Under the pieces are notes generated by a model. The model was not told the origin of the DNA. It saw only the letters and a program-made list of their open reading frames with translations, and did not search any database. From J061 sp003695725 [NCBI: Candidatus Schekmanbacteria bacterium] (GTDB taxonomy: Bacteria > Schekmanbacteria > GWA2-38-11): a stretch of 7,079 bases of DNA. Positions 1 to 7,079 of the stretch are shown piece after piece; the stretch's first letter is position 1; the number at the start of each line of letters is the position of its first letter. The translations under genes and the position numbers were made by a program. The stretch is from assembly GCA_003695725.1 (NCBI GenBank), contig RFHX01000105.1, forward strand, positions 1-7,079, read 5' to 3'.

Positions 1-170
1 CCTTCTGTTCTATAAATTCTAATTTGTTCTATTTGGTAATGTTTTTTGGATATTCAATTTAAACATTAGAAGGCAAAAAATGAATAAATGAATATCACAA
101 TAAAAGATATAACAAATAGAAGCGACTAACCGCTATCAACACAGTATATCGCTAAAGATTTTGATTGGTC
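1..170. other. AT-rich intergenic region downstream of the operon
   Basis: No gene is visible. On the minus strand, just after the last stop codon, AGCG-GTTAGT-CGCT (134-121) could form a 4-bp hairpin followed by TCTATTTGTTATATCTTTT. This is a weak candidate for the operon terminator but too short to call. There are also short AT-rich repeats (TGTTCTAT at 6-13 and 25-32; TTCTATTTG at 27-35 inverted at 113-121), of a kind expected by chance in such DNA. Confidence 0.4.
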
Positions 171-1697
171 TTATTTCTTTCCGCGGGTAGGGACAAGCCT
201 TGTTGGATTGGAAACATGTTTCGGGTCGAAGGACTTGCCGATCTTCTCCATAAGTAAATGGTAATTGCCCGTCGCCTTTCCTATCTGCTCGTGGTGTTGT
301 GACCATTGCGCACCGGGATAGGCACCCATCTTTATATCATGGTCTATTGAAGCAACCTCATATTCCAAAAACTTATCAACCATACTCTTGTCAAAATAAG
401 AGAAGAATTCTCCGTAACCGATATGCCCCATATCATAACTCTGCATCCAACCGCTTTCTTCACTATCGTCGAAGAAAGGCGGGATAAAATTAGCTTTGAG
501 GTCTGCTGTCTCTGATAGGGCGCGCCTTGCATGGTCAAGTGAATCGAAAGCAAACTTCGTAACAGCAAAAAAGCCGGCTGGCACTGTCACATTACTTGAA
601 ATTCCGAGCTTGAAAACCTGCCCACTCGAATATGGTGATGCTTCTTCTATCTCACCGCCGATTTCAGAAACAATATCTCGCAGGACTTTTTCCTCATACT
701 CAAGCTGTTCCTCTGATGCAAAACCAACCAACATAACTCGAACCATACTTGGAGTAGCTTTCCCAAATTTATGCTTATCTGCATTCCACTTTGCAGCAAA
801 ATCGTCTCGCGACTTTGCCCGCGCAATATATCTCCAAATAAAGGGCACGCGAACGCTTACAGCAGCTATCTCAGAATGTCCTATTTCATACATCGCATCG
901 ATGGCTTTTTCCGTTGTTGGGAAAAAGATTGTAAACCATTTGAAACGGTCTTCAGGAAGCTTAAAAGCTGTATTTGGAGATACACCAACGCTTTTGGGCA
1001 CTCCCTTGAAAGGCATAGGAAAAAGTTTTACAGCCATTTTCGTTACTATTCCCAAGCCGCCGAAATTACCAAACCAACCTCTCATAATACCGCGTAAATC
1101 AGGTCCGGGACCTTCTCCCCAAAAATAATCATCTCCGTTAGTGGCTGACCCTGTTCTAATCAATTCCCCGTCAGGCAATATCCATTCAGCGGCAAGCACT
1201 CTTCTATTTGCATATCCAACACGATGTACTAGCTGTCCCATCCCTTGATTGAGATGATTAGCGATAACAGAAACCTGTGCACCGCAGGAAGGGGCGCTTG
1301 TATAAAGCCCCAATTTCATTGCTTCTGTTTGAAGCTCTGTATAGGTAACATAGGGCTCTACTATGGCATACATATTTTCTTCATCTATCTCGAGCTTATC
1401 CATCCGCTTCATATCAATCATTATCGTATTGGGCTTAATTGGAACACACAAAGCGATATAGAAAGTGCCAAGAGGAATATAGGGAAGCTTGTAACGATTT
1501 GCAATTTTGACTATTGCCTGCACCTCTTCTGTGCTTGATGGCAGGACAACACAACCGGGTATTTTCCTATTTCTATCCCACGAAAACTTGCCATAACCGC
1601 CGCGGGAATATGCTTCACATTTAGTTTTGGAATCCGTAAAATTTTCTTCACCAACTACTGCAATGAGTTCCTTCTTGGCTTCAATCGGTAATGCCAT
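171..1697 (-). CDS. FAD-binding oxidase/dehydrogenase (COG0277), second FAD subunit of the trio
   Basis: Second VAO/PCMH-type flavoprotein of the operon, 508 residues, clearly different from the protein at 2985-4436. The FAD domain covers about 46-228: VVLPSSTEEVQAIVKIANRY (50-69), loop YIPLGTFYIALCVP (73-86), IDMKRMDKL (94-102), AIVEPYVTY (111-119), a segment GAQVSVIANHLNQGMGQLVH (139-158) at the pyrophosphate-binding region, LPDGELIRTGS (174-184), GPGPDLRG (196-203) and FGGLGIVTKMAVKLF (212-226). The C-terminus SFDPKHVSNPTRL (489-501) is the diverged form of the family's FDPxxxxNPGR end. The glycine-rich loop is again degenerate and HxGDGNxH is absent; MGHIGYGEFF (423-432) is a candidate active-site strand. 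A GGAG ribosome site lies 9 bases before ATG 1697, 17 bases after the Fe-S stop codon. It may be a catalytic partner of the first FAD protein, as in GlcD/GlcE, or have its own substrate. Confidence 0.9.
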   Translation of the reverse strand: MALPIEAKKELIAVVGEENFTDSKTKCEAYSRGGYGKFSWDRNRKIPGCVVLPSSTEEVQAIVKIANRYKLPYIPLGTFYIALCVPIKPNTIMIDMKRMDKLEIDEENMYAIVEPYVTYTELQTEAMKLGLYTSAPSCGAQVSVIANHLNQGMGQLVHRVGYANRRVLAAEWILPDGELIRTGSATNGDDYFWGEGPGPDLRGIMRGWFGNFGGLGIVTKMAVKLFPMPFKGVPKSVGVSPNTAFKLPEDRFKWFTIFFPTTEKAIDAMYEIGHSEIAAVSVRVPFIWRYIARAKSRDDFAAKWNADKHKFGKATPSMVRVMLVGFASEEQLEYEEKVLRDIVSEIGGEIEEASPYSSGQVFKLGISSNVTVPAGFFAVTKFAFDSLDHARRALSETADLKANFIPPFFDDSEESGWMQSYDMGHIGYGEFFSYFDKSMVDKFLEYEVASIDHDIKMGAYPGAQWSQHHEQIGKATGNYHLLMEKIGKSFDPKHVSNPTRLVPTRGKK

Positions 1698-1714
1698 TTA
1701 TCTCTACTCCATAT

Positions 1715-2968
1715 TTAAATAACTTTTGCAACCAACTCAGTAAAATCCATTATTTCGAGATTCTCATTTTCATTAGCTTCAGAAAAATTCCATTTACAAA
1801 ATGGACAGGAAGAAACAAGGATTTCTGCATCTGTCTGTCCTGCCTCTTCAAGGCGCTCTTTTGCACTCCAAAGAGAAAAATCATTATAAATCCATTTCAC
1901 CATTCCACCTGCACCGCAGCACCAAGTGTTTTCTTTCATACGCTCCATCTCTCGAAGCTCAATTCCAGAAATTTTACCGAATACATTACGCGGCGCATCA
2001 TAGACACCGTTGGTGCCTCTTCTCCAAACTTTTGGAGGATCAGTTCTTCCAAACTCAATCCGTTTGCCATCCCAATGGACATAGGGCTCCGACAATCTGC
2101 CAAGCCGACAAGAATCGTGATATGTGATTTTTTTCTCTAAACTTCCACTAATTTTAAGGCGTCCCTCTTCCAAGAGCTTTTCAGTATATTCGCTTATGTG
2201 CAGTATCTCATAATCGGTACCGCTCTTTTCTGCAAGCCGCGGATAATCTACTTTCCACATATGATAACATTCTGCACAAGATGTAACTATCGTATTGCAT
2301 CCGCTCTCGGACAATAATTGGAGATTCTTCTCTCTTATCTCGTCAGCTTCCTTTTTGTATCCAAGACGAATAAGTGGATTTCCACAGCACTGCTCCTGAG
2401 GGAAAAGTTTGTAAGAAACGCTTGCACTTTCCAATATTCTGACTGTCGACTGCGCAATTGAATTGTAACGATATGAAGCAGAACACCCTACAAAATAGAG
2501 AACTTCAGGAGGAGAATCTTCTCTCGATGCTTCTCCACTCCTATACCAATCAACCCTTTTTTGCGGAGAGGCGCCATATAAATTGCCTTTTGATACGACA
2601 TTTGCCAGAATCTTTTTTTGCACAGGAGCCACCTTACCGCCTTTCTCTATATAACGGCATCTAAATGCCTCAATTACTTCCAATCTTTCATTGTCTATAC
2701 ACCTCTTGCACATAACATCACAGGCACCACAAAGAGTACAATGATAAAGTATTTCATAAAGGTCTTTGTTGATGCCGATTTCCCCGTCAAGATACGCAAG
2801 AGCTATATCCATAATCCCTTGGCAGGAAAAGGAATCAAATTTAAATTTTGTGTTTATAGGACATATTTTATTGAATCGCTTGCTTTTGGAATACATCGGG
2901 TCAATCCATTTGCAGGATGAAGACCTAACGCACATTTCAACATCATATCTATATTTTTCTAGTTCCAT
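1715..2968 (-). CDS. (Fe-S)-binding protein with two CCG domains (HdrD/GlcF/GlpC-like)
   Basis: Electron-transfer subunit, 417 residues, close to GlcF length. The N-terminus holds ferredoxin-like cysteines: C13, C19 and C36-P, with serine at 16 where a CxxCxxC motif would have its middle cysteine, then a full C77xxC80xxC83xxxC87. Two CCG (cysteine-rich) domains follow. The first has C162, C194-C195-G and C231xxC234; the second has C287, C350-C351-G and C388xxC391. In HdrB/HdrD-type proteins such domains bind non-cubane or 4Fe-4S clusters. Between CRLGR (287-291) and GVYDAPR (321-327) there is an extra segment of about 28 residues. The gene lies between two FAD oxidases with gaps of 16 and 17 bases, so it very likely takes electrons from them and passes them to a quinone, ferredoxin or membrane partner not seen here. 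The start ATG at 2968 has AGGAGA 12 bases upstream, overlapping the preceding stop codon. Confidence 0.92.
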   Translation of the reverse strand: MELEKYRYDVEMCVRSSSCKWIDPMYSKSKRFNKICPINTKFKFDSFSCQGIMDIALAYLDGEIGINKDLYEILYHCTLCGACDVMCKRCIDNERLEVIEAFRCRYIEKGGKVAPVQKKILANVVSKGNLYGASPQKRVDWYRSGEASREDSPPEVLYFVGCSASYRYNSIAQSTVRILESASVSYKLFPQEQCCGNPLIRLGYKKEADEIREKNLQLLSESGCNTIVTSCAECYHMWKVDYPRLAEKSGTDYEILHISEYTEKLLEEGRLKISGSLEKKITYHDSCRLGRLSEPYVHWDGKRIEFGRTDPPKVWRRGTNGVYDAPRNVFGKISGIELREMERMKENTWCCGAGGMVKWIYNDFSLWSAKERLEEAGQTDAEILVSSCPFCKWNFSEANENENLEIMDFTELVAKVI

Positions 2969-2984
2969 ATTGAAAAACTCTCTC

Positions 2985-4436
2985 CTAAAAGGATAACCTG
3001 CCCGGGTTCATTATTCCGGCAGGGTCAAATATATTTTTGATTTTCCTAACGGCTTCCCTATATCCGCCTGTTTTATCAAAAATTATTTTTCCAACATCTC
3101 CATAAGGTGTGCTGAAAAAAGCTCCTTCGCTATTCAATCCCATAACTGCTTGTCTATTGAAAGAAAGAATTTTATCAGAAATATCCTTCCCATTGTCTTC
3201 ATAATACAAATGATGTTCACAATGATAAGCCCTGCCATATTCAATTGGCTGAATATATAATCCACACTCTATATTTTTCATATTTGTCGTTGAAACTATC
3301 TGCTCATATTTGGAAAGGAGATGAGGAATTCTATTCGCTGTAGTCTTATAGGAAATTTGAAGGACTCGTCCTTTCAACATATTCTTCCAATAAACCTTCT
3401 CATCTGGCCAACATTTTTCAACATTTCCTTTTAGCCACTCGCTTTCCTGCTCAAAGGAAGATGAAATTTCATTATCTTTATCTTTCATAATCTCTTTTAG
3501 CGCTTTTTCTTCATAGGCAATTTTTTCTTCCGGCCTTCTCTTTGCGCCTCTTAACATAAGCATTGCAAGAAATTTAGGCAATTTTCGCTTCAGCGCTTCA
3601 CATTTTGAAATATCGCCCTGAGAGAGAATCAATGATGCATTGGTATTATCGAGAATAAAACATTCCTGACCTATCATCGAGCGTTGAATCTTTTGTATGT
3701 CACTTATTGCATCCTCAATTCCTTCATAACCAAAAAGGAATAGCTTTTTCAATGGAGAACGATGTTCAAGTTTTACTGCTGCCCATGTTACAACTCCTAA
3801 TGTTCCCTGCGCTCCGTGGAAAAGTCGGAAAAAATCCATTCCCGGTCCATAAGGGCAAACCAAATCAACAGCAGGATTGTCGCCTTTATAAGACATTGTG
3901 ATAGAGGCAGAACCGGTTCTCATAAGGTCGCCTGTCGGAAAAACGGCTTCAAGAGTAAGGATTGGGTCTGCATACTCAAACTTTGGAATCAGAGCAGGCA
4001 CTCTTTCCAACAAATCAGTAAGCGCTGATGTCCCTGAATGAGGGAAAAGAGGATTGAACATTCTCAATTTTTTTTTCTCAAGCTCCTCATCGATTTTTTT
4101 CCAGCTAACTCCTGGTTCAATAATTATTTTTCTGTTCCTCTCATCGATGAGAAGGATTTTATCCATTTCGGACATATCGAGGAGTATTCCACCCTGCGTG
4201 GGTAGCGATGCTCCATTAAAATGTATCTTTGAGCTTGAAGGGACAACAGGAATTTTCTTCTTGTTTGCTAATTTAAGAATGTTTTTAATCTCATCGGCAC
4301 TTTTTACTTTCACTGCGTAATTCGGCATTTTGCCTTTGAAAGGGCTCTCATCAGCGCAATACCTTAATAAACTATCAGTATCTTCTACTATATTTTCATT
4401 ACCAACTATTTTCTTTAACTCTTCTCTAACTGACAA
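2985..4436 (-). CDS. FAD-binding oxidase/dehydrogenase (GlcD/GlcE-like, COG0277), first subunit of the trio
   Basis: Cytoplasmic FAD-dependent oxidoreductase of the VAO/PCMH superfamily, 483 residues, about the length of GlcD. The PCMH FAD domain spans roughly 38-225: AVKVKSADEIKNILKLANK (41-59), the loop PVVPSSSKIHFNGASLP (63-79), LLDMSEMDKI (85-94), IIIEPGVSW (104-112), then FPTGDLMRTGSAS (166-178), GPGMDFFRLFHGAQGTLGVV (197-216). The C-terminal cap ends with the family signature NIFDPAGIMNPGRL (468-481). The first loop has lost the usual GGGTS-type glycines, and there is no HxGDGNxH as in GlcD/D-LDH; a histidine-rich stretch GRAYHCEHHLYY (401-412) may line the active site instead. It starts at TTG with a strong ribosome site. 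Its stop codon overlaps the ribosome site of the Fe-S gene 16 bases downstream, which supports co-translation. The substrate is unknown; an organic acid or alcohol is the family expectation. Confidence 0.9.
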   Translation of the reverse strand: MSVREELKKIVGNENIVEDTDSLLRYCADESPFKGKMPNYAVKVKSADEIKNILKLANKKKIPVVPSSSKIHFNGASLPTQGGILLDMSEMDKILLIDERNRKIIIEPGVSWKKIDEELEKKKLRMFNPLFPHSGTSALTDLLERVPALIPKFEYADPILTLEAVFPTGDLMRTGSASITMSYKGDNPAVDLVCPYGPGMDFFRLFHGAQGTLGVVTWAAVKLEHRSPLKKLFLFGYEGIEDAISDIQKIQRSMIGQECFILDNTNASLILSQGDISKCEALKRKLPKFLAMLMLRGAKRRPEEKIAYEEKALKEIMKDKDNEISSSFEQESEWLKGNVEKCWPDEKVYWKNMLKGRVLQISYKTTANRIPHLLSKYEQIVSTTNMKNIECGLYIQPIEYGRAYHCEHHLYYEDNGKDISDKILSFNRQAVMGLNSEGAFFSTPYGDVGKIIFDKTGGYREAVRKIKNIFDPAGIMNPGRLSF

Positions 4437-4443
4437 TTAAAAT

Positions 4444-4448
4444 CCTCC
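4444..4448 (-). promoter_or_regulatory. Ribosome binding site that fixes the TTG start of FAD oxidase 2
   Basis: GGAGG lies 7 bases upstream of TTG at 4436-4434. No upstream in-frame ATG has comparable support, and the encoded SVREELKKIVG is a normal start for this family, so the TTG is the likely initiation codon. Confidence 0.75.
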
Positions 4449-4491
4449 GATTCACTAAATGCTTTATACGTCAGGTTAAAAAATCATCTAT

Positions 4492-4523
4492 TTTTTTCTT
4501 CTGAAATTTTCAAGAAGAAAAAA
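4492..4523. repeat. AT-rich inverted repeat (long hairpin) in the leader of the FAD operon
   Basis: TTTTTTCTTC (4492-4501) is the exact reverse complement of GAAGAAAAAA (4514-4523). Inside, TGAA (4502-4505) pairs with TTCA (4509-4512), leaving a 3-base loop and one bulged A at 4513. The result is a stem of 14 pairs. Neither strand has a GC-rich stem followed by a T-run, so it does not look like a standard terminator. On the minus strand a T6 run does occur about 9 bases beyond the hairpin, within a longer AT-rich stretch. It may be a weak terminator for paralogue A, a transcript-stabilising leader structure, or an operator. Confidence 0.5.
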
Positions 4524-4655
4524 GTCTGTCCTATTAATCAAAAATTCAAGGAAGAGTAAAGGGAAAATTGAATTATTAATTTAGAAGTCCGAAGATAAAC
4601 AAATTTCATAAGAAAGTTTTCTTGAAGAGCTAAATCTCATCGCAAATTTATAACA

Positions 4656-4684
4656 ATTACAAATCTGCTCTTGTAAGAAATCAA
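4656..4684 (-). promoter_or_regulatory. Candidate sigma70-type promoter for the FAD/Fe-S/FAD operon
   Basis: On the minus strand TTGATT (4684-4679) is followed after 17 bases by TGTAAT (4661-4656), giving 4/6 and 5/6 matches to the -35 and -10 consensus with ideal spacing. It lies about 25 bases after the stop of paralogue A and would give a leader of about 210 bases before the TTG start at 4436. AT-rich DNA gives such matches easily, so this is only a candidate; read-through from paralogue A is also possible because no clear terminator lies between them. Confidence 0.35.
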
Positions 4685-4708
4685 GACTAACCGCTTTTTC
4701 CTTTTTTA

Positions 4709-5272
4709 CTATACCTCAGAATAACACTCTGCTCTAATTACACATCTGTTGTCATTGGCAAGGCTCTTCTTCATCGACACCTTAACTCTGACGCCTGTTT
4801 TATCATATATTATGTCGCTCACTGTCCGACAAAAATTCCAGCAGGGCATTTTTTTAGCTTCTTCATCACCTGCTTTTTCCTTCAATTTATTGAATAATTC
4901 ACAATCTCTAACTTCATATTCAATGGCATTACTTGAAACTTCCTTGTAAATCCAATCATCATCAGGACGAAGTGCATAGAAGCTGATTTCGAGCAATCTT
5001 TGAGGAATACTTGGAAAAATATGCCCGGTTTTTTTTGCAACCTCATATACAACTTCAGCCATCCTATCCCTATGATTCTTTTCTTCATCACAAATTATTT
5101 CAGCAAGAGTTTTACCTTTGGTCGAAAAATATTTTTTTACATCCTCATCTTTATTAGATGAATCTTCCCCTTTAACCTTTTCCAAATAACCTGATAATAA
5201 TGAATCCACAGAAACCCTCTCTTCAATTGAATCCAAAAAATCCAGATCCAATCCATATTGATATTTAGCCAT
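4709..5272 (-). CDS. Cysteine-containing protein of unknown function, paralogue A (187 aa)
   Basis: I do not recognise this gene by name; it is the sister of the protein at 5453-6019. The first 55 residues are charged and variable. The conserved core is RDRMAEVVYEVAKKTGH (68-84) plus FPSIPQRLLE (86-95). Shared cysteines are C124, C144, C148 (MPCWNFC) and C177 (DNRCVI); C61 and C183 are specific to this copy. It has no signal peptide, membrane segment or known catalytic triad that I can see. The ATG at 5272 has a good AAGGAGG (5286-5280) with 7 bases spacing, so the start is secure. Because a terminator separates it from paralogue B, it should have its own promoter. A TTGACT lies at 5323-5318, but the nearest TATATT is 23 bases further on, so no convincing sigma70 promoter is visible. 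Cysteine binding of a metal, cofactor or thiol ligand is a reasonable but unproven idea. Confidence 0.85.
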   Translation of the reverse strand: MAKYQYGLDLDFLDSIEERVSVDSLLSGYLEKVKGEDSSNKDEDVKKYFSTKGKTLAEIICDEEKNHRDRMAEVVYEVAKKTGHIFPSIPQRLLEISFYALRPDDDWIYKEVSSNAIEYEVRDCELFNKLKEKAGDEEAKKMPCWNFCRTVSDIIYDKTGVRVKVSMKKSLANDNRCVIRAECYSEV

Positions 5273-5279
5273 TGCAATC

Positions 5280-5286
5280 CCTCCTT
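5280..5286 (-). promoter_or_regulatory. Ribosome binding site of paralogue A
   Basis: AAGGAGG lies 7 bases upstream of the ATG at 5272. It is a near-perfect anti-16S match and confirms this start codon. Confidence 0.8.
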
Positions 5287-5368
5287 AAAATATATGAGGA
5301 CTTTTTCCTAAATACTAAGTCAAGGATTTTCATTCATTCTTAACCACATTATCTGTTGGCTAATGCAC

Positions 5369-5405
5369 AAAAAAAATAAGGGTTTCCTCATAGCGAAGAA
5401 ACCCT
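5369..5405 (-). terminator. Rho-independent terminator after paralogue B
   Basis: On the minus strand the sequence AGGGTTTC (5405-5398) pairs perfectly with GAAACCCT (5386-5379). After one mismatch, two more pairs close a loop of about five bases. The stem is followed directly by TTATTTTTTTT. This is a classical intrinsic terminator facing the right way for the transcript of the GltD-like gene and paralogue B, about 48 bases after the stop codon of B. A small GC hairpin, CCCC-GCA-GGGG (5444-5434), sits between that stop codon and the terminator. Confidence 0.88.
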
Positions 5406-5452
5406 CAATTATATTCATCCAATCATTTTATACCCCCTGCGGGGAATATGAT

Positions 5453-6019
5453 TTATTCAAAATGGTAAAAACCATCAAACTGACAGTGTCCGTCAGTAGG
5501 AAGCGCAGCCTTCATTTTAACTCCTACATCCATATTCAACTCTTTGTAGAATGTTTCAGACAGCGCAATACAGTAATGTCTGCAGGGTAATGTATCTGCA
5601 ATCTCTTTTCCTACTGCTTCTACAAGCGCATCATAAACTGTGCACTTTTTGACTGAATAAGCAAGGCGCTTATAGGATATGCACACCCATCTCCATTTGT
5701 CTTCAAGACGAGTTGACAACAGCGCCATCTCAATCAATCTCTGTGGAATACTTGGAAAATGGTGTCCCGTTTTTTCAGCCACTTCATAAATTAACTCAGC
5801 TGTTCTATCGCGGACATCCTTTTCTGTTTGAAGAATATGTTTTGCAAGAGCAGATGCATATTCTTCAAAAATCTTTTTCCCTGCTTCATCTGCTTCTTCA
5901 GGGCTTTTCCCCTTTACTGCTTCAGCAAATTTTTTAACTACCTCTGATACGGGAAACGCCTGATTCACTGATTCAAAATAGTCTTCATCAATAAAATACT
6001 TCTTACTTGTTGCATTCAT
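5453..6019 (-). CDS. Cysteine-containing protein of unknown function, paralogue B (188 aa)
   Basis: I do not recognise this gene. It encodes a soluble, mostly helical-looking protein with no signal peptide or membrane segment. The N-terminal 55 residues are acidic and variable. A core runs RDRTAELIYEVAEKTGH then FPSIPQRLIE (70-97), followed by C126, C146xxxC150 (LPCRHYC), and C179 close to the C-terminus (DGHCQF). It aligns without gaps to the protein encoded at 4709-5272 from residue 58 onward, with about 40% identity, and all four of these cysteines are shared. C113 is specific to this copy. The C-terminal pattern (Cys pair, a V-G-V-K-M strand, then D-G-H-C-x-F) weakly recalls V4R ligand-binding domains and ATC-hydrolase-like proteins; this is inference only. 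It starts 35 bases after the GltD-like gene and probably shares its transcript, which ends at the terminator just downstream. Confidence 0.85.
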   Translation of the reverse strand: MNATSKKYFIDEDYFESVNQAFPVSEVVKKFAEAVKGKSPEEADEAGKKIFEEYASALAKHILQTEKDVRDRTAELIYEVAEKTGHHFPSIPQRLIEMALLSTRLEDKWRWVCISYKRLAYSVKKCTVYDALVEAVGKEIADTLPCRHYCIALSETFYKELNMDVGVKMKAALPTDGHCQFDGFYHFE

Positions 6020-6034
6020 CGTTTTTCTCTTTCG

Positions 6035-6042
6035 CCTCCTTT
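6035..6042 (-). promoter_or_regulatory. Ribosome binding site AAAGGAGG with unusually long spacing
   Basis: A strong Shine-Dalgarno match, AAAGGAGG, lies 15 bases upstream of the ATG at 6019, longer than the usual 5-9. The in-frame codons in between (CGA, AAG, AGA, AAA, ACG) include no start codon, so the ATG remains the best start. The spacer is purine-rich (GAAAGAGAAAAACG), and a weaker GAG-type site there may be used instead. Confidence 0.5.
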
Positions 6043-6054
6043 CAAAAAATCAAG

Positions 6055-7079
6055 TTATCTAACTGCTGTTACTCCCTTTGTATCAACCTTCTTTTCTATA
6101 TAGTCACAACGAAGACATCTCTCGCATTCACGGAGAGCATCTTCTTTCCTCAATGCAAGTTCGACTTCTACATCCTTCCTCCTTTCCGTCACCGGTACAG
6201 TTGGAGCTTCGATACGCTCAAAAGGCGCAGGTGCAGACCTCAAATTATAGGGCACAGTGTCTTCATAAGGTTCAAGCCAAAAACAGGCAGAACGTTCTTC
6301 TTTCGGCAAATCTCGGGATAAATACTTATTGATTGAAACAGCTGCTTTTTCTCCTGAGCCGACTGCATCAGCAATTGTAGCAGGGCCTGTTACAACATCT
6401 CCTCCTGCAAAGACATCTTCAACAGTTGTTTTCATCTCATGGTCAGCATAGATATAGCCGGTGTAGGAAAGTCCTATGCCGCTGTCCTTCATAATGGTCT
6501 CAGCATCGATTTTCTGCCCAATCGCCGCTATAACTGTGTTAGTTTCAACTTCAAAGTCTTCTCCCTCGACAGGCACAGACCTCCTTCTACCATTGAGGTC
6601 ATAACCTTTTATTTCCATCTTGCCGCAGATTAGTTTCTTTACCTTACCACTTTCACCAACAATCTTTAATGGTCGTGCAAGAAATAAAAATTTTATTCCC
6701 TCTTTTTCTGCTTCTTTAATCTCGTCTTTAATAGCTGGCATCTCTTCGCGGTCACGTCTGTAAATTATAGTAACATCAGAACCCAACCTGAAAGCCGTAC
6801 GCGCCGCATCTATAGCCGCATTTCCTCCTCCTATGACGGAAACCTTTTTCCCAAGATTTGGCTCGATTCCCTTTCTAAAATCTTTAAGCAAATCCCAAGC
6901 CTGAATTACTCCGTCTAAATCTTCTCCTTCTATGCCAAGTGGCGTTGGTGATTGAGCCCCTATTGCAATATAAAATGCTTTGTATCCTTCTTTTCGCAAC
7001 TCGTTCAAAGAGATATCCTTCCCAACTTCACAATTGAGCTTGAGTTCAATGCCTGTGCTCAATATGAAATCGATATCCC
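6055..7079 (-). CDS. GltD-like FAD/NAD(P)-binding oxidoreductase, C-terminal part (5' end outside window)
   Basis: Flavoprotein of the glutamate-synthase small-subunit (GltD) superfamily. Such proteins pass electrons between NAD(P)H, FAD and Fe-S partners in the cytoplasm. Residues are numbered from a TTG at 7062, but the frame stays open to the window edge and the codons before it still fit the family (DIDFIL...), so that TTG is internal and the gene is partial. Visible parts: the end of the first FAD half (YIAIGAQ, 31-37), an NAD(P)-binding Rossmann motif GGGNAAIDAAR (78-88) followed by YRRDREEMPA (101-110), AAIGQ (179-183), and the second FAD motif FAGGDVVTGPATIADAVGSG (218-237). A tail of about 80 residues ends in C313xxC316xxC319, like the EAxRCLxCD tails of GltD-like proteins that work with Fe-S modules. 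No fourth cysteine follows. The true partner and substrate are unknown; real glutamate synthase activity is unlikely to be provable from this part alone. The superfamily call is firm. Confidence 0.9.
   Translation of the reverse strand, partial: DIDFILSTGIELKLNCEVGKDISLNELRKEGYKAFYIAIGAQSPTPLGIEGEDLDGVIQAWDLLKDFRKGIEPNLGKKVSVIGGGNAAIDAARTAFRLGSDVTIIYRRDREEMPAIKDEIKEAEKEGIKFLFLARPLKIVGESGKVKKLICGKMEIKGYDLNGRRRSVPVEGEDFEVETNTVIAAIGQKIDAETIMKDSGIGLSYTGYIYADHEMKTTVEDVFAGGDVVTGPATIADAVGSGEKAAVSINKYLSRDLPKEERSACFWLEPYEDTVPYNLRSAPAPFERIEAPTVPVTERRKDVEVELALRKEDALRECERCLRCDYIEKKVDTKGVTAVR

What the first reader, a model, noticed from the sequence alone, without database searches (positions are those of the whole stretch)
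4709..6019. Tandem paralogues of an unrecognised cysteine protein family among redox genes
The two small proteins (187 and 188 aa) align without gaps over about 130 residues, with roughly 50 identities. They share the core RDRxAExxYEVAxKTGH and FPSIPQRLxE, and four cysteines (124/126, 144/146, 148/150, 177/179) including a CxxxC. The N-terminal 55 residues are not conserved. I cannot name the family. The cysteine pattern and last 45 residues weakly resemble V4R small-molecule-binding domains or ATC-hydrolase-like proteins. Inference: a metal-, cofactor- or thiol-binding partner or sensor for the surrounding redox enzymes, perhaps acting as a heterodimer.
Basis: partly seen in the sequence, partly recalled or inferred. 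Interest (0 to 1): 0.6.

Follow-up and report, generated by a model that had tools for sequence, protein, structure and literature searches.

The report
Ferredoxin-linked V4R-fold cysteine protein pair
Two neighbouring genes make a matched pair of small cysteine-bearing proteins, predicted to have the fold of bacterial phenol sensors, that belong to an unnamed family found beside the same two electron-carrying iron-sulphur proteins in distantly related bacteria; they are probably ligand-binding partners of a redox complex, but nothing about their activity has been tested.

Summary
In detail: P0002 (5453-6019, -) and P0001 (4709-5272, -) align without gaps over 173 residues (65 identities, E 3e-44) and share four cysteines; the N-terminus is weakly conserved, not unconserved. 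No Pfam, NCBIfam or PADLOC model names them. AlphaFold models of both match V4R/Bet3 structures (MopR: Z 12.7 for P0002, 11.3 for P0001). Profile comparison links the family to ATC_hydrolase (91.9%; controls at most 1.1%), and that set to V4R (93.2%); direct family-V4R is 2.1%. It is an unnamed branch of the V4R/ATC_hydrolase/H-NOX superfamily with a changed Cys site. In six of six carriers found outside the window's phylum the gene is third in a collinear module: long Cys-rich ferredoxin, short dicluster ferredoxin, V4R-like protein; ATC_hydrolase loci mostly lack this (2 of 30). In the window's phylum the gene is duplicated and joined to a ferredoxin-GltD fusion and a GlcDEF-like FAD/Fe-S/FAD trio, whose flavoprotein co-occurs with the module even where unlinked. 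Best reading: a metal-thiolate, ligand-binding A/B heterodimer that docks on ferredoxins and serves the flavoprotein complex; metal, ligand, pairing and activity are inferred. New variant of a known kind; interest 0.5.

The parts
5453..6019 (-). P0002, copy B of the V4R-like four-Cys protein (188 aa). Cys codons: C126 5642-5644, C146 5582-5584, C150 5570-5572, C179 5483-5485
   Evidence: AF2 pLDDT 81.6 / pTM 0.79; MopR aromatic-sensor domain Z 12.7, rmsd 3.2, 162 aligned
4709..5272 (-). P0001, copy A of the same family (187 aa). Cys codons: C124 4901-4903, C144 4841-4843, C148 4829-4831, C177 4742-4744
   Evidence: AF2 pLDDT 76.9 / pTM 0.78; TRAPPC3 Z 11.4 and MopR Z 11.3
6055..7077 (-). C-terminal part of a GltD-like NAD(P)H oxidoreductase, cut by the contig end. 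In G001 the whole protein carries an N-terminal dicluster-ferredoxin module
   Evidence: Pyr_redox_2 1.7e-29; whole protein in L011 with Fer4_9, Fer4_20 and Pyr_redox_2
2985..4436 (-). FAD1: FAD_binding_4 flavoprotein (GlcD-like), P0005
   Evidence: 6.3e-19; closest solved structures include D-lactate dehydrogenase and VAO-type flavoproteins
1715..2968 (-). Fe-S subunit with two CCG domains (HdrB/GlpC-like), P0004
   Evidence: CCG 5.7e-33, two stretches; HdrB and iron-sulphur-binding reductase structures
171..1697 (-). FAD2: FAD_binding_4 flavoprotein whose FAD domain resembles eugenol / vanillyl-alcohol oxidase and p-cresol methylhydroxylase among others, P0003
   Evidence: 4.6e-23; best solved chains (titled only 'Oxidoreductase') 5e-23 over residues 38-230
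5377..5407 (-). Intrinsic-terminator-like hairpin (14 pairs by the scan, then a T run) between copy B and copy A
   Evidence: 98-nt stretch, fold z -3.19; no minus-strand match in the stretches of L011 and L012 that hold both copies

Best explanation
The two genes encode diverged paralogues of one unnamed protein family with the V4R / Bet3 / H-NOX fold (a prediction, well supported). Elsewhere it is a single gene that follows a long Cys-rich ferredoxin (FdL) and a short dicluster ferredoxin (FdS). The most likely working: four conserved thiolates (C126, C146, C150, C179 of P0002) hold a metal, probably zinc, next to the hydrophobic V4R ligand pocket. The protein dimerises (A with B here, with itself elsewhere), binds a small hydrophobic or aromatic ligand, and docks on the ferredoxins, so that electrons from the ferredoxin-GltD oxidoreductase and from the FAD/Fe-S/FAD (GlcDEF-like) complex meet that ligand. 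SHOWN: homology of the two copies, conserved Cys, predicted fold, gene module, co-occurrence with the FAD2 flavoprotein. INFERRED: metal, its identity, ligand pocket use, A/B pairing, docking, direction of electron flow.
For: Fold: P0002 model against MopR/PoxR/DmpR Z 12.7-11.9 over 158-163 residues, then Bet3/TRAPP about 10 and H-NOX about 7.7; P0001 model gives the same families, TRAPPC3 11.4 and V4R sensors 11.3-10.8. Profile link family to ATC_hydrolase 91.9%, E 7.2e-7; ATC to V4R 93.2%; eight controls at most 1.07%; 20 random ATC subsets gave 72-96% and 53-95%. C126, C146 and C179 are invariant in 11 of 11 full sequences, C150 in 10 of 11; the split G017 gene keeps all four when its two pieces are read apart. 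Collinear FdL-FdS-V4R module in 6 of 6 carriers outside the window's phylum. Flank test (an ORF with CxxCxxCxxxC within about 1.5 kb): 6 of 6 of those carriers, 2 of 30 ATC_hydrolase loci, 1 of 25 V4R loci. Co-occurrence: all 8 carriers have an FdL hit of 370 bits or more and 7 of 8 a FAD2 hit at 1e-40; the only other genome with either is G003 of the same order. Precedent: clusters of one Fe-S protein with two V4R proteins of distinct clades (PMC10151467), whose Synechocystis form interacts physically (PMC9880817). In DmpR zinc is held by C151/E172/C177/C185, with W128 between zinc and phenol (PMC7264223).
Against: No direct profile match to V4R (2.1%); in Pfam the best match of any of 11 members is an unrelated family at E 0.037. 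Foldseek's own E-values are weak (best 4.5e-3; rank 1 is an H-NOX, rank 2 a designed protein), and the tool's note says that helical bundles can reach Z 13 without kinship. The DmpR zinc-ligand set is not conserved: the E..C motif before the last Cys is missing, and C150 is Asp in G002 copy A. R104, D107, W109 and P145, invariant in the 11 full sequences, are not kept in G017. No coordinates were available to measure S-S distances. The models rest on three sequences. The flank test fails in the window's own phylum (0 of 3 genomes), because the nearest clusters there lie further upstream, in the GltD fusion. In one carrier lineage of five (G035) no FAD2 homologue was found at 1e-40. The 370-bit cut was set after seeing the hits; G104 and G178 have weaker ones. 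In this genome a terminator-like hairpin lies between B and A, so equal expression is not assured.
Confidence: 0.45

Rival explanations
1. The four cysteines carry a redox-active iron centre or Fe-S cluster, so the protein is itself an electron-transfer or catalytic subunit rather than a passive binder.
For: Four conserved Cys, two ferredoxins in the module, redox surroundings.
Against: CxxxC with distant Cys is not a classical cluster motif (recalled); no Fer4-type match among the families listed for the 11 members; the related DmpR site holds zinc (PMC7264223).
Confidence: 0.2
2. A thiol/zinc redox switch: the protein senses redox state or a metabolite and gates the complex, as heme-free Vibrio cholerae H-NOX does through Cys oxidation at a zinc site.
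For: Same fold class; zinc/Cys redox sensing reported for an H-NOX protein (PMC7108781, abstract); V4R domains of DmpR-type regulators sense phenols.
Against: No output or DNA-binding domain; collinearity with two ferredoxins suggests a stoichiometric part rather than a sensor; the paralogue pair lies in the middle of an enzyme gene row.
Confidence: 0.15
3. An ATC_hydrolase-type enzyme that opens a thiazoline-like or other C-S bond.
For: Closest sequence relatives by profile are ATC_hydrolase proteins, with the same C...PCxxxC...C layout as those of this phylum.
Against: The family name rests on one activity (recalled; PMC5847659 cites it); no thiazoline or cysteine pathway gene was recognised nearby by eye; 0 of 11 members match the Pfam model.
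Confidence: 0.1
4. An assembly factor or cluster-insertion chaperone for the Fe-S and flavin subunits.
For: Gene position and Cys residues; small size.
Against: The module stands without FAD/Fe-S/FAD genes beside it in the stretches read for G017, G027, G174, G290, G035 and G043.
Confidence: 0.1

Closest known systems
V4R domain (PF02830), as in MopR/PoxR/DmpR phenol sensors
   Same: Predicted fold over almost the whole chain (Z 12.7 and 11.3 to MopR); Cys near the helix start and in the last hairpin; DmpR sensory domains form interlocked dimers (PMC7264223)
   Different: No HMM match; E..C zinc ligands missing, two other Cys added; stand-alone protein, no regulator domains; fixed ferredoxin partners
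ATC_hydrolase family (PF14196)
   Same: Profile similarity 91.9%; shared C...PCxxxC...C layout with members of this phylum
   Different: No match to the Pfam model in 11 of 11; extra FPxxPQR and RPxDKW blocks; no ferredoxin-type motif in the held flanks of 28 of 30 ATC loci
Bilin-type clusters: Fe-S protein + V4R clade A + V4R clade B + globin (slr0144-slr0149; PMC10151467)
   Same: An Fe-S partner and a pair of diverged V4R-fold paralogues in one cluster
   Different: No globin, heme oxygenase or bilin reductase gene recognised by eye in L011 or L012; ferredoxins of another type; own sequence family
Benzene-degrader 'Magic' subcluster #24-26 (FAD, Fe-S, FAD; PMC13101534)
   Same: Same gene order and architecture as FAD1-FeS-FAD2 downstream of the pair; both GlcDEF-like
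   Different: Sequences not held, identity untested; no AMP-binding, MaoC or CoA-transferase gene recognised by eye in the gene rows of L011 and L012; the paper's main text has no V4R or thiazoline mention
H-NOX / HNOB and Bet3/TRAPPC3
   Same: Same fold class (Z about 8 and 10-11); Bet3 forms heterodimers with Trs31 and Trs33 (titles of 2j3r and 2c0j)
   Different: No conserved His for heme in the family; no trafficking context

Membership tests
V4R (PF02830) | Match to the Pfam model above its cut-off | tested here: not met
   0 of 11 members match V4R at E<=1; no V4R hit in G000, G001, G002 at 0.001
V4R (PF02830) | V4R fold | tested here: met
   Predicted models only: Z 12.7 and 11.3 to MopR
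V4R (PF02830) | Zn ligands as in DmpR (C151, E172, C177, C185) | tested here: not met
   Two-step profile alignment keeps the first and last Cys only (my reading); the E..C pair is absent from the 11 sequences. Whether another metal site exists was not tested
ATC_hydrolase (PF14196) | Match to the Pfam model above its cut-off | tested here: not met
   0 of 11 at E<=1; window genes are not among the 9 G000 hits
ATC_hydrolase (PF14196) | Profile-profile similarity over the C-terminal core with matching Cys | tested here: met
   91.9%, E 7.2e-7 over 131 columns; controls at most 1.07%; weaker (9-21%) against three small subsets
ATC_hydrolase (PF14196) | Thiazoline hydrolase activity | not testable with these tools
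   needs enzyme assay
H-NOX / HNOB | Conserved heme-ligating His | tested here: not met
   No His among columns conserved in 10 of 11 or more
H-NOX / HNOB | H-NOX fold | tested here: inconclusive
   Z 7.4-8.4, lower than V4R and Bet3; Foldseek's first rank is an H-NOX at 4.5e-3
Bilin-type Fe-S + V4R pair clusters | Fe-S protein with two V4R-fold paralogues | tested here: met
   In form only: FdL/FdS plus A and B
Bilin-type Fe-S + V4R pair clusters | Globin (BBAG), bilin reductase or heme oxygenase in the cluster | tested here: inconclusive
   None recognised by eye among ORFs of L011 and L012; no HMM scan was run for these
'Magic' benzene-activation complex | FAD, Fe-S, FAD gene order | tested here: met
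   P0005-P0004-P0003, the same row in L011 and L012 and ten trios, nine in this order and one (L127) as Fe-S, FAD1, FAD2
'Magic' benzene-activation complex | High sequence identity to proteins #24-26 | not testable with these tools
   I could not fetch those sequences within the remaining caps

The most novel reading that the evidence does not exclude
FdL, FdS and the V4R-like protein form a previously undescribed substrate-binding and electron-delivery unit for a GlcDEF-like FAD/Fe-S/FAD complex. In the window's phylum the two are fused into one gene row that oxidises or reduces an aromatic or hydrocarbon-derived compound without oxygen, a cousin in architecture of the proposed anaerobic benzene-activating 'Magic' complex, with an A/B V4R heterodimer holding the ring substrate near a thiolate metal site.
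Probability: 0.1. Interest if true: 0.8.

Novelty: new variant of a known kind. Interest (0 to 1): 0.5.

Why it matters
It gives an unnamed protein family, spread over distant lineages, a fold, relatives, a fixed set of partners and a testable job. To my knowledge V4R and ATC_hydrolase proteins are little characterised outside the phenol sensors. A family tied to two specific ferredoxins offers a tractable case to learn whether this fold can serve as a redox subunit rather than a sensor. The co-occurrence with GlcDEF-like FAD/Fe-S/FAD complexes, the architecture now proposed for anaerobic benzene activation, makes its substrate worth knowing.

Tried and rejected
Named-family annotation: no significant match in Pfam (best E 0.037), NCBIfam (best 0.041), PADLOC (none) or PDB sequences (best E-values 0.03 and 0.012, judged chance). 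No homologue in plasmids, viral contigs or, for P0002 alone, in genome contigs. No Rfam match in the window.

Idea that the ferredoxin link is a superfamily trait: not borne out by the flank control, 2 of 30 ATC loci (30 of the 45 matches had loci) and 1 of 25 V4R loci. Flanks are about 1.5 kb, shorter at contig ends, and the test looks only for CxxCxxCxxxC. One of the two ATC positives looks like a radical-SAM activase. The same test on the family itself is positive in 6 of 6 carriers outside the window's phylum and negative in 3 of 3 inside it.

Direct homology to V4R by profile: 2.1%, so the V4R claim rests on the predicted structures and the ATC bridge. Against three small ATC subsets the family scored only 9-21%; the link needs the pooled set.

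I first suspected two copies in G017; its two fragments share 127 15-mers at their contig ends, so they are one gene split by the assembly.

Rows dropped: 5 of 30 ATC loci (L032, L035, L039, L041, L043) were left out of the profile because my frame picker chose a wrong strand or a long or partial frame; one search used 20 of 30. Of 25 V4R loci 20 were used (not L083, L096, L098, L099, L105). G017's fragments were left out of the alignment and tree. The tree leaves the A copies unresolved (open fork); the B clade is supported (98/99).

Cys-Cys distances and complex models were not available. The organism was not identified. The Fisher tests (1e-14, 2.6e-12) ignore shared ancestry, assume that the 280 genomes lie within the 290, use a bit cut chosen after the fact, and are a guide only. 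One paper opened gave nothing (PMC2253512, none of six terms).

Full report
WHAT IS THERE. The window is a whole 7079-base contig (G000:C105) of a 2.77-Mb draft genome in 374 contigs. Six genes lie on the minus strand: GltD-like (cut), P0002, P0001, FAD1, Fe-S (two CCG domains), FAD2. P0002 and P0001 align without gaps over 173 residues, 38% identical, E 3e-44, far above shuffles. Cysteines 124/126, 144/146, 148/150 and 177/179 are shared. The N-terminal part is less conserved (14 of 51 identities against 51 of 122) but in register.

FAMILY. No Pfam, NCBIfam or PADLOC family fits. Searches of whole genomes found the family in 8 of 290 relatives of the window, itself included, and in 8 of 385 relatives of G043 (one carrier, G290, beyond those). 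By phylum of the holder: 3 of 4 held genomes of the window's own phylum, each with the A/B pair; 3 of 3 in that of G027; 1 of 3 in that of G043, whose contig is a record of Deltaproteobacteria bacterium RBG_13_61_14; 1 of 1 in that of G035; and one gene split over two contigs in G017. In 11 full sequences D71, A81, T84, G85, F88, P89, E97, R104, D107, W109, C126, P145, C146 and C179 (P0002 numbering) are invariant apart from the start, and C150 is kept in 10 of 11 (Asp in G002 copy A). G017, read in two pieces and left out of that count, keeps all four Cys but not R104, D107, W109 or P145 (my reading). The tree groups the three B copies (98/99); the A copies fall outside, with an open fork. 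Most simply the duplication is older than the split of the three genomes; the G000 A copy has the longest branch of the six (1.0).

FOLD. AlphaFold2 with three sequences gave pLDDT 81.6 for P0002 and 76.9 for P0001. The best solved structures for P0002 are the aromatic-sensor V4R domains of MopR, PoxR and DmpR (Z 12.7-11.9, rmsd 3.2-3.6, 158-163 aligned), then Bet3/TRAPP (about 10) and H-NOX (about 7.7). P0001 gives the same families (TRAPPC3 Z 11.4, MopR 11.3). Foldseek alone was weak (best E 4.5e-3, an H-NOX). Profile comparison: family against 25 ATC_hydrolase sequences 91.9%, E 7.2e-7; ATC against 20 V4R sequences 93.2%; family against V4R 2.1%; eight controls (seven with reversed sequences, one with FdL) at most 1.07%. 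Twenty random ATC subsets gave 72-96% and 53-95%. A published note had already grouped HNOB, V4R and ATC_hydrolase with a further domain, by predicted secondary structure and a cluster of three Cys (PMC5847659, one passage). Through the two-step alignment the first Cys of PCxxxC and the last Cys fall on V4R cysteines that, in DmpR, bind zinc with E172 and C177 (PMC7264223, passages; the match to DmpR numbering is my reading). The E..C pair is missing here, and C126 and C150 are added. A metal site in the same place with changed ligands is therefore plausible but not measured.

GENE MODULE. In six of six carriers outside the window's phylum the gene is third in a collinear row: FdL (275-310 aa, CxxC start, Cys-rich middle, two 4Fe-4S motifs at the end), FdS (84-120 aa by longest ORF, two clusters), V4R-like (G017, G027, G035, G043, G174, G290). 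The five FdL proteins scanned match known models only in their C-terminal ferredoxin part (only the best 25 NCBIfam rows are shown for each). In the window's phylum (G001) the order is FdL2, FdS, FdL1, FdS-GltD fusion, B, A, FAD1, Fe-S, FAD2; G002 is alike but FdL2-FdS lies on another contig. G000's FdL2, FdS, FdL1 and the start of the fusion lie on contig C262, presumably just upstream of the window. FdL, FdS and the V4R-like gene are thus each doubled in this lineage, as if the whole module had been duplicated (inference). A flank test for a ferredoxin-type motif is positive in 6 of 6 carriers outside the phylum, 0 of 3 genomes inside it (the clusters lie further upstream), 2 of 30 ATC_hydrolase loci and 1 of 25 V4R loci.

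CO-OCCURRENCE. FdL hits of 370 bits or more number 12 in 9 of 280 genomes: all 8 carriers plus G003 of the same order; four weaker hits (127-181 bits) lie in G027 (two), G104 and G178. P0003-like flavoproteins (E<=1e-40) occur in 8 of 280: seven carriers plus G003; G035 is the exception. In G017, G027, G043 and G174 this flavoprotein is on other contigs than the module, within a FAD1/Fe-S/FAD2 trio (ten trios in the ten stretches read, that of L127 in the order Fe-S, FAD1, FAD2). ETF genes directly precede it in G027 and G174, and an ETF alpha gene lies 4 kb upstream in G043. Carriers are few and partly related, so this is a lead, not proof.

HOW IT MOST LIKELY WORKS. The pair is best read as a ligand-binding, metal-thiolate subunit of a ferredoxin-based system. 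Electrons pass between NAD(P)H, the ferredoxin-GltD fusion, FdS/FdL and the GlcDEF-like flavoprotein complex, while the A/B dimer holds a hydrophobic or aromatic ligand. Only gene content, conservation and predicted fold are shown. The nearest published precedent is the cluster of an Fe-S protein, two V4R proteins of distinct clades and a bilin-binding globin (PMC10151467, passages), whose Synechocystis products Slr0144-Slr0149 interact (PMC9880817, one passage). The FAD, Fe-S, FAD order equals that of proteins #24-26 of the 'Magic' cluster proposed for anaerobic benzene activation (PMC13101534: passages, abstract, sections 11, 12 and 15); identity could not be tested. Eugenol oxidase, vanillyl-alcohol oxidase and p-cresol methylhydroxylase are among FAD2's nearest solved relatives, in the FAD domain only; the very best chains are titled just 'Oxidoreductase'.

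VERDICT. It is a new variant of a known fold with a new fixed context. I found no description of it in print: the searches covered open-access papers only, and of the larger result sets I saw only the top of the list.

Noticed in passing
window 5377-5407 (-): A strong terminator-like hairpin (fold z -3.19 for the 98-nt stretch) sits between copy B and copy A in this genome but was not found in the matching stretches of G001 or G002; it may set the A:B ratio or split the gene row.
   Followed up: partly
L011 7512-8441 and 8842-9882 (-); L013 10213-11145 (-); L076 187-1251 (+): FdL is itself an unrecognised family: some 200-280 N-terminal residues with conserved CxxC, CxCxR, YKWERWP and GGxCxC motifs had no Pfam or NCBIfam match in the five members scanned; only the terminal 2x4Fe-4S part is known.
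   Followed up: partly
L011 5754-7466 (-): The GltD-like oxidoreductase carries an N-terminal copy of the FdS-type dicluster ferredoxin, a fusion not seen in the module stretches of the other phyla.
   Followed up: partly
G000, G001, G002, G003: ATC_hydrolase (PF14196) proteins are numerous in this phylum: 9, 6, 6 and 4 matches at E<=0.001, some in tandem, against none in 63 of 78 genomes searched and none in the 14 controls.
   Followed up: partly
L124 3020-9191 (+), L125 3973-10261 (+): FAD1, Fe-S, FAD2 trios directly follow electron transfer flavoprotein genes (EtfA, EtfB), which suggests an ETF-linked dehydrogenase.
   Followed up: partly
L011 10443-12243 (-) and L080 7038-8804 (-): A LeuC/LeuD-like gene pair (named by eye) lies upstream of FdL2 in both G001 and G002, even where FdL2 is separated from the rest of the row.
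   Followed up: no
L012 3007-4116 (-): In G002 a nitronate-monooxygenase-type gene (PF03060, 3.5e-59) overlaps the end of FAD2 by four bases and may belong to the same transcript.
   Followed up: partly
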